From: Pseudobutyrivibrio sp. OR37
GTDB lineage: Bacteria; Bacillota; Clostridia; Lachnospirales; Lachnospiraceae
NCBI RefSeq assembly: GCF_900113655.1
Contig: NZ_FOQF01000006.1
Location: 1-64,000, forward strand
DNA: 64,000 bases
Direction: 5' to 3'
Below the pieces are notes generated by a model. The model made no database searches. It was not told the origin of the DNA and saw nothing but the letters and a program-made list of their open reading frames with translations. Of the stretch, positions 1 through 64,000 are shown in pieces (positions within the stretch are counted from its first letter, which is position 1; each line of letters starts with the position of its first letter). Both the position numbers and the translations under genes were made by a program.

Positions 1-155
1 TGTTCAGTAATCAAATGTGCTCTTACTTCCTTTGAAATAGTAGATGGATCCTTTCCAACAATTTCTCCTATTTCTGTAAAAGTCTTTCCATCTTTTAAGC
101 CCTTCTGAATTTCTTGTCTGGCGTCTAGTGTTAGATGCTTATATTTACATGTCAT
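1..155 (-). CDS. IS30-family transposase, N-terminal part (runs off window)
   Basis: Reading leftwards from an ATG at 155 gives about 51 residues starting MTCKYKHLTLDARQEIQKG and continuing with DGKTFTEIGEIVGKDPSTIS. This is the N-terminal helix-turn-helix that opens IS30-type transposases, where it binds the terminal inverted repeats. A GGAGG lies about 9 bases upstream of the ATG. The DDE catalytic domain would be beyond base 1, so integrity cannot be judged. I could not place the inverted repeat that should bound the element between 156 and about 390. Confidence 0.8.
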   Translation of the reverse strand, partial: MTCKYKHLTLDARQEIQKGLKDGKTFTEIGEIVGKDPSTISKEVRAHLITE

Positions 156-220
156 GGTATGTTCCTCCATTAGTGGCACCGCTTTCTAAACATCAGCAGG
201 TATTGTACTCAAAACCAAAC

Positions 221-260
221 ATAAAGAAAAGACAGCCTGCTATTATTGCAAGACTGTCTT
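221..260 (-). terminator. hairpin with T-run upstream of the transposase
   Basis: On the minus strand, AGACAG and CTGTCT arms with an imperfect inner stem are followed by TTTTCTTT. It could stop outside transcription from entering the transposase, or end the peptidase transcript. The stem has a mismatch and a bulge. Apart from this hairpin, 156-391 shows nothing I can name. Confidence 0.45.
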
Positions 261-391
261 CTAGTTCCTCGTTTGCATTATTAACTTCTGGCTTGCTTAA
301 GGCTGACTGGAAGTTAGTTTTTCAATTCACTATTTTGTATCAACTTATAGTTTAACGCATGCTTTTTTTTACTATATAGAAAAAGAGTTTT

Positions 392-2437
392 TTACCATAC
401 TGCGATTCTGTCAGCTGGAGCAATGTACATTCCGTCAGTAGCTGTGATTCCGTAAGTATTTAAGAATTCATCATACTGAGCCAGAACAAGGTTTGTACGC
501 AAATAAGAAAGAGGATGAGGATCCTGTGACATACGATACAACTCATTTTCTGATGTCAATAATCGACGCCACATTACTGCATAATGGGTGAAGAATTTAT
601 TGTAGTCGAAGTCTGGTTCTTTTGCTGCAAGGTTAAGCATACATTTTATACCAGCCATGTCTGCGATAGCTTCCCCACTTAACATTACACCATTGCAGTT
701 GCCCATTGTATCGCTTACTTTGAGATTATCAAAGTAGGTAGTTAACTTCGAAACTCTGTCATCGAACGCTGCTTTATCTTCTGGTGTCCACCAGTCAGCC
801 AGTGCGCCAGAGGCATCAAACTGTCCGCCTCTTGAATCAAAGGCATGAGAGATTTCATGGCCTATAACTGCTCCTATGCCGCCGTAAATTTCTTCTTTTG
901 TCATGTCCTCATTGTAGAATACTCCACCACAGATACCTGGAATAATATTGATTGAGTTATCAGTGAAGTTGTAGTAAGAGTTAACCTCGTACATGCTGTC
1001 GTAATCCCATGCATCACGGTCTTTTGTTGTTTTATATTTCTTATAATTGTCCTGAGCCCAATATTTCATGGCTATTAATGAAGCTACGACAAGGTTTCCA
1101 CCTTCAGATTTTGGTATAAGTACTAAACCGCTGTGGTCCTGGAGCTTATCAGGTTTTACTGCATGTATAACCATGGAATCTAGCTTGTGTGTAGCTGCAT
1201 CTTTTGTTTGTTGAGACAACCAAGCCTCATTCATAAGCATTTTTCGATAGTAGGCAATGGAATCCTTGATAACTCCCTCGATATCTTTTTTCATCTTGTC
1301 AGATGTAAAATTATTAATGTAAACGTTATCGATAACTGTCATAAGGTTATTTTTGGCCGTGTCTAAATAGTACTGATCGTCAGACTTCATACCAGACACA
1401 CCAAAGGCGTCATTTTTTATTTTTTCCGTTGTTTCATAGGTCTCTCTATCCAAAATATCACTAAAATAGATAACAGTATGAACTATAAAATAATTCTTCA
1501 TGAGAGCTAGATTTTTTTCGTTGTAAAGCTTGCCTACAGAAGCTAAATATTTAGGATTTTCGGCTACCACATTGTCTATATCTGTAAAGCCAACACTGTT
1601 TAGAATACCTTCGATAGGGTAATTTCCCAGGAGTGCTTTAACATCAGCTAAAGGAAGAACATTGTTGATATTTTTGAAAAAATCAAGGGAGTTCAAGTCA
1701 TCTTGGGTATACATGTTTTTTGCAAGAAGGGCTTCATAGGCAAAACAGTCCTTTATGGTTTTCTTTGCTTCCTTTGAAGAGTACCCCATGCGCTTTAGCA
1801 TATAGCTGGCTGTATCAGTGTACATATCCTTATATATGGAACCTAAATCGGACAGTGTAGTATAGTCGTTAGCATCAGGTAAAAGGAGATCACTTTCAGA
1901 AAGGTTTAAAACATATTTTGATGGATCATCAAAAGAAACAGTGCTATAGTAGCTTACTATTCCGTTTTCAAGTACATTTACATCAGGATTTACAAGATAT
2001 TTGTTCATCTCCTCCAGGGAAGAGATGCTGCGGATGGAATCAATAAAAGGTATTATTGGGGCATATCCTAAAGCATTTCTTGTATCCCAGTCAGATAGAA
2101 ATTCATAATATGTATTAAAAATCTGTTGGTCTAAATCGTCTGAATCAGATTTTTTCATTATCTCAATTAAATTTGCATCATTTTGTTCTTGAAGACTATT
2201 AAACTCTCCATAGTTGTCTTTTCCATCAGGAATAGCCGTCGCTGCAAGCCAATCGCGATTTATTGTAGTGTAGAAATCATCCTTAAGATTGTAGGCTTCA
2301 GTTGCTGATACACTTCCTATCGTAGACGGATCCTTCCAGGAATCAGGGGCTGCTAAGGCAGTAACACTGGATTGCAATGTCAGCGCAAAAGCAATAGCAA
2401 TAGAACAAGCCGCTCTAAAATATTTTTTGATTAGCAT
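392..2437 (-). CDS. secreted M13-family zinc metallopeptidase (PepO/neprilysin-like)
   Basis: A 681-residue protein with a Sec signal peptide (residues 1 to about 29, ending near TALAA), so it acts outside the cell or at the membrane surface. The zinc site is HEISH at residues 527-531 within IGHEISHAFDSRGGQFD. The second M13 signature, GEAIADMAG, supplies the third zinc ligand, and NSINIIPGICGGVFY matches the conserved segment before the zinc site. Length is normal for bacterial M13 peptidases, which cut oligopeptides of less than about 40 residues. The usual C-terminal CxxW is here IAVW, so the cysteine is missing. It stands alone and diverges from the GH43 gene at 2629. Family is certain, substrate is not. 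Confidence 0.92.
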   Translation of the reverse strand: MLIKKYFRAACSIAIAFALTLQSSVTALAAPDSWKDPSTIGSVSATEAYNLKDDFYTTINRDWLAATAIPDGKDNYGEFNSLQEQNDANLIEIMKKSDSDDLDQQIFNTYYEFLSDWDTRNALGYAPIIPFIDSIRSISSLEEMNKYLVNPDVNVLENGIVSYYSTVSFDDPSKYVLNLSESDLLLPDANDYTTLSDLGSIYKDMYTDTASYMLKRMGYSSKEAKKTIKDCFAYEALLAKNMYTQDDLNSLDFFKNINNVLPLADVKALLGNYPIEGILNSVGFTDIDNVVAENPKYLASVGKLYNEKNLALMKNYFIVHTVIYFSDILDRETYETTEKIKNDAFGVSGMKSDDQYYLDTAKNNLMTVIDNVYINNFTSDKMKKDIEGVIKDSIAYYRKMLMNEAWLSQQTKDAATHKLDSMVIHAVKPDKLQDHSGLVLIPKSEGGNLVVASLIAMKYWAQDNYKKYKTTKDRDAWDYDSMYEVNSYYNFTDNSINIIPGICGGVFYNEDMTKEEIYGGIGAVIGHEISHAFDSRGGQFDASGALADWWTPEDKAAFDDRVSKLTTYFDNLKVSDTMGNCNGVMLSGEAIADMAGIKCMLNLAAKEPDFDYNKFFTHYAVMWRRLLTSENELYRMSQDPHPLSYLRTNLVLAQYDEFLNTYGITATDGMYIAPADRIAVW

Positions 2438-2504
2438 ATATGTTGCCTCCTTTGCTGTTTATTAATAGACTTTATCAAATATCTATGAATTAAATAAGGA
2501 AAAA

Positions 2505-2595
2505 GTGTGAAGGCGATTTTTTGCCATTTTTTCACACCGAATTTTAGTAAATATGGCTAATTGTAAAATTTTACTAAAAGAACTAAAATTTTAGT
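2505..2595. promoter_or_regulatory. palindromes in the divergent M13/GH43 promoter region
   Basis: The 191-base divergent intergenic region holds three inverted repeats: GTGTGAA (2505-2511) with TTCACAC (2531-2537); ATTTTAGTAAA (2541-2551) with TTTTACTAAAA (2569-2579); and a perfect 14-bp palindrome ACTAAAATTTTAGT (2582-2595). The last two share the half-site TTTTAGT, suggesting binding sites of one regulator in front of the GH43 gene. The regulator is unknown. Confidence 0.4.
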
Positions 2596-2628
2596 AGGTT
2601 TTAATAAAACTATCATTTAGGGGGATTA

Positions 2629-5600
2629 ATGATGAGGAAGATTAGTAAAGCGGCATCCTTTTTGTGCGCTGCTACTATGCTGGCTGGAAGTATGCCTATA
2701 ATGGGCACAATGCCATCAGTGCAGGCAAAAAATGGGGAATTTCAACAAATCACAAACGACACTTTTTTCAAAGACAAGGATGGTAATTTCATCTATTCTC
2801 AAGGAGGAGGAATATTTGAGTTTGATGGAAAATACTACTGGTACGGCGTAAAGTACGCGGAAGCAGTAACCTATCCTGAGACAAAGGTGTTATCTAGCGA
2901 AAATCATTTCGTAGGAATCACATGTTATTCATCAACAGATTTAGTTAATTGGACAGACGAAGGAATTATAGCTACTCCAGAGGATGTTTATAACGAGACA
3001 ATCATGGAGGGGCAGCAGGCAGCTTGGGTAGGACGATTAGGTGTGACCAAGCTTTCAGATGGCACGTACGCACTTCTTGTTCAGCATGAATGTGATGATG
3101 CCGACAATAGCATTGATAATGCTAACAGAGGAGACACTAAGGCAGAGACAGATGGCTGGAGCAAGCAGGTGCTTATTATGACATCTGACAAGCCAAATGG
3201 TCATTTCACCTGGAACAACCGTGTAAACATGAAAAGCTACATCGGCACAACAAACACAGGTGACCAGACTGTATTTGTGGACCCAGCTACAGGCCAGGGA
3301 TATTTGCTTTATTCCTATGGAAGTGGCCGTGGCAAAATGTATTTGTCTAAGGTAGTAAAGGGTGATGACGGCATTGTTACTTTGGATGAATCTAGAATGA
3401 TATATTCAGGCGCAGGCCGTGAAGGTAACTGCATGTTTGAATATGGCGGAAAGTATTATGTGTGTGCATCTGATTTGTACGGATGGAACGCATCTCATGG
3501 ATATTATCTTGTGCTTGACAGTCTTGATGATGAGTATCTTAAATCAAGACCAGTCACCACCAGCATGCAGCTGATGGATGGGGCAAATGATGATTATTGT
3601 CATGTGAGCCAGACTGGATTCTTTTATACAGTCAGAGGTTCAAAGCAGGATACAGTAATCTTCTGCGGAGACAGATGGTCAGATTTTGCTGATAATGGAG
3701 ATGGCTATAACGTTTGGTGTCCACTTTCATTCGACGAAAATGGAAAGCCATTTTTCAACTCAGTTAGCTCTTGGAAATTAAACGCATCCACAGGTGAGTG
3801 GAAGGTTGCCAGCGATAACAATTACGTGAAAAACGGAAGCTTTGATGCAGATAGAATTACAGTAACAGATTTTGTTGGATGGAATGAAGAAATCCTGGAT
3901 GGAAATGGAAGCATTACCAACAACAAGGATTGTGTTACAGGAAAATATGCTCTTATCATGTCAGGCCATGGGGCTTACGAGGAGCAGATTAGCCAGACGG
4001 TTCTCTCTACAAAGGATGTAGCTTTAGCTGATGGAATCTATGATTTTTCAGCAAAGGTTAAAAATACAGAGGGATTCAGCGACCTTAGTTTATATGCTAC
4101 TAGCGGGGGTGTGACATACGGACAGAAGTTACTTACAGCAAACGAAGCCTACACAGAAGTAACTCTAAAGAACGTAGTAGTGGAAAATGGACAGGTTACA
4201 ATCGGAATTCATGCAAAGGGTGATGGGGCGATTCTTTATGCGGATGATTTCACCTTTAAAAAGAGTGATGTAAAGGACTATGCTACAGGAACTTTGACAG
4301 GAAAGATTTCTGGTGATAGCGCTACTTCAGGAAAGACTGTTAAGGTGAAGGCTACAGACGCTGAAGGCAGATATTTTGAAAAATCAGTTGCATTAACGGA
4401 AGGTGAATCAGAGTACAAGCTTGAGCATATTCCAGCAGGAACATACAGCATTGAAGCATCTGGTGATGGGGTGGCTATCAAGATTGATGAATCTGCTAAA
4501 GACAACACAGTTGCAGCTATCAAGGCTATCAGCACAACAGGAACTGTAAAGGGCAGAGTAGTAACTAAAGCAGGCAAGGCCTTGGCTGGAGTAAAGGTTG
4601 AACTTTCAGGCGAGGGCAAGGAATTTGAAGCTACCACTGATGATAATGGTGAATATAGCTTTGATGATGTAAACCAGGGCAGCTATTCAATCAAATATTC
4701 TTTGAGCGGATATTCACTTGCTTCTGGCGGTGAAGCCGAGACAAAGGTGGCAGCTGGATTTACTACAGTTAAATCTGACGCCATGATGGGCAAGGAGCTT
4801 GGCAAGGTTGCAGGAACAGTAAGAAACACAAGTGGAGATACAGTTTCAGATGCTCTTGTAATCGCTCGCCCTAATGAGGCAGAGTACGGAGATAGATTTA
4901 CGACTAGAACAGATTCCGAAGGTCATTTTGAGTTTGAATCACTGCCTGGTGGAGAGTATGTAATCGTTGCGACATCTACACCGGACAAGCAGTATACTTC
5001 CCTTCCTACAACAGCAGGAAAGATTACAGTATCAAGCACTAAGAGCATAGATATTAGTCTTAGATTTGGAGATGACAAGACATCTACTATCAACAATCCT
5101 ACCTTCGATGGAAAGTCAGTAAGTGGCTGGTCAAATGGTGGTGATGCAGGCGGATGCAGAACAGGAAAGAATCAAAGCCACGGCACCTATGACCTTGCAC
5201 CTTGGGCAAATAGTGATTTCAAGGTTGATACCTATCAGAATCTTGAAGGCCTTGATAATGGCTATTATATTCTTTCTGCCTTCGGTCATAGCGATTATGC
5301 AGAAGGTGATTCACTAAGTCTTTATGCTACAAACGGTGATGGCGATACATATACAGATACAATAGCAAGAGGTGATGGCCCATACGAATTATATGCAGTA
5401 AAGATTAAGGTTACAGATGGAACTCTTACAATCGGAATTAGGGGAAATATGTCCTCTGGTAAATGGGCAAATATCGATGATTTCCACCTGGGATATTTAG
5501 GAGATGATATTTCTATATCAACAGAAACAGTGGAGCAGGAAAGTGAGGAGATGGATCCAGACTATACTCCTGCAGTGGCAGTTTCACCTGAAAGTATTGA

Positions 5601-6162
5601 AGACATGACGCTTGTAGGTACCAGCACAGCAGTTGTTAAGAAGACAAGCAAGGAGGACAATAACAAGTCAGATGGAAATACTTCATCAGGCTCAAAGCCT
5701 TCAGGTCAAAGCGGTTCAGGTAACACATCGGCTGGAAGCACATCCTCAGGTAGTACACCAGCAAGCGCTACACCATCAAGTAACGGAAACACAAAAACTG
5801 CAGATAGCACTGTAGTAGCTCAGGCACCTACCGCTTCAGCAAATAACGTAAATACGATATCAAACAACAATAAGACTGGAAGAAACAACACTACTAGAAG
5901 TAATCAGCATGTAGATACTACAGAGGAGGTAACAGAAGATAGCACTGATGTTACAGTGGAGGATTCTACAGAAACAGCACTTAATAACGAAACAGCTGAT
6001 GATACAACAGAAATTCAAGAAGATACCGTTCCAGCTGCAGCAGAGGACACCACAACAATAGATGACAGCAAAACAAATCCAGGCTTTGTAGTAGCTGTAA
6101 TTGGCATAGTTGCTTTAGCAGGTGCAGGCATTGCAGCATTAAAATTTAAGATATTCAAGTAA
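2629..6162 (+). CDS. cell-surface GH43-like glycosidase with Ig-like and carbohydrate-binding modules
   Basis: 1,177 residues. Order: signal peptide (1 to about 33, ending VQA); a five-bladed GH43-like domain (about 38-390); a jelly-roll carbohydrate-binding-like module (about 395-545, NGSFDADR to ADDFTF); three carboxypeptidase-regulatory/SpaA-like beta domains (about 548-810, the latter two with GTVKGRV and GKVAGTV starts); a second jelly-roll module (about 815-965); a Ser/Thr/Asn-rich stalk; and a C-terminal membrane helix ending KFKIFK. The opening YSQGGGIFEFDGKYYWYG resembles the GH43 branch of exo-beta-1,3-galactanases, which lacks the usual Asp base at this place. An arabinogalactan side activity is therefore my best guess. 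SD is TTAGGGGG; ATG at 2632 is equally possible. Confidence 0.8.
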   Translation: MMRKISKAASFLCAATMLAGSMPIMGTMPSVQAKNGEFQQITNDTFFKDKDGNFIYSQGGGIFEFDGKYYWYGVKYAEAVTYPETKVLSSENHFVGITCYSSTDLVNWTDEGIIATPEDVYNETIMEGQQAAWVGRLGVTKLSDGTYALLVQHECDDADNSIDNANRGDTKAETDGWSKQVLIMTSDKPNGHFTWNNRVNMKSYIGTTNTGDQTVFVDPATGQGYLLYSYGSGRGKMYLSKVVKGDDGIVTLDESRMIYSGAGREGNCMFEYGGKYYVCASDLYGWNASHGYYLVLDSLDDEYLKSRPVTTSMQLMDGANDDYCHVSQTGFFYTVRGSKQDTVIFCGDRWSDFADNGDGYNVWCPLSFDENGKPFFNSVSSWKLNASTGEWKVASDNNYVKNGSFDADRITVTDFVGWNEEILDGNGSITNNKDCVTGKYALIMSGHGAYEEQISQTVLSTKDVALADGIYDFSAKVKNTEGFSDLSLYATSGGVTYGQKLLTANEAYTEVTLKNVVVENGQVTIGIHAKGDGAILYADDFTFKKSDVKDYATGTLTGKISGDSATSGKTVKVKATDAEGRYFEKSVALTEGESEYKLEHIPAGTYSIEASGDGVAIKIDESAKDNTVAAIKAISTTGTVKGRVVTKAGKALAGVKVELSGEGKEFEATTDDNGEYSFDDVNQGSYSIKYSLSGYSLASGGEAETKVAAGFTTVKSDAMMGKELGKVAGTVRNTSGDTVSDALVIARPNEAEYGDRFTTRTDSEGHFEFESLPGGEYVIVATSTPDKQYTSLPTTAGKITVSSTKSIDISLRFGDDKTSTINNPTFDGKSVSGWSNGGDAGGCRTGKNQSHGTYDLAPWANSDFKVDTYQNLEGLDNGYYILSAFGHSDYAEGDSLSLYATNGDGDTYTDTIARGDGPYELYAVKIKVTDGTLTIGIRGNMSSGKWANIDDFHLGYLGDDISISTETVEQESEEMDPDYTPAVAVSPESIEDMTLVGTSTAVVKKTSKEDNNKSDGNTSSGSKPSGQSGSGNTSAGSTSSGSTPASATPSSNGNTKTADSTVVAQAPTASANNVNTISNNNKTGRNNTTRSNQHVDTTEEVTEDSTDVTVEDSTETALNNETADDTTEIQEDTVPAAAEDTTTIDDSKTNPGFVVAVIGIVALAGAGIAALKFKIFK

Positions 6163-6191
6163 AAAAACTTTTTCATTTCTCTCTTTCATAA

Positions 6192-6221
6192 ATGGCGCGA
6201 CCACAAATGTGGTTGCGCCAT
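6192..6221 (+). terminator. hairpin after the GH43 gene
   Basis: ATGGCGCGACCACA and TGTGGTTGCGCCAT form a near-perfect stem with one G-T pair, 30 bases after the stop codon. The following T-run is weak (TGTTATGTT), so efficiency is uncertain. Confidence 0.65.
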
Positions 6222-6311
6222 TGTTATGTTGATTCCTTATTTGGTATAAGCTTAATCTTAGCAGCTCCTATGCTTAGCGTAAAATGAAAAAAGCTAAAAT
6301 ACACTTAACTA

Positions 6312-6551
6312 TTGCAGGAATTGTTAAGCGGAATATGCTCACAGAAGAAAAGGTTTTTTAGGCAGGGAATAGCGCTAACACTTGCAGCGGCATTTTCCTT
6401 GTCCCAAATGTCAGTGAGTACATTGGCAGATGAGCTGGATGAAAAACAGGCTCAGGAAGAGGTTCAGGCACAGCAATCACAGTCTCAAATTAGCATTTAT
6501 GTTGAAATGTCTGATTTAGAATATATAATGAATAATTATAGATATAATTGA
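6312..6551 (+). pseudogene. short signal-peptide-like ORF, probably a gene remnant
   Basis: A 79-codon frame with a good signal peptide (KKRFFRQGIALTLAAAFSLS, cut near STLA), then a Gln/Glu-rich stretch, ending abruptly at NNYRYN. The only in-frame starts are TTG codons without a convincing ribosome binding site. An ATG at 6334 lies in another frame and runs into a stop in the T-run, which suggests a frameshift. I read it as the leftover N-terminus of a lost secreted protein. A real small secreted peptide is possible but less likely. Confidence 0.35.
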
Positions 6552-6615
6552 CATGCTATAACGTAGCTGGATTATTAGAACAGTCCAGTAATTTAATAGT
6601 GGAGAGGGTAAGAAA

Positions 6616-6999
6616 ATGCAATTAACTACAATTCATCACATAGCTATCATTGTTTCGGATTATGAGAAATCAAAGGACTTCTACGTAAATAAGCTTGGGT
6701 TTGAAGTGATTCGTGAAAATTACAGACCCCAGAAAGAAGATTGGAAATTGGATTTAAGAGTGGATAGCACAACAGAGCTTGAGATATTTGCACCTAAAAA
6801 TCCGCCTAAAAGACCTTCATTTCCAGAGGCATGCGGGCTTAGACATTTGGCTTTTAAAGTAGATGAAATTGAAAAAGCTGTAGCTGAGCTAAATGGCCTT
6901 GGAATCGAGTGTGAACCAATCAGGACAGATGAATTTACAAATAAGAAAATGACATTCTTTTTTGATCCAGATGGATTACCATTAGAATTACATGAATAA
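6616..6999 (+). CDS. VOC-family protein, glyoxalase I-like (YaeR type)
   Basis: 127 residues, one complete vicinal-oxygen-chelate unit of two beta-alpha-beta-beta-beta halves. It opens IHHIAIIVSDYEKSKDFY, then ELEIFAP, LRHLAFKVDEIEKA and a final PDGLPLELHE. Metal ligands expected in the family are visible: His near the start (IHHIAI), Glu of ELEIF, His of LRHLAF and the last Glu of LELHE. Likely a small metal-dependent lyase or dioxygenase-type enzyme; the substrate cannot be told, though YaeR/GloA2 proteins are usually called lactoylglutathione lyase-like. A GGAGAGG site precedes the ATG. Monocistronic, ended by the hairpin at 7002. Confidence 0.85.
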   Translation: MQLTTIHHIAIIVSDYEKSKDFYVNKLGFEVIRENYRPQKEDWKLDLRVDSTTELEIFAPKNPPKRPSFPEACGLRHLAFKVDEIEKAVAELNGLGIECEPIRTDEFTNKKMTFFFDPDGLPLELHE

Positions 7000-7001
7000 T
7001 C

Positions 7002-7050
7002 AAAAAGCACTTCAATAGCTGCCTTAGAGGAGCTGTGGAAGTGCTCTTTT
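7002..7050 (+). terminator. terminator of the VOC gene
   Basis: AGCACTTC and GAAGTGCT arms, with an inner AGCT/AGCT stem, followed by CTTTTG. It sits directly after the stop codon. Confidence 0.75.
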
Positions 7051-7149
7051 GCATATCTAAAAATTCTAAGAAAAATCACAAATTTAAATCCAATTAATAT
7101 AAAATAAAATTATAATATTCATAAGAATGAAATATTGAGAGGATTATAA

Positions 7150-8034
7150 ATGACTGATTTCGATAAGTTTATCGCAGGAGAAGTAGAGAAGTATAGGGGT
7201 AATGCCTTTCCATTAAAGGCAAGTCTTTTAGAGCGAGCTTTGGTGCGTAGGGTTAGCTATAAAAAGCTTCATCCAAATCCAGAGGATGAATTTTGTATGC
7301 CATCGGTAGGACCTAGCTATCGAATAATCAATGAATATGTGCAGCAGATGGTTGAAGATAAATTTGATGGAATGTTTTCTGGTCTAGAAGATAAATCTAT
7401 TACTGTAGAAAAAATGTATCCTGATGGTTACATGATTCTCAATGGTCATCATCGTTGGGCAGCTTATATGAGGATAGGCAAGAAGAAAGTTCCAATTAAT
7501 ATCGTAAACCTTACTAATAGCCATGATATTTTCCAGATGTTAAATAATTCTAAATTCGACAAGCGCGTAACTATTAATCTGGACGAGGTAATGTTTAAAA
7601 AGCCAGTAAGTGAGGATGTTGAAAAGGAATTAGGCTTCCCATTTAAGAATGTTTACAAGGAGCATCTTCTTAAGGGGCTTCCAGCTGTGTGCAATCATCT
7701 GGCGAATGATGGCTATGATATTTGGGTTTACACCACAGGCCTATATTCAAGAGAATACATTCAGCGTCTGCTAAAGCTTTATCATATCAACACCAGCTTT
7801 ATTGTTACTGGTGCCACAAGATTTGATACAACAGATTCAAAGGAGAAAAAGCAGTTATCAGAACTGTTTGAAAAAAAATATGATGTGACAATTCACATTT
7901 ATGGCGAAGCTCTTTTTTATGTAAAGCGTAGTGCAAAGAAATCACTACAATACGAACTTCATAAGGATAGCTGGTCAGGTGATGCGATTGATATACTTGA
8001 TCAGATTCATAAAAAAGAAGCAGCTTCTGAGTAA
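7150..8034 (+). CDS. ParB/sulfiredoxin-fold protein with a HAD-like C-terminal half, function unknown
   Basis: 294 residues. Residues about 40-125 carry the ParB/Srx fold signature: PSVGPSYRIINEYV, then DGYMILNGHHRWAAYMRIG and KVPINIVNL, the GHHRWAA segment being the nucleotide-binding loop of that superfamily. Residues about 165-275 read like the core of a HAD phosphatase (LPAVCNHLANDGYDIWVYTT, then FIVTGATR), but the DxD nucleophile motif is missing. No partition partner (ParA) is nearby, so a chromosome-segregation role is unlikely. The gene is monocistronic (GAGAGGA site before the ATG), and its stop codon touches that of the convergent LacI gene. Domain calls are by motif only. Confidence 0.6.
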   Translation: MTDFDKFIAGEVEKYRGNAFPLKASLLERALVRRVSYKKLHPNPEDEFCMPSVGPSYRIINEYVQQMVEDKFDGMFSGLEDKSITVEKMYPDGYMILNGHHRWAAYMRIGKKKVPINIVNLTNSHDIFQMLNNSKFDKRVTINLDEVMFKKPVSEDVEKELGFPFKNVYKEHLLKGLPAVCNHLANDGYDIWVYTTGLYSREYIQRLLKLYHINTSFIVTGATRFDTTDSKEKKQLSELFEKKYDVTIHIYGEALFYVKRSAKKSLQYELHKDSWSGDAIDILDQIHKKEAASE

Positions 8035-8047
8035 TTACTCGGAAGCT
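8022..8047. terminator. palindrome over two convergent stop codons
   Basis: AGCTTC-t-GAGTAATTACTC-g-GAAGCT is an almost perfect palindrome centred on the two TAA stop codons (8032-8034 plus, 8035-8037 minus). It can form a hairpin in either transcript and probably serves both genes, although it lies inside coding sequence and has no T-run. Confidence 0.5.
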
Positions 8048-9090
8048 GTTGATTCTCTGTAGATAATATCTGTTTCTATATAAGTTCTTTTATAAGGCAT
8101 GGCAGGATTTGCGATTCTTGCAAGAAGCAAATCTGCTGCTATATAGCCCATAGAGCTGGAATGGATTTTGATGGTGGTAAGGCTAGGCTCCATCAGGCTT
8201 GCCTCTGGGGCATCATCGAATCCGCATATACGAATATCCTTTGGGACCTTCTTCCCTAACAATTTCACTGCTTTGATTGTAGACATAGCTAAAAAGTCGT
8301 TGGCACAGAAAAATAAATCAGGGAGCTGCTTCAGGGAAGCAATCTGTTGGCTAAGCCAAGTTGTGTCAGAGTAGGGATTGCTGTCGTCTGCAAGTATGCA
8401 GCTATCCATATTTATTGCAATGCCTCTGTCAGTAAGGACTGAAACGTAAGCCTGCCATCTTTCATAGAAGGACTGGCAGTGGAATCTATCGCCGATAAAC
8501 GAAATCCTTTTGCAGCCGCTGTCAATCATGGTATCAAGCATGTGGTGAACGCTTGAAAGATTTTCCATATATATAACATCTGCCTTAATAGGGCATCTTT
8601 GGCTAAGTGGAGTATCCACAAACAAAAGCGGGATGTTCTGCTTGCAAAGGAATTCACAGTAGCTTTCTGAAAACAGCTCCATGCAAAGTATTGCGGAAAC
8701 ATTTTCAATGTCGATGTTGGTTGGAAAGCACATGTTGTTGATTTCATAATCGCGAATGATGTTTATAGAAAGCTTGTAGCCTAGCGCATCTATCTTGTGC
8801 TGAAAGGCCTCTAAAAGCTTTGTTCCGGAGTGAGAGCTGCCAGGGAAAGCCTGGGTGAATAAAGCAATTTCTGTTTTATCAGCGGGAGCCATTGCTTCCC
8901 CAGACATTGCAGCAGGCTGAGTGAACCCTGCCATATTGAACTGCTTGTAGCCCATAGACATAGCGGTCTGGCATATTTTATTTCTGGTTTCTGCTGATAC
9001 ATTTCCTGTATTGTTAAGTGCTCTTGAAACAGTGTTTCTAGAAAGTCCCAAGGCATCTGCTATCTCTTGTAAAGTAACTCTATTTCCCAT
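8035..9090 (-). CDS. LacI-family transcriptional regulator (fructan locus 1)
   Basis: 351 residues: an N-terminal LacI helix-turn-helix (VTLQEIADALGLSRNTVSRA, residues 5-24) plus hinge, then a periplasmic-binding-protein-like sensor domain ending SLMEPSLTTIKIHSSSMGY. It diverges from the GH32-like lipoprotein at 9321, and the region between carries two copies of GTGCAAATGCA. Its closest relative in the window is the regulator at 40007-41062, same length and near-identical recognition helix (SRNTVS), whose target promoter has the same operator. Likely a sugar-relieved repressor of the 9321-15411 operon. Confidence 0.9.
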   Translation of the reverse strand: MGNRVTLQEIADALGLSRNTVSRALNNTGNVSAETRNKICQTAMSMGYKQFNMAGFTQPAAMSGEAMAPADKTEIALFTQAFPGSSHSGTKLLEAFQHKIDALGYKLSINIIRDYEINNMCFPTNIDIENVSAILCMELFSESYCEFLCKQNIPLLFVDTPLSQRCPIKADVIYMENLSSVHHMLDTMIDSGCKRISFIGDRFHCQSFYERWQAYVSVLTDRGIAINMDSCILADDSNPYSDTTWLSQQIASLKQLPDLFFCANDFLAMSTIKAVKLLGKKVPKDIRICGFDDAPEASLMEPSLTTIKIHSSSMGYIAADLLLARIANPAMPYKRTYIETDIIYRESTASE

Positions 9091-9229
9091 AATTTTCTCC
9101 TGCGTAAAATCTAGTAATAATGATACTGAAAATGCGCCAATGTGTCAAATGTAACATTGTAAAATTACACTGGTTGTAATTTTCACCAAAAGAAAACCCT
9201 TGATTAATCACATATTTCACAAAAATAAT

Positions 9230-9240
9230 GTGCAAATGCA
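9230..9240. promoter_or_regulatory. upstream LacI operator candidate
   Basis: GTGCAAATGCA matches 11 of the 12 bases of the downstream operator at 9295 and lies 65 bases upstream of it. A paired site would allow looping by a tetrameric or paired LacI-type repressor. Confidence 0.5.
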
Positions 9241-9248
9241 TTAGAATA

Positions 9249-9277
9249 TTGCTTTAAATGTAACATGAATGTACACT
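9249..9277 (+). promoter_or_regulatory. promoter of the GH32-like/repeat-protein operon
   Basis: TTGCTT at 9249-9254 and TACACT at 9272-9277 are separated by 17 bases. The operator at 9295 begins 18 bases past the last base of the -10 box, the same geometry as at the locus 2 promoter. Confidence 0.55.
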
Positions 9278-9294
9278 ATACGTAACAATTAGTA

Positions 9295-9306
9295 GTGCAA
9301 ATGCAC
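9295..9306. promoter_or_regulatory. LacI operator O2 of fructan locus 1
   Basis: GTGCAAATGCAC, a 12-bp inverted repeat with GTGCA/TGCAC arms, lies between the promoter and the ribosome binding site. It differs by one base from GTGCAAACGCAC at 41283-41294. Confidence 0.7.
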
Positions 9307-9320
9307 CTATAGGAGGGAAT

Positions 9321-10823
9321 ATGAAGAAGGTTGTTTTGATGCTTCTGCTAGCTGCCATGTGCGTAAATGCGGTAGGCTGTGGCGCAGGTTCTAATGTGGA
9401 AGACACAGATGAAGAAAAGTACATAGGAGAGGAGTGGAGTAATTACGTGTTTTACCCAGCTTCAATAGAAGGATTTGTCGGTGACACAATGCCCTTTTAT
9501 GATGATGGAAAATTCAATGTTTTCTATCTGGCTGACCAAAGAAATGGCAAACAGGGATATCATCCTTGGGGCTTAATTCAGACCGAGGATTTTTCCAGTT
9601 TTGATGATAAGGGAGTAGTTATAAATTACGGTGAAACAGTTGAGAGTCAGGATATTGCCCTTGGTACAGGAAGTGTAATCAAGGATAAGGATGGAATCTA
9701 TCATGCTTTTTACACAGGGCACAATGATACCTATTCGCCAAAGGAAGCAGTAATGCATGCCACAAGTAAGGACATGGAAAACTGGGATAAGATTCCAGAT
9801 GACACCTTTACAGGAAGCGGTAATTATTCACAGGACGATTTCAGAGATCCTTACGTAATGTATTCAGAGGAAGATAAATGCTATCTCATGTTTATCACAA
9901 CAAGAGCTAACAACAATGGCGTTATAGCAAAGTATTCTTCTAATGATTTAAGAACTTGGAAGGATGAGGGAATCTTCTTTGAAAACGATATGGGAAACGA
10001 TTCCAACATGGAATGTCCTACAGTACTTAAGTACAAGGACAAATGGTATCTGTCATTTTCAGACCAGTGGCCAAATAGACAGGTTCATTATCGTATATCC
10101 GATAGTTTAAATGGAACCTTTGAAAAGCCAGCTAATGATGTGTTTGACTGTAATGGTTTTTATGCAGGCCGCTTAGAGACAGATGGAGATAATCTTTATG
10201 TAGTTGGTTGGTGCGGAACAAAGAAGAATCACCAGGATGCTGATGAGTATGACTGGGGCGGAAATATGGTCACTCACTTACTTAATCAAAATAGCGATGG
10301 AACACTTAATCCTGTATTAAATCCTAGCATCAAGAGTACCTTGAAAAATGAATGCAAGTTTTCACCAGTGAAGATGACAGAATCAGTTAAGGAAAAGGCT
10401 GGAAACTATTCATTTAGCGGCAATGATTATGAGGTAGTTGGTTTTAAAAATATTATGGGAAGCTACCTACTTGAAACTACAGTTTCGGATTTTGATGAAA
10501 ATGGTATGTTTGGACTTTGCTTTAACACAAATGATGAAAGCGTTGGAAATCTTAACATTGTGTTTAATGCAGCTACAAATAGAATCGAGTTTTACAACAC
10601 CAGCGACATCGTGCAAACAGTAGCACAGTCTAGTTTAGACTATGATATAAAAAATGCAGGGGAGCTTAATATAAAGGCTGTTATTGCCGATGGCGTGTGT
10701 GTTTGCTATGTAAATGATGAGGTGGCATTTACATCGAGAATGTATCTTTCACAGGGAGGCCAATGGGGATTGTTTAGCATTAAATCCCCAGTGGCCTTCA
10801 AGGATACAAAGCTTTATAAGTAG
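9321..10823 (+). CDS. secreted GH32-like lipoprotein (extracellular fructan hydrolase candidate)
   Basis: 500 residues with a lipoprotein signal ending VNAVGC, so it is tethered outside the membrane. The five-bladed propeller (about 40-340) carries the three GH32 acidic positions in divergent form: nucleophile Asp55 in FVGDTMPFYDDG (for the usual NDPNG), transition-state Asp176 in FRDPYV and acid/base Glu231 in MECPTV. A beta-sandwich domain (about 365-500) follows. It is probably an exo- or endo-acting fructan hydrolase. SD is AGGAGGG. It is followed at 19 bases by the repeat protein, forming a two-gene operon under the neighbouring LacI regulator. The altered nucleophile loop leaves the exact specificity open. 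Confidence 0.8.
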   Translation: MKKVVLMLLLAAMCVNAVGCGAGSNVEDTDEEKYIGEEWSNYVFYPASIEGFVGDTMPFYDDGKFNVFYLADQRNGKQGYHPWGLIQTEDFSSFDDKGVVINYGETVESQDIALGTGSVIKDKDGIYHAFYTGHNDTYSPKEAVMHATSKDMENWDKIPDDTFTGSGNYSQDDFRDPYVMYSEEDKCYLMFITTRANNNGVIAKYSSNDLRTWKDEGIFFENDMGNDSNMECPTVLKYKDKWYLSFSDQWPNRQVHYRISDSLNGTFEKPANDVFDCNGFYAGRLETDGDNLYVVGWCGTKKNHQDADEYDWGGNMVTHLLNQNSDGTLNPVLNPSIKSTLKNECKFSPVKMTESVKEKAGNYSFSGNDYEVVGFKNIMGSYLLETTVSDFDENGMFGLCFNTNDESVGNLNIVFNAATNRIEFYNTSDIVQTVAQSSLDYDIKNAGELNIKAVIADGVCVCYVNDEVAFTSRMYLSQGGQWGLFSIKSPVAFKDTKLYK

Positions 10824-10842
10824 GTAGTATAGGAGGGAGAAT

Positions 10843-13800
10843 ATGTTTAAGAAATTGTTGGGTGCTAGTCTTAAGGCCAAGCTACTTGCCACAGGTGGTG
10901 TGGTAGTAGTTGCAGCAGCAGGCCTTGCGGGCGCTATGGCACTGGGGTCAGGCGATGGCGAAATTACTATCAAGGATGAAATCGTTGCCTTGGCAGGCGG
11001 CTGGCCACAGTCTTTTATGGCAGATGATTATGTGGAGCCAGAATTTGTAGACGACAAAAACCGTACAAACAATGCCTTCAATGTGGCTGACTTTGGAGAG
11101 CAGGGAAACAACGGTTGGTTCTATAGATACGGTACAGCAACAAATCCTGCAGCATCAAAAAGAATGGAAAATTTTGATGGGGAAAAGTATTTCCAGCTTG
11201 GTAAGACAGGTATGGAAATCAAATCAAACTTTATCCACACTGCAGAAGGCACAGCACCAATCCTTGAATGGCGCGCTGCTAAAAAGGGTGATATAAATGT
11301 CAGCCTTACTTATGTAAAGAATGTAAATATGGATAAAAATCCATCTTATCCAGATGGTGTCACATTATATGTGTACAAGGGCGATGAGGCCATCGGTAGA
11401 TATGAGGTAGATGTTAAAACTGATGGTGAAACTGTTGTTGAAAAGGAGCTTAGCAACCTATCAGTAGACGAGCTTGAAAGCCTTTACTTCATCGTTGATC
11501 CTAACATGAACAATGCCTACGATGGTGGTTCATTATATGTAGCCATAAATGATGTAGATGCCAAGGGACCATCAGCCATCAATGATGTGGCAAGAAAAGA
11601 TAACAATGCAAATTCCATTGAGGACTTTGGCGCCCAGGGACAGAACGGCTGGACCTATCGCTTCGGAAAAACAGGCAAGGATTCAAAGCTTGTTTCCACA
11701 GACAACAATGGAGAGTTTATGAATGTAACATCTCCAAACCTTGTCCTTAGCCACTATTTCATTCATCCTGCTATCAACGACAATGCGATTTTGGCTTGGA
11801 AGCCTGCTGTTGATGGGGCTGTAGAGGTAAGAGGAAAGTACAAGAAGTTCGAGCAGAACGATGGAAATCCTGACTGGCCAGATGGCGTTATCGTATCTGT
11901 TTACAAGAACGATGAAAAGCTGTTTAGCAAAAAGGTCGCTGCACCAAGAAAAGGTGAAAATGAAATTTCCTTCAGAGAGAAGCACCTTGATGTTTTAACA
12001 ACTGATGAGCTTTACTTTGTGGTAGATGCAGGTGGCAATTCATCTTATGATGGTGGTTGCTTCGATATCGACATTGTAGATAGAACAGGGGCCAAGACTG
12101 AGGCTGATGTGGCTATCGATGAGACAGAAACCAGACAAAACTTCGCTGATACAAAATACGATTTTGGTGAGCAGGGTAAAAACGGCTGGTTCTATCAGGA
12201 TGGATTTGCAAGCGAAGCTACAAATTCTTACAACATAATGAATTTTGAAAAAGAAGAAGAAAGATATTTTGATTCCAGCTATTTGGAAATCAAAAGAGAT
12301 TTCGTAAATCCAGGTAAGGGCAAATCTGCAGTTATTAAATGGAAGGTTGCTCAGGACGGCAAGGTAAAGGTTGACGCCGCTTATACCAAGTTTAAAAACG
12401 AGGATAAGAATCCAAGCTGGCCAGATGGAACAATCGTTACAATCTTCCATAACGATAAACCCCTTGTAACTGAAGATTTTGCCCCAGACAGATTAAGAGA
12501 AATCACAAAGCGCCTTGATGTAGCATCAGTAGATGTTAAGAAGGGCGATTTCATCACAATGGTTGTAGATCCAAAATCTAACAATGCTTATGATGCTGGA
12601 AATTATGAATTTTCAATTAAGGGAATCACTCCTATGGTTGGAAAGACCGAAAAGGATGTAACCTATTTCGGTGGTCAGCGTACAAACAATGCTTCCACCC
12701 AGGAAGATTTCGGCAACCAGGGTGCTAATGGATACTGCTATCAGTCGGGCTATTACCTGAATCCTAACTATGCAGTAAATCTTGAAACTTATAAGAAGAA
12801 TGATAAGTACACAACTATCGATGGCGTAGAAATCAAGCGTGACTACATCATGCCAGGAAACAAGGGTCGCTCAGCCATAGTTAAATGGGTGGCAAATGAG
12901 GAAGGCTCTGTAGATGTGCTTGCAGATTACACTAAGCACAAGAACGAGGACAAAAATCCAGATTGGCCAGATGGTGTAGATGTTTACATCTTCAAGAATG
13001 ACAAGCAGATTAAAAAGGAAAGCTTTGCACCAGTTGTAGGCCGCGAAGTTACAAAGGATTTATCAGTAAACGGCCTTATGGTCAAGCCAGGAGATTGCAT
13101 TTCTCTATTGGTTGATGGCAAAGACAATACAGCCTATGATGGTGGAAACTTTAAGTTTGTAGTTGAGGATGCCGAGCTTAAGACTGTTCCTATGGTAAAT
13201 AAGAGCGGTAAAAATATTGCAAACCTTGCTCTGGATTTTGGTGCACAGGGAAGCAACGGCTGGTACTACTGCGAAGGCCGTGGCATTGAAAAGTTTGAGA
13301 TTCTTCAGAAGAAGACCGAGGACGGTTCGGGCTACATTTCAAGAAAGCAAAAGAACCTTGAGATTAAGAAGGATTTTGTACAGCCTAGACTTAATGCAAA
13401 TGCCATGTATAAATGGGTAGTTGCAGCAAATGGTCAGATTGATATAACTGGAGATTACACCAAATTTGGTAATGAAGATCCAAATATGGATTGGCCAGAT
13501 GGTACTAGAATCGGCGTTTACATCAATCGCCACAATATCATTGATGAAACAGTAACCTGCCCAAGAGGCTCAGATAAGGGCAATAAAAAGCCTATAAATA
13601 TTAAAAAGCTAAATGTACATGCTGGAGATGTTATCACCTTCGAAGTAACCTGCAACAAAAACAATGCATGGGACGGTGGACGCTTCAACATCGACATCGC
13701 AGATTCAAACGAGATAAAGGTTGTTGTAGGTGATGAAGAGCGCACAAACAATACAGTTCTTGGAGCACTTACATCAATGGCACAGGGCACCGATGGCTGG

Positions 13801-15411
13801 TGGTTCCTTGAAGGCAAAACACCTGCCGATGCCAAGGTACTTACATATCTTAACGCTGATGGCACAGCCTATATGTCTACTAAAAACGAAGGCCTTGAAA
13901 TGAAGAAGGACTACGTTCATCCAGGCAAGGATAAGCCTGCTATGTATCAGTGGGTTGCCTATGAGGATGGAAAAATCGATATAATTGCTGATTATGTTAA
14001 GTTTGGTCAGAACGATTCAAATCCAAATTATCCTGATGGCGTAAAGGTTAGCGTTTATAAGAATAATGACATTTTGTTAGAGCAGGATGTAGAGGCATTT
14101 AGAGGCGATGGCAATGACAACAAGCTTGAAATCATGCTTACAAAGCTTGATGTTGTAAGAGGAGACAAGATTTCATTTGTAATCGATGCTAAATCAAATA
14201 ATGCATGGGATGCAGGAAGACTTTCAGCTAGCATTTATGCAGCAAAGGAAAAGACACCAGAGGAAGAAGCTAGAGAGAATAATACAAATCTATTTAATGC
14301 ATTCGGCGAGCAGGGTTCTGACGGCTGGTACTACGGCATGTGCGACTGGGACGGCAAGAACTTTGAAAGACTTACTTATGATGCTGAAATGGGCAGATAC
14401 TTTAATAATGGCAAGCCAGAGCTTAAGGCTGATTTTGTAGAGCCAGGTAACGGACGCAACGCTGCATACCAGTGGGTTGTTGCAAAGACTGGCAGAATCA
14501 ACATCAAGGGAAGCTACACTAAGTTTGCAAACAGTGCAGATCCAGAAGCTAACGGCGTATGTATGAGAATATTCATCAACGGTGAAGAAAAGAAGTGGAT
14601 TGGTGGAGATATCCAGGGCAATTTTGCAGCAGATGTTGTAAAGGCAATTGATGAGGCATACCTTGTTCACGAAGGTGATGTGGTAATGTTTGCTATCGAT
14701 TCAGATGGCAATGACAGCTACGATGGCGGAAAGCTTGATATTACAATCAAGGATGCTGACGAAGTAGAGCCAGAGGAGCCTGTAGTAGATGACAACAGAA
14801 CCAACAAGACAACATTGGCAGAAGGCTTTGGCGCTCAGGGTGAAAACGGCTGGTTCTATGGTACATGTGATTGGGATGGCAAGAATTTTGAAAAGCTTCC
14901 ATACGATGCCGAGAACAATAGATACTTTAATGGCGGTAAGCCAGAGCTTAAGGCTGATTGTCTAGAGCCAGGTAACGGCAGAAATGCAGCTTACAAATGG
15001 ATAGTAGCTCAGGATGGAAGAATTCATGTTCAAGGAAGCTACACAAAGTTTGCTAACAGTGCAGACCCAAATGCAAACGGAACCTGCATGAGAATCTTCG
15101 TAAACGGAGTTGAAAAGAAGTGGCTTGGCGGTGTTACACAGGGCAACTTCTCAGATGATAGAACAGTTACATTCGACGAGCACTATGAAGTAAAGAAGAA
15201 CGACGAAATCACCTTCGCCATCGACCCAGATGGAAACGACGCCTGGGATGGTGGTAGATTAGAGGTTAACATCTCTGATGAGTCTGAGGATGAAGATGAT
15301 GACGATGCTTCTGATGATAGCGATTCTGAGGACGACAAGTCAGAGAATTCTGAGGCTGAGGAAGAATCTGAATCAGAGGAAGTAACAGATAATAAAGAAA
15401 CTGAAAACTAA
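10843..15411 (+). CDS. giant surface protein with eight tandem beta-sandwich modules
   Basis: 1,522 residues. A membrane-inserting N-terminus (hydrophobic 14-35) is followed by eight modules whose DFGxQGxNGWxY signature starts near residues 83, 264, 440, 622, 798, 978, 1153 and 1328. Spacing is 175-182 residues. Each module has the order (D)FGEQGxNGW, IKxDFVxPG, KWxVAxxGxIxV, xYxKFxN, PDGVxVxIY, GDxIxFVVDxxxNNAYDGG, which is the pattern of a jelly-roll carbohydrate-binding-like domain seen in many secreted polysaccharide-degrading proteins. Modules 7 and 8 are almost identical to each other. The tail is about 45 residues of Asp/Glu/Ser. No sortase signal. Cotranscribed with the GH32-like lipoprotein, so it probably holds its substrate at the cell surface. 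Confidence 0.8.
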   Translation: MFKKLLGASLKAKLLATGGVVVVAAAGLAGAMALGSGDGEITIKDEIVALAGGWPQSFMADDYVEPEFVDDKNRTNNAFNVADFGEQGNNGWFYRYGTATNPAASKRMENFDGEKYFQLGKTGMEIKSNFIHTAEGTAPILEWRAAKKGDINVSLTYVKNVNMDKNPSYPDGVTLYVYKGDEAIGRYEVDVKTDGETVVEKELSNLSVDELESLYFIVDPNMNNAYDGGSLYVAINDVDAKGPSAINDVARKDNNANSIEDFGAQGQNGWTYRFGKTGKDSKLVSTDNNGEFMNVTSPNLVLSHYFIHPAINDNAILAWKPAVDGAVEVRGKYKKFEQNDGNPDWPDGVIVSVYKNDEKLFSKKVAAPRKGENEISFREKHLDVLTTDELYFVVDAGGNSSYDGGCFDIDIVDRTGAKTEADVAIDETETRQNFADTKYDFGEQGKNGWFYQDGFASEATNSYNIMNFEKEEERYFDSSYLEIKRDFVNPGKGKSAVIKWKVAQDGKVKVDAAYTKFKNEDKNPSWPDGTIVTIFHNDKPLVTEDFAPDRLREITKRLDVASVDVKKGDFITMVVDPKSNNAYDAGNYEFSIKGITPMVGKTEKDVTYFGGQRTNNASTQEDFGNQGANGYCYQSGYYLNPNYAVNLETYKKNDKYTTIDGVEIKRDYIMPGNKGRSAIVKWVANEEGSVDVLADYTKHKNEDKNPDWPDGVDVYIFKNDKQIKKESFAPVVGREVTKDLSVNGLMVKPGDCISLLVDGKDNTAYDGGNFKFVVEDAELKTVPMVNKSGKNIANLALDFGAQGSNGWYYCEGRGIEKFEILQKKTEDGSGYISRKQKNLEIKKDFVQPRLNANAMYKWVVAANGQIDITGDYTKFGNEDPNMDWPDGTRIGVYINRHNIIDETVTCPRGSDKGNKKPINIKKLNVHAGDVITFEVTCNKNNAWDGGRFNIDIADSNEIKVVVGDEERTNNTVLGALTSMAQGTDGWWFLEGKTPADAKVLTYLNADGTAYMSTKNEGLEMKKDYVHPGKDKPAMYQWVAYEDGKIDIIADYVKFGQNDSNPNYPDGVKVSVYKNNDILLEQDVEAFRGDGNDNKLEIMLTKLDVVRGDKISFVIDAKSNNAWDAGRLSASIYAAKEKTPEEEARENNTNLFNAFGEQGSDGWYYGMCDWDGKNFERLTYDAEMGRYFNNGKPELKADFVEPGNGRNAAYQWVVAKTGRINIKGSYTKFANSADPEANGVCMRIFINGEEKKWIGGDIQGNFAADVVKAIDEAYLVHEGDVVMFAIDSDGNDSYDGGKLDITIKDADEVEPEEPVVDDNRTNKTTLAEGFGAQGENGWFYGTCDWDGKNFEKLPYDAENNRYFNGGKPELKADCLEPGNGRNAAYKWIVAQDGRIHVQGSYTKFANSADPNANGTCMRIFVNGVEKKWLGGVTQGNFSDDRTVTFDEHYEVKKNDEITFAIDPDGNDAWDGGRLEVNISDESEDEDDDDASDDSDSEDDKSENSEAEEESESEEVTDNKETEN

Positions 15412-15413
15412 AA

Positions 15414-15535
15414 AAGCCTTCCCCCTTTTTAAGGGGGAAGGTGGCTGCGCAGCAGACGGATGAGGGTTTTATAAAGGTGACCCTCATCAGTCACCTGCGG
15501 TGACAGCTTCTCCCTTAAAAGGGAGAAGCCTTTTT
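15414..15535. repeat. palindromic intergenic repeat, full-length copy
   Basis: Two imperfect inverted halves of about 55 bases, each with a C/G-rich hairpin (CTTCCCCC..GGGGGAAG or CTTCTCCC..GGGAGAAG), a second small hairpin around TGCGCAGCA or CACCTGCGGTG, and GATGAGGG/CCCTCATC. Its first hairpin doubles as the terminator of the repeat-protein operon. Half copies occur at 48854 and 51534. The layout fits a small non-autonomous mobile element. Confidence 0.75.
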
Positions 15536-15744
15536 ATTTATACTCTGGTGTAATAGTCTTAATAGTACCATCAGCATTGTACTCAAGCTCGCAGTACTTA
15601 ACATTACGACGGTGGTTGATGCCACCTGAAATCTCGCAATCATGATAGAACAAATATGTCTTACCGTGATATTCCACGATAGAGTGGTGTGTTGTCCAAC
15701 CAAGTACTGGCTCAAGGATGCGTCCCTGATATGTGAATGGTCCG
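15534..15744 (-). pseudogene. C-terminal fragment of a GH43 gene (second copy of 24659-24869)
   Basis: The minus strand encodes the last 69 residues of a GH43 protein with an intact stop. It matches 24659-24869 over 211 bases with five mismatches and no gap, then identity ends abruptly at 15744/24869. The upstream 250-odd codons are absent. It marks the left edge of the accessory block. Confidence 0.9.
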
Positions 15745-18700
15745 ATAAATACTATTCAGATTATTCAGATGCATCTGGTTCACATTCATCAAGAGGCCAG
15801 AATTTAAGTTATAACACTATTTTTGATGGTTTCTTCGGAAATACAGTTGCAGCCAATAAGGAATTTTTACCTGAATTACTTGGATATCCAGGATATGAGG
15901 CTGCTGATACAGAAAAAACAAATGGCCTTATGAAGACTATTGTTACAACATATTTAAGCAATCCTCAAAAATATAAAGGATTTGCAAAAGGTATCATTCA
16001 ACTTACAGCAGACGGAACATATATTGGAACTACAATTGATGACCCTAATAATATGTTCAACAATGATTCTGTAAAGTACAATGGATATTCGTACGACAAG
16101 TACATCTTAGCATGTCTTGCAAGCTTCTATAAAGAAGTAGATGAATATGGTGAGCCTTACTTAAATGAAGCGCAAAATAAATGGGTAGAATCATATACAC
16201 ATTGGCTATATACCGATTATGCTGATAGAAGTTCTAGCTCAATAGCTGCTAAATATCCTAAGGTATATGACTTAATTGCCAGAAGCTCTTATGCCTCTAA
16301 TAATGAAAGAGGTCTTGGAAATCGCTTCTTTGAATATGTTGTAAACTCAGGTTTTGGCGGTGGTAAGTGGCTTAATCAAAACAATAACATTAATATTGTT
16401 GGTCTTGATGGCTGGGATAACCTTGTAACACTTATTGAATACGCAGGTGGCTGGTGTGGACAGCATGAACGTGAATCTGATTGTACCTACAGAGCTGAAT
16501 GCGGTAGCGAGTTTAATAAGGGCACAGATCCTATTGTCTATGCTTTAATGAAAAATGGCACAGCTGATGCTTATTTAAAATATGCATCAAAGACAAATAA
16601 GGTTTATTGCAATAGAAAAGATAGAGATAACCCAGATTATCTTACACGCTTTAAGAATAAACACATGGGCGTAGGTGCTGAGCCAGGTTTACTTGGATCA
16701 AGAATTATGGTTGCAAATAAACCATATAGTAACACTAAAGAAGAACATAAAGATGGCACGGCCAGTACAACTTATTCTGCTTCTATAAAGGGTACAACTA
16801 GCTTATATGCACATCCAAATACAAATGAAATATTCTTTAAAAATGGTTGGACAAACAGCTATTTAGGCGGATACAAAACTGGCGAATACGTTAAAGGAAC
16901 TGACAATAAGTCAATCTATAAATGTATTTCGGCAATTCCTGAAGCCACAAAATGGTCTGATAAGGAAATGTCTGTAAATGGATATGGTTATATCGCTAGA
17001 CCTATTGCAGACGATAAGGGCAACTTAATCAGATATGAGATATATAGAAATAATAGCTATTATCCATATAGTTTTGACACATGGGATAAAAATAAGCAAT
17101 ACAAGAATGGCGATATAACAAAACATGCTGTTGGAGAAGTAGCCCACTTGTTTAAGAACGTATACACCTCTAGCATAAATCCTATCACATGGGATAAAAA
17201 GTCTATTGATATCAGTAATGGACGATATATTGTAGTAGGAACAGGAAAAGATCGTAAATATTATAAATATATTGGTACAAAGAGATTATATTTTGTCTCA
17301 TGGGAAAAGGATCATACTTATTATAAAGGTGACTTAGTAAAAGATGGCAATGCAACTTATACTGCATTAGTTAGTAATCCAGATAAAACTAAAAAGCCAT
17401 CTGCAAATAAGACTGAGTGGGAAAAGTCTACATCATACACTTACAAAGAGCCAGCAAACGATAAGAATAATTGGTTAGCAGTTAGTTGCTTTAATACTTC
17501 TAAGGATTATACAAATGATCTTTGGGAGGACATGGGCAAATTTGCAGATCTTAAGCCTAATAAAAATACAGATCAATGGTCTTATTGTTATGATTTAGTA
17601 AACCCATCAAAGGATACAACTCATTGGACAAGCGTAGATGTTGATAACTCTCTTGGAAATATGTTTGCAGATAATGCAAAATACATTCTATTCCCAAAAA
17701 CAGTTGCATTTACTGCTCATGATGCTGATAATGGCGGCGTTCAGGGAGCTCCAGAAAATAGTACTAAAAACTTAACCACAATGAAGATTGAAACAGATGA
17801 ACGTACTATCCCTCAAAAAGAACTTACATTTTCACCTGGATATTTCGGTTTTAAACCTAAGATGGATTCATCAGGTCGAGTAGTCATTAAGGACGGTAAG
17901 ATAGTATCTTCTGGAGACTATGATTACGAAACATTTTTTATTAAAGGAAACAATCCAAAATATTCATTTGTCGGTACTGATGGAAATACTTATACAGGAA
18001 CATATAGCGGAACTGATACACAGTGGGATACAAAAGTATCTGCTAAGCAAATTGGTACAGCTCTTTATTTAGGTGATCTTGAGATGCTTTCGAATGAAAG
18101 AAAAACTGCTAAACTAGTAATTCACCTTTCTTCGACACAATATCAATACTACAATGGTCTTGGTTACGGTGGTGGCAGTACTTCTGCAACAATCGACTTC
18201 CCTAACTGGTGCTACACAATCAGAGCTCCTAAAGACTGTGCGATTAAAAACCATAAATATACATCAAAGGTTGTATGGGAAAGTGAAGTAAGAAAGGGTG
18301 TAACACATTACCCTAGAGCTCATTTTGAGCATGTCTGTGAGAAATGCTTACATACACTTGAGCCAGAGAAGGCTGATGTAATTCCTGAGTTATCAGCAGA
18401 TGGTACACAGATTACATATAACTGTACAGATCCTTTGACTAAACAAAAATTTAGAAGAGTGGTTTATTTAAGTGGACAATCCGGTAACTCCTTTAAATTA
18501 AACGGTAACACTAAAATTACAGGTACTCCAAAAGCTCATCCATGTAAGAATGAGTCAACAGGAACTAACACAGTTCATGCTGCAGGTTCAAAATCACAGG
18601 CTAAATGGGGTGGTATATATAAGGAAGCTAGTACATCTGTAAGCTTTACAATTCCAGCTGGATATATTCAAGCAGGTGCGCAGTCCATAACACTTAAGTA

Positions 18701-18962
18701 TGCTTATAGTGAAAACCTTGAAGACTTAAATATCCTACTTAAGGATAGAAAAGGTAATACAATAGCCACAAATAAAAATCATGGCACTATTTCATCAAAA
18801 ATTGATTTGTCAAAAGGATACATCGATGACTCAAAGCTAAATGGTGCATATTTAACAATAGACGCTAGAGTTTCTACAAAAACCTATGCAGCTACTGATG
18901 ATTCAGAGCCAGCTAATGCTTACACATTTATTAGATTTGATACTTTAGAGGTCAGATACTAA
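15745..18962 (+). pseudogene. 5'-truncated large surface or tail-like protein gene
   Basis: An open frame of 1,072 codons whose true N-terminus is missing: upstream of 15745 the frame only reads antisense through the GH43 fragment, and no start with a ribosome binding site is seen. The content suggests a secreted or surface protein. It has at least two stretches like the CBM5/12 carbohydrate-binding fold (WDKNKQYKNGDI, WEKDHTYYKGDLVKDG) and a related one near GEYVKGTDNKSIYKC. A Cys-rich segment follows (HFEHVCEKCLH, YNCTD, HPCKNE), and the C-terminus is beta-rich. No catalytic motif recognised. Downstream start codons could still give an internal product, but I expect it to be dead. Confidence 0.6.
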
Positions 18963-18985
18963 TAGTAACTTAATAAAATAAATAC

Positions 18986-19027
18986 AAAACCACTTGCTAC
19001 TTGAATTTGAAGGCAGGTGGTTTTTGT
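18986..19027 (+). terminator. terminator of the truncated surface gene
   Basis: AAAACCACTTGC (18986-18997) pairs with GCAGGTGGTTTT (19013-19024), followed by TGTGTTT. Good stem, short T-run. Confidence 0.75.
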
Positions 19028-19068
19028 GTTTAGTTTGAAAAATAATGATTAGTAAAAGGAAGCACAAT

Positions 19069-19485
19069 ATGAAAAATAATAATAAAGAAACAGTAAAAAC
19101 AACATTTAATTGTCCTATCGACTTAAGAGACCGACTTGAGACATTAATAAATGATAACATTGGACAATATACACCGGATGAAATAATGGAAATTCTATTA
19201 ACAAAAGCACTAGTTTTGGTAGAATGTGATAATATATCATTTGATTCGGCCATTAAGGCAAATAATAAATATGAAGAAATACATTATGTTCTTCTCGACA
19301 TACGTGGCCCCCAAAATAGTTTTTCAGTTGAACAGCTATTCGATGATAAGCTTATACATAATAAATACGATATTTGCGGTATTTTAGCTAAAACGGAATA
19401 TGATGCTACAGGTAATAAAGCACAGCTAAACAAATCAGATAAAGAAGCAATTAAAGAAATAATTAATCAGTTGAATAAATGCTAA
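19069..19485 (+). CDS. small protein of unknown function
   Basis: About 138 residues from the ATG at 19069, chosen because AAGGAAG lies 6 bases before it (an upstream ATG at 19045 has no site). Residues 10-45 (TFNCPIDLRDRLETLI, then TPDEIMEILLTKALVLVE) look helical and resemble a ribbon-helix-helix-like antitoxin N-terminus, but this is weak. The rest is charged. First of four unknown genes in the same direction inside the accessory block. Confidence 0.55.
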   Translation: MKNNNKETVKTTFNCPIDLRDRLETLINDNIGQYTPDEIMEILLTKALVLVECDNISFDSAIKANNKYEEIHYVLLDIRGPQNSFSVEQLFDDKLIHNKYDICGILAKTEYDATGNKAQLNKSDKEAIKEIINQLNKC

Positions 19486-19543
19486 ATTCAGCAGATATAG
19501 TGTATCACATTAACGCTAACACAGTGAATTATGGAGGTAAATT

Positions 19544-19747
19544 ATGAATAAAGTATATATTACAAACATTACATCAGATGTTTTAAACACTGATGGTAGA
19601 ACTGAAATTTCAAATTTGAAACTTCACAAGCTTATTTGTGACCGTCAAATAGAAAACGGAGCATTAGAGCGACAGGTTGTTTCTATTTTAGATTTTAAAG
19701 AATATCAATCTGTATTATCTAATGGTTATTATATTGTGAACGACTAA
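19544..19747 (+). CDS. small protein of unknown function
   Basis: 67 residues, MNKVYITNITSDVLNT to YYIVND, with a strong TGGAGG site before the ATG. No recognisable motif, signal peptide or membrane segment. Likely translated, given the ribosome binding site and its place in a same-strand run of small genes. Confidence 0.5.
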   Translation: MNKVYITNITSDVLNTDGRTEISNLKLHKLICDRQIENGALERQVVSILDFKEYQSVLSNGYYIVND

Positions 19748-19924
19748 GCTCTCGAAGAATGTAATGACATTGCTATAGTTGCATCATCTAACTCATTTTC
19801 TTGACGATAACAAAAGCTAATTGTTTTATCACTTCCAAGCTGCGAAGAATTAAAAATGTATGTTATCTAAAAATTATTTAACATCCTTAATCAACCAAGA
19901 ATACAAAAACAAAGGAGATTCGAT

Positions 19925-20194
19925 ATGAATAAAATAGCTACATTTACAAATGAAGTCTATCAGAATGCAATAGAAGAGAAGGATTTAGAATTTATAGCCA
20001 CTTCACATCAGGCTTATTTCGAGTTAGAAACAGAATGCGGTAAATGCCTAGTTGGGCTTGATACGATTTTAGAATGTATATTGGTTGCTGAAAAAGCTGA
20101 GCAAATCCCTAAATTAGGTAACTCCTTCTGGCAACAAATTGAAGAGCGCTACGGAATAAACTGGTACAATTATAGTATTAATTATGACAAATAA
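19925..20194 (+). CDS. small protein of unknown function
   Basis: 89 residues, acidic, with CGKCLVGLDTILECILVAEKAEQIPKLG in the middle (two Cys in CGKC) and WQQIEERYGINWYNY near the end. AAAGGAG precedes the ATG. It is followed 15 bases later by the next gene, so the two are probably one transcript. The 178 bases before it hold only a stop-free minus-strand stretch of about 40 codons. Confidence 0.5.
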   Translation: MNKIATFTNEVYQNAIEEKDLEFIATSHQAYFELETECGKCLVGLDTILECILVAEKAEQIPKLGNSFWQQIEERYGINWYNYSINYDK

Positions 20195-20209
20195 ACCCGA
20201 GGTCAATAC

Positions 20210-20911
20210 ATGGTTGAGGTAAAATATCATTTAGGAAAATCTAAAATTCATAATGTAACATTAGATGATTTTGTAGAAACAACAAAAAAGAAAGCTCCCC
20301 ATTATTCAATAGATAATCCAGCGGATATGCTTCCCATTAATACAGAAATATTACAATTAGCTCACGATTACTTTGATAAATGTATATATATCATTAGAAA
20401 AACAACAGGCCTTGTTATATCAGACAATTTAGCAGAACGAATCGCTAGAGATTATATGGCACATCCTGGCTATATGACTTATGATGTCACAAGAGAAAAC
20501 GTCCCCTATATAATGGATCGTTGCATGACAGGAATTGGGCTTGTTAAAAGAAAGATTGAAAAAGATAGCCCTATATATAAATTATTAGAAAGCAAAAAAG
20601 AGATAAGTTTAGTTCCAGATGGAAAAACAAAAACAGGTATTCAATTATACAGAATAGAAAGTACAATCGGATACTTAGAATTAATGTTTAATGTATCTAA
20701 TTACAAATTTAGAGGCGACTCAACATCTGGACTTAAGGAGTATCTAAAATTACATATAGGTATTCCTGATGGCAATGGGACTTATGATACTTATTCAGAA
20801 AATGAAATAGAAGTTGACCCTTTTTTCTTTAATAAAATGATTTACTCAAAGAGACCATTACCACCAAGACCAGAAATAGTTGATATAGCAAACAAGTACT
20901 TAGTTATATAA
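20210..20911 (+). CDS. conserved-looking protein of unknown function, 233 residues
   Basis: Soluble, mixed alpha/beta, no signal peptide. Segments include DNLAERIARDYMAHPGYMTY and a C-terminal RPLPPRPEIVDIANKYL. The ATG has a GAGG site 8 bases upstream and lies 15 bases after the preceding small gene, suggesting a two-gene operon closed by the hairpin at 20975. I do not recognise the family. Confidence 0.55.
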   Translation: MVEVKYHLGKSKIHNVTLDDFVETTKKKAPHYSIDNPADMLPINTEILQLAHDYFDKCIYIIRKTTGLVISDNLAERIARDYMAHPGYMTYDVTRENVPYIMDRCMTGIGLVKRKIEKDSPIYKLLESKKEISLVPDGKTKTGIQLYRIESTIGYLELMFNVSNYKFRGDSTSGLKEYLKLHIGIPDGNGTYDTYSENEIEVDPFFFNKMIYSKRPLPPRPEIVDIANKYLVI

Positions 20912-20974
20912 AATAAACTTGCTATATATAAAACGTATCAAATCACAATACGATAAATTACAAAAGTAAAAAAT

Positions 20975-21007
20975 AAGACCCTAGAGAATTTACTCTAAGG
21001 TCTTTTA
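20975..21007. terminator. bidirectional terminator
   Basis: AAGACCcTAGAG and CTCTAaGGTCTT enclose a six-base loop, with TTTTA on the plus side and a TTATTTTTTACTTTTG tract on the minus side. It serves both convergent neighbours. Confidence 0.8.
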
Positions 21008-21038
21008 TAATTAAAGAGGTTTATATGAGAAATATTTG

Positions 21039-21824
21039 TTAGTCAAATATTGGAGTCCCTTCACCACCACATGAATAGTCTATATTAGCTGTTTCATGAG
21101 CATAAGCCTGGCCCTCACCATTAGCCCACTCTGCAGCTCTATCTTCAGCGGTGTTTCCATAATATGCATCTACTTCAGCAAAATCATATACAGGTGTCCA
21201 TTCACCAGCTCTGAAGTACTGACCAGGAGCATCACCCTTATAAAGCTGTCCAAATGTATAATGCTGACCAGTCTTATCATTTACGCAAGCATTATTGATT
21301 GTTGAGTCAGGATCATCAAGAGAAGCTGCATCAATAAATGAAGGGATTGACTGATTCTCCTTACCTGTTGAAATTGACTCTGAAATAGCCTTCTTTGTAG
21401 CAGGATCTGCACTAGCCATCTGTGCGCCTGTTGCAATTCTGCCTTCAGCTGCACCAAACTGGATAAAGTGCTCTACATAAGCCTCTAAATTATCACCATA
21501 AACTTCCTTGATATCTGGATTAGCAAGTGCATAGATAGAAGCGTTAAATGTAGCAGAAGCATCTCTGCCCTCGTAAATACCACTTGTCATATAGTGATTA
21601 AGTAATGTAGCTGGATCTGTTCCAAGGACTGCTACTACATCAGCGTTCTTTTCTGCATAATACTTAGCATCAAATACCTTTGCAATAACTGAAGCATTAA
21701 GGTTCTGCTTTACTACCTGTGTTTGAGTTGCTGGAGCTTCTGCAGCGTGTGCTACAAGTCCTGTTGATGACATCATACCAACCATACCTACAAGTGCGAG
21801 TGTTCTTACAAAATTCTTTCTCAT
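21039..21824 (-). CDS. secreted protein with YY..NPDV / HY..GxxEGR repeats
   Basis: 261 residues with a clear signal peptide (cut after VAHA, about residue 28). Two units follow (about 50-130): FDAKYYAEKNADVVAVLG then LLNHYMTSGIYEGRDAS, and FNASIYALANPDIKEVYG then YVEHFIQFGAAEGR. This short helical repeat is common in secreted or cell-wall proteins of Lachnospiraceae, role unknown. The C-terminal 120 residues are Asp/Glu/Ala/Gly-rich with two cysteines. The upstream AGACCTCC complement (GGAGGT) supports the ATG. It stands alone in the accessory block. Confidence 0.75.
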   Translation of the reverse strand: MRKNFVRTLALVGMVGMMSSTGLVAHAAEAPATQTQVVKQNLNASVIAKVFDAKYYAEKNADVVAVLGTDPATLLNHYMTSGIYEGRDASATFNASIYALANPDIKEVYGDNLEAYVEHFIQFGAAEGRIATGAQMASADPATKKAISESISTGKENQSIPSFIDAASLDDPDSTINNACVNDKTGQHYTFGQLYKGDAPGQYFRAGEWTPVYDFAEVDAYYGNTAEDRAAEWANGEGQAYAHETANIDYSCGGEGTPIFD

Positions 21825-22031
21825 AATATCTTTTAGACCTCCAAAATAATGAAATTCTTTTACTAATAATTACAAAATACTATCTAAATTTATTATTGTC
21901 AAGTATTTGTAACGTTGTTTACATATTAAATAATGTCAGGGTTAAAGATAAAGGGTATCAAAATAGAGGGAAATTTGAAAAAAATATTATTTTTTTTAAT
22001 ATAGAATAATGTAGAGGGAATAATCTATAAA

Positions 22032-22086
22032 TGATATAATGATAGGCGTTGCCACCCCTAGACAGGCACAGGAAGGGGGTGTTGGC
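22032..22086 (+). promoter_or_regulatory. promoter and folded leader of small toxin 1
   Basis: An extended -10 box, TGATATAAT (22032-22040), precedes a leader in which GCCACCCCT can pair with AGGGGGTGTTGGC. That would hide the AGGAAGGGGG ribosome binding site of the TTG-start ORF, a usual way to keep type I toxin mRNA silent. Confidence 0.55.
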
Positions 22087-22194
22087 TTGGAAATTATCAC
22101 ATCATTTCTAATCTCTGTTATGGCAAGCGTAACCGCCTATTACATTTGCAAATGGCTCGACAGAGGTGACGATGGCAATGAGCCTAAGGCATAA
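22087..22194 (+). CDS. small membrane protein, type I toxin-like (holin-like toxin)
   Basis: 35 residues from TTG: MEIITSFLISVMASVTAYY, then CKWLDRGDDGNEPKA. One hydrophobic helix (about 2-21) followed by a short charged tail, the build of TxpA/BsrG-type and annotated holin-like toxins of Firmicutes. The leader can hide the ribosome binding site, and an antisense promoter lies just downstream (22298-22325). Together these suggest a type I toxin-antitoxin locus. An ordinary small membrane protein is the alternative. Confidence 0.65.
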   Translation: MEIITSFLISVMASVTAYYICKWLDRGDDGNEPKA

Positions 22195-22215
22195 GCCACC
22201 TTGACCAAAACGGCA

Positions 22216-22291
22216 TAGAAAAAGCAAGGAACCGCCATTCCTTGCTTTTTTTGTTAGCTTGTATAGAAATAATCACATCATTTCTTTGCCT
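22216..22291 (-). ncRNA. putative antisense antitoxin RNA of toxin 1
   Basis: The minus strand has TTGACA (22320-22325), 16 bases, TATAAT (22298-22303), a near-consensus promoter. Transcription would start near 22291 and stop at the shared hairpin, giving about 75 bases that overlap the toxin mRNA 3' end, as in TxpA/RatA-type systems. Inferred from sequence only. Confidence 0.55.
22222..22252. terminator. bidirectional terminator of toxin 1 mRNA and antisense RNA
   Basis: AAGCAAGGAA (22222-22231) pairs with TTCCTTGCTT (22238-22247), with seven T on the plus side. On the minus strand the same hairpin is followed by TTTTTCT. Confidence 0.85.
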
Positions 22292-22414
22292 ATGTTCATT
22301 ATAACAATTCAATCTAAAATGTCAAACATGTTATAAACCCCGTCAATAAATCTTGCTAATCAAATATAACTTATTACGCTAGGTATTTTCAAGTTTATTA
22401 TACATGATTAAATA

Positions 22415-22447
22415 TTAGCTAATTTATGATATAATTAAATTAGCTAA
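22415..22447. promoter_or_regulatory. vapBC promoter with autoregulatory operator
   Basis: TTAGCTAATTTA (22415-22426) and TAAATTAGCTAA (22436-22447) form a perfect 12-bp inverted repeat around the -10 box TATAAT (22430-22435). Binding by the antitoxin or the complex would block the promoter, as is typical for type II toxin-antitoxin operons. Confidence 0.75.
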
Positions 22448-22467
22448 CAAGAAAGGAGACTATTATT

Positions 22468-22710
22468 ATGGTAGAAGCAATAGCAACCGCTACAGAAATG
22501 AAAAATCAGTTTGGCAAATACTTGCAGATGATCATAAATGGAAATGAAGTTATCGTAACTAAGAACGGACAGGAAGTAGGCAGATTTATTCCAAAAGCTA
22601 AAACAGTATCTTATCTTACAGATTCCCTCACAGGATTATTAAAGGGCAATTATGATTATGACGATGCTAGAGAGGAAGCTTTAAAAGAAAAATATGAAAT
22701 TACTGATTGA
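22468..22710 (+). CDS. type II antitoxin, Phd/YefM-like
   Basis: 80 residues: a Phd/YefM-type DNA-binding N-terminus (TATEMKNQFGKYLQMIINGN, then EVIVTKNGQEVGRFIPK) and an acidic C-terminal tail (YDYDDAREEALKEKYEITD) that would thread into the toxin. AAAGGAG precedes the ATG. It overlaps the toxin gene by 17 bases, so the two are translationally coupled, and it probably represses its own promoter through the 33-bp inverted repeat upstream. Confidence 0.85.
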   Translation: MVEAIATATEMKNQFGKYLQMIINGNEVIVTKNGQEVGRFIPKAKTVSYLTDSLTGLLKGNYDYDDAREEALKEKYEITD

Positions 22711-23113
22711 TGCAAATATAATACTCGATGTTCTTCAAAAGAGAGAACCGCACTGTAAATATTCTGCTATCATCTGGAAGCTGTGTGAGACTCGTAAAGT
22801 CACAGGATATGTTTCTGTACTTACCTTTATGAACATGGTGTATATCTTGAGAAAAGAGCTTACTCCTGAGAAAGTCGAAGAAACTTATAAAGCTCTTTCC
22901 TTAATCTTTACTTTTGAGGATCTAACCGAAGAAGATGTTAAAAATGCGCTTATGAAAAAGCAAAAAGACTTTGAAGATGCCGTACAGATGGAAACAGCTG
23001 AACGGGTCGGTGCTGATTTTATTATCACAAGAAATGTAAAAGACTTCATAAAGAGCTCTATACCGGCATATACGCCACTGGAATTTATGCAACGTATAGA
23101 ATTTGATGATTAG
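22694..23113 (+). CDS. type II toxin, PIN-domain ribonuclease (VapC-like)
   Basis: 139 residues, PIN fold. It opens KLLIDANIILDVLQKREPH with the first catalytic Asp. The other acidic positions are Glu/Asp in DFEDAVQMETAERVG and Asp in ADFIITRNVKDF, the hallmark end of PIN domains. These Mg-dependent ribonucleases cut specific tRNA or rRNA sites when the antitoxin is degraded. Partner of the antitoxin gene it overlaps. All motifs are present, so it is probably functional. Confidence 0.87.
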   Translation: MKLLIDANIILDVLQKREPHCKYSAIIWKLCETRKVTGYVSVLTFMNMVYILRKELTPEKVEETYKALSLIFTFEDLTEEDVKNALMKKQKDFEDAVQMETAERVGADFIITRNVKDFIKSSIPAYTPLEFMQRIEFDD

Positions 23114-23187
23114 TAAAAAAATTCACAACGAAAAAAAATATATATAGTCTCTATTATTTAAAATAAAAAAACGTTTTGAAAGCAAGA

Positions 23188-23282
23188 CATAGAAAAAGCT
23201 AGGAGCCGCAACTCCTAGCTTTTTTGCGTTAACATTGTTAAGTATATTAACTTCGTTTCTTTGCCTATATTCATTATAACAA
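23188..23282. repeat. orphan 3' end of a type I toxin locus
   Basis: Matches the layout and much of the sequence of 22214-22307: CATAGAAAAAGC, a terminator hairpin (AGCTAGGAG/CTCCTAGCT plus T-run), then TTTCTTTGCCTAT and TTCATTATAACAA. The minus-strand -10 (TATAAT) is kept, the -35 is poor (TTGCCC), and no toxin ORF precedes it. The two copies flank vapBC as direct repeats. Apart from this, 23114-23398 is empty. Confidence 0.7.
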
Positions 23283-23398
23283 CCTATTTTGTTTTGGGCA
23301 ATTGAATAAAAATATTTTCCATTATTTAGAAGAAGATAAGACTATTACTATTATAAGTAAATAAAAACAAATAACACAGCGCAGGAAAGGAATAGAAT

Positions 23399-23755
23399 AT
23401 GCCAGATTCTAAGTATATAGGTATATCAGAAGATAGATTGCATCACATGCTGGGAGTAGCAAGAAAAGCATATAAGATTGCTCTTGAGCGAGGCCATAAC
23501 AAAACATTTGCAACGAAAATGTTTGTTATAGGTTGGAATCATGATATTGGATACGAATTTTCAAAATATCAAGAAGAACACTCAATGGTATCTGCAGCAA
23601 TACTGTCAAATGCTTTTTATGATGAAGGCCAAGATTTAGGCAAGAATGGTGGTAGCACAATAAACGCTATATATAGTCATGGTCTGTATACTGAAGAGAA
23701 AACTGAAGAATGGATAATACTAAATCAAGCTGATATGCAGGTTGATATTATTTAG
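23399..23755 (+). CDS. HD-domain protein, short
   Basis: 118 residues: RLHHMLGVARKAYKIALERG with the first metal-binding His, then VIGWNHDIGYEF with the HD pair, then SMVSAAILSNAF and NAIYSHG with a further His. These are the conserved blocks of a small HD phosphohydrolase of nucleotides. It ends at QADMQVDII, about where longer HD proteins have their last conserved Asp (in NQADMQ), so it may be complete. AGGAAAGGA precedes the ATG. Substrate unknown. Confidence 0.7.
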   Translation: MPDSKYIGISEDRLHHMLGVARKAYKIALERGHNKTFATKMFVIGWNHDIGYEFSKYQEEHSMVSAAILSNAFYDEGQDLGKNGGSTINAIYSHGLYTEEKTEEWIILNQADMQVDII

Positions 23756-23779
23756 CAGTCAGGATTACCTTGGCTGTTA

Positions 23780-23808
23780 TTGTTTTATAGAGGTGGTTTT
23801 TGTATAAT
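23780..23808 (+). promoter_or_regulatory. promoter of small toxin 2
   Basis: TTGTTT (23780-23785), 17 bases, TATAAT (23803-23808). It leaves a leader of about 105 bases before the ATG, rich in possible stems (for example around TACCATTTACGGTA). Confidence 0.6.
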
Positions 23809-23920
23809 AATCGCTGGAGCTACCATTTACGGTAGGCGGTATAGCCTTCGACTAGGGTACTGATAACCCTATTTAAGATAATCCGTCATAGAGCGGAAAT
23901 ACTTGCGGAGGTACACTTTT

Positions 23921-24019
23921 ATGTTTACAATTTCAGATTTTGTAGCTATTACTGGATTATTATTTACTTCATTTGCACTCGGCTACAAAATTGGTCGAGA
24001 TAGCAAAACAAAAAAGTAG
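23921..24019 (+). CDS. small membrane protein, type I toxin-like, second type
   Basis: 32 residues: MFTISDFVAITGLLFTSFAL, then GYKIGRDSKTKK. One hydrophobic helix (about 5-22) and a basic tail. A perfect GGAGG lies 9 bases before the ATG. Sense promoter, long leader, sense terminator, and an opposite-strand promoter plus terminator are all visible, the full set for a type I toxin-antitoxin module. It is not a homologue of the 22087 protein by eye. Confidence 0.65.
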   Translation: MFTISDFVAITGLLFTSFALGYKIGRDSKTKK

Positions 24020-24101
24020 CCGCCCCTGCCTGAGAAACTAGGACGGCTACAAACGTCTTTTATGAATCGGGCTAAACCGTCTATCGGTAGCTCTTTTTTG
24101 T
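24008..24101 (-). ncRNA. putative antisense antitoxin RNA of toxin 2
   Basis: Minus-strand TTGACG (24131-24136), 17 bases, TATTAT (24108-24113). The transcript would start near 24101 and end at a hairpin with GTAGCCG/CGGCTAC arms (24016-24050) followed by a minus-strand T-run. The RNA of about 90 bases is complementary to the last toxin codons and the 3' untranslated part. Confidence 0.55.
24071..24099 (+). terminator. terminator of toxin 2 mRNA
   Basis: GCTA-aa-CCG pairs with CGG-TAGC, followed by TCTTTTTT. Confidence 0.65.
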
Positions 24102-24119
24102 ATCTACATAATATCATTA

Positions 24120-24491
24120 ATGTTCCCTATCGTCAAATTCCCATACATTAGAAAAAACCGGGGTGGATCTATATCACTTGATACCTCGGGCAAAACAAAA
24201 TAGAGGAAAATAGTGTAGTGTTACGTAAAACCAGTGAAAATATGAATTTGTGCTGTAATGAGATTAGGCAGTGTGGCGTAACTAGGCTACACATATTAAA
24301 AATAGCGGAATACACTTTAATCAACTAAAGTAAAATTAAGGAATAATAGAAAAACAGCCCAATATCAGCGAAATATTACGGTAAAAAGCACTTATTTATA
24401 GCAAATTGCCGTAGCTCCACAAATCTCAAAGCCACACAGCCCGCTGAATCCCTGAAAACGCGGTGGCGGCCTGCCACAGCCCCCCACCTTC
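24120..24491. other. non-coding stretch at the right edge of the accessory block
   Basis: Apart from the antisense promoter at its left end, I see no gene-like frame. The only structures are a small GTGGCggcctGCCAC hairpin and pyrimidine-rich DNA near 24470-24492. The base composition changes from AT-rich to more GC-rich towards the inverted repeat at 24492. Confidence 0.5.
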
Positions 24492-24605
24492 AAACCTGCT
24501 TGACTAATCTGTACCCAATAAATGGGAGTGTGTCAATGACGCGTCAGTGCCGAAGGGAATCATTGATACACTCCCATTTATTGGGTACCCTCTCGCCAGC
24601 AGGTT
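24492..24605. repeat. long inverted repeat (about 38-bp arms), MITE-like
   Basis: Two nested arms: AAACCTGCT (24492-24500) with AGCAGGTTT (24597-24605), and a 29-bp inner arm (24511-24539) that pairs with 24559-24587 with one mismatch. The loop is about 19 bases and contains no gene. It may be a small mobile element or a junction structure of the accessory block. Confidence 0.7.
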
Positions 24606-24611
24606 TAACAC

Positions 24612-24642
24612 AAAAAAAGAGGCTAGCCAACCTGCTAGCCTC
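24612..24642 (-). terminator. terminator of the ABC importer/GH43 operon
   Basis: On the minus strand GAGGCTAGC-aggttg-GCTAGCCTC is followed by seven T. It lies 17 bases past the GH43 stop codon. The truncated GH43 copy at 15534 has no such hairpin next to it. Confidence 0.9.
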
Positions 24643-24658
24643 TTATAAAACCTTATTC

Positions 24659-25633
24659 TTACTTATACTCCGGTGTAATAGTCTTAATAGTACCATCAGC
24701 ATTGTACTCAAGCTCGCAGTACTTAACATTACGACGGTGGTTGATGCCACCTGAAATCTCGCAATCATGATAGAACAAATATGTCTTGCCATGATATTCC
24801 ACGATAGAGTGGTGGGTTGTCCAACCAAGTACTGGCTCAAGGATGCGTCCCTGATATGTGAATGGTCCGTAAGGACTATCTGATATCGCATATACGATAT
24901 AGTGTGTTGTACCTGTTGAGTAAGAGAAGTAGTACTTGCCGTTGTGCTTGTGCATCCATGGGTCCTCGAAGTATCTTCTGTCTTCATCGCCAGCGAGAAG
25001 CTCGTTGCCGTTTTCATCAAGGATTACAACATCTGAAGGAGCCTTAGCAAATTCGGTCATATCATCTAACATTGGTGCAACCTTTGGCCATACAGCGTGT
25101 TCATTTTTTTCTGGCTCTGTGCCGTTTGGATCAAATGTGCCTGTGCGGTATTTCTCAAGCTGACCGCCCCAAAGGCCTCCGAAGTAGATGTAAACCTGTC
25201 CGTCATCATCGATGAAAGAGCAAGGATCAATACTGAAGCTTCCCTTTATGTAGTTAGGTCTTGGAGTAAATGGGCCGTATGGCTTTTTGCCATCGGCGAT
25301 ACCAAGTCTGAAGATTCCATCTTTGTCTCTTGCTGGGAATACTAAGTGGTATGTGTCGTTTTTGAAGACACAGTCTGGAGCCCACATCTGTGTGCTAACC
25401 CATGGCACATCATCCTGATGTAATACCATGCCGTGGTCTGTAACCTCGTCGCTGTTTTCATCCATAGAGAAGATGTGATAATCCTCCATCTGGTATTCAT
25501 CACCGTTGTCATTGTCCTCGCCATTGTGAGGAATGTCGTGTGAAGGATAGATGTAAATCTTGTCCTCGTACACGTGAGCAGAAGGATCTGCTGTGAATAG
25601 TTCAGTAACTAGGGGTTTGTTTTGTGTTTTCAT
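24659..25633 (-). CDS. intracellular GH43 glycosidase (arabinofuranosidase/xylosidase candidate)
   Basis: 324 residues with no signal peptide, so it works in the cytoplasm. Five-bladed propeller with the GH43 residues: catalytic base in ADPSAHVYEDKIYIYPSHD, the middle Asp in SFSIDPCSFIDDDG, and the acid in RRYFEDPWMHKHNGKYYF. The last ligand of a fold carrying a metal near the centre would be the His in TTHHSIVEYHG. Last gene of an operon with an ABC importer and next to arabinose genes, so alpha-L-arabinofuranosidase or beta-xylosidase on imported oligosaccharides is likely. Its final 211 bases also exist as a fragment at 15534-15744. Confidence 0.88.
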   Translation of the reverse strand: MKTQNKPLVTELFTADPSAHVYEDKIYIYPSHDIPHNGEDNDNGDEYQMEDYHIFSMDENSDEVTDHGMVLHQDDVPWVSTQMWAPDCVFKNDTYHLVFPARDKDGIFRLGIADGKKPYGPFTPRPNYIKGSFSIDPCSFIDDDGQVYIYFGGLWGGQLEKYRTGTFDPNGTEPEKNEHAVWPKVAPMLDDMTEFAKAPSDVVILDENGNELLAGDEDRRYFEDPWMHKHNGKYYFSYSTGTTHYIVYAISDSPYGPFTYQGRILEPVLGWTTHHSIVEYHGKTYLFYHDCEISGGINHRRNVKYCELEYNADGTIKTITPEYK

Positions 25634-25653
25634 TATTATTCTCTCTTTTCTCC

Positions 25654-26487
25654 TTATCCTTTCACAGCCCCCGCAGTCAATCCATCTACAATCTGGTTAG
25701 AGAATGCGCAATATACAATGATTGTTGGTATGATTGCGATGATGATGGCTGCAAACATCTGTGAGTAGTTTGTATTATAAGGTCCAACGAATTTTGAAAG
25801 AGAAACAGGAAGTGTTTTCTTCATATCGTCGGATATAAATACCATTGCAAGTAAAAGCTCGTTCCAGTTGCCTACGAAGGTCATAAGGCCTGTAACGAAA
25901 AGTCCTGTCTTTCCAAGTGGAAGACATACCTTAAAGAAAATCTGGTAGATTGATGCGCCGTCGATGCAGGCACTCTCAATCAGTTCGTTTGGCATTCCCT
26001 CGAAGAAACCAACCATGATGAAAATGGTGATTGGAAGAGAGAAGGTCAAATATGGAAGAATCAAGCCTGTAAGGCTGTTTGATAAGCCAACCTTTGCAAA
26101 GCGAGTGAAAAGTGGAATCAATACGCAGTGTACAGGAATCATCATTCCAGTAAGGAAATATACAAGTGCTAAATGTGAAAACTTCCAGCGTAATCTTGCG
26201 ATTCCGAAGGCTGCCATGGAGCCGATAATCATGCTAAATAAAAGTGTTACAACGCAGACGATGAAAGAATTAAGTGTTGCGATGCCAAGCTTTCCAGCAG
26301 TCCAGGCAAAGGTGAAGTTTTCAAAGGTTGGATTCTGTGGTAAAGCAAATGGAGCTGTGAAAATCTCCTTGTTTGTTTTGAAGGCCACATTAAAAGTCCA
26401 AAGTAGTGGTGCTAAATATAGCACTGCCATCAGCACCAAAAAGATATAAATGATTATTTTCCAAATAGATACTTTTTTCATGTTCAC
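25654..26487 (-). CDS. ABC importer permease, MalG/CUT1 type
   Basis: 277 residues with six predicted membrane helices. The EAA loop that contacts the ATPase is ELIESACIDGASIYQIFFKV. The C-terminus is DGLTAGAVKG, typical of the second permease of CUT1 sugar importers. Six bases separate it from the other permease gene upstream, and it is followed by the GH43 gene, so these form one operon. Imports oligosaccharides delivered by the binding lipoprotein at 27475-28761. No ATPase gene is present. Confidence 0.92.
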   Translation of the reverse strand: MNMKKVSIWKIIIYIFLVLMAVLYLAPLLWTFNVAFKTNKEIFTAPFALPQNPTFENFTFAWTAGKLGIATLNSFIVCVVTLLFSMIIGSMAAFGIARLRWKFSHLALVYFLTGMMIPVHCVLIPLFTRFAKVGLSNSLTGLILPYLTFSLPITIFIMVGFFEGMPNELIESACIDGASIYQIFFKVCLPLGKTGLFVTGLMTFVGNWNELLLAMVFISDDMKKTLPVSLSKFVGPYNTNYSQMFAAIIIAIIPTIIVYCAFSNQIVDGLTAGAVKG

Positions 26488-26493
26488 GCCCTC

Positions 26494-27378
26494 CTACATC
26501 TCGTAAGGCTCGGTTTTTACAACCTTATTTATAAACAATGTTACAGCCAAGCAAAGCACAAGCAATAACACGCCGATTGCGCTGGCGTAGCCGTATTTGA
26601 AATACTTAAAGCCTTGCTGATAAAGGTGTGTTGCAAGAACCTCGGTCTTGTGATTAGGACCACCTTCGGTCATGTTGAAAATCATGTCGAAGAACTTAAG
26701 TGAGCCGATGGCGTTAAGAGACATTGCTGTAGCAACCATTGGTCTTACAAGTGGAAGAGTGATGTATCTAAAGCTCATTGCCTTGCTGCAGCCATCGATG
26801 TAGCTGGCTTCATATAATGATTTGCTGATTCCAGAAATCTGAGCCATGTAAAGCATCATTGACTGTCCAACATACTGCCATAAAGCAACGAATGCGATTA
26901 CCCACATTGGAAGGATGATGAAGCCTTTTGTATCCATGAGCCAAAGTGGACCTTCCATTCCCATTTTCTGAAGTAACTGGTTGATACCAAGCTTTGGGCT
27001 GAAAATGAACATCCATAGCAAACCAAGTGCTGCTGATGAAAGAACACATGGTAGGTAGATGATGTTTTTAAAAAGATTTCTTCCTTTATCTATATTGGTT
27101 AGAAGGGCTGCTAAAAACAGACCCATAATAAGCTGAGTTACGCAGGAATAGATGAGAAAGAAGATAGAGTTTTTAAGTGCAATCTTTAAAGTCTTATCTC
27201 CAAGTAATCCCTGATAGTTTTTTAATCCAACAAATTTTGCAGGTGTCAGTGCGTTGTAATCACAAAAAGAGTAGTAAACAGACTGACAAATTGGAATAAA
27301 TAAAATAAAAGTAAATAGTATAAGGGCAGGCGCCATAAATATGACGATGGCCTTTTTGTTTCTTAATAATTTATCCAT
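26494..27378 (-). CDS. ABC importer permease, MalF/CUT1 type
   Basis: 294 residues with six membrane helices. It begins MDKLLRNKKAIVIFMAPALI, carries the first-permease signature YYSFCDYNALTPAKFVGLKNY, and has its EAA loop at SLYEASYIDGCSKAMSFRYI. Partner of the MalG-type permease just downstream. It is separated from the binding-protein gene by 96 bases containing a strong hairpin, a common way to make more binding protein than permease. Confidence 0.92.
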   Translation of the reverse strand: MDKLLRNKKAIVIFMAPALILFTFILFIPICQSVYYSFCDYNALTPAKFVGLKNYQGLLGDKTLKIALKNSIFFLIYSCVTQLIMGLFLAALLTNIDKGRNLFKNIIYLPCVLSSAALGLLWMFIFSPKLGINQLLQKMGMEGPLWLMDTKGFIILPMWVIAFVALWQYVGQSMMLYMAQISGISKSLYEASYIDGCSKAMSFRYITLPLVRPMVATAMSLNAIGSLKFFDMIFNMTEGGPNHKTEVLATHLYQQGFKYFKYGYASAIGVLLLVLCLAVTLFINKVVKTEPYEM

Positions 27379-27418
27379 AACCTTACTTCCTTAATGTGCT
27401 CATTTTGATAAAAGAATA

Positions 27419-27441
27419 GGGGCGCAGGGAAGTTGCGCCCC
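27419..27441 (-). terminator. intercistronic hairpin between binding protein and permeases
   Basis: GGGGCGCA pairs with TGCGCCCC; the minus strand continues TATTCTTTT. It probably acts as a partial terminator or 3' stabiliser giving excess binding-protein mRNA. Confidence 0.65.
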
Positions 27442-27474
27442 ATACAATAAAGGTATTGAAGAAAAAGAATGTTA

Positions 27475-28761
27475 TTAACGGCAATTTGCCTCGTAAAATT
27501 CTTCCATATCGGTAGCAGCCTCAGCTGGTGTCATATCACCAAGGAATACTGATACCATTGTGTCATCAAAGTGTGAGCCTGTCTCTGTTGTAGGCATTGA
27601 CTCGTTGTAGAATCCGAATGTACCCTTCGCATTTTCAAAGATGTCCATTACGTAAGCAAGCTGTGCAGGAGCCTTTGAAGCATCGTACTCAACCTTTGTT
27701 ACAGGAATCTTTCCACCAACCTCTGCTGTGTACTTCTGAGCTGTGTCATCTGTAAAGTACTTCATGAAAGCTGCGCAAGCCTCTGGGCACTTTGTAGAAG
27801 AGCTCATGCAAAGTGAATCTGACTTAGCGATAAGTCTTTCACAACCTGGGAACTGGAATACACCACAGTTAGCTTCGAATTCTGGGTTCTCACCGTTGAT
27901 CTGGCCGATTGCCCATGAACCCTGGATAAGGATAGCAGCTTCTTCGTTGTAGAAGTTTGCTGTAGCTACATCGTTTGTGTCACCAGCTGCTGTAGGCTGG
28001 AAGTACTTTGAAAGCTCAACAAGCTTTGTAGCTGCTGCTTCAAGCTTTCCATCTTCCCAAGAAGCGCTACCATCTGCAAGCTTAGCAAGGTCAACGCCTT
28101 CTTCCTCACAAAGGTAACCAGCTACCATTGATAAGCACCAAGCTGTACCAGCTGAAATTGTGATTGGTGTGTAACCAGCCTTCTGAAGCTTGTCACATGC
28201 TGTAAGCATTTCATCCCAGTTTGTAGGAACTTCAACGCCTGCATCCTCAAACATCTTTGTGTTATAGAAACAGCAAGCAGCAGCTGTGTTAAGAGGTACT
28301 GCATAAATCTTGCCATCGTATGTCTGCTGTGTGAATACTGCGTCACTTGTGAAGGTATCCTTCCAACCATCTGCAAGATAGTCATCAAGTGGAGCAGCGA
28401 TGCCAGGAGCTACATAATCTGTAAGCTGTGGTCCTGGGCTGACAATAAATACATCAGGAGTTTCCCCAGCTGCAACTAATGCATTCAACTTGTCGTAATA
28501 TTCTTCAAGGTTTGTAGTAACAACATTTACATGATACTTACCTTCGTAATCTTTGTTGAATCTTTCAACGTTCTCTTTGTATCCGAGAGAGATAAGATCC
28601 TGTGTGGCATCAAGGTCATCCCAGAACATCCAAGTGATTTCCTGAACGCCATCCCCGCCTGAAGAAGCTGTGTCTCCAGAGCTACTTGTACCACCGCATC
28701 CGGTTAATAGAGATGCAGCCATGATTGTTGATAGTAGTGTTGCTAAAAACTTTTTTTTCAT
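27475..28761 (-). CDS. sugar-binding lipoprotein of the ABC importer (CUT1)
   Basis: About 428 residues. The start at 28761 (MKKKFLATLLSTIMAASL) is preferred because AGGAG lies 7 bases before it; an ATG 18 bases upstream is not supported. A lipobox, LLTGCGG, anchors it outside the membrane. Cluster B binding-protein features are NVVTTNLEEYYDKLNALVAA, DVFIVSP and the IQGSWAIG segment. First gene of the operon running to the GH43 gene, divergent from the AraC regulator. Ligand presumably an arabinose- or xylose-containing oligosaccharide, by context only. Confidence 0.9.
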   Translation of the reverse strand: MKKKFLATLLSTIMAASLLTGCGGTSSSGDTASSGGDGVQEITWMFWDDLDATQDLISLGYKENVERFNKDYEGKYHVNVVTTNLEEYYDKLNALVAAGETPDVFIVSPGPQLTDYVAPGIAAPLDDYLADGWKDTFTSDAVFTQQTYDGKIYAVPLNTAAACCFYNTKMFEDAGVEVPTNWDEMLTACDKLQKAGYTPITISAGTAWCLSMVAGYLCEEEGVDLAKLADGSASWEDGKLEAAATKLVELSKYFQPTAAGDTNDVATANFYNEEAAILIQGSWAIGQINGENPEFEANCGVFQFPGCERLIAKSDSLCMSSSTKCPEACAAFMKYFTDDTAQKYTAEVGGKIPVTKVEYDASKAPAQLAYVMDIFENAKGTFGFYNESMPTTETGSHFDDTMVSVFLGDMTPAEAATDMEEFYEANCR

Positions 28762-28779
28762 TACCGTTCTCCTTCTCAT

Positions 28780-29083
28780 ATGAAATTTGGATGAATCCCC
28801 AACAATTCATCCTGTGTTACTTGTTAAATTTAATGTAGCATACAGTATAGTCACATTCTTTTGAATTATTGTTTTTTGATTATCAAAAATTGCCCTAGAA
28901 AAAACTTGAAAAATCGGCACTTTATTCAAATATACCTAAATTAAAAAAATCGAATAGTGCATAATGTATAAATATAATCGTAACTAAAGGACAACTTTTG
29001 AAAAAAGTCTTGCAATTTTTGCTTATAAACGCAACAATTAATAGTAGCAATTACTTCTAATTCTTGCTGGAAAGGGAAATGTT
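28780..29083. promoter_or_regulatory. divergent regulatory region of the arabinose locus
   Basis: 304 bases between the importer operon and the AraC gene. It contains a palindrome TTTTTGATtATCAAAAA (28873-28889), AT-rich stretches, and a minus-strand TATACT box near 28846-28851 towards the binding-protein gene. No catabolite-repression site or riboswitch was recognised. Binding by the adjacent AraC regulator is plausible but not shown. Confidence 0.4.
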
Positions 29084-29968
29084 ATGATTGAAACTTTAGA
29101 TGGTATTTTCGAGACCGTAAATTATAAGAATAGTACTAATTTAAAACTTTACGATAATGTTCAATATGAAGATTATCCAATGCACTGGCATCCTGCTCTT
29201 GAGATTATCATGCCTGTAAATAATGGATATTATATGCAATTTTCTAATTCTTCAGTGGAGCTTAGAGAAAGGGATATCTGCATTATTTGTCCTGGCTGCA
29301 TACATGGAATCAGTGCACCTAAAACAGGACGAAGAATCATTTTTCAACCTAACACTACGTATTTACGATATATGAAGGAGGTTGAGGTGCTTATTGCAAT
29401 TCTTTCTCCTTACGCTGTAATCACGCCAGAGGAATACCCTGATATACATGAGTCTCTTGCTAATATGCTGCTTGAAATCAGAGAGGAATATCTTAAGGGA
29501 AATTCTTATTCTGAGGTAGATATTTATAGCAAGTTTTTGAAAATGCTTGTATTAATTGGAAATAATTATACTGTCCCTAATAATAAGGATAACGACATAA
29601 GCTCTATGTCCAGAGAAAATTATGCAAGCAAGCTTTTGGAAATTTGCGATTATATCAATGCCCATTGTACAGAGGATTTAAAGCTTGACGAGGTGGCAAA
29701 TAAAAGTGGATTTAGTAAATTCTATTTTGAAAGATTGTTCAAGCAGTTCACAGGCGTAAGCTTCTATAGATATGTAAACCAAAAGAGAATCGCCAGGGCC
29801 CAGGAGCTACTGATTGAACCAGGCAATTCGGTAACGGATGTTGCTCTTAGCTGCGGCTTTATGTCTATATCTTCTTTTATAAGAATGTTTAAGCTCCAAA
29901 AGGGCTGCACTCCAACGGAATTTAAAAACATGTATTGGAGTACAGAGCAGAAAACCATGATACGATAA
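29084..29968 (+). CDS. AraC-family transcriptional regulator
   Basis: 294 residues: an N-terminal cupin sugar-sensing domain (YPMHWHPALEIIMPVNNGYY, residues about 23-45) and two C-terminal helix-turn-helices (DLKLDEVANKSGFSKFYFER and SVTDVALSCGFMSISSFIRM). Placed between the importer operon and the arabinose catabolic genes, it is the obvious local activator, likely responding to arabinose or an oligosaccharide. No AraR-type repressor is seen in the window. Confidence 0.9.
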   Translation: MIETLDGIFETVNYKNSTNLKLYDNVQYEDYPMHWHPALEIIMPVNNGYYMQFSNSSVELRERDICIICPGCIHGISAPKTGRRIIFQPNTTYLRYMKEVEVLIAILSPYAVITPEEYPDIHESLANMLLEIREEYLKGNSYSEVDIYSKFLKMLVLIGNNYTVPNNKDNDISSMSRENYASKLLEICDYINAHCTEDLKLDEVANKSGFSKFYFERLFKQFTGVSFYRYVNQKRIARAQELLIEPGNSVTDVALSCGFMSISSFIRMFKLQKGCTPTEFKNMYWSTEQKTMIR

Positions 29969-29971
29969 GTC

Positions 29972-30003
29972 CACTTGTACATGGTGGAATTCACTTGTAT
30001 ACC
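29972..30003 (+). promoter_or_regulatory. direct repeats and promoter candidate for araA
   Basis: CACTTGTA occurs at 29972-29979 and 29992-29999, 20 bases apart, about two helical turns on one face, as AraC-type activators favour. Within them TTGTAC (29975-29980), 17 bases, TATACC (29998-30003) could form the promoter. Confidence 0.45.
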
Positions 30004-30042
30004 CACCGCTAATCAGCGTAAAACTGGAAAAGAATCATTACG

Positions 30043-30087
30043 GAATACAACTTGTGTATACTTGCAAACAAGTTGTATTCTTTTTTT
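30043..30087 (+). terminator. intrinsic terminator between araC-type gene and araA (possible attenuator)
   Basis: Perfect 12-bp stem GAATACAACTTG/CAAGTTGTATTC with a 14-base loop, followed by seven T. Only 34 bases separate it from the araA ATG, too few for a separate promoter, so araA transcription may have to pass it. Confidence 0.85.
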
Positions 30088-30121
30088 AGGTACTAAAACA
30101 CAAGCGGAGGGTAAAATTATT

Positions 30122-31621
30122 ATGAAAACACAGCTTAACTACAAGTTTTGGTTCTGTACAGGATCACAGGATTTGTACGGTGACGAGTGCTTAGAGCACG
30201 TTGCAGCACATTCAAAGGAAATCGTTGATTGCTTAAACAAGTCTGGCCGTCTTCCTTTTGAAGTTGTATGGAAGCCAACAATGATTACAAACGAAGTAAT
30301 TAGACGCACATTTAACGAGGCAAACAATGATCCAACTTGTGCAGGTGTAATCACATGGATGCACACATTCTCACCAGCAAAGTCATGGATTTTAGGACAT
30401 CAGGAATTTAGAAAGCCACTTTGCCATCTTCACACACAGTACAACCGTGAGATTCCATACGAGACAATGGATATGGATTTCATGAACGAAAACCAGGCAG
30501 CACACGGCGATAGAGAATACGCTCACATCCTTTCAAGAATGGGTATCGAGAGAAAGACAATTGTGGGCTTCTGGCAGGATGCAGAGGTTCAGGACAAGCT
30601 TGGTTCATGGATGCGTACAGCAGTAGGTGTTGTAGAATCTAGCCACATCCGCGTTATGCGTGTAGCTGACAACATGAGAAACGTTGCAGTTACAGAAGGT
30701 GATAAGGTAGAGGCTCAGCTTAAGTTCGGTTGGGAAGTAGATGCTTATCCAGTAAATGAAATCGCGCAGGCTGTTGAGGCTGTATCTCAGTCAGACGTAA
30801 ATGTACTTGTAGATGAGTATTATGATAAATATGATATCTGCCTTGAGGGCAGAGACCCAGAGGAGTTCAAGAAGCACGTTGCAGTTCAGGCACAGATCGA
30901 GCTTGGCTTCGAGAGATTCTTGGAGGAGAAGAACTATCAGGCAATCGTTACACACTTTGGTGACCTTGGTTCACTTAAGCAGCTTCCAGGTCTTGCAATC
31001 CAGAGATTAATGGAAAAGGGCTATGGCTTTGGTGCTGAAGGTGACTGGAAGGTTGCAGCTATGGTTCGCCTCATGAAGATTATGACAACAGGCATCAAGG
31101 ATGCCAAGGGTACATCAATGCTTGAGGATTATACATACAACCTTGTAAAGGGTAAGGAAGGTATCATCCAGGCTCACATGCTTGAGGTTTGTCCTTCACT
31201 TGCAGCAGAAAAGCCACAGATTAAGGTCCAGCCACTTTCAATGGGCGACAGAGAAGATCCAGCTCGTCTTGTATTCCAGTCAAAGGAAGGCAAGGGTGTT
31301 GCTACATCACTTATCGACCTTGGCGACAGATTCCGTCTCATTATTCAGGATGTAGATTGCAAGAAGGTAGAAAAGCCACTTCCAAAGCTTCCTACAGCAA
31401 TCAACTTCTGGACACCACAACCAGATTTCTACACAGGAACAGAGGCATGGCTCCTTGCAGGTGGTGCACATCATACAGCATTCTCTTATGACCTTACTGC
31501 AGAGCAGATGGGTGACTGGGCAGCTGCTATGGGCATCGAGGCTGTATTCATTGATAAGGATACAAAGATTCGTGATTTCAAGCGTGACCTTGCACTTGGA
31601 AATCTTGTATACGGAAAGTAA
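30122..31621 (+). CDS. araA: L-arabinose isomerase
   Basis: 499 residues from the ATG at 30122 (GGAGGG site 8 bases before; an upstream frame extension is not supported). Converts L-arabinose to L-ribulose in the cytoplasm with Mn. Family blocks present: FWFCTGSQDLYG, ITWMHTFSPAKSWI, TQYNREIPYETMDMDFMN, GAEGDWKVAAMVRLMK, EVCPSLA, and the C-terminal GGAHHTAFS, with the metal-binding Glu and His residues in GAEGDWK and GGAHHT. Length is normal. First catabolic gene of araA-tal-araB-araD. Confidence 0.96.
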   Translation: MKTQLNYKFWFCTGSQDLYGDECLEHVAAHSKEIVDCLNKSGRLPFEVVWKPTMITNEVIRRTFNEANNDPTCAGVITWMHTFSPAKSWILGHQEFRKPLCHLHTQYNREIPYETMDMDFMNENQAAHGDREYAHILSRMGIERKTIVGFWQDAEVQDKLGSWMRTAVGVVESSHIRVMRVADNMRNVAVTEGDKVEAQLKFGWEVDAYPVNEIAQAVEAVSQSDVNVLVDEYYDKYDICLEGRDPEEFKKHVAVQAQIELGFERFLEEKNYQAIVTHFGDLGSLKQLPGLAIQRLMEKGYGFGAEGDWKVAAMVRLMKIMTTGIKDAKGTSMLEDYTYNLVKGKEGIIQAHMLEVCPSLAAEKPQIKVQPLSMGDREDPARLVFQSKEGKGVATSLIDLGDRFRLIIQDVDCKKVEKPLPKLPTAINFWTPQPDFYTGTEAWLLAGGAHHTAFSYDLTAEQMGDWAAAMGIEAVFIDKDTKIRDFKRDLALGNLVYGK

Positions 31622-31725
31622 TCCTGCTGGTTGCTGAGCTATTGAAGTAAAAATTGTGCCATTACAAAGTCATTTATTTGATTGAAGCCAGAAAGCAAAA
31701 CATATACACTTTAATTAGTGTGAAG

Positions 31726-31739
31726 CAGTAACGCTTTCA
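31726..31739 (-). promoter_or_regulatory. cre-like site before the transaldolase gene
   Basis: The minus strand reads TGAAAGCGTTACTG, close to the CcpA operator consensus TGWAARCGYTWNCW. It lies 46 bases before the transaldolase ATG, so glucose-type catabolite repression of tal-araB-araD is plausible. An ACACT/AGTGT inverted repeat lies just upstream. Confidence 0.45.
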
Positions 31740-31784
31740 TGAGTAATTAATGTATTGGCATGGCCAAAGAAAGAAGGAGAAAAA

Positions 31785-32441
31785 ATGAAGTTATTCGTTG
31801 ATACTGGAAAAATTGAGGACATTAGAAAAGCAAATGATTTAGGAGTTATCTGTGGTGTTACAACAAACCCATCTCTTATCGCAAAAGAGGGTGGACGTAG
31901 CCAGGAAGAAATCCTTAAGGAAATTGCTTCTATCGTAGATGGCCCTATCTCAGGCGAAGTTAAGGCTACAACTGTTGATGCAGAAGGAATGATTAAGGAA
32001 GGCCGCGAAATCGCAGCTCTTCATCCAAACATGATTGTAAAGATTCCTATGACACTAGAAGGTCTTAAGGCTGTTAAGGTTCTTTCAGCTGAGGGAATCA
32101 AGACAAACGTAACACTTATCTTTACAGCAAACCAGGCTATTCTTGCTGCAAACGCTGGTGCTACATACGTTTCACCATTCCTTGGACGTCTTGATGATAT
32201 CAACCAGCCAGGTATCGAGCTTATCCGCGATATCGCTGACATCTTCGACATCTATGGATATGAGACAGAAATCATCGCTGCATCAATCCGCAATCCAATC
32301 CACGTTCACGATTGCGCACTTGCAGGTGCTGATATTGCAACTGTACCATACAAGGTAATCGAGCAGATGGCTGTTCATCCACTTACAACAGCTGGCATCG
32401 AGAAATTCCAGAAGGACTACATCGCCGTATTCGGTGAGTAA
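31785..32441 (+). CDS. tal: transaldolase, small (fructose-6-phosphate aldolase-like) type
   Basis: 218 residues from the ATG at 31785 (AGAAGGAG before it). A TIM barrel of the short transaldolase/FSA branch: [30 protein letters not shown], the Schiff-base Lys86 in [32 protein letters not shown] and AASIRNP. It moves a dihydroxyacetone unit between sugar phosphates in the non-oxidative pentose phosphate pathway, the natural sink for the xylulose 5-phosphate made by araA-araB-araD. Between araA and araB in the operon. Confidence 0.9.
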
Positions 32442-32469
32442 AACACAATAACCTAGGGGGAATTTGCGA

Positions 32470-34065
32470 ATGAATATAAATGAGGTGATTGCTGAGGGCA
32501 AGAAAACTGCTCTTGGTATTGAGTTTGGTTCTACACGTATTAAGGCGGTTTTGGTTGATGAGAGCAACAAGGTGCTTGCTCAGGGCGACCATGAGTGGGA
32601 GAACCATTTAGATAATGGCATCTGGACATATCCTCTTGAAGAGGTATGGGCTGGCGTGCAGGATTGCTACGCAAAGCTTAAGAAGGATGTTAATGACAAA
32701 TATGATGTAAAGCTTACAAAGATTGGTGCTATTGGATTTTCAGCAATGATGCATGGATATCTTGCATTCGATAAGGATGATAATCTTTTGGTTCCATTTA
32801 GAACATGGAGAAATACAATCACAAGCGAGGCTGCTACAGAGCTTTCTAAGGAGCTTAACTTCAACATGCCTCAGCGTTGGAGTATTTCACATTACTATCA
32901 GTGCATTCTTAATAAGGAAGAGCATGTTAAGAATGTAGCTTACTTTATGACACTTGCAGTATATGTTCACTACAAGATGACAGGCCGTAAGGTTGCAGGC
33001 GTTGGTGAAGCATCAGGTATGTTCCCAATCGATTCAAAGACTTGCCAGTATGATAAGGCAATGCTTGAGAAGTTCAATAAGCTTGCAAATGCTCACGGCA
33101 TCACTACAAAGGTAGAGGATTTACTTCCAGAGGTACTTGTAGCAGGTGATGATGCAGGTACACTTACAGCTGAAGGTGCAAAGCTTCTTGATCCAACAGG
33201 CGAGCTCGAGCCAGGCTGCCCACTTGCTCCACCAGAAGGTGATGCAGGTACAGGTATGGTTGCTACAAATGCTGTTTCAGTTGGAACAGGTAATGTATCA
33301 GCTGGTACATCAGTATTCTCTATGGTAGTTTTAGAGAAGGCACTTTCAAAGCCATACGAGGAAATCGATATGGTTACAACACCAACTGGTGAGGCTGTTG
33401 CAATGGTTCACTGCAACAACTGTACATCAGACCTTAATTCTTGGATTGGAATTTTCAAGGAGTTTGCAGATGCATTCGGCGTAGATGTTTCTATGAATGA
33501 TATCTACGGAACACTTTACCGCAAGGCTCTTACAGAGGATGCAAACTGCGGCGGCGTTCTTTCTTACAACTACTTCGGTGGTGAGCCAGTAGTTGGTGTA
33601 AACGAAGGACGTCCTATGGTTGTTCGTCAGCCAGATGCAAAGTTTACACTTGCAAACTTTATGCGTTCAAATCTTTACGGAGCACTTGGTGTTCTTAAGA
33701 TAGGTAACGATATTCTTCTTAAGGAAGAAAAGGTTTCTATCAAGTCTATTACAGGACACGGTGGATTCTTTAAGACAAAGGGCGTTGGTCAGTCTGTACT
33801 TGCAGCTGCACTTAATGCACCAATCACTGTAATGGCAACAGCTGGCGAAGGCGGCGCTTGGGGTATGGCAGTACTTGCAAACTACTGCATCCGCGACGAC
33901 AAGAGCCAGAAGCTTCAGTCTTACCTTGATGAAAAGGTATTCGCAGGACAGGAATCTACCACAATGGAGCCAGACCCAGAAATGGTTAAGGGCTACGACG
34001 AGTGGATTGCAGAATACAAAAAGGCACTCAAAGCCGAGGCTTGCGCCGTAGCGGAGTGGAGATAG
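32470..34065 (+). CDS. araB: L-ribulokinase-like FGGY carbohydrate kinase
   Basis: 531 residues from the ATG at 32470, which is 9 bases from a TAGGGGG site. FGGY two-domain kinase: N-terminal phosphate loop LGIEFGSTRIKAVLVDE, SAMMHGYLAFD, and C-terminal ATP site segments VSVGTGNVSAGTSVF and TGHGGFFKTKGVGQ. It phosphorylates a ketopentose. Its place between araA and araD makes L-ribulose the likely substrate; xylulokinase would be the alternative from family similarity alone. Confidence 0.85.
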   Translation: MNINEVIAEGKKTALGIEFGSTRIKAVLVDESNKVLAQGDHEWENHLDNGIWTYPLEEVWAGVQDCYAKLKKDVNDKYDVKLTKIGAIGFSAMMHGYLAFDKDDNLLVPFRTWRNTITSEAATELSKELNFNMPQRWSISHYYQCILNKEEHVKNVAYFMTLAVYVHYKMTGRKVAGVGEASGMFPIDSKTCQYDKAMLEKFNKLANAHGITTKVEDLLPEVLVAGDDAGTLTAEGAKLLDPTGELEPGCPLAPPEGDAGTGMVATNAVSVGTGNVSAGTSVFSMVVLEKALSKPYEEIDMVTTPTGEAVAMVHCNNCTSDLNSWIGIFKEFADAFGVDVSMNDIYGTLYRKALTEDANCGGVLSYNYFGGEPVVGVNEGRPMVVRQPDAKFTLANFMRSNLYGALGVLKIGNDILLKEEKVSIKSITGHGGFFKTKGVGQSVLAAALNAPITVMATAGEGGAWGMAVLANYCIRDDKSQKLQSYLDEKVFAGQESTTMEPDPEMVKGYDEWIAEYKKALKAEACAVAEWR

Positions 34066-34088
34066 TTAGCCGCTTGGATATTAGATGA

Positions 34089-34171
34089 GTCCGTAGGTAA
34101 CAAGCTATTATATTTCTCAAGAGAGGCGTGTTGCCGAACGGAGAAATATAATGCTTGTGACCGTAACGGAC
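34089..34171 (+). other. long hairpin between araB and araD
   Basis: GTCCGT-a-GGT-aACAAGC pairs with GCTTGT-g-ACC-gta-ACGGAC, and inside it ATTATATTTCTC pairs perfectly with GAGAAATATAAT. The loop is 22 bases. Likely an RNA processing/stability element or a small palindromic repeat; a similar design precedes polA (57286-57353). Confidence 0.65.
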
Positions 34172-34190
34172 GGACTAGGAGAGAGATAAG

Positions 34191-34886
34191 ATGTTAGAAG
34201 AGTTGAAGAAGCAGGTGTACGAGGCCAACATGGAGCTTCCAAAGCGTGGTCTTGTAACATACACATGGGGCAATGTTTCCGGAATCGATAGAGAATCTGG
34301 AATATTTGCAATCAAGCCATCTGGCGTAGAATATGAAGATTTAAAGCCAGAGGATATGGTACTTGTAAATCTTGATGGTGAGGTTGTAGAGGGCAAGTAT
34401 AGACCAAGCTCTGACACAGCTACTCACTGTGAGTTATACAAAAAGTACGAGAATATCGGTGGAGTTGTCCACACTCATTCTACTTATGCAGTAGCATGGG
34501 CACAGGCAGGCCGCGATATTCCGCTATATGGAACAACACATGCAGATTACTTCTGCGGTACAATTCCATGCACAAGAAACCTTACTGAAAAGGAAATCGA
34601 TGAGGCATACGAAGTAAACACTGGTAAGGTAATCATCGAGACCTTCGAAGACAGAGGAATCAATACAAAATATGTGCCAGGCGTTATCTGCAAGAACCAC
34701 GGCCCATTCACATGGGGCAAGGATGCAGACCAAGCAGTGTACAACGCAGTTGTACTTGAAGAGGTTGCTAAAATGGCACTCTTCACAGAGCAGGTAAACC
34801 CACAGGTTAAGCCAGCTCCAGATTGTATCCGTGACAAGCATTTCAACCGTAAGCACGGCGCAAACGCTTACTACGGACAGAACTAA
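34191..34886 (+). CDS. araD: L-ribulose-5-phosphate 4-epimerase
   Basis: 231 residues, class II aldolase/epimerase fold: [30 protein letters not shown], the Ser/Asp pair in [14 protein letters not shown], zinc ligands in [14 protein letters not shown] (His-x-His) and the later His in KNHGPFTWG. Converts L-ribulose 5-phosphate to D-xylulose 5-phosphate, completing the arabinose route. Last gene of the locus, closed by the terminator at 34940. Confidence 0.95.
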
Positions 34887-34939
34887 ACAAACATATATGC
34901 AGAAACTAACATAAAAAACATAAAGAAACTAACATGCGT

Positions 34940-34967
34940 GGGCGGTTCGTAATGAACCGCCCTTTTT
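34940..34967 (+). terminator. terminator of the arabinose operon
   Basis: GGGCGGTTC-gtaat-GAACCGCCC followed by five T, 54 bases after the araD stop. Confidence 0.92.
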
Positions 34968-35070
34968 AATATATAAAACTGGATACAGACCAATATTTTT
35001 TAAAGAAAATCTTGCTCACAAAGCCAAGTTCTTGTTGATCTATCATTATAATAGCAGCAAGAATTGATGA

Positions 35071-35436
35071 CTTAAGTGTATAGTAAAAAAATGAATTTTC
35101 ACTTAACAAAAAATCCTGTCAAAGTTAAGTGAAAATGAGAAAATAATTTTTCCACTTAAAATCACAAATTCCTGTTAAGTTTTCTCAGAAGAAAAAATTT
35201 TTCACTTAACTTTTTTGCTCATTTTTGCGTTGATTAATACTAGAGTTAAGTGGAAATAGAGAATATCTATTTTTTACTTAACATGAATTTAAGTGGAAAA
35301 ATACATTTTGCTATAAAACTTAACTTTAGTTCAAAATATTTAATCAAAGTTAAGTGAAAATATTTTTTTCTTTTTCCCACTTAACCCATTTTCCGATTTT
35401 TAAGTGGTAAATGGAAAATGGGAAAATTCACTTAAT
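35071..35436. repeat. array of seven ~37-bp inverted-repeat units (GTTAAGTG...CACTTAAC)
   Basis: Half-sites related to GTTAAGTG start at 35071, 35124, 35174, 35245, 35288, 35349 and 35399. Inverted partners related to CACTTAAC start at 35100, 35153, 35203, 35275, 35317, 35378 and 35429. The distance inside each pair is constant at 29-30 bases, while the gap between units varies from 13 to 42. The best units extend to GTTAAGTGGAAA and TTTCCACTTAAC. No coding frame; not a CRISPR, since the bounded sequences are short and AT-rich. The rest of 34968-35448 shows nothing else. Confidence 0.9.
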
Positions 35437-35448
35437 TATAAATAGAAT

Positions 35449-35507
35449 TTGACAAATACCCTGTGGGGGTATATCATGGCAATATAAGAGATACCCATAT
35501 GGGGTAT
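35449..35507 (+). promoter_or_regulatory. csoR-copA promoter with two CsoR boxes
   Basis: TTGACA (35449-35454), 17 bases, TATCAT (35472-35477). Two boxes of the CsoR type, ATACCCTGTGGGGGTAT (35456-35472) and ATACCCATATGGGGTAT (35491-35507), lie between the -35 and -10 boxes and just downstream. Repression would be lifted by Cu(I). Confidence 0.9.
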
Positions 35508-35528
35508 ATGTATATAGGAGTTACAATT

Positions 35529-35858
35529 ATGGGAAATAAGGAAGAGATTACTGTAGAAGCATGTGAATGCTGCTGTTCTGGCAAGCACAAAAGCCGTGAT
35601 GACAAGGAATATAAGGATTTAATGAATCGTCTTAAGCGTATCGAGGGCCAGGTGAGGGGCGTTGAGAATATGCTTGAGAAGGATGCTTATTGTACTGATA
35701 TTCTGATGCAGGTTTCTGCTATAACATCAGCACTTAACAGCTTTAACAAGGTACTTTTAGCGAACCATGTAAAAACCTGCGTGGCTGATAATATCCGTGA
35801 GGGGAACGAGGATGTTGTGGATGAGCTTGTAGGTGTTTTACAGAAGCTGATGAAGTAA
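35529..35858 (+). CDS. csoR: copper-sensing transcriptional repressor CsoR
   Basis: 109 residues from the ATG at 35529, chosen for its AGGAG site (the frame is open upstream across the operators). All-helical CsoR/RcnR fold: DLMNRLKRIEGQVRGVENMLE, then the Cu(I) ligands Cys55 (AYCTDIL), His80 and Cys84 (ANHVKTC). The N-terminus has an extra Cys cluster, ACECCCSGKH, that ordinary CsoR lacks and that may also bind metal. It controls itself and copA through the two boxes upstream. Confidence 0.94.
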   Translation: MGNKEEITVEACECCCSGKHKSRDDKEYKDLMNRLKRIEGQVRGVENMLEKDAYCTDILMQVSAITSALNSFNKVLLANHVKTCVADNIREGNEDVVDELVGVLQKLMK

Positions 35859-35879
35859 TCCGGTTAGAAAGGATATATT

Positions 35880-38426
35880 ATGGAACAATACAATGTTACG
35901 GGAATGAGCTGTGCTGCTTGTCAGGCCAGGGTGGAAAAGGCTGTTTCGGCTGTACCTGGTGTTGACAGCTGTGCCGTGAGCCTGCTTACTAATTCCATGG
36001 GTGTAGAGGGCAGTGCAGATGCAGCAGCTATCATAAAGGCAGTTGAGTCTGCTGGCTATGGAGCCAGTGTTAAGGGGCAGGCTTCGGATGCAGGCAGTAC
36101 GATTCCTAATTATGATAATGAATTAAAGGATACCGAAACTCCCAAAATCAAAAAGAGACTTATTGCATCGGTTATTTTGATTCTTCCCCTTATGTATGTG
36201 AGCATGGGGCACATGATGTGGGAATGGCCATTGCCTGGATTCTTAGATGGTAACCATATCGGTATGGGAATCTACCAGTTGATTCTTGCAGCAACAATCA
36301 TGGTCATCAATCAGAAGTTCTTTATCAGTGGATTTAGAGGGCTTATTCACGGTGCGCCGAATATGGACACACTTGTTGCTTTAGGTTCGGCTGCATCCTT
36401 TATTTATAGCGTGTATACACTTTTTGCAATGACGACGGCACAGTTGAATGGAGACTCAACAAGAGTGATGGAGCTGATGCATGAGTTTTATTTCGAATCT
36501 GCAGCCATGATTCTTACTCTTATCACTGTGGGAAAATTGCTTGAGGCTATTTCCAAGGGCAGAACCACAAATGCTCTGAAGGATTTGATGAAGCTTGCGG
36601 CAAAAACAGCTGTTGTCATGCAGGATGGTAAAGAGGTAGAGGTTCCTATAGAACAGGTAAAAATAGGCGATAAGTTTGTAGTACGCCCAGGAGACAACAT
36701 TCCTGTGGATGGAGTTGTGGTGGAAGGCAGCAGCGCTGTTAACGAAGCTGCCCTTACAGGTGAAAGCATCCCTGTGGATAAGACAGTTGGGGATACAGTA
36801 TCTGCAGCTACCAGCAACGAAAGCGGATATATGGTTTGTGAGGCCACTCGCGTTGGAAAGGACACCACTCTTTCCCAGATTATCCAGATGGTCAGCGATG
36901 CAGCAGCCACCAAGGCGCCTATCGCAAAGATTGCAGATAAAGTGTCAGGGGTATTTGTACCAGCTGTTATAGCTATAGCTGTTGTTACATTTATTATATG
37001 GATGCTTGTAGGACAGTCAGTCGGCTTTGCTCTTGCCAGGGCCATATCGGTGCTTGTAATCAGCTGCCCATGTGCACTGGGACTTGCAACACCGGTTGCC
37101 ATTATGGTAGGCAACGGCATGGGTGCAAAAAATGGCATCATGTTTAAGACCGCTGTATCACTGGAAGAAACAGGAAAGACTCAGATTATTGCACTTGATA
37201 AAACAGGCACCATCACAAAGGGCGAACCAAAGGTTGTAGGAATTTTCGAAGCAGAAGGCGTTGATGATGTAGATTTACTTAGAGTAGCCTTTGCCCTTGA
37301 AAATAAATCCGAGCATCCGCTTGCAAAAGCCATTGTAGAAAATGGTCTTGAAAATGGCATGGAGCCAGCAGAGGTTACAGGCTTTGAAGCATTGTCAGGT
37401 CATGGCATCAAGGCTGAACTGGATGGCGAGATAACTGTTGGCGGCAACCTGGAGCTTATAAAGAAATACGTTGATGTAAGCGATGAGATAGTAGGCCTAG
37501 CCGACAGGCTTTCAGAAAAAGGCGAGACACCTTTATTTTTCGCAAAGGGCGGAACATATCTTGGTATCATTTCTGTTGCAGATGTAATAAAGGATGATTC
37601 AGCAGAAGCAATAGAACACCTTAAGAATCTAGGCATTCACGTAGTAATGCTTACAGGTGATAACGAAAAGACTGCACAGGCTATTGCCAAGGAAGCTGGA
37701 GTTGATGAGGTTATATCAGGCGTTAAGCCAGATGGCAAGGAAGAGGTAATCAGAAAGCTTCAGGAGCATGGCAAGGTTGCCATGGTAGGTGACGGAATAA
37801 ATGATGCGCCAGCCCTTACACGTGCTGATATCGGAATAGCCATCGGCGCAGGCACTGATGTGGCAATAGATGCTGCTGATGTGGTAGTGGTAAAAAGCAG
37901 ATTAAGTGATGTGGCTGCAGCCATAAGACTTAGCAAGGCCACACTTAGAAACATCCACGAGAATCTATTCTGGGCATTCTTCTACAACGTAATTGGAATA
38001 CCTCTTGCAGCAGGTGCTTATATACACGCCTTCGGCTGGACTCTCAACCCAATGTTTGGAGCAGCCGCAATGAGCCTTTCAAGCTTTTGCGTTGTAACAA
38101 ACGCCCTAAGACTAAATCTACTTAAAATGCATGACAGCTCAAAGGACAAACCAATGAGAAACACTTTGGGCCACGATATGCTTATTAATAACAATGTAAC
38201 AGTTAAGGAGGAAAACAATACTATGGAAATTACAGTTAATGGAATGATGTGCATGCACTGCGAAGCGCACGTAAAGGAAGCTCTTGAAAAGATTTCAGGA
38301 ATCGAGGAGGCTACAGCAAACCACGAGGCCAACCTTGTAACCCTTAAAACTTCAGCCGACGTAGCCGAAGCCGATATCAAGGCTGCCGTAGAAGCTGCCG
38401 GCTACGAATACGTAGGCATCAAATAA
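35880..38426 (+). CDS. copA: Cu(I)-exporting P1B-type ATPase with C-terminal CopZ-like domain
   Basis: 848 residues. N-terminal metal-binding domain with GMSCAACQAR (Cys11, Cys14), eight membrane helices, actuator TGES (ALTGESIPVD), the membrane CPC (SCPCALGLATP), phosphorylation site DKTGT and hinge GDGINDAP. After the last helices a linker leads to a second HMA domain, GMMCMHCEAHV (Cys791, Cys794). Exports Cu(I) out of the cytoplasm. It follows csoR by 21 bases in one operon. The C-terminal domain is unusual for CopA and can also be translated alone (see 38223). Confidence 0.94.
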   Translation: MEQYNVTGMSCAACQARVEKAVSAVPGVDSCAVSLLTNSMGVEGSADAAAIIKAVESAGYGASVKGQASDAGSTIPNYDNELKDTETPKIKKRLIASVILILPLMYVSMGHMMWEWPLPGFLDGNHIGMGIYQLILAATIMVINQKFFISGFRGLIHGAPNMDTLVALGSAASFIYSVYTLFAMTTAQLNGDSTRVMELMHEFYFESAAMILTLITVGKLLEAISKGRTTNALKDLMKLAAKTAVVMQDGKEVEVPIEQVKIGDKFVVRPGDNIPVDGVVVEGSSAVNEAALTGESIPVDKTVGDTVSAATSNESGYMVCEATRVGKDTTLSQIIQMVSDAAATKAPIAKIADKVSGVFVPAVIAIAVVTFIIWMLVGQSVGFALARAISVLVISCPCALGLATPVAIMVGNGMGAKNGIMFKTAVSLEETGKTQIIALDKTGTITKGEPKVVGIFEAEGVDDVDLLRVAFALENKSEHPLAKAIVENGLENGMEPAEVTGFEALSGHGIKAELDGEITVGGNLELIKKYVDVSDEIVGLADRLSEKGETPLFFAKGGTYLGIISVADVIKDDSAEAIEHLKNLGIHVVMLTGDNEKTAQAIAKEAGVDEVISGVKPDGKEEVIRKLQEHGKVAMVGDGINDAPALTRADIGIAIGAGTDVAIDAADVVVVKSRLSDVAAAIRLSKATLRNIHENLFWAFFYNVIGIPLAAGAYIHAFGWTLNPMFGAAAMSLSSFCVVTNALRLNLLKMHDSSKDKPMRNTLGHDMLINNNVTVKEENNTMEITVNGMMCMHCEAHVKEALEKISGIEEATANHEANLVTLKTSADVAEADIKAAVEAAGYEYVGIK
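38223..38426 (+). CDS. possible internally started CopZ-like copper chaperone
   Basis: Inside copA, in the same frame, a full AAGGAGG lies 11 bases before ATG 38223. Translation from there gives a complete 67-residue HMA protein, MEITVNGMMCMHCEAH to YEYVGIK, the size of free CopZ. It may be the remains of a separate copZ fused by loss of a stop, still made separately. Inferred; needs protein evidence. Confidence 0.45.
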   Translation: MEITVNGMMCMHCEAHVKEALEKISGIEEATANHEANLVTLKTSADVAEADIKAAVEAAGYEYVGIK

Positions 38427-38432
38427 TCCCCG

Positions 38433-38739
38433 CCCCACAGGCACTGCCACCCGCTGGTACCGTCCCCCTAGGTGGGGTGATATCATTAGCCTACAAAGCA
38501 AAAGTATGAAGCTAGTTATGCAGTATTGCTTTTGCTTCTACACTCGCTAAGAAAAATTATTTTGCTTTTTAAAATTACAAATATGTCCGCTCTCTACATA
38601 CTTTACTGATAGAATTGTAAAACATTGTAAGAACACCTACTAATAAATATGCAAGATTTCACATTTAGATAATCTAAAATCTGTGACTGTATCACCCCAC
38701 CTAGGGGGACGGTACCAGCGGGTGGCAGTGCCTGTGGGG
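38433..38739. repeat. 307-bp element with perfect 50-bp terminal inverted repeats
   Basis: 38433-38482 is the exact reverse complement of 38690-38739. The arms are GC-rich and hold nested hairpins (CCCCctaggtGGGG, GGTACC); the 207 bases between are AT-rich and non-coding. No clear target duplication. It lies between the convergent copA and 38749 genes and probably ends both transcripts. Fits a small non-autonomous element. Confidence 0.88.
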
Positions 38740-38748
38740 TAGCGATTA

Positions 38749-39378
38749 CTAGAGTGTAGACAGTAGCGACAGCTTTGATTCGGTGTTGGTGTCGGAGGCA
38801 ATGATGCCTAGGTAGATGGGTTCGGTGTAGCCTGCCTCTGAAAATGGTGGAAAGCCGGAGATGTCGATGGCGTAAGGCTTGCCGGCATCATCACGTATAA
38901 ATAGTGGCTCGAATTCATCTAAAAGTGTTGGGTTGTTGGCCTTGATGAATTCCTCAGGGTCTAACAGGTAGTCGGAGCCCTTTGCGTTGTCCATGGCGAA
39001 GGAATCGCCTATGATGATGTCTAGCTTTTCAGCGCTGATGGCAGACATAAGCTTCATGGAAGAAGCGTAGGCGTATTGTAGGTTTTCGCCGGATGGGTCT
39101 TCTGTGATGAGCAGATCACGGTAGCTGCTGATGATTAGTCCGCTTTGGGATTCTAATTCATCTGTCATGGATTCGTCTACGGCTACATTTACGTAGGCTA
39201 CATATAAATCAGCTGAATTGCTGTTTTTTATAGTCTTGATAATAGAAAAAATAGCGCAAATCAAAACTACAGTTACGATTATGTGGATTTTGTAGTAATC
39301 CCATATGTACTGTAGTTTTTGTTTTGCGCTTAATTCTTTAAAGGTTGAATTTCTTTCTTTCATAATTTTAGCTTTCAC
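38749..39378 (-). CDS. membrane-anchored protein of unknown function in a sugar locus
   Basis: 209 residues from a GTG at 39378 that overlaps the DUF624 gene by 11 bases; an ATG at 39363 (MKERNSTFKELSAKQKLQYI), just after the upstream stop, is equally likely. One membrane helix (about 33-50) and an extracellular domain of about 150 residues with no known motif (FPPFSEAGYTEPIYLGIIAS). Cotranscribed with DUF624 and the LacI regulator, so it is probably an accessory of the importer at 41326-44900. Confidence 0.65.
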   Translation of the reverse strand: MKAKIMKERNSTFKELSAKQKLQYIWDYYKIHIIVTVVLICAIFSIIKTIKNSNSADLYVAYVNVAVDESMTDELESQSGLIISSYRDLLITEDPSGENLQYAYASSMKLMSAISAEKLDIIIGDSFAMDNAKGSDYLLDPEEFIKANNPTLLDEFEPLFIRDDAGKPYAIDISGFPPFSEAGYTEPIYLGIIASDTNTESKLSLLSTL

Positions 39379-39988
39379 TCTGTTCTTCGCATTGGATTAA
39401 GATGTTCTTCATAAGCATGGCAGAAAACAATGCACATGTGCCTACGCCTAAAATGATAAGTGGTGTGCATACGTAGTAGATGAGATAAGCCATGATTACG
39501 TATACGCCAGCCATCATAACAGTGCAGAAGATAAATCTCATTCCAAGCATGATGGAATTCTTGAACATATTGATTATCGTATTTTCGAAGTGGGCGTTAA
39601 GTGGAAAAACCCATAATAGTACAATGATGTATGCGATGCAGGCTACCACAAGGATGGCGCTGACAAGTGTCCAAAATGCTGATGTAAAGCATAAATGGTA
39701 CATAACATAAGCATCAACGGCAAGTACCACACCAAGTGCGGTCATAATGACTCCGATGATTGTACTTTTCAAAAATCCATTCTTAAAGCTTGAAAAGAAA
39801 GACTTTGTGATATATCCTTCCTCGTCCCTTGCTATTTTCTGAGTGCAGTAACAAAGGGCAGTGGTGGATGCACCTATTGTAAAAACAGGTATGCAGCAAA
39901 CGAACCATAGGATGTTGAGCCAAACGCTGTATACAACCTTTGTTAAAAATCTAAGGACTGGTCCGTCGTAGTTCAATAAATTACGCAT
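39368..39988 (-). CDS. DUF624 (YesL-like) membrane protein
   Basis: 206 residues, about five to six membrane helices, with the family opening LLNYDGPVLRFLTKVVYSVWLN..WFVCCIPVFTIGAS seen in parts and TTALCYCTQKIARDEEGY after the second helix. YesL proteins of unknown role are regularly found beside LplB/YtcP-type importers, exactly as here. AGGAG lies before the ATG; the gene follows the LacI regulator closely on the same strand. Confidence 0.85.
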   Translation of the reverse strand: MRNLLNYDGPVLRFLTKVVYSVWLNILWFVCCIPVFTIGASTTALCYCTQKIARDEEGYITKSFFSSFKNGFLKSTIIGVIMTALGVVLAVDAYVMYHLCFTSAFWTLVSAILVVACIAYIIVLLWVFPLNAHFENTIINMFKNSIMLGMRFIFCTVMMAGVYVIMAYLIYYVCTPLIILGVGTCALFSAMLMKNILIQCEEQSES

Positions 39989-40006
39989 AAAAAACTCCTA
40001 TATGCA

Positions 40007-41062
40007 TTAATCTCTAGTAGACGCTCTATAAATAAGATTTGTCTCTGTGTAAACAGTTCTGTAGTTCAAATCAGGCTGCTCGATACGTGATAACAGCAGA
40101 TTAGCTGCTGTGTAGCCGATGGCCTGTGAGTGAATGTGACAGGTGGTAAGAGCTGGTGTCATTACCTTTGATTCTGCTGAATCATCGAAGCCACAAATCA
40201 TCATATCATCTGGATAAGATTTGCCCATAATCTTAAGGCAGTTAACGATGTCGATTGCAATGAAATCGTTGGCGCAGATTATAAGCTCAGGAAGCTCATC
40301 CAGCTTTGAAAAAACGTTGAATAGATTTGAAAAATAATCCGGACCATGCTGATGAATATCTACAAGGCAGAATTTCTCATCTATTGGAAGGCCGTTAAGA
40401 TACATGGCATTTCTGAAAGCCATATATCTTTCGAAGAAGGAACGGCAGTGATTTGCCTGTCCTACGAACCCTATCTTTTTAACACCTCTAGCCTTCATAT
40501 TTGATATAAGCTGATAGATTCCAGAAGAATTGTCCATCATAAGGATGTCACCAGCTAGCTGTTTTTCATGGCTTTCCACAGGAGCATCTACAAATAGAAG
40601 TGGAAGATCAAGGCTTCCTAACATCTCACAATATTTCAGATTAAACATTTCAACGCAGATGATTCCAACGGTGCGTTCTTTGCTAAAGCTGGCTGGAAAG
40701 GTCAGGTCCCTAAGGTTGTCACTGGTGACTCTGTGCATGGTCATGCTGTAGCCGAGTCCTGTGATTTCGTGCTGAAATTTGTCTAGCATAGTAGATGCAA
40801 AGTGGGAATTATCAAGGAAGTTTCCTATGAAAAGAGCAAATTCCCCAGTTTTTAATGGCTCTTTTACAGTAGTGCTTCCTAATATATCAGAAACTGAATT
40901 AGCGTATGAAAATTGTTTGTACCCCATTTCCACAGCTTTTGCCAAAACCTTTTCTCTGGTGGCATCAGCAAGGATACCGGTATTGTTGATAGCCTTTGAT
41001 ACAGTGTTTCTAGAAACCCCTAATGCATCGGCAATATCTTGAATAGTAACTTTGTTTGCCAT
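40007..41062 (-). CDS. LacI-family transcriptional regulator (fructan locus 2)
   Basis: 351 residues, helix-turn-helix VTIQDIADALGVSRNTVSKA, then a sugar-sensing domain ending VMTPALTTCHIHSQAIGYTA. Clear paralogue of the regulator at 8035-9090: same length, similar over the whole chain and nearly the same recognition helix. It diverges from the importer/GH32/fructokinase operon, whose promoter carries GTGCAAACGCAC. It probably represses that operon and, through the shared operator, may cross-talk with locus 1. Confidence 0.92.
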   Translation of the reverse strand: MANKVTIQDIADALGVSRNTVSKAINNTGILADATREKVLAKAVEMGYKQFSYANSVSDILGSTTVKEPLKTGEFALFIGNFLDNSHFASTMLDKFQHEITGLGYSMTMHRVTSDNLRDLTFPASFSKERTVGIICVEMFNLKYCEMLGSLDLPLLFVDAPVESHEKQLAGDILMMDNSSGIYQLISNMKARGVKKIGFVGQANHCRSFFERYMAFRNAMYLNGLPIDEKFCLVDIHQHGPDYFSNLFNVFSKLDELPELIICANDFIAIDIVNCLKIMGKSYPDDMMICGFDDSAESKVMTPALTTCHIHSQAIGYTAANLLLSRIEQPDLNYRTVYTETNLIYRASTRD

Positions 41063-41237
41063 TATATTCTCCTATATAAAAATGTAAAATTAAAAATTTA
41101 TTTAATTCATTAGTAAAATATTACTGTCTAATTATAAAATGTAAAAATCTATTTGTCAAATGTAAAAATGTATGTGAAAATTGTTACAAAAACTCGCGGA
41201 AATACTTGTTATAATTTTACAAATAAACAAAAATACA

Positions 41238-41265
41238 TTGACACAAATGTAAAACATGGTATAGT
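41238..41265 (+). promoter_or_regulatory. promoter of the importer/GH32/fructokinase operon
   Basis: TTGACA (41238-41243), 16 bases, TATAGT (41260-41265). The operator at 41283 begins 18 bases past the end of the -10 box, matching locus 1 exactly. Confidence 0.75.
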
Positions 41266-41282
41266 TTATGCATAAACAAGTT

Positions 41283-41294
41283 GTGCAAACGCAC
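41283..41294. promoter_or_regulatory. LacI operator of fructan locus 2
   Basis: GTGCAAACGCAC within TTGTGCAAACGCACAA, arms TTGTGC/GCACAA. One base different from the locus 1 operator at 9295-9306. Confidence 0.72.
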
Positions 41295-41325
41295 AAATAA
41301 ATGTGACATATTTTGAGGAGGATTA

Positions 41326-42237
41326 ATGGAAAAGGAAGGAAAATTGCATAACACCCTTACTTACGTTATGCATCACTGGAGATTATATGTGTTCTTTTTA
41401 GGACCAGCACTATTACTTACAATCATATTTAAGTACCTGCCAATGGGCGGTATATTGATTGCTTTTGAAAAGTATAGCCCTTTTAAAGGCTTCTTTGGAA
41501 GTGAATGGGTAGGATTTGAATATTTCAAACAGTTCCTATCATCACCAGACTTTATGTCTTATCTTATTAACACCTTGAAGCTTAGTGTTTTCGGATTGTT
41601 GTGGGGCTTCCCAGTACCAATCATTTTGGCACTTCTTCTTAATAGAATAGAGAGCAGTAAGATAAAGCAGAAGATTCAGCTTGTTTTATACATGCCAAAC
41701 TTCATCTCAGTTATCGTACTTTGCGGTATGGTAAGAATTCTGCTTTCAGTTACAGGACCAGTTAATATGATGTTTAATACAACAATTAACTTCCTTACAT
41801 TGCCAGAAGCATTCAGACCAATCTACATTATAAGTGGTATCTGGCAGGGAGCTGGTTGGGCATCAATTATGTACACAGCATCACTTGCGAATGCCAGCCA
41901 GGAATTAAAGGAAGCAGCTCAGATCGACGGAGCAAATATCTTCCAGCAGATTAAGGCAGTTGAATGGCCAGCAATCAAGGATATGGTTGTTATCCAGTTC
42001 ATCTTACAGGCAGGTAACATCATGAGTATCGGATTCGAGAAGGCTTACGCACTTCAGACAGATCTTAACCTTGGTGCTTCGGAAATCATTGCAACCTATG
42101 TGTATAAGAAAGGTTTGCTTGACGGAAACTACAGTTATTCAACAGCGGTTGGTTTGTTCAACACAGTAATCAATCTCATCTTGCTTATTTCAGTTAACAA
42201 GATTGTAGAGAAGATGAATGATGGACAGGGACTGTAA
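41326..42237 (+). CDS. ABC importer permease, LplB type
   Basis: 303 residues with six membrane helices. Family start HHWRLYVFFLGPALLLTIIF, then KYLPMGGILIAFEKYSPFKG and the EAA loop ELKEAAQIDGANIFQQIKAV. Works with the YtcP-type permease and the LplA-type binding protein that follow. AGGAGG precedes the ATG. First gene of the five-gene operon to the fructokinase. LplB/YtcP systems usually import complex oligosaccharides; here fructo-oligosaccharides by context. Confidence 0.93.
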   Translation: MEKEGKLHNTLTYVMHHWRLYVFFLGPALLLTIIFKYLPMGGILIAFEKYSPFKGFFGSEWVGFEYFKQFLSSPDFMSYLINTLKLSVFGLLWGFPVPIILALLLNRIESSKIKQKIQLVLYMPNFISVIVLCGMVRILLSVTGPVNMMFNTTINFLTLPEAFRPIYIISGIWQGAGWASIMYTASLANASQELKEAAQIDGANIFQQIKAVEWPAIKDMVVIQFILQAGNIMSIGFEKAYALQTDLNLGASEIIATYVYKKGLLDGNYSYSTAVGLFNTVINLILLISVNKIVEKMNDGQGL

Positions 42238-42250
42238 TCAGGAGGATGAA

Positions 42251-43162
42251 ATGGAAACAAAGAAAAAGAAAAAAAGTGCGTTTTCCAGATATTCAGCTGG
42301 TGACAAAGCATTCTTAATTGTAGGATATTTGATTTTAGCATTATTCGTATTTGCGATAATCGTTCCTATGGTATATATCGTAATAGCATCCTTCATGGAT
42401 CCTATTACATTACAGAATACAGGTATTACATTTGACTTAGATAAATGGACTCTTACAGCTTACGAAAGAGTAATTTCCAATGGACAAATTTGGGTAGGCT
42501 TTAAAAATGCAGTGATTTATTCATTGGTGTTCACCTTCCTTTCAGTAGCTATAACAATGCTATGTGCCTACCCAATGTCTTTACAAGATTTTAAAGGTAG
42601 AAAATTCTTTAACGTAATTTTCATGATTACAATGTTCTTTGGTGGTGGTTTGATTCCTACATACTTGCTCATCAGTAACTTAGGCTTACTTGATAGCATG
42701 TGGGCAGTAGTTCTTCCTGGAGCATTCTCAGTATGGAACATGATTATTGCACGTACATATTTTAGAGGAATCCCAGGTGAGCTTAGAGAAGCAGCTGAGG
42801 TTGACGGCGCAAACGAGCTTACATTATTCTTCAGAATACTTCTTCCAGTATGTACACCTGTTATCGCAGTACTTTGCTTGTGGCAGTTCGTAGGAATGTG
42901 GAACAGCTACTTCGATGCTATGATTTACTTAAACACAGCATCTAAGCAGCCACTTCAGCTTGTACTTAGAGCTATCCTTATTCAGAACCAGCCAGATGCA
43001 GGTATGATTGCTGATATGCAGTCTACAGCTGAAAGAGCAAGACTTGCAGAGCTACTTAAGTATTCAACAATTATTATTTCAAGTTTACCACTTCTTGTAA
43101 TGTATCCATTCTTCCAGAAGTACTTCGATGCTGGAATTATGGTAGGTTCAGTAAAGGGCTAA
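42251..43162 (+). CDS. ABC importer permease, YtcP type
   Basis: About 303 residues from the ATG at 42251, chosen for GGAGG at 42241-42245; the frame extends upstream into the previous gene. Six membrane helices, EAA loop ELREAAEVDGANELTLFFRI, and the C-terminal QKYFDAGIMVGSVKG typical of YtcP. Partner of the LplB-type permease. Confidence 0.93.
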   Translation: METKKKKKSAFSRYSAGDKAFLIVGYLILALFVFAIIVPMVYIVIASFMDPITLQNTGITFDLDKWTLTAYERVISNGQIWVGFKNAVIYSLVFTFLSVAITMLCAYPMSLQDFKGRKFFNVIFMITMFFGGGLIPTYLLISNLGLLDSMWAVVLPGAFSVWNMIIARTYFRGIPGELREAAEVDGANELTLFFRILLPVCTPVIAVLCLWQFVGMWNSYFDAMIYLNTASKQPLQLVLRAILIQNQPDAGMIADMQSTAERARLAELLKYSTIIISSLPLLVMYPFFQKYFDAGIMVGSVKG

Positions 43163-43235
43163 CTTCAATAAGGGGTCACAAAACACTGTAAGAGACTACA
43201 TTAAAGTAGTTTCATATATAGGAGGAGAGAAAAGA

Positions 43236-44900
43236 ATGAAAATGAAAAGCGCAAAGAGAGTTGTTGCAGCAGCTCTAGCCGTAACAATGGCATCTACAAT
43301 GTTTGCCGGTTGCGGTTCAAAGGGAAACAATGCAAGTAACGCTGATAAGGTTGATATGGAAAACCTTACATTCCCACTTGCAGAGACAGTTACTATTACA
43401 GGTACAACAAGCTATCCTGTAGGAACTGAAGAAGATCCAAACAAGCGTACAATCTTCAAGAGATTAGAGGAAGAGACAAACGTACATGTTGATTGGACAG
43501 CAATTTCATCAGACCAGTGGGGTGACAAGATTTCACTTAACATGGCTAATGCAAACACACTTACAGATTTCGTATTTACAGCAGGCTTCGGCGACAACGA
43601 CTTAATCAGATATGCTGACCAGGGCGTTATCGTTCCAGTTGAAGAATACATTGATAACTACATGCCAAACCTTAAGGCAGTATTTGACAAGTACCCAGAG
43701 TATCGCACAATGTGTGAGGATGCTGATGGACACATCTGGGCACTTCCATGGATTGAGCAGCTTGGTTCAGAAAAGACTGCTATCCAGACAGTTGGTAACA
43801 ACATGACATTCATCAACCAGAAATGGTTAGATTTCCTTGGACTTGAGACACCAACAACAGTTGATGAATTCGAGCAGGTATTACTTGCTTTCCAGGAGCA
43901 CGCTCCAGAGCTTCAGAAGGAATTCGGTATTGATGGTGACATCATTCCAATGTCTTGCATCGTAAACGACCAGGATCCAAACCTTCTTATCAACGGTTTT
44001 GGCGATGGTATCGGTGATGTTGATATGGGACAGCACATTGCAGTTACAGATGACAAGAAGGTTGTTTGTACAGCAACAACAGATGGCTTCAGAAAGGGTG
44101 TTGAATGGTTACACAAGCTCTACGCTGAAGGACTTATCGATCCAGAGTGCTTTACACAGGATTGGTCAACATACGTTGCAAAGGGTAAGTCACACAGATA
44201 TGGCGTTTGCTTCACATGGGATGTAGCTAACATCGATAACATTCAGGACTATGTTCCACTTAAGGCTCTTAAGGCTGATACAGTAAATGTAACACCTCAG
44301 AACGGTTCATTTACATCAGGTTTTGATAGAGGTCGTTGTGTTGTAACAAGTGTATGCAAGAACCCAGCTTTCGTTTGCGCATGGCTTGATAAGATGTATG
44401 ATCCATTCCAGTCTCCACAGAACAACTGGGGAACATACGGTGAAGATGATGATTTCGATATCTTCGAGCTTAGCGAGAACGCAGATGGCGAGAAGATGCT
44501 TAAGCATGCACCACTTGGCGATGCTTCTCCAGTAGAAGTTCGTGAGGCTGAGTGCGTTGGTGGTCCTCTTGCAGTACTTGATGAGTACTACGGAAAGTAT
44601 GTAACATGCCCAGATGATGCACAGTATCGTCTTGATTGGATCAAGGATTACTACACAGATGATATGCACTGCAAGTATGTTTACCCACGCGTATTTATGT
44701 CAGCAGAAGACACAGAAAAGCTTTCAGCAATCCAGACAGATTTAGTATCATACTTAAACTCAAGCAAGGCTGAGTTCATCAGAGATGGTATTACAGATGA
44801 TTCATGGAATGCATACATTAACCAGGTTGATAGCTACGGCTTAGACCAGTACCTTGAAATCTATCAGAAGTATTTCGATGATTTCTATTCAGGAAAATAA
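43236..44900 (+). CDS. extracellular sugar-binding lipoprotein, LplA type
   Basis: 554 residues. Lipobox FAGCGSKG follows a basic N-terminus. Large cluster-type binding protein (LplA/family 1) of the length usual for LplB/YtcP partners, with GYGPDW-like segments absent but NTLTDFVFTAG, MCEDADGHIWALPW and the C-terminal YLEIYQKYFDDFY present. A strong TAGGAGGAG site and position after the two permeases suggest high expression. Probably binds fructo-oligosaccharides released at the surface. Confidence 0.9.
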   Translation: MKMKSAKRVVAAALAVTMASTMFAGCGSKGNNASNADKVDMENLTFPLAETVTITGTTSYPVGTEEDPNKRTIFKRLEEETNVHVDWTAISSDQWGDKISLNMANANTLTDFVFTAGFGDNDLIRYADQGVIVPVEEYIDNYMPNLKAVFDKYPEYRTMCEDADGHIWALPWIEQLGSEKTAIQTVGNNMTFINQKWLDFLGLETPTTVDEFEQVLLAFQEHAPELQKEFGIDGDIIPMSCIVNDQDPNLLINGFGDGIGDVDMGQHIAVTDDKKVVCTATTDGFRKGVEWLHKLYAEGLIDPECFTQDWSTYVAKGKSHRYGVCFTWDVANIDNIQDYVPLKALKADTVNVTPQNGSFTSGFDRGRCVVTSVCKNPAFVCAWLDKMYDPFQSPQNNWGTYGEDDDFDIFELSENADGEKMLKHAPLGDASPVEVREAECVGGPLAVLDEYYGKYVTCPDDAQYRLDWIKDYYTDDMHCKYVYPRVFMSAEDTEKLSAIQTDLVSYLNSSKAEFIRDGITDDSWNAYINQVDSYGLDQYLEIYQKYFDDFYSGK

Positions 44901-44927
44901 TATTAAATAGTAAGGAAGAGAAGATAT

Positions 44928-46454
44928 ATGAACAGTCAAACTTTGAGAGAGGCTAGAAAATACGAGGAGGCCTTTGAAAAGTTAATTCCAGCGGAGCAAA
45001 GACCAAAATTTCATTTGTCTCCACGAGTAGGTTGGATGAACGATCCAAACGGATTTTGCATCTATAACGATCAGTACCATTTGTTTTATCAGTACCATCC
45101 ATATGATGCACATTGGGGACCAATGCATTGGGGTCATGCAGTAAGTAAGGATTTGCTCCACTGGGAGTTCCTTCCTGTAGCACTTGCACCAGATGAGTAT
45201 TACGATAAGGATGGCGTTTTCTCAGGAAGCGCCATTACCTTAAAGGATGGAAGACATTTGCTCATATACACGGGAGTTATGAAGCGCACTGTGGAAAATG
45301 GACAGATGAAGGAATTTCAGACACAGTGTATTGCTATAGGCGATGGCCTAGATTATGAAAAATATGAAAATAATCCGGTAATCAATTCGGATTTAATTCC
45401 AGAGGGTGCCAGCAAGACAGACTTCAGAGACCCAAAGATTTGGGAAAAGGCTGATGGAACCTACAGATGTCTTGTAGCAAACCGTCCAGCAGATGGAAGT
45501 GGTCAGTTACTCTTATTCAAGAGTGACGACTGCATCCACTGGGATTTTGAAAAAGTTTTTGCTGAAAATCAGAGACGCTATGGTCTCATGTGGGAGTGCC
45601 CAGATTTCTTTACTTTAGATGGAAAGGGCGTACTTCTCACTAGTCCACAGGATATGCTCCCAGAAGGCTTTGAATTCCACAATGGTAACGGTAACCTTTG
45701 CATTATTGGCTCTTATGATGATGCTACAGATACCTTTACAGAGGAAAATGTTCAGGCTGTTGATTACGGAATCGATTTCTACGCTATGCAAACAATCCTT
45801 ACAAAGGATGGCAGACGTGTAATGATTGGCTGGATGCAGAACTGGGATACAGCAGGTGCTCATGATGCTAGAGAGCCATGGTTTGGTCAGATGTCACTTC
45901 CTAGAGAAGTTACAATCAAGGACGGCAGATTATGTCAGTGGCCTATAAAAGAACTTGACGACATGCGTACAAATAAGGTAGAGTACAAAGATGCAGTTGT
46001 TGAAGCAACAAAGGACCTTAAGGATAGTGATAGCGAATCTATCACAGGTGGTGTTTCATTCGACGGAATCAAGGGTAGATGCCTTGATATGGAGCTTGAG
46101 GTTAAGCCAAAGGATCTTGACGCAATGTTCGACAGATTTGTTATTTCAATCGCTGCAGATGACAAATTCCATACAGATATTGTACTTCGTCCAAAGGAAA
46201 ATATTGCAAAGATTGACAGAAAGTTCTCTGGAAGTAGACGCGCAATAGTGCATCAAAGACGTGCTCATATTCCATGGACAGATGAGACAATAAAGGTTAG
46301 AATTGTCATGGATAGATACAGCATGGAGGTATTCTTTGAGGAAGGTAAGTATGTTATGACAGCATCACTTCCAACAGATGTATCCTGCGACGGAATCTAT
46401 TTCAATACTAACGAGGATGCTATCGTAAGCATCACAAAATATGATTTAAATTAA
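44928..46454 (+). CDS. scrB: cytoplasmic GH32 beta-fructosidase (sucrose/fructan hydrolase)
   Basis: 508 residues without a signal peptide. GH32 catalytic trio: nucleophile Asp39 in WMNDPNGFCIYND, Asp168 in DFRDPKIW and acid/base Glu223 in MWECPDFF. A C-terminal beta-sandwich starts near 350, with MDRYSMEVFFEEGKYVMT. Cleaves sucrose, sucrose 6-phosphate or short fructans to fructose. The importer in the same operon is an ABC type without phosphorylation, so unphosphorylated oligosaccharides are the likely substrate. AGGAAGAG before the ATG. Confidence 0.93.
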   Translation: MNSQTLREARKYEEAFEKLIPAEQRPKFHLSPRVGWMNDPNGFCIYNDQYHLFYQYHPYDAHWGPMHWGHAVSKDLLHWEFLPVALAPDEYYDKDGVFSGSAITLKDGRHLLIYTGVMKRTVENGQMKEFQTQCIAIGDGLDYEKYENNPVINSDLIPEGASKTDFRDPKIWEKADGTYRCLVANRPADGSGQLLLFKSDDCIHWDFEKVFAENQRRYGLMWECPDFFTLDGKGVLLTSPQDMLPEGFEFHNGNGNLCIIGSYDDATDTFTEENVQAVDYGIDFYAMQTILTKDGRRVMIGWMQNWDTAGAHDAREPWFGQMSLPREVTIKDGRLCQWPIKELDDMRTNKVEYKDAVVEATKDLKDSDSESITGGVSFDGIKGRCLDMELEVKPKDLDAMFDRFVISIAADDKFHTDIVLRPKENIAKIDRKFSGSRRAIVHQRRAHIPWTDETIKVRIVMDRYSMEVFFEEGKYVMTASLPTDVSCDGIYFNTNEDAIVSITKYDLN

Positions 46455-46474
46455 ATTTTTAAGAGCGAGGGATT

Positions 46475-47440
46475 ATGAGTAAAACATTTGACGTAGTTGC
46501 TTTAGGCGAGCTATTAATTGATTTCACTGAAAACGGGTTAAGTGAGCAGGGTAACCCACTTCTTGAGGCCAACCCAGGTGGCGCCCCATGTAACGTGCTT
46601 GCAATGCTTCAAAATTATGGTAAGTCCACAGCATTCATTGGCAAGGTAGGAAACGACAATTTCGGACACATCTTAGCAGACACTGTTAAGAGTCTTGGCA
46701 TCGATATTTCTAATTTGAAATATGATGATGAGGTACACACAACACTTGCTTTTGTACACACCTACGAAGATGGAGACAGAGATTTCTCGTTCTATAGAAA
46801 TCCAGGTGCTGATGTAAGATTAAGCGCAGAGGAAATTAATCCTGAGCTTATCGGAAGTGCCAGAATCTTCCATTTCGGCACACTTTCAATGACACATTCA
46901 ACAGTTGAACATGCCACAATCAAGGCTATTCAGCTTGCAAAGGATAATGGCTGCTTAATCAGCTTTGATCCTAACTTACGTCCACCTCTTTGGAACGATT
47001 TAAGCGTTGCAAAGGAAAAGATGGATTACGGATTTAGTAATTGTGATATCTTAAAGATTTCTGATGATGAGGTTACTTTCTTTACAGGCGAGGCTGACGT
47101 CCTTAAGGGAGCACAGCTCATCAAAGAAAGATACGGAATCAAGCTTGTATGTGCTACGCTTGGTAAGGATGGCAGCTATGCACTTTATGGTGATAAGGTA
47201 GTTAAATGCAATCCATTCCTTAATCCAAACACAATCGAGACAACAGGAGCTGGTGATACATTCATGGGTTCAGTTCTTAACTCAGTGCTTGAGGTTGGTA
47301 TCGACAATTACGATGAGGACAGCCTCATGGCTATGCTTACAACAGCTAATGCAGCTGCATCTCTCATCACTACTAAGCGCGGAGCTTTAAGGGTAATGCC
47401 TACAGTAGAAGAAATTGAGAATTACAAGAAAACATTGTAA
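46475..47440 (+). CDS. scrK: fructokinase, PfkB family
   Basis: 321 residues, ribokinase fold: VALGELLIDFTENG, EANPGGAPCNVLAMLQNYG, KVGNDNFGHIL, ISFDPNLRPPLW, and the catalytic base in TTGAGDTFMGSVLN (GAGD). Phosphorylates fructose from the GH32 enzyme encoded 20 bases upstream. Last gene of the operon, ended by the hairpin at 47459. Confidence 0.94.
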   Translation: MSKTFDVVALGELLIDFTENGLSEQGNPLLEANPGGAPCNVLAMLQNYGKSTAFIGKVGNDNFGHILADTVKSLGIDISNLKYDDEVHTTLAFVHTYEDGDRDFSFYRNPGADVRLSAEEINPELIGSARIFHFGTLSMTHSTVEHATIKAIQLAKDNGCLISFDPNLRPPLWNDLSVAKEKMDYGFSNCDILKISDDEVTFFTGEADVLKGAQLIKERYGIKLVCATLGKDGSYALYGDKVVKCNPFLNPNTIETTGAGDTFMGSVLNSVLEVGIDNYDEDSLMAMLTTANAAASLITTKRGALRVMPTVEEIENYKKTL

Positions 47441-47458
47441 TAACAATTGATTTATAGT

Positions 47459-47517
47459 ATAGTATCAAGAGTGAATACTTTAGTATATTAAAGTGAGCGC
47501 TTTTGATACTATCTTTT
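47459..47517 (+). terminator. terminator of fructan locus 2
   Basis: ATAGTATCAAgAG pairs with CTTTTGATACTAT, followed by CTTTTT; a second hairpin ACTTTA/TAAAGT sits in the loop. Confidence 0.75.
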
Positions 47518-47533
47518 TATATAGAGGTATTAC

Positions 47534-48853
47534 ATGGATTTATTTGATTACATGAGGCAGGAAGCGAAGAAAAAAGAATCGCCTCTTGCTGCAAGACTTC
47601 GTCCTACCACTCTTGATGAAGTGGTTGGGCAGCAGCATATCATTGGCAAAGACAAGCTTTTGTATCGTGCCATCAAGGCGGACAAGCTTTCTTCTATTAT
47701 ATTTTATGGACCGCCAGGCACAGGAAAGACTACACTAGCACAGGTTATTGCCCACACAACATCGGCGGAATTTACATCAATTAACGCAACTACATCAGGT
47801 AAAAAGGATATGGAGGCCGTGGTAGAGGGAGCCAAACAGACCCTTGGAGCCTACGGCAAAAAGACCATACTTTTCATAGACGAGATTCACAGATTTAATA
47901 AAGGCCAGCAGGATTATCTTCTTCCATTTGTGGAGGATGGCACAATCATATTGATAGGTGCCACCACAGAAAATCCTTACTTCGAGGTAAACGGAGCGCT
48001 TCTGTCTCGTTCCATCATCTTCGAACTGAAGCCACTTGATTCTGAGGATATAAAAACACTTATTATGCGAGCCCTTACAGATGTTGAGAAGGGACTTGGC
48101 AGCTATGATGCCATTATCGATGATGACGCACTGGAATTTTTAGCAGATATAGCAAACGGAGATGCCAGAAGTGCACTTACAGCTATAGAGCTGGGCGTTC
48201 TTACTACAGACAGGTCTGAGGATGGTAAGATTCACATCACTATAGATGTAGCCAGCGAATGCATCCAAAGAAGAGTTATCAAATACGACAAAGATGGCGA
48301 TAATCATTATGACACCATCTCTGCTTTTATTAAAAGTATGAGAGGCTCTGACCCAGATGCGGCAGTATATTATCTGGCAAGGATGCTATACGCAGGAGAA
48401 GATCCAAAATTTATAGCAAGACGTATCTGTATATGTGCATCAGAGGATGTAGGAAATGCAGACCCACAGGCCCTTGTGGTTGCCACATCAGCATTCCTTG
48501 CAACAGAACGCATCGGCATGCCAGAATGCCAGATTATTTTATCTCATGCAGCCACCTATGTGGCATGTGCACCAAAGTCAAATGCAGCCTACGGAGCCAT
48601 TGACCTTGCTATGCAGGAGGTAAAAAACAACACTACCAGACCAATCCCAACACATCTTCAGGATGCCCATTACAAATCAGCAGGCAAGCTTGGACATGGC
48701 ATTGGATATGAATATGCACACGATTTCCCAAATCATTTTTCCCACCAAAGGTATCTGCCTGAGGGACTTGAAATCGGTGATTTCTACAAGCCAGGGGACC
48801 TTGGCTACGAAAAGCAAATTAAAGATTATTTAGAATACATAAGAACCCACTAA
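47534..48853 (+). CDS. rarA: AAA+ ATPase RarA (MgsA), replication-recombination protein
   Basis: 439 residues, clamp-loader-like. AARLRPTTLDEVVGQQHIIG, Walker A GPPGTGKTT, Walker B ILFIDEIHRFN, sensor GATTENPYFEVN with the arginine finger in LLSRSIIFEL, and the C-terminal RarA domain (YYLARMLYAGEDPKFIARR, ICASEDVGNADP). Acts at stalled replication forks. RAGGT-type site just before the ATG. Normal length, monocistronic. Confidence 0.95.
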   Translation: MDLFDYMRQEAKKKESPLAARLRPTTLDEVVGQQHIIGKDKLLYRAIKADKLSSIIFYGPPGTGKTTLAQVIAHTTSAEFTSINATTSGKKDMEAVVEGAKQTLGAYGKKTILFIDEIHRFNKGQQDYLLPFVEDGTIILIGATTENPYFEVNGALLSRSIIFELKPLDSEDIKTLIMRALTDVEKGLGSYDAIIDDDALEFLADIANGDARSALTAIELGVLTTDRSEDGKIHITIDVASECIQRRVIKYDKDGDNHYDTISAFIKSMRGSDPDAAVYYLARMLYAGEDPKFIARRICICASEDVGNADPQALVVATSAFLATERIGMPECQIILSHAATYVACAPKSNAAYGAIDLAMQEVKNNTTRPIPTHLQDAHYKSAGKLGHGIGYEYAHDFPNHFSHQRYLPEGLEIGDFYKPGDLGYEKQIKDYLEYIRTH

Positions 48854-48907
48854 GAGGCTTCCCCCTTAAGTAGGGGGAAGCTGTCAGCGCAGCTGACTGA
48901 TGAGGGT
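48854..48907. repeat. palindromic intergenic repeat, half copy
   Basis: GGCTTCCCCCTTAAG-TAGGGGGAAGC hairpin, then CTGTCAGCGCAGCTGAC and TGATGAGGG. It is one half of the element at 15414-15535 and starts right at the rarA stop codon, where it likely terminates transcription. Confidence 0.75.
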
Positions 48908-48944
48908 ATGACATTTCATATATAGAAAGAGAGAGAGGACAACT

Positions 48945-50234
48945 ATGAAAAAGTACACTGAAATGACCCCAGAAGAATTAGCAGCAGAGAAGGAACTACT
49001 CAGAAAAGAGTATGTAGCATGGCAGGCAAAGGGCCTTAAGCTTGATATGAGCCGTGGAAAGCCATCACTTGAACAGCTTAACCTATCTATGCCACTATTC
49101 GATATCCTTGATGGAAAGTCACTTATGAAGTGTATGAATGGTGTAGAGACCAGAAACTACGGTCAGCTTGAAGGTATCGTAGAGGCACAGCATCTTATGG
49201 CAGAAATCATGGATTGCCAGCCAGAGCAGGTTATCGTATGTGGTAACTCATCTCTTAATATCATGTTTGATACGGTTGCCCGTGGTTACATGTTTGGTTT
49301 CGATGGATGCACACCATGGTGCAAGCTTGAGCGTGTAAGATGGTTATGCCCAGTTCCAGGTTATGACAGACATTTTGCTATCACACAGCATTTTGGATTT
49401 GATATGATTAACGTTCCTATGAACGAGGACGGTCCAGATATGGATGTTATCGAAGGCCTTGTTGCCGCAGACGATAGTATCAAGGGTATTTGGTGCGTAC
49501 CTAAATATTCTAATCCACAGGGTATAGTATATTCGGATGAGGTTGTTAGACGTATGGCAAACCTTAAGCCAGCAGCTAAGGATTTTAGAGTATTCTGGGA
49601 TAACGCTTATGCGGTACATCATCTTTACAAGGAAAAGAGCAAGATTTTAAATATCCTTCACGAGTGTGAGGAAGCAGACAATCCAAATCTTGTATTTGAA
49701 TTTGCATCTACATCCAAGATTACATTTGCAGGTGGAGGTATCGCTGCAATCGCTTGCAACCACAACAACCGTGAAGAACTTAAGAAGACACTTACTGTTC
49801 AGACAATCGGATTTGATAAAATCAACATGCTTCGCCATGCTAGATACTTCCAGGATGTGGAATCAGTATCTAAGCACATGGAGAGACATGCAAAGATTCT
49901 TCGTCCTAAGTTTGAGCTTGTTATTAAGACAATGGAAGAGGATTTAACAGGTCCTGGATGCGGTTCATGGATTTCACCAAAGGGTGGATATTTCATCACA
50001 TTTGAGGCTCCAAAGGGAACAGCTACTCGTATCGTAGATTTAGCATCAGAGGCAGGCGTTAAGCTTACACCAGCCGGCGCACCATTCCCATATCACATGG
50101 ATCCAGGCGATTCAATTATCCGCTTTGCTCCATCTCTTCCACCAATCGAAGAGCTTGAACAGGCAGCTAAAATCTTTACAGTATGCGCACGTATCGCATA
50201 TTTGGAAAAGCTTATTTTAGCTAAGATGGAATAA
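48945..50234 (+). CDS. class I aminotransferase (PLP), putative aspartate aminotransferase type
   Basis: 429 residues. Fold-type I PLP enzyme: LDMSRGKPSLEQLNLSMP, NYGQLEGIVEAQ, GNSSLNIMFD, YSNPQGIVYSDE, FWDNAYAVHHL and the PLP lysine in FASTSKITFAGGGIAAI, then RFAPSLPP with the substrate-binding Arg. This set is that of a distinct branch resembling MocR-type aminotransferase domains but without a DNA-binding part. Amino donor unknown. AGAGAGAGGA before the ATG. Confidence 0.88.
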   Translation: MKKYTEMTPEELAAEKELLRKEYVAWQAKGLKLDMSRGKPSLEQLNLSMPLFDILDGKSLMKCMNGVETRNYGQLEGIVEAQHLMAEIMDCQPEQVIVCGNSSLNIMFDTVARGYMFGFDGCTPWCKLERVRWLCPVPGYDRHFAITQHFGFDMINVPMNEDGPDMDVIEGLVAADDSIKGIWCVPKYSNPQGIVYSDEVVRRMANLKPAAKDFRVFWDNAYAVHHLYKEKSKILNILHECEEADNPNLVFEFASTSKITFAGGGIAAIACNHNNREELKKTLTVQTIGFDKINMLRHARYFQDVESVSKHMERHAKILRPKFELVIKTMEEDLTGPGCGSWISPKGGYFITFEAPKGTATRIVDLASEAGVKLTPAGAPFPYHMDPGDSIIRFAPSLPPIEELEQAAKIFTVCARIAYLEKLILAKME

Positions 50235-50321
50235 TATAAAAATACCTATTCATCCTCCCATCTACTTATGGTAAAATAACCATTAATAAGCTCTGATGAG
50301 CAATTAATGGGAGGATATATC

Positions 50322-51533
50322 ATGGGTAACGCAATCGTCGCACAGTCAGGTGGTCCTACTGTTGCAATTAATGCCAGTCTTGCTGGTGTCATCGAGGGAG
50401 CACTTGCCTCAAAATACGATAATATCTACGGTTCCTTAAATGGAATTCTCGGTATCAAAGATGATAACGTCATCGACCTTGGAAAAATCGCAAATTCAGA
50501 TCCAAACTTTATTAAACAACTTAAAACAACACCTGCTATGTTTTTAGGTTCATGCCGCTTTAAGCTACCTAGTGTTGAGTCAAATGACCCTATTTACAAG
50601 CATCTTTTCGAGCAGTTCGATAAGTACAATATCGACGCATTTTTCTACATCGGCGGAAATGATTCTATGGATACCGTTGATAAGCTTTCTGCATACGCAA
50701 AACAAATCGATTCACACATCAGATTTATTGGAGTCCCTAAAACAATTGATAATGACCTTTGTGTCACAGACCATACACCAGGTTTTGGTTCGGCAGCTAA
50801 ATACATCGCTACTACCACAATGGAAGTAGTATACGACGCTAAGATTTACAATTCACCTAGCGTAACTATCATCGAAGTAATGGGACGTGATGCAGGATGG
50901 CTTACAGCAGCTACATCACTTGCCAGAAACGAATACTGTGCAGGCCCAGATTTAATTTACTTACCTGAGGTTCCATTTAACACAGAGATTTTTGTTAACG
51001 ATTTGTCTCGTCTTCTTAAGGAAAAGACAAACATCGTTGTTGCAGTTTCAGAGGGGATTCGTGATGCAGCAGGAGAATATATCTCAGCATCAACAGGAAC
51101 ACTTGATAACTTTGGACATGCCCAGCTTTCGGGTGCTGGAAAGACACTTGAATATCTTGTAAAGGACAGACTTGGTTGCAAGTGCCGTTCTATCGAGGTA
51201 AACGTACTTCAGCGTGCAGCTGCTCACATGTGCTCGCTTACGGATATCGAAGAATCTGTAGAGCTTGGTAAGCATGGAGTTAAGTATGCTGAGGATGGAG
51301 TTACAGGTGCGATGGTTATCTTAAAGCGCACAAGCAACGCGCCATATACTGTTGAATACGATTACGCCAAGATACATGATATTGCTAATGAAGCAAAGGA
51401 AGTGCCTAAGGAGTGGATTAATTCAACTCACAATTGGGTTACGGATGAAATGATTGAATACTTAAAGCCTTTGGTTATCGGAGAGCCAAAGCTTGAATAT
51501 AAAGATGGATTACCTGTATATGTGACAATGTAA
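50322..51533 (+). CDS. pfp: 6-phosphofructokinase, pyrophosphate-dependent type
   Basis: 403 residues from ATG 50322 (GGGAGG 5 bases upstream; the earlier ATG lacks a site). PFK fold: AIVAQSGGPTVAINASLAGV, GGNDSMDTVDKLSAYA, GVPKTIDNDLCVTDHTPGFG and VMGRDAGWLTAA. Lys in PKTIDND and the Asn-Asp in GGNDS, instead of PGTIDND and GGDGS, point to pyrophosphate rather than ATP as phosphate donor. It makes fructose 1,6-bisphosphate in glycolysis and can run backwards. Confidence 0.88.
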   Translation: MGNAIVAQSGGPTVAINASLAGVIEGALASKYDNIYGSLNGILGIKDDNVIDLGKIANSDPNFIKQLKTTPAMFLGSCRFKLPSVESNDPIYKHLFEQFDKYNIDAFFYIGGNDSMDTVDKLSAYAKQIDSHIRFIGVPKTIDNDLCVTDHTPGFGSAAKYIATTTMEVVYDAKIYNSPSVTIIEVMGRDAGWLTAATSLARNEYCAGPDLIYLPEVPFNTEIFVNDLSRLLKEKTNIVVAVSEGIRDAAGEYISASTGTLDNFGHAQLSGAGKTLEYLVKDRLGCKCRSIEVNVLQRAAAHMCSLTDIEESVELGKHGVKYAEDGVTGAMVILKRTSNAPYTVEYDYAKIHDIANEAKEVPKEWINSTHNWVTDEMIEYLKPLVIGEPKLEYKDGLPVYVTM

Positions 51534-51613
51534 AAAAAGGCTTCCCCCAAAGGGGGAAGCTGTCACCGAAGGTGACTGATGAGGGCTGTGTCTACAAATG
51601 CCCCTCATCAGTT
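51534..51613. repeat. palindromic intergenic repeat, truncated copy
   Basis: AAAGGCTTCCCCCAAAGG and GGGGAAGCTG form the first hairpin, then TCACCGAAGGTGA and GATGAGGG. After 16 bases the second half begins (CCCCTCATCAGTTA) but breaks off before its outer hairpin. It lies between convergent pfp and proC. Confidence 0.75.
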
Positions 51614-51619
51614 ATTTTT

Positions 51620-52423
51620 TTACAATTCTCTAGATTTATCAATACAAACCCTTTCAGCTTCAATAACCGCATTTCTAAAGCCAAGTGCTTCAAGTGTTGC
51701 AACAGCCTCAATAGTAGTGCCACCTGGTGAGCAAACCTGATCCTTAAGTACGCCAGGATGTTCACCTGTTTCAAGAACCATTTTGGCAGAACCAAGAACG
51801 GCCTGTGCTGCGAATTTGTAAGCTTGTGCACGAGGCATGCCTTCTGCTACGGCACCATCTGCCAGTGCCTCTATAAACATAAATACATAGGCAGGTGAAG
51901 AACCGCTGATTCCTACAACTGCATCCTGAAGTCTTTCAGGAACAATCTCAGCCTTTCCGAAGGATTCGAAAAGCTTTAGTATATCTGTTGCTTCCTCGTC
52001 AGATACCAGTTCGTTAGGGCTAAGAGCGCTCATGGCCTCGCCAACAAGGGCAGGAGTGTTAGGCATTACACGAATAAGCTTAAGCTTCTTGCCAAACAGC
52101 TCTGAAAGCTTTTCAAGCGACTGGCCTGCAGCGATGCTTACAACAATCTTATTGTTAAAATCCATATCCTTGATGCCATCAATTACATGTGCTAAATACT
52201 GAGGCTTAACTGCTAAAAATACGATATCAGCAAATTCAACAGCATCTCTATTGTTAGTGCTGGTCTTTACACCAAAATCTTCGCTAACTTTATCAAGAGC
52301 AGCCTGGAAAATATCACTGGCCATCACATCCTCTGCATCTACCATACCGGCAGAAATAATTCCACCCATCATGGCAGAACCCATGTTACCTGTTCCAATA
52401 AAACCGATTTTCATTTTAGTCAA
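51620..52423 (-). CDS. proC: pyrroline-5-carboxylate reductase
   Basis: 267 residues: Rossmann start IGFIGTGNMGSAMMGGI, VFLAVKPQYL, VSIAAGQSLEKL, RVMPNTPALVGE, GISGSSPAYVFMFIEALADG and the C-terminal VCSPGGTTIEAVATLE. Last step of proline synthesis with NAD(P)H. AGGAGG lies upstream of the ATG. Normal length; convergent with pfp, and separated from mazF by 31 bases. Confidence 0.96.
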   Translation of the reverse strand: MTKMKIGFIGTGNMGSAMMGGIISAGMVDAEDVMASDIFQAALDKVSEDFGVKTSTNNRDAVEFADIVFLAVKPQYLAHVIDGIKDMDFNNKIVVSIAAGQSLEKLSELFGKKLKLIRVMPNTPALVGEAMSALSPNELVSDEEATDILKLFESFGKAEIVPERLQDAVVGISGSSPAYVFMFIEALADGAVAEGMPRAQAYKFAAQAVLGSAKMVLETGEHPGVLKDQVCSPGGTTIEAVATLEALGFRNAVIEAERVCIDKSREL

Positions 52424-52454
52424 TACCTCCTACTTTGCTATTATTTGTACTGAA

Positions 52455-52745
52455 TTATAAAATATCGAATAATCCCTGTATAACATCTATTATATTTTGC
52501 ATTTCATTTAGTGGTAAAGTCCCAAGTTTTTTATAGAAACGTGTATTTAAATCAATATATCTTAGCTGTTCTGTAATAAGTAAATCTTTAGAAAATGAAT
52601 TTTTAATATGAGTGACAGATTCGCTAAAGTTGTTACTTAAAGGAATCACAATGCAAACTTCATTTTCATTAATTATATCACGGCTAACAACTAATAAATG
52701 GTTTTTTATGCCTTCAACTTTAATAATTTCTCCTTGGCTTACCAC
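52455..52745 (-). CDS. type II toxin, MazF/PemK-like endoribonuclease
   Basis: 96 residues: QGEIIKVEGIKNHLLVVSRD, CIVIPLSNNF, TEQLRYIDLNTRFYKKLGTL and a final DVIQGLFDIL, the short SH3-like barrel of MazF/PemK ribonucleases. The catalytic Arg of the family is probably in VSRD and the Thr/Ser in EQLRYID is shifted, so activity is not certain. It overlaps the antitoxin gene by 7 bases, typical of coupled pairs. Confidence 0.78.
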   Translation of the reverse strand: MVSQGEIIKVEGIKNHLLVVSRDIINENEVCIVIPLSNNFSESVTHIKNSFSKDLLITEQLRYIDLNTRFYKKLGTLPLNEMQNIIDVIQGLFDIL

Positions 52746-52990
52746 AACTCACTACCTCGGCTTTCTCCCCACTCTATCTCATGACCAAAAGAAAGCTGTA
52801 ATCCTGTCTCATCCATTCTTTCTTCAAGCGTCTTATGCGTAAATTGTTTTTTGGCAGGTTGTAGAGTTAATTTACCATTATCAATAACAGCATCCAATGC
52901 ATCGCCTATTTTAGCATTCATTAATTCCATGATTTCTTTTGGCAAAATAATCCCCTGACTATTTCCCCATTTTTTAATGGAAACTTGCAT
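52739..52990 (-). CDS. type II antitoxin, MazE/AbrB-like
   Basis: About 83 residues from the ATG at 52990 (AGGAGGAG 5 bases before; an extended frame to 53044 crosses the operator). N-terminal swapped-hairpin DNA-binding domain: MQVSIKKWGNSQGIILPKEI, then AKIGDALDAVIDNGKLTLQP. The C-terminal acidic tail (HEIEWGESRGSELW) would wrap the toxin. It likely represses the operon through the palindrome at 53010. Confidence 0.85.
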   Translation of the reverse strand: MQVSIKKWGNSQGIILPKEIMELMNAKIGDALDAVIDNGKLTLQPAKKQFTHKTLEERMDETGLQLSFGHEIEWGESRGSELW

Positions 52991-53009
52991 ATCGCTCCTC
53001 CTATAGTTA

Positions 53010-53032
53010 TACAATGTATATACTACATTGTA
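53010..53032. promoter_or_regulatory. mazEF operator palindrome
   Basis: TACAATGTA-tatac-TACATTGTA, a perfect 9-bp inverted repeat just upstream of the antitoxin ribosome binding site, overlapping a minus-strand TATACA-type -10 sequence. Confidence 0.65.
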
Positions 53033-53120
53033 CACGCTATGCATTCATAAGTAAATAAAGAAAGCATCATTGCTGATGCTAATTAAAAATCTCTATTTTG
53101 TTGTTGGTGTTTAATGATAT

Positions 53121-53419
53121 TACTATCTAGTCAAAGGTTTTTTATGTGAGATAGTAGTGCTTGAATGGATATTTACTATCTGGATTGCATTTTTTTGTTA
53201 CAGATAGTAAATGATTATGGTGTTATTACTATCTGTATAAAGATTTTATTATACAGGTAGTAATTGTTAATTAATGTGTTACTATCTATTTTTTGTTTTT
53301 CACGTCAGATAGTAATTATGCTATATCATACTACTATCTACTGACAAATATTTTTTGTAGATAGTAAGTTTAAGAATTTACACTACTATCTGAAATTGTT
53401 TTTTTATTGTTAGGTAGTA
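53121..53419. repeat. periodic array of 12 alternating half-sites (TACTATCT / AGATAGTA)
   Basis: TACTATCT starts at 53121, 53174, 53227, 53280, 53332 and 53384; the inverse AGATAGTA (or AGGTAGTA) starts at 53149, 53202, 53255, 53307, 53359 and 53412. The period is 52-53 bases throughout, with 19-20 bases inside each TACTATCT-AGATAGTA pair and exactly 17 between pairs. The bases between sites are AT-rich, differ from unit to unit and often hold a T-run. No ORF. The remainder of 53045-53452 shows nothing else. Confidence 0.93.
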
Positions 53420-53452
53420 GAATTCTTGTTAATGACATGGTTAGATATCAGA

Positions 53453-53737
53453 TTATATTACATTCAACCACAATCTGCTTAAATCGCGCTCCTCCAGCAA
53501 AGTGAGAGCGTGTCTAGCCTTAGAGTATTGAATTCTGCTGATTGAAATAATATAAAACTGACGAGCACCATTGTATTTTCTGCGAAGGAAAAATGGAATG
53601 GGCTGGAAAGATTTAGAAAACGCTACTGACTGCTCTAAAAGCAAATCAGATGTGCGATTAGATACCTGTCTGTTAGTTGTACGGCATAATACCACATCTT
53701 TACAAACATTTTTAGATAGTTTTGGTTTCTTTCTCAT
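53453..53737 (-). CDS. small basic protein of unknown function beside the array
   Basis: 94 residues, strongly basic (MRKKPKLSKNVCKDVVLCRT, then FFLRRKYNGARQFYIISISR, then SKARHALTLLEERDLSRLWL). No signal peptide. The last 25 residues look helical. AGGA lies about 11 bases before the ATG, a modest site. It ends 34 bases from the palindrome array. A DNA- or RNA-binding role linked to the array is only a guess. The coding evidence is compositional. Confidence 0.45.
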   Translation of the reverse strand: MRKKPKLSKNVCKDVVLCRTTNRQVSNRTSDLLLEQSVAFSKSFQPIPFFLRRKYNGARQFYIISISRIQYSKARHALTLLEERDLSRLWLNVI

Positions 53738-53920
53738 AATACATTATCCTAACTAGCTTCTAAAAAAGCTTGTTGATTCATCCCTACACTAATACGTTAG
53801 CAAATATAACTATTTATAGCAATAGTATTCACAATAAAATCATCTTTTTTAAAGCCATAGATTGTAGTAAAATATGTCCCATAGAGAATAATTAATTACA
53901 GATTAGAAAAGAGGTTTTAT

Positions 53921-54127
53921 ATGTACGATTTAACAGGAAAAACAATATTAGAAATAAAAGAATATGTTAATTCTCTCAGCAACGAGGAATTAGATAAGTT
54001 TATCGACGAGGTGGATTTTGCAGATTATGACTTCGATTTAGAGGCTCTTGATTTGCTCACAAGCTCACGTCTTTACGACTACATTCAGTACTCACACAAT
54101 GGAGAGGCTACTATATCATTTGACTAA
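53921..54127 (+). CDS. small acidic protein of unknown function
   Basis: 68 residues, highly acidic (SNEELDKFIDEVDFADYDFD, then EALDLLTSSRLYDYIQY). Helical, no membrane segment. AAGAGG precedes the ATG. Fourteen bases separate it from the GH5 gene, so the two are probably cotranscribed. Function unknown. Confidence 0.55.
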   Translation: MYDLTGKTILEIKEYVNSLSNEELDKFIDEVDFADYDFDLEALDLLTSSRLYDYIQYSHNGEATISFD

Positions 54128-54141
54128 TTGGGAGGATTATA

Positions 54142-55437
54142 ATGGTTAGTAAGAAGCAGAAGTTCTTAACAGTCATACTTGTAATAGTTCTTGCTATAGT
54201 TATTGTTGGCGGAGTTTTTGGAATCAGCTTTGTTAAGGGCAGGGTTACTTTCCCTTGGCAGCTTCAAAATAGCGAAGCTAAAACTGAACAGGTGAAGGAG
54301 CCTGCAAAGGAAGAGCCTAAGCTTGTAATAAAGGAAAAGAAACAGGACGAGTCCGCCAAAAAGGAACAAGAGCTTAAGAAAGCCAAAGAAGAAGCAGAGG
54401 CAGCTGTAGAAAAAGAAACAGAAAAAACTGAAGAAGAGCCTGTTGATAATCTTCTTAACGATATGAAGCTTAAATATTATGGCAAGCTTGCTGTTGAGGA
54501 TTCTCATCTTGTAGATGCAGATGGCCATGAGGTTCTTCTTATGGGCGTCAGCACTCATGGAATTAACTGGTATCCAGAATATGCTTCAGCAGAGACTCTC
54601 AAATCCTTAAGAGATACCTGGGGCATCAATGTCATCAGACTTGCTATGTACACAAGCGACTATAATGGTTATTGTGTGGCAGGTAAGGAAAACCAGGAAA
54701 AGCTTAAGGATATTATTGATGATGCAGTAGAAGCTGCAACTGATAACGATATGTATGTCATTATTGACTGGCACACATTAAATGATGCAGACCCTAACGA
54801 ATATAAGGCTGATGCTATTCAGTTCTTCGGTGAAATGGTGCGCAAATACAAGGATAACGAGAATGTTATCTACGAAATTTGTAACGAACCAAATGGAGAT
54901 ACCACTTGGAATGACGTTAGAAGATACGCTAACGAGGTTATTCCGGTCATCAGAAATGTTGATAAGGATGCTATCATTTTAGTGGGAACACCTAAGTGGG
55001 CTACCGATTTAGATTCAGTTTTAGATAAACCACTTGATTTTGATAATATCATGTACACATATCATTTTTATGCAGGCACTCATCATAAAGCTGAAAGAAA
55101 CGCTCTTAGAGATGCGTTGGATGAAGGTCTTCCAGTTTTCATTTCAGAGTATGGTTTGGTAGATGCTGATGGAGATGGAGACTTGAATGATAAAGAGGCT
55201 GATTATTGGTATGATATGATTCGCAAGGAATATGGTGTATCTTCTTGCATGTGGAATCTTTCAAACAAGGATGAAGGTTCTGCCATGATCAATGCTGATT
55301 GTGATAAGCTTTCAGATTTTACAGAAGAAGACCTTTCTGAATCAGCAATGTGGTTGATTGATCAAATTTCACAGCTTAAGCACAGTGATTTAGAAGAAGG
55401 TGTGGATTGGATCACACCTGAGAATAATAATAGATAG
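54142..55437 (+). CDS. membrane-anchored GH5 endoglucanase
   Basis: 431 residues: an N-terminal membrane anchor (about 9-29, not cleaved), a Lys/Glu-rich charged stalk (about 45-100), then a GH5 barrel (about 110-415). Key residues: NVIRLAMYT, DWHTLND, acid/base Glu249 in YEICNEPNG, and nucleophile Glu336 in VFISEYG, with a late Trp in SCMWNLSNKDEGSA. It looks like subfamily 2 cellulases and would cut beta-1,4-glucan at the cell surface. GGGAGG before the ATG. It is followed 13 bases later by the aminopeptidase gene. Confidence 0.92.
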   Translation: MVSKKQKFLTVILVIVLAIVIVGGVFGISFVKGRVTFPWQLQNSEAKTEQVKEPAKEEPKLVIKEKKQDESAKKEQELKKAKEEAEAAVEKETEKTEEEPVDNLLNDMKLKYYGKLAVEDSHLVDADGHEVLLMGVSTHGINWYPEYASAETLKSLRDTWGINVIRLAMYTSDYNGYCVAGKENQEKLKDIIDDAVEAATDNDMYVIIDWHTLNDADPNEYKADAIQFFGEMVRKYKDNENVIYEICNEPNGDTTWNDVRRYANEVIPVIRNVDKDAIILVGTPKWATDLDSVLDKPLDFDNIMYTYHFYAGTHHKAERNALRDALDEGLPVFISEYGLVDADGDGDLNDKEADYWYDMIRKEYGVSSCMWNLSNKDEGSAMINADCDKLSDFTEEDLSESAMWLIDQISQLKHSDLEEGVDWITPENNNR

Positions 55438-55450
55438 GAGATATTTAGCA

Positions 55451-57244
55451 ATGACAACTAATGAGAAAATCGCAGCTTTGCGTGATTTAATGAAAGAGAG
55501 AGGTATCGATATGTACCTCATCCCAACAGACGATTTTCATTCATCAGAATATGTAGGAGAGCATTTTAAGGCACGTAGCTTTATTACAGGATTTACAGGT
55601 TCAGCTGGTACAGCTGTAATCACACTTACAGAGGCACATCTTTGGGCAGATGGCAGATATTTCGTTCAGGCTGCAAAGCAGATTGCTGGTTCAGAGGTAA
55701 TCTTAGAGCGCATGGGCGAGCCAAACGTTCCAGAGGTTAACGAATTTATCGAAAACAATTTCCCATCAGGCGGTTGCCTTGGCTTTGACGGCAGATGCGT
55801 TTCAGCTAAGAATGCTGCAAAATATTTTGAAATTGCGCAGGAAAAGGGCGGCGAGCTTGCTACAACAGAAGATTTAGTAGATATGATTTGGGAGGACAGA
55901 CCTGCACTTCCAAAGGCTACTACATGGGTACTTGCAGACGAATTCTCTGGCGAGACTATGCAGTCAAAGGTAAGCCGCATCAGAGAAGAGATGAAAAAGA
56001 AAAAGGCAGATGCACATCTTATTACATGCCTTTACGATATTGCTTACATCATGAACCTTAGAGGAAATGATATCGACAACGTACCAGTTTTCCTTTCATT
56101 CCTTCTTATTACAGACGATAGCATCATTTTATTTACAGATACAACAAACTGGCCAGAGGAGGCTATGAGCTACCTCAACGAAAACGGCGTTAAGCTTTAT
56201 CCATACGATATGGTATATCACTACATGCAGAGCGCTGATATGGCAGATAGAAGAGTACTTCTTGACGAGAGCATTGTTAACTACAACCTTGTTAAGGCTC
56301 TTAAGGGCTCAGCTAAGATTATCGATGGAAAGAACCCATCAGAGCTTATGCGTGCTATCAAGAACGAAACAGAAATCAAGAACACACGCATTGCCCACAT
56401 TAAGGATGGCGTAGCTTGTACAAAGGCTATCAAATACATCAAGGAAAACGTTGGCAAGATTCCAATGACAGAAATCACAGCTTCTGACTACTACGAGGCT
56501 AGACGTAAGGAGCAGGAAAACTATGTGGACCTTTCATTTGGCACTATTTCTGCTTACGGACCAAACGCTGCAATGATGCATTACAGTGCAAAGGCTGGTT
56601 CTGAAGCAACCCTTAAGCCAGAGGGATTTTTGCTTGTTGATTCAGGAGCCCACTACCTTGAGGGTACTACAGATATCACTAGAACTATCGCACTTGGCGA
56701 GCTTACACAGCAGATGAAGGAATACTATACAGTAGTTCTTCGTTGCCACTTAAGACTTATGGCTGCAAACTTCCCTAAGGGAGCTACAGGAGCAAACCTT
56801 GACATCCTTTCACGTGGACCAGTTTGGGATATGGGACTTGATTACAGATGTGGTACAGGCCACGGTGTAGGTCACATCCTTAACGTACACGAAGGACCTA
56901 ACAACTTCCGTTGGAGAACTGTTAATGGTGGACCATCAGCAGAAATCCAGCCAGGCATGATCACAACAGATGAGCCAGGTCTTTACATTGAAGACGGCTT
57001 CGGTATCCGTATCGAAAACGAACTCCTTTGCGTACCAGGCGAGACTACAGAATACGGCGAGTTCCGTCATTTCGAAGCAATCACATACTGCCCATACGAA
57101 TTGGATGCAGTTATTCCAGAGATGCTTACAGAATACGAAAAGAAGACTCTTAACGACTACCACGCAATGGTTCGCGAAACACTCAAGCCATACCTCACCG
57201 ACGAGGAAAACGCATGGCTCGCTAAGGAAACACGTGAGATATAA
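55451..57244 (+). CDS. pepP: aminopeptidase P (Xaa-Pro aminopeptidase, M24B)
   Basis: 597 residues from ATG 55451 (TAGGAGAT before it; frame open upstream into the GH5 gene). Two creatinase-like N-terminal domains (DMYLIPTDDFHSSEYVGEHF, GFTGSAGTAVITL, LWADGRYFVQA) and a C-terminal pita-bread domain with the dinuclear metal site: LVDSGAHYLEGTTDITRT, GTGHGVGHILNVHEGP, TDEPGLYIEDGFGIRIENE. Removes N-terminal residues before proline in the cytoplasm. Length is typical of the long form. Confidence 0.94.
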   Translation: MTTNEKIAALRDLMKERGIDMYLIPTDDFHSSEYVGEHFKARSFITGFTGSAGTAVITLTEAHLWADGRYFVQAAKQIAGSEVILERMGEPNVPEVNEFIENNFPSGGCLGFDGRCVSAKNAAKYFEIAQEKGGELATTEDLVDMIWEDRPALPKATTWVLADEFSGETMQSKVSRIREEMKKKKADAHLITCLYDIAYIMNLRGNDIDNVPVFLSFLLITDDSIILFTDTTNWPEEAMSYLNENGVKLYPYDMVYHYMQSADMADRRVLLDESIVNYNLVKALKGSAKIIDGKNPSELMRAIKNETEIKNTRIAHIKDGVACTKAIKYIKENVGKIPMTEITASDYYEARRKEQENYVDLSFGTISAYGPNAAMMHYSAKAGSEATLKPEGFLLVDSGAHYLEGTTDITRTIALGELTQQMKEYYTVVLRCHLRLMAANFPKGATGANLDILSRGPVWDMGLDYRCGTGHGVGHILNVHEGPNNFRWRTVNGGPSAEIQPGMITTDEPGLYIEDGFGIRIENELLCVPGETTEYGEFRHFEAITYCPYELDAVIPEMLTEYEKKTLNDYHAMVRETLKPYLTDEENAWLAKETREI

Positions 57245-57285
57245 AATACTAGGTTGTATTAGGTACATCTAAACACAAGCTTGTA

Positions 57286-57353
57286 GTGAACAAGCACTAA
57301 ATGTTTTGAACGAAGCATCCTAGCTGAGTGAAAAATATTTAGGGCTTGTTCAC
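57286..57353 (+). other. long hairpin upstream of polA
   Basis: GTGAACAAGC pairs with GCTTGTTCAC and CTAAAT with ATTTAG, with one mismatch between and about a 34-base loop part. It shares the AACAAGC/GCTTGTT outer stem and AT-rich inner stem with the element at 34089-34171. It may be a repeat family or an mRNA leader structure. Confidence 0.6.
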
Positions 57354-57392
57354 GTAACAAGCGTAAAATTTAGAAAGACTAGGACTAATGTT

Positions 57393-60095
57393 ATGAAATT
57401 ACTTTTAATGGATGGACATAGTATTGCAAACAGGGCTTTTTATGGAGTCCCAGACCTTACAAATAGCGCCGGAGAACACACCGGCGCCATTTTTGGTTTC
57501 TTGAATATGATGTTCAAATTTATAGAGGATGAGCAGCCAGATAATTTTGCTGTTGCATTCGATGTACATGCACCAACCTTCCGTCACAAGATGTTTGATG
57601 CATACAAGGGCACACGTAAGCCTATGCTTCCAGAGCTTAAGGAGCAGATTCCACGTATCCAGGAAATGCTTAAAGCTATGGGAGTTCCAGTTATTACTTT
57701 GGAGGGCTGGGAAGCTGATGATATCCTTGGTACTCTTTCTAGAATGGGAGAGGAAAAGGGCTTTGATGTCACTATCGTATCAGGAGATAGAGATTTACTT
57801 CAGCTTGCCACTGAAAAGGTTAAAATCTCCATTCCAAAGACTAAAAAGACAGGAACAGAAATAGAACAGTATTACGCTAAGGATGTACAGGCTCTTTACG
57901 GAGTTACTCCAAAGCAGTTTATCGATATTAAAGCTCTTATGGGTGATGCTTCAGATAACATCCCTGGTGTTGAGGGAATCGGTGAAAAGACAGCATCTGC
58001 CCTTATTCAGAAATATGGCTCTATCGAGGAGTGCTACGCTCATGTAGAAGAGCTGAAGCCACCTAGAGCTTCAAAGAATCTTGCAGCCCAGTGGGATATT
58101 GCAGTTCTTTCAAAGGAGCTTGCTACTATTAATCTTCAGGCACCAATAGAGCTTAAGGAAGGCTGTACAAAGCTTGAAAACATATTTACAGAAGAGGCAT
58201 ATCTTCTTTGCAAGAGATACGAGCTTAAAAAGCTTTTACCTAGATTTGAAAGCACTACCACAGAAAAGGTGCAGGATACCACTTCTGAAACCTTTAAGAG
58301 GATATCTGACCTTGGTGATGTGGAAAACTTCTTTTCAGATTTAAAGAAAAGTGGAAAAGCCTTCATCGGCGCTAGCATTATGGCAGGCTCAGATAAAACT
58401 ATAAAGGGTGTAGCACTTTCTGTAGGAGATTCTACTATTTATATAGATTGCGCAGGCTTTATCACACCTGATTACGTTGCACACAAGCTTATGGAGGTAA
58501 GTGCAGCAGATGTAAGGCTTTGCTTCTGGGATTTAAAGAATGCCATGCATTTAATCTACAACCTTCTTGGTGATTCTGAGAAGCAGGCTGTTGAAGAAAA
58601 AGGTGGTAAGGCAGTCATTTTCCCATCAGCTTGTGATGTGACAGTGGCAGCATATCTACACAATCCTACTAAAAATGATTACACAGCAGATGATGTGGCT
58701 AGCGAAGTGCTTTCCATCATCATTCCAGCTGCGGCAGATTTATTTGGCAAGAAAAAGCTTGAAGCAGCCTTAGAGGACGACAGCATGCTTGAGGCTGTAA
58801 CTACCTACGCTTGTTACAATGCTTATGTAGCTTACGCCGCTTTTGAAAAGGTTATTGCAGAAATAAAGGAAGAGGGCATGCTCAAGATTTACGATGAAAT
58901 CGAGCTTCCTTTAGTATATACCTTGTTTGATATGGAAATTGCAGGAATTGCCATGGATGCCAAGGCTTTGGCTGAATTTGGTGATAAGCTTGCGGTTAGA
59001 ATAGCAGAGCTTGAAAAAAATATTTATGAGCAGGCAGGGGAACAGTTTAACATTAATTCTCCAAAGCAGCTTGGAATCGTACTTTTTGAGAAGCTTGGAA
59101 TTCAGGGAGGTAAAAAAACAAAGACAGGTTATTCTACAGCTGCTGATGTTTTGGAAGAACTTTCCTCTACAAATCCAATAATATGTGATATATTAGAGTA
59201 TAGACAGCTAGCAAAGCTAAAAAGCACATACGCTGATGGCCTTGCAAATTGCGTAGATTCAGATGGCAGAGTTCGTTCTACTTTCATGCAGACTGTAACT
59301 GCAACAGGGCGAATCAGCTCTACCGAGCCTAATCTTCAGAACATTCCAATCAGAATGGAACTTGGTAAGGAGATTAGAAAGGTATTCCATCCGAAGGAGG
59401 GTTATGTTTTCTTAGACGCGGATTACTCTCAGATTGAGCTTAGGGTGTTGGCACATATGTCTGGTGACGACAATCTGATAGGTGCGTTTAAGGCAGGACA
59501 GGACATTCACCGCTCCACAGCCTCACTTGTGTTTTCAACACCGTTTGAAGAGGTTACGGATTTGCAGCGTCGTAGGGCAAAGGCCGTTAATTTCGGTATT
59601 GTTTATGGCATTAGTGCATTTGGTCTTGCTAAAGATATAGATGTAAGCAGGGGTGAAGCACAGGAATACATTGATAATTACTTTTTGGCATATCCAAAAA
59701 TGCATGTATTTCTAGAGGGCTTAAAGGCTGAAGGTAAAGAAAAGGGCTATGTAACTACCATGTATGGCAGACGTCGTCCGATTCCAGAACTTTCATCCTC
59801 AAACTTTATGACAAGACAGTTTGGTGAGAGAGTGGCGATGAATTCCCCTATACAGGGCACAGCTGCTGATATTATCAAGATTGCCATGGTCAGAGTACAT
59901 GATAGACTGCTTAGTGAGCATCTACACTCTAAGCTGTTATTACAGGTCCACGATGAGCTGTTGGTTGAAACCTTGGAATCGGAACGTTCCCAGGTAGAGA
60001 AGCTTATTCGCGAGGAAATGGAGAACGCAGCAGCCCTTTCAGTAAAACTAGAAATAGATATGAATGCTGGAAATAACTGGGCTGAGGCTCATTAA
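57393..60095 (+). CDS. polA: DNA polymerase I
   Basis: 900 residues. An N-terminal 5'-nuclease (1 to about 290: LLMDGHSIANRAFYG, EADDILGTL, SGDRDLLQL, GDASDNIPGVEGIGEKTA), a middle region in the place of the 3'-5' exonuclease without its DxE motif (so no proofreading expected), and a full polymerase domain: motif A DADYSQIELRVLAH, motif B RRRAKAVNFGIVYG, motif C QVHDELLVE. Fills gaps and removes RNA primers. AGGA before the ATG. Confidence 0.97.
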   Translation: MKLLLMDGHSIANRAFYGVPDLTNSAGEHTGAIFGFLNMMFKFIEDEQPDNFAVAFDVHAPTFRHKMFDAYKGTRKPMLPELKEQIPRIQEMLKAMGVPVITLEGWEADDILGTLSRMGEEKGFDVTIVSGDRDLLQLATEKVKISIPKTKKTGTEIEQYYAKDVQALYGVTPKQFIDIKALMGDASDNIPGVEGIGEKTASALIQKYGSIEECYAHVEELKPPRASKNLAAQWDIAVLSKELATINLQAPIELKEGCTKLENIFTEEAYLLCKRYELKKLLPRFESTTTEKVQDTTSETFKRISDLGDVENFFSDLKKSGKAFIGASIMAGSDKTIKGVALSVGDSTIYIDCAGFITPDYVAHKLMEVSAADVRLCFWDLKNAMHLIYNLLGDSEKQAVEEKGGKAVIFPSACDVTVAAYLHNPTKNDYTADDVASEVLSIIIPAAADLFGKKKLEAALEDDSMLEAVTTYACYNAYVAYAAFEKVIAEIKEEGMLKIYDEIELPLVYTLFDMEIAGIAMDAKALAEFGDKLAVRIAELEKNIYEQAGEQFNINSPKQLGIVLFEKLGIQGGKKTKTGYSTAADVLEELSSTNPIICDILEYRQLAKLKSTYADGLANCVDSDGRVRSTFMQTVTATGRISSTEPNLQNIPIRMELGKEIRKVFHPKEGYVFLDADYSQIELRVLAHMSGDDNLIGAFKAGQDIHRSTASLVFSTPFEEVTDLQRRRAKAVNFGIVYGISAFGLAKDIDVSRGEAQEYIDNYFLAYPKMHVFLEGLKAEGKEKGYVTTMYGRRRPIPELSSSNFMTRQFGERVAMNSPIQGTAADIIKIAMVRVHDRLLSEHLHSKLLLQVHDELLVETLESERSQVEKLIREEMENAAALSVKLEIDMNAGNNWAEAH

Positions 60096-60122
60096 AAAGT
60101 AGAAAAGGAGAAAAAAAGAGTT

Positions 60123-60824
60123 ATGTTCCCAAGACAAGAAATCAAATCAAATGCAAAAGCAGCACTTAAGGCTAACTATTGGCCAGTAATTGGTATCCTA
60201 TTATTAGGATCAATCCTTAGCGGTGTTATCATTGGAGTAGCACAGATTCCAAGTACTGTAGCTACAGTTCAGGCTTCACTTGCAGGAGTAGATTACGTAC
60301 CAACAACATCATTATTCACATCATGCTTATCAATTGTGGGTGGCTTAATTTCAATGTTATTTGAAGTTGGTATTGCACGTTTTGCATACAGAGTTTACAG
60401 AGGAGATGCTCCAGAGGTTGGCGATTTATTCGCAGCTTTCAAGGATGGTAACTTTGGTAGAGTATTAGGTGGTATGATCTTAGTAGGTATCTATACTTTC
60501 CTTTGGTCTTTACTTTTCATCATTCCTGGTATTGTTAAGGCTTATCAGTATTCAATGATGCCATACCTTCTTATTGACAGACCAGACCTTTCAATCAAGG
60601 AGTGCTTCGCAATGTCTAAGCAGATGACATCAGGCTTCAAGTGGAGCTTATTCGTACTTGAGTTAAGCTTCATTGGATGGGCAATCCTTGCTGTATTTAC
60701 ATTAGGTATTCTTGATATCTTCTTCGTAACACCTTACCTTACACTTGCTATGGGTGGTGCATACGATTACTTAAAGAGAACTAGAATGGAAACAACTGCT
60801 GAGACAACAGAAACAGCAGAGTAA
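60123..60824 (+). CDS. DUF975-family membrane protein
   Basis: 233 residues with about five or six membrane helices. Family features: start RQEIKSNAKAALKANYWPVI, GIARFAYRVYRGDAPEVGDL, and the IIPGIVKAYQYSMMPYLLID block. Role unknown; an integral inner-membrane protein. 27 bases after polA, so probably cotranscribed with polA and coaE. Confidence 0.85.
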   Translation: MFPRQEIKSNAKAALKANYWPVIGILLLGSILSGVIIGVAQIPSTVATVQASLAGVDYVPTTSLFTSCLSIVGGLISMLFEVGIARFAYRVYRGDAPEVGDLFAAFKDGNFGRVLGGMILVGIYTFLWSLLFIIPGIVKAYQYSMMPYLLIDRPDLSIKECFAMSKQMTSGFKWSLFVLELSFIGWAILAVFTLGILDIFFVTPYLTLAMGGAYDYLKRTRMETTAETTETAE

Positions 60825-60844
60825 AAGGTAATTTAACAATTAAT

Positions 60845-61438
60845 ATGAAATTTATTGGAATTACAGGGGGCATCGGCGCTGGCAAAAGCACGGTGCTCTC
60901 TTTACTAAAAGAAAATTTTAATTGCAGGATTTTACTTGCAGATGAAGTGGCTGCCCAGCTCATGATGGCAGGCACACAATGCTTTGAGGCAGTGGTAGGT
61001 CTTCCATGGCCTGAGAGCATTGTAGGAACTGACGGACAGATTAATCGTCCACTTATGGCAAAGCTTATGTTTGCAGATGATAATCTTAGGGAGTCGGTGA
61101 ATGGTATAGTGCACCCAGCAGTAGAAAGGGAAGTACTAAATCAAGTAGAGGAAGAACGAAAAAAGCACAATATAGAGTATTTTTTCTTTGAAGCTGCATT
61201 GCTCATAGAATGTGGATATGGTAAACTTGTTGATGAGATGTGGTATATATATGCCGATGAAGAAATAAGGACAAAACGCCTTATGGAATCAAGAGGCTAT
61301 GGGGTTGAAAGAATAAAAAATACTATCATGTCTCAACGTAGCGATGCATCCTTTAGAGAGCATGCAGATAGGATTATTGATAATAGCGGGGATAAGGAAT
61401 CTACCTTAGCTCAGCTTAAGACCATATTGTCAGATTAA
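60845..61438 (+). CDS. coaE: dephospho-CoA kinase
   Basis: 197 residues: P-loop GITGGIGAGKSTVLSLL at the N-terminus, LADEVAAQLM, HPAVEREVLNQVEEE, FFFEAALLIECGYG and the lid RMESRG-like RLMESRGYG. Last step of coenzyme A synthesis. Compact standard length. Often near polA in Firmicutes. A weak ribosome binding site (AAGG, 14 bases upstream). Confidence 0.95.
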   Translation: MKFIGITGGIGAGKSTVLSLLKENFNCRILLADEVAAQLMMAGTQCFEAVVGLPWPESIVGTDGQINRPLMAKLMFADDNLRESVNGIVHPAVEREVLNQVEEERKKHNIEYFFFEAALLIECGYGKLVDEMWYIYADEEIRTKRLMESRGYGVERIKNTIMSQRSDASFREHADRIIDNSGDKESTLAQLKTILSD

Positions 61439-61460
61439 TAATTTCCGAGGAGTGTAGTTT

Positions 61461-63542
61461 ATGGAGACGAAGGATATTGTATTTGGGTTAGATATCGGTA
61501 CCAGAAATGTCATTGGTACAGTAGGATATCTAGATGGGGATGAATTTCATGTTATCGCGCAGGACTTAAAAGAGCACGATACACGTGCTATGCTTGACGG
61601 ACAGATTCACGACATAGGCCGTGTAGGCGCTACCTGTGATGATGTTAAAAAGGCTCTTGAGGCCAAAACAGGCTTTACACTTTCTGAAGTATGTATAGCT
61701 GCTGCTGGTCGTGTACTTCGTACAGTCACCACCCACGTGGAGCTTGAGTACCCAGAAGAAACAGTTGTTACTGGCGAGGATTTGCACACCCTTGATATGA
61801 TGGGCATCGAGCAGGCCGGTAAGGAAATCAAGGGCGAAGAAGATAAAAAATACAAATTTTTCTGTGTAGGCTATTCTACAGTTAAATATTATTTGAATGG
61901 TGATGTGTTCACTTCACTTGAAGACCATAAGGCAGATGTTATCGGGGAGGATATTATCGTAACCTTCCTTCCAGAGGATGTTGTAGATGGTCTTTATGCT
62001 GCTGTTGGCAAGGCAGACCTTTCGGTTGCCAATCTTACCTTGGAGCCTATTGCAGCTATCAATGTTGCCATTCCTCAGAATTTCCGCATGCTTAATATAG
62101 CACTTGTGGATGTAGGCGCAGGTACCTCCGATATCTGTGTCACCAGAGATGGAAGCATCATTGCTTACGGCATGATTCCTATGGCGGGCGATGAGCTTAC
62201 AGAGGTTTTAGTTCACGAATTTTTAGTAGACTTTGCCACAGCTGAAAACATCAAGCGTGCATCTACTAAGGGTGGAGAAATCACTTACGAGGATATTATG
62301 GGCATCAGCCATACCATCAAATCAGAGGATGTATGGAAGCTCACAGATCCAATCATGGAAAAAATTGCAGGAGAAGTTTCTGCCAAGATTCAGGAGCTTA
62401 ACGGTGGCAAATCTGTATCAGCAGCCTTTGTAGTAGGTGGCGGTGGCAAAATTCACGGCTTTACAGAAGCTTTGGCAAAGGACTTAAAAATCATGCCAGA
62501 GCGTGTAGCCCTTCGTGGCGAGGAAGTCATGAAGAACATTATTTTTGAGGAAGAGGATGTTGTAAAGGATTCACTTCTTGTTACACCTATTGGCATCTGC
62601 CTCAATTACTACGAAACAAAGAACAACTTTATCATGATTCACTTCAACGGTGAGATGATGAAATTATATGATAATGGTCAGCTTACAATTGTGGATGCTG
62701 CTATGCAGGCAGGCTTTTCAGCCGACCAGCTCTTCCCTAGAAGAGGCCGCGAGGTTAATTTCACGGTTAACGGAGTAGCCCGCATGATTCGCGGAACAGA
62801 GGGTGAATCAGCTGTTGTCACAATGAATGGCAGGACAGTGGGTATTAACACACCTCTTGAATTCAACGCGGATGTTACACTTGTTCCATCTACAGTTGGC
62901 GAAGGCGGCACAGGCACAATTGCTGATTTATCGGAATTCACTACAGATTATCTGTACTTTACAGTTTGTGGTCACAGGGTTAAATGCCCTAAGTTTGTAG
63001 AGGTTAACGGCTCCATGGAGCCACCTACCTACGTTATCAAGGAAGGTGATGTGATTGAAACACGTCCTTTCTATACAGTTGGCCAGTTAGCAGAATTCAT
63101 GGATGTTACTATAGATGACAGATATGAAATTCTTGTAAATAATCGTCCATCAGGCTACGATTCTCTAGTTTATGAGAACTTTGTAATTGATTGGACCACC
63201 ACATCACAGGTTTCCTACGAAGGAGATTATATTGTAGATGATGGGGAAGGATTGCCAGAGGATTATCAGGCACCTGAATTAGAGGAAGCACCTGTTAAGG
63301 ATGCAAGAACAAAGATTAAGATTGAGACAGTGGATTTGCCAGTTAAAATCAATGGCAAGAACATGGTACTGTCAGGCAAGAAGGACTACATTTTCGTAGA
63401 CATCTATAATGTTATCGATTTCGATCCTAACGCAGGAAACGGCAGACCGCTTATCATCCGAATAAACGGTGAGAAATGCGGTTATTCTGATGAACTTCAC
63501 GCTAATGATGAGGTGGAGTGTTTCTGGAAGGATGCCAATTAA
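61461..63542 (+). CDS. FtsA/PilM-like ATPase, extended form
   Basis: 693 residues. An actin-like ATPase core: phosphate 1 VFGLDIGTRNVIGTVGYLDG, phosphate 2 ALVDVGAGTSDICVT, adenosine motif FVVGGGGKIHGFTEAL. A further ~330-residue C-terminal extension repeats motifs of the kind VEVNGSMEPPTYVIKEGD and IKINGKN..LSGKKDY. FtsA itself is about 420 residues, so this is a longer clostridial FtsA-like form. A role in cell division or envelope assembly is likely but not certain. Confidence 0.8.
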   Translation: METKDIVFGLDIGTRNVIGTVGYLDGDEFHVIAQDLKEHDTRAMLDGQIHDIGRVGATCDDVKKALEAKTGFTLSEVCIAAAGRVLRTVTTHVELEYPEETVVTGEDLHTLDMMGIEQAGKEIKGEEDKKYKFFCVGYSTVKYYLNGDVFTSLEDHKADVIGEDIIVTFLPEDVVDGLYAAVGKADLSVANLTLEPIAAINVAIPQNFRMLNIALVDVGAGTSDICVTRDGSIIAYGMIPMAGDELTEVLVHEFLVDFATAENIKRASTKGGEITYEDIMGISHTIKSEDVWKLTDPIMEKIAGEVSAKIQELNGGKSVSAAFVVGGGGKIHGFTEALAKDLKIMPERVALRGEEVMKNIIFEEEDVVKDSLLVTPIGICLNYYETKNNFIMIHFNGEMMKLYDNGQLTIVDAAMQAGFSADQLFPRRGREVNFTVNGVARMIRGTEGESAVVTMNGRTVGINTPLEFNADVTLVPSTVGEGGTGTIADLSEFTTDYLYFTVCGHRVKCPKFVEVNGSMEPPTYVIKEGDVIETRPFYTVGQLAEFMDVTIDDRYEILVNNRPSGYDSLVYENFVIDWTTTSQVSYEGDYIVDDGEGLPEDYQAPELEEAPVKDARTKIKIETVDLPVKINGKNMVLSGKKDYIFVDIYNVIDFDPNAGNGRPLIIRINGEKCGYSDELHANDEVECFWKDAN

Positions 63543-63575
63543 ATAAATATTTTAGTTAGAAAGATTATAGTTATA

Positions 63576-64000
63576 ATGGATTTTTTTAGTATTGCAAGTG
63601 GTAGTAGCGGAAATTGTATTTGCGTAGGCGATGACCACACACATGTAATGATTGACGCAGGAATTTCTGGAAAGCGCATAGAGGCTGGTATGAACACCTA
63701 TGATTACACAACAGCCGATATGAATGGCCTTTTAGTAACTCACGAGCATTCTGACCACGTGTCAGGCCTTGGTGTTATTTCTCGCAAATATCATATTCCA
63801 ATTTATGCTACCGCTGGCACTATTCGTGCTATTCGTTCAATGAAAAGTTTGGGGGCTATCGATGATAGCCTCTTTCATGTTATAAAGCCAGATGAGAGCT
63901 TTACTCTTGGTACTCTTACCATTCATCCATTTCATATCAGCCACGACGCGGCTGATCCAGTTGCATATCGTATAGAAAATGATAAATCAAAGGTTGCAGT
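63576..64000 (+). CDS. MBL-fold exonuclease, YycJ/WalJ-like (runs off window)
   Basis: Open from the ATG at 63576 to the window end (141 codons). It begins MDFFSIASGSSGNCICVGDD, then HVMIDAGISGKRIEAGM, the metallo-beta-lactamase metal motif THEHSDHVSGLGVISRKYH, and later HISHDAADPVAYRIE. This is the N-terminal half of YycJ-type proteins, which act as DNA exonucleases in mismatch repair or are linked to WalRK. 33 bases after the FtsA-like gene. Confidence 0.88.
   Translation, partial: MDFFSIASGSSGNCICVGDDHTHVMIDAGISGKRIEAGMNTYDYTTADMNGLLVTHEHSDHVSGLGVISRKYHIPIYATAGTIRAIRSMKSLGAIDDSLFHVIKPDESFTLGTLTIHPFHISHDAADPVAYRIENDKSKVA

Follow-up and report, generated by a model that had tools for sequence, protein, structure and literature searches.

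The array of short inverted sequences located at positions 53121–53419 of the analyzed Pseudobutyrivibrio sp. OR37 DNA (the window, a stretch of 64,000 nucleotides) is probably a solitary DNA-level array of a family of ~263-amino acid nuclease-like proteins, and part of a selfish mobile system composed of arrays and nuclease. A previously unexplained repeat is thereby linked to a multicopy family for which NCBIfam has no name (members scanned) and Pfam no assignment (three members scanned). Apart from MazE and MazF, genes were named by reading the sequence.

Structure of the Array in the Window

The original prediction described twelve alternating half-sites, TACTATCT and AGRTAGTA, and all 12 were found; they form six inverted pairs with a period of 52–53 bp, and the array as a whole has no assigned strand. 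The forward half-sites F1 to F6, all TACTATCT, are in the + strand at 53121–53128, 53174–53181, 53227–53234, 53280–53287, 53332–53339, and 53384–53391. The half-sites in the − strand read AGATAGTA at R1 (53149–53156), R2 (53202–53209), R4 (53307–53314), and R5 (53359–53366), and AGGTAGTA at R3 (53255–53262), where the A/G position is tolerated, and at R6 (53412–53419). The proposed spacing was also correct: the F-to-R distances are 20, 20, 20, 19, 19, and 20 bp, and the R-to-F distance is 17 bp in five out of five cases. The 8-mer by itself is only mildly enriched in the whole window (88 one-mismatch matches of the TACTATCT type versus 69 expected); the signal resides in the order and spacing of the half-sites. 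Chance, which the original prediction had named as a possible refutation, was excluded by a shuffling check. A word-free scan for chains of a word and its reverse complement detected 17 arrays, including that in the window, in 837,139 bases of the same genome (contigs chosen for known arrays or gene copies) and 0 in one Markov-shuffled copy.

The window includes a second solitary array, with the word TTAAGT/ACTTAA and no assigned strand, at 35072–35435, of which the word-free scan detected only 35289–35435. Its F-to-R start distance is 27–28 and the R-to-F distance is irregular (15–44). A gene copy with a TTAAGT-type word upstream, matching this array, is present on contig C22. The gene located just after the second array presumably codes for a CsoR-type copper repressor.

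The MazEF pair noticed next to the first array is real, as shown by the Pfam matches PF04014 (MazE, E 9.6e-12) and PF02452 (MazF, E 6.6e-9). No family could be assigned to the 94-amino acid neighbor protein in searches of Pfam and PHROGs. Its gene is kept in 16 of the 18 genus genomes searched, and in only two of these 16 are the array and mazEF found alongside.

Distribution of the Word and Anatomy of the Units

The pattern search proposed for the organism's own genome produced 33 forward and 20 reverse matches to the TACTATCT-type pair, distributed over seven contigs that include the one carrying the window, while the reversed control produced none. When the search was extended to related bacteria, as had also been proposed, pairs were found in 14 of 29 genomes of the genus versus 0 of 32 others (61 genomes). 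Genomes G014 and G028 have a single pair match per strand, no more than the reversed control gives in some genomes. A three-half-site pattern run against genomes of 84,980 species identified 36 stretches, all of them in Pseudobutyrivibrio. The same pattern found 0 stretches in a viral contig collection, and a phage origin of the arrays was rejected on this basis.

The arrays that were read are composed of very regular units. Among 229 distinct units, the F..R spacer is 19 bp in 188, 20 bp in 40, and 21 bp in one; among 195, the R..F spacer is 17 bp in 190, 7 bp in three that belong to related arrays, and 16 bp in two. In those related arrays (L060, L064, and L071) one 17-bp spacer is shortened to 7 bp, about one helical turn. 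The half-site consensus is YTACTAYCTR, and the center of the 19–20-bp spacer is nearly all A/T. An IS3-like insertion, identified by reading, apparently splits one TACTATCT array between the end of contig C15 (L007) and the start of contig C51 (L012).

A Multicopy Gene Family with Its Own Arrays

A 263-amino acid gene on contig C33 (44473–45261) is flanked by two arrays whose word matches that of the window array. The family is multicopy: 28 of the 29 genomes of the genus have between one and 11 matches each, and matches were also found in four of the 32 other genomes. The paralogues are flanked by arrays that follow the same plan and have different words, and once these appeared the idea that a single nuclease gene partners all arrays was dropped.

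The linkage between gene and array was examined at 100 gene loci, 20 of them returned by the search and 80 picked by their place among the matches listed, with the flanks inspected only afterwards; three are from other genera. A chain of at least five alternating half-sites was present at 73 loci (72 upstream and eight downstream; four chains have exactly five), while the longest chain in 400 Markov-shuffled flanks was four. The remaining 27 loci had no chain of at least five in this exact-seed scan, from which degenerate arrays escape. The median end of the arrays is at −65.5 bp relative to the start codon, for which the farthest in-frame ATG was chosen, and in 28 of 54 lineages the end lies 5–80 bp before it. 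Among members from further genera, obtained in a search of 398 genomes, five of nine full-length proteins have an upstream chain of 8–14 half-sites, and the four loci that match the nuclease part only gave no array chain.

The TACTATCT-type gene and the pairs tend to co-occur. Pairs were found in all seven genomes that carry the gene and in seven of the 22 that lack it, with two of the latter seven at control level. Genomes G006, G023, and G025 have at least eight pairs per strand but lack a close copy of the gene (identities of at best 41, 45, and 39%, respectively). For another word, TTACAGTG..CACTGTAA, a strict search of its own genome gave no match, even to its own gene-linked array, which has degenerate sites; this result is therefore uninformative about solitary copies. 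At one other locus, in genome G000, a family member with no detected array (C55:39996–40796) directly precedes a gene at 40797–42659 that reads like a RecQ-type helicase (L247, L248).

Domains of the Family Protein

The protein has a variable N-terminal domain followed by a predicted PD-(D/E)XK-type nuclease domain. Residues E160, D191, and E206, with P190-D191, are invariant in 93 out of 93 family proteins, in agreement with the catalytic acidic residues in a restriction-like fold that characterize PD-(D/E)XK enzymes. The (D/E)xK motif lacks its lysine at the usual place, where F or L follows E206-H207 (E206-H207-F/L208), and nuclease activity is therefore uncertain; K158 is invariant and might be a stand-in for this lysine. 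The C-terminal domain is homologous to that of the PADLOC family PDC-S68 (E 1.1e-24; three members, E 7e-23 to 1e-28). Foldseek searches produced weak matches to the nucleases Bax1, DrdV, and MunI (best E 1.1e-3), and PHROGs gave weak matches to endonucleases and Holliday-junction resolvases (best E 9.7e-5). The AlphaFold models are of high confidence, with mean pLDDT values of 91.5 for the whole protein and 93.7 for the N-terminal part, and have the order helix, three-stranded sheet, long helix, nuclease. No DNA-binding fold was found with the N-terminal model in Foldseek at E ≤0.001; the best match of this domain alone was a prefoldin-like helix-sheet-helix at E 0.1.

The arrays that accompany these proteins made it possible to compare words and proteins. 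Sixty-nine loci that combine an upstream array with a full-length protein were grouped into 54 protein clusters. Proteins that are more alike also tend to have more similar words (Mantel r 0.44; 0 of 5000 permutations as extreme, in permutations that ignore the tree). In partial Mantel analyses, which also used no tree, the word follows the N-terminal part given the C-terminal part (r 0.38, 0 of 2000 permutations), and does not follow the C-terminal part given the N-terminal one (r −0.01, p 0.66). At the level of sequence these comparisons show that the private words of each lineage follow the N-terminal and not the C-terminal half of the protein.

Helical Phasing

The original prediction noted that the period places all sites of one orientation on the same side of the DNA, and this phasing is borne out across many arrays. 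The median periods of the 54 lineages cluster at 51–54 bp (39 lineages), 62–65 bp (nine), 73–74 bp (three), and 42 bp (one), and the two remaining medians, at 57.5, come from arrays that mix 52- and 63-bp units. There is no weight at 44–48, 55–60, or 66–72 bp. The modes, at about 42, 52, 63, and 73 bp, fit a step of ~10.7 bp, which shows that the periods match the whole turns expected of B-DNA. Such phasing is what a protein that needs one face of the DNA would require.

Departures in spacing within arrays point in the same direction. Since the chain rule of the first scan favored jumps of 10/11, the departures were retested under a rule that accepts every offset between −16 and +16. Few lineages have departures of more than 4, and most of these are of 10/11: +11 in seven lineages and +10, −10, and −11 in one each; the off-series values +9, −8, −16, and +16 were found in one lineage each. 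Two downstream chains outside the set of 54 lineages, L079 (period ~70) and L133 (~90), are off the helical series.

Turnover and Conservation of Solitary Arrays

Six of the 17 arrays detected in the census of the 837,139 bases are at gene copies and the others are either solitary or close to a fragment of a gene; one, at C33:129263, is weak. Five of the six full-length genes in the same contigs have an array. For four of the solitary-array words a gene with a matching word is present in the genome, and for the word GGTATA no matching gene was seen there. At the junction between genes read as purN and purD, 23 genomes of the genus could be compared, of which five have an array, one has a single-pair remnant, and 17 have neither. 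This comparison shows that solitary arrays are lineage-specific, being present or absent between relatives. In some relatives that have no array at this junction (L261, L262, and L266; L264 and L268) there are other inserts of ~190–210 bp, palindromic by reading, as if the spot accepts different repeats.

The contrast between conserved half-sites and variable filler, noted in the original prediction, was confirmed when 11 array pairs, matched by common filler or neighbors, were compared. The differing bases were 22/1032 in half-sites (2.1%), 267/2144 in filler (12.5%), and 141/1189 in the 60-bp flanks (half-sites versus filler, p 1e-25, with bases treated as independent); in three of the 11 pairs the flanks are less diverged than the filler. 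The array orthologous to that in the window, found in P. ruminis AD2017, differs at 0/95 half-site, 9/201 filler, and 2/90 flank bases. The filler of the L037 array is 87–90% like that of L038 and L061 and there is no flank similarity in those pairs. L037 and L013, which belong to one filler family, have 62 bp of flank in common at 90%, and therefore the case for relocation of an array alone is only moderate to weak. Target-site duplications and transposition intermediates were not noticed among the arrays compared here. L058 retains a single array but lacks the gene, the other flanking array, and one unit, which means that arrays can outlive the gene.

Of 23 solitary loci considered for orientation, two are at contig edges and 21 could be placed: 14 between tandem genes, six between convergent genes, and one between divergent genes. 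The background, gaps of at least 100 bp from one genome processed with a simple ORF caller, consists of 163 tandem, 19 convergent, and 45 divergent cases (convergent versus divergent, p 0.006; 0.016 without one doubtful row). Relative to this background, divergent gaps are scarce among the sites of solitary arrays and convergent gaps are over-represented.

Alternative Explanations

The original prediction offered two possibilities, a protein-binding array or a transcript that folds into serial hairpins. The former is supported by the phasing, the conserved half-sites, and the existence of a candidate protein; the latter is not supported by the units taken together. A transcribed hairpin array, or a set of dual-spacer guide RNAs like those of TIGR-Tas, has a formal likeness in its favor, namely short alternating repeats and fixed variable spacers beside a nuclease gene. 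In addition, inverted half-sites can pair, and in the window array pairing extends further in unit 2 (12 nt, 100% complementary) and unit 3 (16-nt arms, 94%). Nonetheless, the arms do not covary. At the variable sixth base of 222 units (seven other combinations were left out) the two arms read T-A in 128, T-G in 46, C-A in 32, and C-G in 16, which is consistent with independence (Fisher p 0.37; ~35 C-A expected from the margins), and the base just inside the half-site leans towards the combinations A-C and G-T. This lack of compensatory change makes a DNA-level binding array likelier than RNA hairpins. The periods follow the turn of B-DNA, and the filler is common to orthologous arrays and evolves at about the rate of the flanks. 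In Rfam nothing in the window array reached a gathering score or appeared otherwise up to E 1; a sub-threshold PhrS match (14.8 bits versus a gathering score of 37) is outside the array. TIGR spacers are of ~9 nt and Tas proteins have a Nop domain (PMC12045711). The RNA explanation is thus very unlikely, and the arrays are most likely DNA-level protein-binding arrays, as judged from these patterns.

If the arrays bind a protein, the latter could be a transcription regulator and the solitary arrays operators of the adjacent genes. The position of the gene-linked arrays upstream of their genes and the conservation of the solitary half-sites agree with such a host regulon, but solitary loci seldom fall in divergent gaps (1 of 21) and comparatively often fall between convergent genes (6 of 21), which does not support them as promoter operators, 17 of 23 relatives do without the array at one junction, the neighboring genes look unrelated to each other by reading, and a plain regulator would need no invariant nuclease-motif residues; we consider this explanation unlikely. 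Less likely still is a chromosome organizer or anchoring site similar to those of ParB or MatP. Several DNA-phased arrays per genome with conserved half-sites, some between convergent genes, would suit such a role; however, about half of the genomes of the genus are without the TACTATCT-type word, whether a given junction holds an array differs between genomes, and one to 11 family members with different words per genome are unlike one dedicated organizer. Presence or absence between close relatives also argues against an essential centromere-like site. A comparably doubtful proposal is that the arrays are self-marks or decoys that sequester or license a defense nuclease acting on incoming DNA, which would accord with the C-terminal domain being common to PDC-S68, a candidate defense family, and with the many diversified paralogues. 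The proximity of the array to mazE (it is upstream, at a distance of 76 bp if the longest possible ORF is assumed) raised the option of an operator of the mazEF operon. This option is hardly credible and was set aside: arrays with the same word stand elsewhere, next to many unrelated genes, and their other flanking ORFs, save for those of the P. ruminis AD2017 orthologue (L041), are not mazE/mazF-like by eye. For the same reason mazEF does not appear to belong to the array system.

A Possible Mechanism

The reading of arrays and genes as a selfish, REPIN-like system is favored for several reasons: arrays are gained and lost between relatives, they seldom occupy divergent gaps, as far as we could see they share no gene partner, and the nuclease-motif residues are conserved; the conserved half-sites of solitary arrays could equally reflect a host function. 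The C33 protein (44473–45261) would bind the window array in trans, probably sitting as dimers on the inverted pairs, with the dimers stacked on the same side of the double helix. The array linked to each gene may also serve as an autoregulatory operator. Nicks or breaks made in the arrays or close to them, followed by repair, would then copy them into tolerant intergenic gaps, and arrays and gene would constitute a mobile system in which the solitary arrays are the non-autonomous members. We infer multimerization, direct binding, and autoregulation of the family protein from sequence features.

Comparison with Known Systems

The closest system in behavior is REPIN/RAYT, whose protein is unrelated. 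A genome has several families of REPIN words, every one of them clustered next to a protein gene of its own; REPINs consist of inverted pairs with conserved ends and less conserved spacers, their copies are scattered through extragenic space, and compensatory changes in the hairpins are called common (PMC3116915). The system described here shares the word families located beside their own gene, the inverted pairs, the combination of conserved ends with less conserved spacers, and the scattered extragenic copies. It differs in that the protein is of the PD-(D/E)XK type and not a tyrosine transposase (the HUH domain is absent from the Pfam matches of three family members), the half-sites are 8–10 bp instead of 16-mer REPs, the periods follow DNA turns, most arrays have 6–24 sites rather than being doublets, and there are no REPIN-style compensatory changes. 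It is an even call whether we are looking at a new class of element, a nuclease-based double-stranded DNA counterpart of REPIN/RAYT in which a fast-evolving N-terminal domain reads a private phased array. The chances seem equally divided as to whether each protein drives the copying and maintenance, across the genome, of the arrays that belong to it.

The likeness to the RNA-guided TIGR-Tas systems (PMC12045711) lies in alternating short repeats, fixed spacer lengths, an adjacent effector gene, and words that vary by locus. The arrays studied here differ in having inverted DNA half-sites with helix phasing and spacers of 19/20 and 17, where TIGR-Tas has two alternating repeats of 8–12 nt separated by ~9 nt, and no Nop domain was found in the Pfam scan of three family members. 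The homology to PDC-S68 is limited to the C-terminal nuclease domain, the only region matched in those long proteins (profiles of ~1200 positions). In contrast to CRISPR, which is defined by long conserved direct repeats, spacers that are unique, and cas genes, only 8–10 bp are conserved and the filler is common to orthologous arrays, and we do not class the arrays as such. Iterons, ParB-parS, and ParR-parC are arrays of repeated protein sites in DNA; those described here are instead scattered and lineage-specific, each paralogue has a word of its own, and the protein includes a nuclease domain.

None of the titles and abstracts listed in searches of the open PMC literature describes this array-nuclease system. 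The dozens of natural protein-word pairs could permit the code by which an undescribed domain reads DNA to be deduced from sequence and put to a direct test. If the arrays spread with the nuclease, they would represent a mobile repeat that resembles none of the transposase-based ones known to us, and the question of why such repeats are kept would become testable in a culturable rumen bacterium.

Other Repeats and Loci near the Arrays

Eight related arrays (L010, L011, L013, L038, L042, L056, L061, and L067) border loci coding for very long or Rhs-like proteins. The same loci have rows of small ORFs and are polymorphic-toxin-like by reading, and L013 has a truncated copy of a neighboring gene. 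Another repeat, ~127 bp long and containing several inverted segments as judged by reading, is found near arrays at different loci: window positions 34977–35035, C48:78828–78954, L037, L050, L063, L065, and L054. Initially taken as an array terminus, it is now treated as a separate repeat. Identity between loci is up to 100%, the window holds only part of it (84% over 61 bp), and 837 kb contained one full and two partial copies.
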